The notes beneath the pieces are model-generated. The model searched no databases and was not told where the DNA came from. It saw only the letters and a list, made by a program, of their open reading frames with translations. A stretch of DNA of 5,597 nucleotides from Deltaproteobacteria bacterium. GTDB taxonomy: Bacteria > Desulfobacterota > Desulfobacteria > Desulfobacterales > JAFDDL01. The DNA lies in NCBI GenBank assembly GCA_019310865.1, contig JAFDDL010000272.1, positions 1-5,597 on the forward strand, read 5' to 3'. A program made the position numbers and the translations under genes. Within the stretch, counting starts at the first letter, position 1; each line of letters opens with the position of its first letter. Of the stretch, positions 1-5,597 are shown piece after piece.

Positions 1-78
1 ATCTCCAAGAGTATGGTCATGAAACATATCTCCCAGGCATTGATGAAACTCGGAAAAAAGCTAAAGCAATACAAATGA
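1..78 (+). CDS. FecI-like ECF sigma factor, C-terminal end only (partial)
   Basis: Frame 1 is open from the window edge and ends at TGA 76-78, giving 25 residues. They include SKSMVMKHISQALMKLGKKL, which resembles the end of sigma region 4 (the -35-recognition helix and following helix) in FecI-type ECF sigma factors, where a V/M-E/M-KHI-x-x-AL pattern is usual. The stop overlaps the ATG of the anti-sigma gene by an ATGA junction (75-78), the arrangement expected of a translationally coupled sigma/anti-sigma pair. Identification rests on a short fragment plus the downstream fecR-type gene. The rest of the sigma factor lies upstream of the window, so nothing can be said about its promoter or specificity. 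Confidence 0.75.
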   Translation: MSKSMVMKHISQALMKLGKKLKQYK

Positions 79-1211
79 AACGATACTTTCAAAAAAATCG
101 AACAGACATCGACGACCCGGCTCTGATCGAGGCCAAAGATTGGCTGATGCAATTAAGGCCAAGCCGGACCTCCCCGGAAACCGAAAGAAAATTTCAGGAA
201 TGGCTTTCGGAAAATCCGGCGAACATAGAAAACTTTGACCTGATGGACGCCCTTTGGGATGGCCTGGATGTTCTGAAGGACAATCCAGAAACCGTCAAAA
301 TAATGAGCAAACGTGACAGGCGCCATCGAACCGGCAGACTGGGAAGCTGGTTTGATCAACTCCTTGGTGGTTCGCCGATCGCTCAAACCATCACCGCCGT
401 GACCACCGTTCTCATTTTGATCGGCGGTGTCTGGCTGCTCCAAATGGATCGGTCACCCACCACCTGGCGAACCGCCACGGGTGAACAGCGGGACATCATT
501 CTTGCGGACGGCTCCAGGGTTCATCTCGACACCGAAACCATCATCAATGCCAATTTTTCCAAGGAATTGCGCCAAATCGAACTGGAAGAAGGCCAGGCCC
601 TGTTTTCCGTCTCCCATGATTCAAGCCGTCCCTTTGTCGTCACCACCGGACGTATCTCTGTTCTGGCCCTTGGGACCGTGTTCAAAGTATCTAAGGTAAA
701 AGGCGGTCAAGTGGCCGTGGCCGTTACCGAGGGGCGTGTCAAGATTAATCGGAAAAATGGGCACCCGTCCATGGCGTTCGATCCGGATACCATTACAGCG
801 CCTGAAAGCCTGTCTGAAAAGCAGGCGCTTGCTCTGAAAACAGTTGTTGCCCCCGAAGAAACGATGCCGTCGCTGGCGGCAGGGATTGTCATATCCGGGC
901 AAGAGGTTGTTGTTGATGAAAATAATGATCGTGTTGAAATTTTGCCGGTTGATAAAAAGAAAATCGATGCCTGGCTCAACGGGATTTTAAACTTCCAGGC
1001 GACTCCCCTGCCCTTGGTGATTGACGAGGTGAACCGATACTTAGACAACAAGATTTATATCGCCGACAAAGACCTTGAGGGGTATAAGATCAGCCTGTAT
1101 TTCAAAATCGCCCATCGAAACAACTTTCTTCAGACGCTGAAACGGGTGATTCCCATCGAGGCGCGACACACTGCCGCCGGCAAGGTCGAGATTATAAAAG
1201 CACGCGGCTGA
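75..1211 (+). CDS. fecR: FecR-family transmembrane anti-sigma factor / sigma regulator
   Basis: This is a 378-residue protein with the usual FecR layout. A cytoplasmic sigma-binding N-terminal domain (DUF4880-like, about residues 16-62, with A-x-x-WL-x-x-L and F-x-x-WL...ALWDGL) is followed by a basic linker. One membrane segment lies at about 102-123. A periplasmic FecR domain covers about 131-227 (WRTATGEQRDIILADGSRVHLD, then ALGTVFKV). A C-terminal STN/DUF4974-like domain covers about 300-376 (W-x-x-G-x-L-x-F...PL...VNRY). In characterised FecIR systems this protein binds the ECF sigma at the inner membrane and passes on a signal from a TonB-dependent receptor. The start is the ATG in the ATGA overlap with the sigma gene. 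The Shine-Dalgarno match upstream is weak (GGAAAAAAG around 52-60), so coupled translation is likely. No receptor gene follows; mazEF does. The target regulon is unknown. The family assignment is strong, the gene symbol is by family only. Confidence 0.9.
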   Translation: MKRYFQKNRTDIDDPALIEAKDWLMQLRPSRTSPETERKFQEWLSENPANIENFDLMDALWDGLDVLKDNPETVKIMSKRDRRHRTGRLGSWFDQLLGGSPIAQTITAVTTVLILIGGVWLLQMDRSPTTWRTATGEQRDIILADGSRVHLDTETIINANFSKELRQIELEEGQALFSVSHDSSRPFVVTTGRISVLALGTVFKVSKVKGGQVAVAVTEGRVKINRKNGHPSMAFDPDTITAPESLSEKQALALKTVVAPEETMPSLAAGIVISGQEVVVDENNDRVEILPVDKKKIDAWLNGILNFQATPLPLVIDEVNRYLDNKIYIADKDLEGYKISLYFKIAHRNNFLQTLKRVIPIEARHTAAGKVEIIKARG

Positions 1212-1247
1212 TCAGCTTGAAACTGGCTCTGTTATCAAAAAAAGAAC

Positions 1248-1276
1248 TTGACTGCAGCGACACATGTAATTACAAT
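1248..1276 (+). promoter_or_regulatory. Sigma-70-type promoter of mazEF
   Basis: A -35 box TTGACT (1248-1253) and a -10 box TACAAT (1271-1276) are separated by exactly 17 bases, each one mismatch from consensus. They lie 32 bases upstream of the mazE ATG. The -10 box falls inside the dyad at 1261-1289, so a bound repressor there would block polymerase. Seen directly in the sequence; activity is inferred. Confidence 0.75.
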
Positions 1277-1289
1277 GTAAGAACATGTG
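1261..1289. promoter_or_regulatory. Probable MazE/MazEF autoregulatory operator (29-bp dyad)
   Basis: Nested inverted repeats share one centre at base 1275. The outer arms are CACATGT (1261-1267) and ACATGTG (1283-1289). The inner arms are TTACA (1270-1274) and TGTAA (1276-1280). Twelve of fourteen base pairs match. The two ACATGT copies are 21 bp apart, two helical turns, so they face the same side of the DNA. MazE-type (AbrB-fold, swapped-hairpin) antitoxins are known to repress their own operons at such palindromes. The overlap with the -10 box supports that role. Which protein binds is inferred. Confidence 0.7.
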
Positions 1290-1295
1290 GCAGCC

Positions 1296-1302
1296 AAGAG
1301 GT
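1296..1302 (+). promoter_or_regulatory. Ribosome binding site of mazE
   Basis: AAGAGGT ends five bases before the ATG at 1308, a good Shine-Dalgarno match that supports this start. Confidence 0.7.
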
Positions 1303-1307
1303 AACAA

Positions 1308-1562
1308 ATGAGAGCAAGAATCGTAAAAATAGGGAACTCCCAGGGCATTAGAATACCAAAACCCTTACTGGATCAGAGCGGAATAACTGAAAATGTAGAA
1401 TTGGAGGTGGAAAAGCACAAGATAACAATACGTCCAGTTTTAAGTGTAAGATCCGGCTGGACCAATGCATTTAAATCGATGGCCCAAAATGGCGATGATG
1501 TGCTCGATGAAGGTTCGGATGTGATCACACACTCTTGGGATGAGAATGAATGGACATGGTAG
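1308..1562 (+). CDS. mazE: MazE-family antitoxin (AbrB/SpoVT fold)
   Basis: This is an 84-residue protein of normal length for the family. Residues about 1-45 form the swapped-hairpin AbrB/MazE DNA-binding domain, with the typical V-x-KIGNSQGIRIPK opening and an L-x-VEKHKITIRP strand. The C-terminal part (about 46-84) is acidic and rich in Trp (GDDVLDEGSD, then WDENEWTW), as expected for the tail that wraps around and blocks MazF. The last 13 bases overlap the start of the toxin gene, so the two are translationally coupled with the antitoxin first. A strong promoter and a dyad operator lie directly upstream. In known systems this protein neutralises MazF and represses the operon. The stretch is visibly more AT-rich than fecR upstream, which fits, but does not prove, acquisition by transfer. 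Confidence 0.9.
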   Translation: MRARIVKIGNSQGIRIPKPLLDQSGITENVELEVEKHKITIRPVLSVRSGWTNAFKSMAQNGDDVLDEGSDVITHSWDENEWTW

Positions 1563-1879
1563 TTAGCCGGTTCGATGTATGTCTTATCAATCTTGATCCT
1601 ACCGTCGGATCCGAAATTAGAAAAACCAGGCCATGTCTGATCATATCCCCGGACGAAATGAACCATAACATACGCACGATAATTGTTGCCCCGATGACTA
1701 CGGCGTCAAAACAATACCCGACACGAGTCCGCTGCAGCTTTAAAACAAAAAAGGGGCAAATTATCCTTGATCAAATACGAACCATCGACAAAACCCGAAT
1801 CATTAAAAAGCTCGGGACGATAGCCCCTAAAACTCAGGCAGACGTTATTTCTGTTTTACAGCAGCTTTTTGCCTTCTAA
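1550..1879 (+). CDS. mazF: MazF/PemK-family endoribonuclease toxin
   Basis: This is a 109-residue protein, full length for the family. MazF toxins cleave single-stranded mRNA at short sequence motifs and stop growth. Family hallmarks in order: R-x-DVCLINLDPTVGSEIRKTRP (residues about 7-28, the conserved G-x-E-I-R/K-x-x-RP loop with E22, R24 and R27), IIVAPMTT (44-51), and LDQIRTIDKTRI (73-84, with the R77 region that carries active-site residues in Kid/MazF). No truncation or frameshift is visible, so the toxin looks intact. Two in-frame ATGs are possible, 1550 and 1556; both overlap the mazE end, and GGGATGAG just upstream suits the first. The cleavage motif cannot be read from sequence. The gene converges on hepT, with 48 bases between the two stops. 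Confidence 0.92.
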   Translation: MDMVVSRFDVCLINLDPTVGSEIRKTRPCLIISPDEMNHNIRTIIVAPMTTASKQYPTRVRCSFKTKKGQIILDQIRTIDKTRIIKKLGTIAPKTQADVISVLQQLFAF

Positions 1880-1927
1880 CGAATTCTCTTTGTTAATTAA
1901 AGCAGCAGTTACGGAAACATATACATG

Positions 1928-2371
1928 TCAGGCCCCGTTTGGACCCCGAAGGTAATTGTCCCGGATTTGTCTGAGGAATGTATTGAAATCATCCAAGTGT
2001 TTTTTCAGGATACCGTAAACGAGGCTGTCATCGACCTTGTCATAGCCATGTACCAATATATTCCGCGTACCTGCCATCGGTATCATGAATGAGAGGCTCT
2101 GTTGGTTAATCACGCCCGCTTCGGCCAATATAACAAAAATGCCTTTATTATCTTTTGGCTCCGCCAATTTTTTTCTTGAAATAACTATTTTTCCAATGTC
2201 CAGACAGGTTTCAATAGCAACCTGAAGGTTTCTCTCCACAATATCCTTCAGGTCCGTGTTGGATTGAAACGCGTCGAAGGAACGAAGCCCGCTTTCAACA
2301 TTTCTTAATTTTTGCAGGCGTTCCTCAACAGTTTTGATCTTAGATTCTATTGATTTCCCGGTGGCATCCAT
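1928..2371 (-). CDS. hepT: HepT-like HEPN RNase toxin (DUF86)
   Basis: This is a 147-residue, all-helical protein of typical HepT length. It carries the HEPN catalytic signature R-x4-H-x-Y as RNILVHGY: R103, H108 and Y110. In characterised MntA-HepT pairs this motif forms the RNase site, and the Tyr is the residue AMPylated by MntA, so Y110 is the predicted modification site. The N-terminal third (about 1-35) is a charged amphipathic helix, as in relatives. The ATG at 2371 has a good ribosome site, AGAAGGGA, four to ten bases upstream on this strand. It lies downstream of its probable antitoxin mntA, but the two are separated by an inserted fold-back element rather than the usual short or overlapping junction. 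The gene looks intact. tRNA or mRNA as target cannot be decided here. Confidence 0.88.
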   Translation of the reverse strand: MDATGKSIESKIKTVEERLQKLRNVESGLRSFDAFQSNTDLKDIVERNLQVAIETCLDIGKIVISRKKLAEPKDNKGIFVILAEAGVINQQSLSFMIPMAGTRNILVHGYDKVDDSLVYGILKKHLDDFNTFLRQIRDNYLRGPNGA

Positions 2372-2408
2372 TTTCCCTTCTTTCTTGCCTATAATGCAGC
2401 TCGCGCAC

Positions 2409-2411
2409 TTA
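2409..2411. repeat. Left copy of putative TTA target-site duplication
   Basis: TTA here and TTA at 2572-2574 directly flank the fold-back element. Removing the element and one copy leaves mntA's stop followed by a 37-base spacer to the hepT ATG, a plausible original operon junction. Three bases is short enough to occur by chance. Confidence 0.45.
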
Positions 2412-2571
2412 GGATCGTGAACTAAATAACTTGAACCATATTGCTTGTCTATAGGCCCGTCTTCTGCGTTGCGCTAAAGCCCACATACATAAAGTATGCG
2501 GCCTTCAACGCGCCTTGAATACGAACCTATATCCTTCGCAATCTTAGTCCAATTTATTTAGTTCCCGATCC
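2412..2571. mobile_element. MITE-like fold-back element inserted between mntA and hepT
   Basis: The terminal inverted repeats are GGATCGTGAACTAAATAA (2412-2429) and TTATTTAGTTCCCGATCC (2554-2571), 17 of 18 bases matching. The similarity continues inward through most of both arms (for example TATAGG against its partner CCTATA, and GCGTTG... against CAACGC) to an apex with CATAC (2484-2488) and GTATG (2494-2498). The whole 160 bp can therefore fold into one imperfect hairpin. It is flanked by TTA on both sides (2409-2411 and 2572-2574), consistent with a 3-bp target duplication. It has no open frame large enough for a transposase, so if mobile it depends on one elsewhere. The parent transposase family is not identifiable from the window. 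Confidence 0.75.
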
Positions 2572-2574
2572 TTA
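2572..2574. repeat. Right copy of putative TTA target-site duplication, also the mntA stop codon
   Basis: Read on the - strand this TTA is the TAA stop of mntA. The insertion therefore appears to have hit the stop codon and restored it through the duplication. Confidence 0.45.
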
Positions 2575-3009
2575 AATTTCCGAGATGCATGCTAAGCGAA
2601 GTTCATCGAGAAACGGTTTAAAGTCAAAATACATACCCTTTAATGATACTTCATACGTCAATCTTGAATCGGGATTATTTTCATAAATGCATTTTCCCGT
2701 AGTTACAATTCCATGCGCAATTTCAAGGGATGCGCTGTTGAGAATGATTACATCGGTTTCCATGTTAAATCGCATCCCTACCTTGGCGGCTATCAGATAT
2801 GGTAATTGAATTGAGTGCACCGGTTCGGCCTTATAAGCGTCGTAGGACAAAAGAAAAGCAAGGTCGATGTCCGAAGACTCGGTGACCTGCCCGGATAGTG
2901 TGGAACCGAAAATATAGATGGCGGTGATGTCATCCAACTCGCTTGTCTCAGAGGCTCTTATTGATGAGCGGATTTCCTTTTCAATCCTGGAAAGGTTTAT
3001 ATGAGTCAT
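2572..3009 (-). CDS. mntA: MntA-type minimal nucleotidyltransferase antitoxin
   Basis: This is a 145-residue protein of the MNT/polymerase-beta nucleotidyltransferase family. The active-site motif GS-x10-DxD is seen exactly, running from GSTLSGQVTE to SSDID (residues about 31-45 from the ATG), with a further Asp in METDVIIL (about 85-92) as the third carboxylate candidate. The protein ends in a YFDFKPFLDE-type helix common in the family. In characterised pairs MntA transfers AMP groups to the active-site Tyr of HepT and so blocks the toxin. The ATG at 3009 is chosen because AGAGGGGGG lies eight bases upstream; a TTG start at 3036 in the same frame would add nine residues but lacks a comparable ribosome site. 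The gene is first in the operon, ahead of hepT. Its stop codon touches the inserted element, so the frame is apparently complete. Confidence 0.88.
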   Translation of the reverse strand: MTHINLSRIEKEIRSSIRASETSELDDITAIYIFGSTLSGQVTESSDIDLAFLLSYDAYKAEPVHSIQLPYLIAAKVGMRFNMETDVIILNSASLEIAHGIVTTGKCIYENNPDSRLTYEVSLKGMYFDFKPFLDELRLACISEI

Positions 3010-3017
3010 CGGATGTG

Positions 3018-3026
3018 CCCCCCTCT
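3018..3026 (-). promoter_or_regulatory. Ribosome binding site deciding the mntA start
   Basis: On the - strand AGAGGGGGG ends eight bases before the ATG at 3009. This favours the 145-residue form over the TTG-initiated longer frame. Confidence 0.65.
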
Positions 3027-3048
3027 TTCGGCACAACTATGAATCCTT

Positions 3049-3078
3049 ATTATATAGTGAAATCGTTGCACTTGTTCA
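3049..3078 (-). promoter_or_regulatory. Possible promoter of mntA-hepT
   Basis: On the - strand there is a perfect -10 box TATAAT (3054 to 3049) about 40 bases upstream of the mntA ATG. The best -35 candidate is TGAACA (3078 to 3073) at an 18-base spacing, a modest match. The region is AT-rich. The -10 is clear, the -35 is weak. Confidence 0.5.
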
Positions 3079-3354
3079 TAACACTCTTTAATTCTTACCA
3101 CTTTTAATAACTAACAATCAAGAAGAGAAACTGGTTTCGGTGCAATTCACAGCGAACGGAATTTACGGCATTGGCGCCAATTCCTTGTTGGGCACACACG
3201 TCTGTCCAAATGAAGGCAATAGTCTTGATCTTGGGAATGTTTCAAGATAGAAGGTAAAGGACGCGCCGTCGGATCCCATGGTGCTGGATCCATACTCGGC
3301 ATGAAACGGCCAGCGCTGCAGGGCCGAATGCAAAAATTGGACATCTGAACGGGC

Positions 3355-3362
3355 GGAAAGGA
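3355..3362 (+). promoter_or_regulatory. Ribosome binding site of psd
   Basis: GGAAAGGA lies seven bases before the ATG at 3370 and supports that start. Confidence 0.65.
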
Positions 3363-3369
3363 TCAAGGT

Positions 3370-4302
3370 ATGCCCCAAACCGAAGCGATTCAATACTTCC
3401 ATCGATACAATAACCGACTCGAGACCGAAAACATATATGGGGATGCGCTGGTCAGGTGGCTCTACCAGACAAAATCCGGGAAATGCCTCTCTGCCGTGCT
3501 ATGCCGCGGATTTGTCAGTCAATTGTACGGGGCCATCCAAAATACCGGCTGGAGCCGGAAAAAGATAGACGCCTTTGTCCGGGATTACGAAATCGATATG
3601 GATGCGTACCTGCCCGAAGAAGGTGGAACGAGCGAGAGCCCCTATTCATCGTTCAACCAGTTTTTTATTCGACGTTTCAAGGCGGGCAAACGCCCTTTCA
3701 AACCGGAAGCGAACCTTCTGCCGGCCTTTGCAGAAGGACGATATCTGGGTTATGAGGTGATTGGGCCCGACCAGGCAATTGATGTCAAGGGCTCGGAATT
3801 AAGGTTGAAAACGTTGCTGAACAACCAAAAATGGTTCCAGGTCTTTAACGGCGGCCCGCTTCTCATCTGCCGGCTCTGCCCGGTGGATTATCATCGGTTT
3901 CATTTTCCAGATGATGGGGCCATCGTCGACACATACCGTATTCCCGGCCCTTACCATTCGGTAAACCCCATCGCGCTGAAAAACAGAAAGCATATTCTGG
4001 ACACCAATGAACGGGTTGTCAGTATTCTGGAAACCGAGCATTTCGGCAAACTCGCCCATATCGAAGTCGGGGCCATATGCGTTGGAAAAATCGTACAGAC
4101 CCACGACAGCACCCTGCCCTTTCAACGGGGGGATGAAAAGGGGTGTTTTCTATTCGGCGGCTCCACCGTGATTGTTATCGGTGAGAAAGGGCAGTGGATA
4201 CCCGAAGACGACATCCTGAATCACAGTGAAACGGGAATGGAAACCTATATCAAGCTGGGTGATGTTGTGGGAAAAAGATTAGAACCTACCCATTCCGGAT
4301 GA
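3370..4302 (+). CDS. psd: Phosphatidylserine decarboxylase proenzyme
   Basis: This 310-residue protein would remove CO2 from phosphatidylserine to give phosphatidylethanolamine at the membrane. Visible family features: SFNQFFIRRFK (94-104), the substrate/catalytic segment CPVDYHRFHFP with H175 and H178 (170-180), and the self-cleavage motif FGGST (262-266). Cleavage between G264 and S265 would leave a beta chain of 264 residues and an alpha chain of 46 residues with an N-terminal pyruvoyl group. The length and the N-terminal YGDALVRWLY...YEIDMDAY region resemble the longer type II-like bacterial enzymes of about 300 residues. Unusually, the segment that normally reads P-A-D-G reads AFAEGRYLG, so the Asp of the Asp-His-Ser self-cleavage triad is Glu (E122). 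The enzyme may still work, but this is unproven. No phosphatidylserine synthase gene lies beside it. It converges on the TRAP gene with no room for a terminator. Confidence 0.9.
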   Translation: MPQTEAIQYFHRYNNRLETENIYGDALVRWLYQTKSGKCLSAVLCRGFVSQLYGAIQNTGWSRKKIDAFVRDYEIDMDAYLPEEGGTSESPYSSFNQFFIRRFKAGKRPFKPEANLLPAFAEGRYLGYEVIGPDQAIDVKGSELRLKTLLNNQKWFQVFNGGPLLICRLCPVDYHRFHFPDDGAIVDTYRIPGPYHSVNPIALKNRKHILDTNERVVSILETEHFGKLAHIEVGAICVGKIVQTHDSTLPFQRGDEKGCFLFGGSTVIVIGEKGQWIPEDDILNHSETGMETYIKLGDVVGKRLEPTHSG

Positions 4303-4305
4303 ACA

Positions 4306-5597
4306 TTATCTGATAAACCCCATGGCTCTGGGGATAAAAAGGCATAAATCCGGCCAGTAAGTGGTCAACAGGAGCACCGGAACCATTCCCCCCCACATGA
4401 GTACCAGGGCTGGTTTGATATACTCTTCAGCCGAACTTTTGCCGATCCTGCCGGCCAGAAAGAGCATGGGTGCCGTGGGCGGCGTTACCGTGCCCAGGCC
4501 GAGATTTACACCGGTTATCGCTGCGAAGTGATAGGGATCGACCCCGGCGGCTGCGGCAATCGGCCACAGCAAACCAGCCGAGAGAACGGTCCCGCTCAAG
4601 TCGTTCATCATCATACCCAAGAGCAGCAGGATAACGTTGAGCATCAGCAGGGTTACCGCCTTGTTGGGAGAGTTGTTGACCACCCAATCCGCCAGTTCCT
4701 CGGTGACGCCTTCCAGGATGAGTATTTTGCTGGTGGTTTCGGTGAAATAGAACATGAGGATAACGGCACCGCTGATCACTGCCGTGTTGATCGTTTCCGA
4801 TTTGATTTTTTCCCAGCTGAGCGTCCGATACAGGCATCCAAGCGCCAGCACGTAAAACACCCCGATCAGGGCAACTTCCGTGGGCGTAGTCAATCCGGAG
4901 TACAGAGAACCGAAAATGAATACCGGTAGCACCAGGACGGGCAAGCAGCGTTTGCAGGCCGAGGCGATGTTGACTGCCTGCTCTTTGAAATTACCGGTCC
5001 TTTCTTCAGCAACGATCGGCATTTTTTTAACTGCCCAGGCATTGAGAATGCAATAGATGAAAACGACAATAATGGCCGGGCCCAGCGTGGAAAACCATAC
5101 GCCCAGAATAGAGCTTCCGGTAATGATGGCATAAAAGATCATGGGGACACTGGGCGGTACCAGCTGCCCTAAAATCCCTGAACAGGCAACCAGGGCGGTG
5201 GCGTGTCCCCGATCGTATCCTTTTTCAGCCAACCGGGGAATCATCACGGTCCCGATACAGGCGATGGCCGCCGAGTCGGTACCGGATATCGAGCTGAAAA
5301 GGGCTGTCGTGACCACCGTGACGGCCCCCAGGCCGCTTTTGAATCGACCCAGCAGGAGGTTGATGAAGTCGATCAGCCGCCCGGCCAATCCGGTGGCGTC
5401 CAGCATGGAGCCGAACAGGATAAACAGCGGCACGGTAAACAACAGGATTGAGTCGACTTTTTTGTAAGTCACCTCGATCAGGTAACCGGCATCCTGGCCG
5501 AAAAAGATCAGCAGCATAACGGTGAGGACACCAAACGCCATGGCGATGGGAACACCGATGATGATCAGAATCAGGCAAACCAGGAAACCGATAAGTG
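4306..5597 (-). CDS. dctM: TRAP transporter large permease subunit, DctM family (5' end outside window)
   Basis: 429 residues are visible. The frame continues past the internal ATG at 5541 to the window edge and adds LIGFLVCLILIIIGVPIA, the usual first membrane helix and G-x-PIA motif of DctM proteins. Only a few starting residues are therefore missing compared with the usual length of about 425-430. Family signatures follow: PLFILFGSMLDATGLAGRL, the SGTDSAAIACIG motif with IPRLAEKGYDRGHA, LVPPSVPMIFYAIITGSS, and in the second half MMMNDLSGTV and GLGTVTPPTAPMLFLA. The protein is highly hydrophobic, with about a dozen membrane helices. It would form the ion-coupled channel of a TRAP importer together with a DctQ small subunit and a periplasmic DctP binding protein, which are expected upstream, outside the window. 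The substrate (C4-dicarboxylate, sialic acid or other organic acid) cannot be told from this subunit. Confidence 0.93.
   Translation of the reverse strand, partial: LIGFLVCLILIIIGVPIAMAFGVLTVMLLIFFGQDAGYLIEVTYKKVDSILLFTVPLFILFGSMLDATGLAGRLIDFINLLLGRFKSGLGAVTVVTTALFSSISGTDSAAIACIGTVMIPRLAEKGYDRGHATALVACSGILGQLVPPSVPMIFYAIITGSSILGVWFSTLGPAIIVVFIYCILNAWAVKKMPIVAEERTGNFKEQAVNIASACKRCLPVLVLPVFIFGSLYSGLTTPTEVALIGVFYVLALGCLYRTLSWEKIKSETINTAVISGAVILMFYFTETTSKILILEGVTEELADWVVNNSPNKAVTLLMLNVILLLLGMMMNDLSGTVLSAGLLWPIAAAAGVDPYHFAAITGVNLGLGTVTPPTAPMLFLAGRIGKSSAEEYIKPALVLMWGGMVPVLLLTTYWPDLCLFIPRAMGFIR

Follow-up and report, generated by a model that had tools for sequence, protein, structure and literature searches.

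A MITE-like hairpin element between mntA and hepT: dispersed relatives and a strand-polar fold

The mntA-hepT locus and its hairpin element

We analysed a 5,597-nucleotide stretch of DNA (the window) in which the antitoxin gene mntA and the toxin gene hepT are separated by a fold-back element (Table 1). The window appears to be of Desulfobacterales type, its TRAP permease sharing 90% identity with one from a sequence named Desulfobacterales bacterium. Both products score above the cut-offs of their NCBIfam equivalog models and carry the motifs named for type VII in the available text of PMC7641770, so that the pair is classed from these assignments as a type VII toxin-antitoxin system, with neutralisation predicted. 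A MazE-like antitoxin gene (1308-1562, plus strand) and a PemK/MazF-like toxin gene (1550-1879, plus strand) adjoin hepT and point at it; together with mntA-hepT they make two toxin-antitoxin pairs lying tail to tail in the window. In viral contigs, 132 stretches were considered as relatives of mntA, and none was confirmed.

Table 1. Features of the mntA-hepT locus, in window coordinates
Feature	Position	Strand	Basis or remark
mntA, adenylyltransferase antitoxin, 145 aa	2572..3009	-	NF047752, 74.8 bits (cut-off 60); GSX10DXD by eye
hepT, HEPN ribonuclease toxin, 147 aa	1928..2371	-	NF047751, 123.6 bits (cut-off 60); PF01934; RX4HXY by eye
Likely hepT Shine-Dalgarno (GAAGGG)	2375..2380	-	between element and start codon, from sequence
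MITE-like hairpin element, 160 nt	2412..2571	-	better-folding strand is minus, the mntA-hepT mRNA sense
Left terminal inverted repeat, 18 nt	2412..2429	+	17/18 match with right end
Right terminal inverted repeat, 18 nt	2554..2571	-	pairs with left end
TTA target-site duplication, left copy	2409..2411		read from sequence
TTA target-site duplication, right copy	2572..2574	-	mntA stop codon TAA on minus strand
Conserved core (TTGCG..AAGGCGC..CATA..TATG..GCAACGC..GACAAGCA)	2442..2541	-	common to copies with differing ends (alignments A2, A4)

The length of the element, its terminal inverted repeats, the flanking TTA and the position between the two genes were given in a preliminary description of the locus and are confirmed here. 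A blind repeat search recovered the inverted repeat independently, as 2411-2436/2547-2572 with 88% identity. The element is short and without coding capacity, with no ORF of 60 aa or more listed in it. The predicted fold of the plus strand of 2400-2585 has -60.5 kcal/mol; shuffled versions give -31.5 (sd 3.7), and none of 200 did as well. The minus strand of 2409-2574, which is the mRNA sense, reaches -86.2 kcal/mol with 64 predicted pairs, compared with -56.1 and 57 pairs on the plus strand, in agreement with the long paired arms described earlier. This strand asymmetry, like the coincidence of the right-hand TTA with the mntA stop codon, is an addition to the preliminary description.

As read from the sequence, the element appears to have entered at TTA/TAA with a 3-bp duplication on the TAA stop codon of mntA, leaving both genes intact. 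In an alignment with 18 homologues, MntA and all of these end at one column, which indicates that the insertion hit the stop codon and that the duplication preserved it; truncation of MntA by the element was rejected on the same grounds. The spacer between mntA and hepT is 200 nt with the element, and it would be 37 nt without the element and one duplication. Among ten plasmid mntA-hepT loci opened, both genes were annotated in nine, and they overlap by 4-11 nt in all nine; these loci are distant homologues, which show the usual layout and not the ancestor of the window locus.

A dispersed family with target-site duplications

BLAST with the window element found matches in 12 of 398 Pseudomonadota genomes (best E 2.0e-12), which were sampled around one Betaproteobacteria genome, the basis of the phylum assignment. 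Ten of the 12 hold relatives that are full length by covariance model, and the short matches in G058 and G319 were judged to be chance. Two covariance models were built, R1 from 11 copies including that of the window and R2 from 20 copies with the window left out; R2 gives the window element 136.8 bits over positions 1-160 on the minus strand and 40.9 bits on the plus strand. The preliminary description suggested searching the host genome for further copies; the dispersed relatives reported here lie in other genomes, those of Pseudomonadota. Among the R1 matches listed, down to about 115 bits and with 150 candidates scored per genome, the ten carriers have at least 59 (G141), 46 (G270), 16 (G204), 11 (G066), 7, 5, 2, 2, 1 and 1 distinct copies. 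The raw R1 totals are 149, 127, 60, 29, 14, 13, 6, 5, 3 and 3, in which one element may be counted on both strands. In 40 contigs (214 kb) of G270, 19 places score 80 bits or more, amounting to about 1.4% of the DNA at roughly 156 bp each.

With seven candidates scored per genome, R1 matched 52 of the 398 Pseudomonadota genomes, 22 of them at 80 bits or above. In 395 Bacteroidota genomes it matched three, one of which (G767) reached 93 bits. Among these genomes, 30 of Pseudomonadota and two of Bacteroidota fell below the acceptance threshold of 80 bits, and the counted carriers are the 22 genomes. Twelve weaker-matching elements score 56-72 bits with R2. The inner words AAGGCG and CAACGC, with one change allowed in each, occupy matching positions on the model strand in 11 of 13 weak elements (L258-L270) and on the other strand in none, compared with 2-19% of shuffles, in a test that is not independent because the model favours these words. 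Many weak matches may be distant relatives, with the core reaching other ends and Bacteroidota.

Several side observations concern these weak hairpins. L259, L260, L263, L265 and L268-L270 are hairpins of 155-161 bp with different ends that keep the inner AAGGCG and CAACGC, and are possibly distant relatives. Ends of the GGGCACCTCGAAAAACC type were seen in three Pseudomonadota genomes; one Bacteroidota genome has ends of the GTGCTGCGTCA type, flanked by CTA/TAG.

BLAST with the window element gave no match in plasmids or phages, and three other copies had none in plasmids. A scan of viral contigs for one terminal repeat gave 34 stretches, with the partner end in none, and core patterns gave 0 and 7 stretches there, none of the seven being matched by R1 at the place of the pattern or being a hairpin repeat by eye. 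In genome contigs, a strict scan for both terminal repeats gave three stretches with no relative by eye or by R1. A relaxed two-end scan gave 83 stretches, 80 of which were examined, and BLAST similarity to the element was present in none. A nested palindrome in a Betaproteobacteria MAG (L035:2448-2598) fits the two-end pattern; it consists of repeated words, ATCGTGAACT-like ones and CGCCAAGAC, and neither R1 nor R2 matches it.

The insertion sites were studied in 80 copies. These are all the matches among 180 rows that are unique, complete and on the sense strand and that score about 100 bits or more; rows that were weaker, cut, duplicated or antisense are excluded. Judged by a simple ORF rule, 77 of the 80 are outside genes, and three fall within ORFs of at least 80 aa. 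Flanks were readable in 77 copies, and in 57 of these they are identical TAA or TTA trinucleotides (40 at the model boundary and 17 one base further out), while the next trinucleotides outward are identical in three of 77; a clean TWA pair is missing in 20. In G204, one 106-nt internal-deletion form occurs three times; TWA duplications accompany two of these insertions, and the third is flanked by TAT/ATA. For two copies of G066, the model found no element beside 19 loci homologous to their flanks in relatives. Matches occurred in 49 other genomes, from which these loci were taken; contig ends truncate some of them, and gene order differs. The flanks of L232 are not together in relatives, so that for a strict empty site we saw only absence beside homologous genes. 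The dispersed copies, TWA duplications and 19 homologous loci support the earlier reading of a MITE-like insertion. The element is short and noncoding, with terminal inverted repeats and a target-site duplication, and its family is dispersed and multicopy, the latter being established in other genomes; these are features of a MITE.

The ends vary between genomes and within G270, while the core is shared: over 2442 between-genome pairs, mean identity is 68.4% in the core and 56.2% in the ends. The ends are mostly G(G/T/C)N..AAATAA-like, and the GG...CC ends presumably resemble those of Tourist. Some copies are unusual in architecture. In L254, L255 and L212:1338-1497 the core is enclosed by terminal repeats of quite another kind (AGTAGGTG..., AGTATCCCGACC...), as if exchanged between ends. 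L153 and L154 are long copies of 188 and 192 nt with a second small hairpin in the apical loop (GCCCTGAA.GGGCGCGATAG).

Strand-specific folding and its explanations

The same strand is preferred in all 14 copies of a BLAST-found set, the window included, which was not chosen by a model and omits the partial copies L143, L145, L146 and L155. Among the 80 model-selected copies, 79 fold better on the model strand, by a mean of 14.5 kcal/mol, although selection by a model of one strand favours such polarity. The family consensus folds at -56.2 on the favoured strand and at -26.5 on its complement. A sequence-only alignment of 78 copies (A4, which omits L153 and L154 of the 80 for their long loops) has 52 predicted pairs, 42 with compensatory changes, including pairs of the inner stem. 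Paired cells amount to 96.7%, and the covariation score is 0.520, compared with 0.168 in shuffles (0 of 500 attained 0.520) and at most 0.097 in slid alignments. The alignment contains 407 G.U against 113 A.C cells, 77 of the latter in one column; without two near-invariant columns (75 G.U and 77 A.C), the counts are 332 and 36. The copies are related, and the covariation and strand counts are not independent events.

The window element alone was also considered. When its mismatched columns were assigned to strands at random, the observed energy difference was reached in 2 of 3000 trials; with two other alignments and runs kept together, it was reached in 6 of 1500 each, and DNA energies gave a weaker result (28 of 1500). 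A neutral-decay simulation reached the difference once in 2000. The two strands would be equivalent in a cruciform, so the strand bias points to RNA or single-stranded DNA, and selection appears to act on the structure of the family in the form of one single strand. That strand is probably RNA rather than single-stranded DNA. Relative to co-directional genes, the elements are oriented at random (14 sense and 18 antisense, p 0.60), and effects on the mRNAs of neighbouring genes therefore do not account for the polarity.

Taken as a whole, a mobile hairpin under single-strand selection, together with the mobiliser and operon effect proposed below, is the best explanation, and one we hold with good confidence. 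The element would be a non-autonomous, MITE-like mobile hairpin, one copy of a family dispersed in Pseudomonadota and present in a Desulfobacterales-like host. The likeliest mobiliser would be a trans-acting DDE transposase that targets TWA, as in PIF/Harbinger, a step to which we give even chances; such target choice is known for some IS5-related elements. A cognate transposase bounded by family ends was not found among seven PF01609 matches in five draft genomes or two PF13359 matches in 12 draft genomes, and the TIR pattern had no pair at transposon distance in draft genome G204. At one transposase match, in L242 of G270, the family end belongs to a copy (1305-1400) cut short by an apparent other insertion sequence with GGCAGGATAC ends and TTTA flanks. 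A stronger version, in which the family is a long-lived mobile hairpin unit with a strand-specific core, fixed internal loops AAGGCGC/GCAACGC, different ends, a range of at least two phyla and a folded strand (RNA or single-stranded DNA) needed for spread, perhaps to protect or present the element or to recruit a protein, would be rather unlikely.

Bacterial MITEs are usually regarded as relics of insertion sequences. The family could likewise consist of ordinary decaying MITEs, in which the stem comes only from transposase-site ends and descent of each copy from a palindromic master and the asymmetry is an inherited accident with no function of the single strand. Its ends, TWA duplications and dispersal fit a MITE, and its orientation to genes is random; several near-invariant G.U columns could come from one master, and inside the window alone G.U and A.C pairs number 7 and 2, which is not significant. 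However, the compensatory changes extend to the inner stem, the excess of G.U over A.C persists after removal of the near-invariant columns, and the core is more conserved than the ends, the reverse of what decay would leave. We consider this explanation unlikely, though a serious competitor. Alternatively, the mntA-hepT operon could have an ancestral regulatory RNA here, an attenuator or processing hairpin that was never inserted. This would agree with the exact placement between the genes and the strong fold on the mRNA strand, but is already contradicted by the many copies at different loci of other genomes. The target duplication and the gene overlap in all nine comparable operons also speak against it, as does Rfam 15, which matches neither the window nor the loci of ten relatives and, in 2372-2600, has no hit even up to E 1; such an origin is barely credible.

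For the operon itself, transcription from mntA would yield a self-contained hairpin that has about 64 pairs, begins at the stop codon and ends 40 nt before the hepT start. As the likeliest effect, cleavage by a double-strand RNase or a 3' block would separate the mntA mRNA from the hepT mRNA and end any translational coupling. An intrinsic terminator was rejected, as no T-run follows the stem and a consensus scan lists none at the element. Around the hepT start and its Shine-Dalgarno, the element leaves the predicted pairing unaltered, so occlusion of the start was rejected at the level of prediction, and mRNA cleavage or decoupling by the hairpin, on the analogy of Correia elements, is the possible effect that is left. 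A modest lowering of toxin per antitoxin through cleavage or a 3' block can be proposed tentatively; that the element has no effect on the operon falls just short of an even chance.

Selected domestication would go further, a random insertion having been kept since its hairpin lowers HepT relative to MntA. The sense orientation does place the stable strand in the mRNA, and hepT has its own Shine-Dalgarno. Furthermore, RNase III cuts transcripts within Correia elements (PMC2649163, available part), and ERIC insertions at gene 3' ends alter mRNA decay (PMC10969869, in the portion consulted). Against this, the family shows no preference for the sense orientation (14 against 18), a single case cannot show selection, and the hepT start is not predicted to be occluded, which makes domestication improbable. 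Nothing in the orientation counts suggests that the elements are placed to regulate, and the tuning of toxin against antitoxin put forward in the preliminary description is not supported.

Comparison with known hairpin repeats

One core in Pseudomonadota and a Desulfobacterales-like host, compensation along the whole stem and the strand preference suggest that single-strand folding matters to the element itself, and the role of bacterial hairpin repeats as RNA becomes a testable question. R1 and R2 can be used to annotate copies of the family, and the mntA-hepT locus is a natural example in which a hairpin lies precisely at the junction of antitoxin and toxin genes. We recognised no earlier description of the family in the openly readable literature, a scope outside which ISfinder and most subscription journals lie, and one may exist.

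REP and REPIN sequences are palindromic and extragenic, like the family. To our knowledge, REP/IS200-type elements make no duplication. REPs are also much shorter, at 20-40 bp in the accessible text of PMC3733652. ERIC/IRU and other enterobacterial repeat units resemble the family in their length of about 100-200 bp, their dispersal and their long stem-loop transcripts, but have TA ends and a 7-bp TIR, as far as PMC2229807 was available, where the family has TWA and 18 bp. The Correia elements of Neisseria (CREE/NEMIS) occur as 153-157-bp and 104-108-bp forms, compared with mostly 156-162 bp and a 106-bp form in our family, and likewise have inverted-repeat ends and form a hairpin in mRNA (PMC2649163, the same available part). 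Their TA target and their ends are not those of the family, which uses TWA, a distinction drawn from the CREE description and not from an alignment. The MITE families in the accessible sections of PMC2229807, PMC10969869 and PMC4853749 differ from ours in target, ends or duplication length.

The bacterial IS5 duplication is ANT, unlike the TWA of the family, and the PIF/Harbinger (Tourist-like) duplication is TWA with 3 bp, as in our copies (PMC4482050, in the part at hand). By anatomy, the family is a MITE family, and it is unusual among them for its conserved, strand-polar structure.
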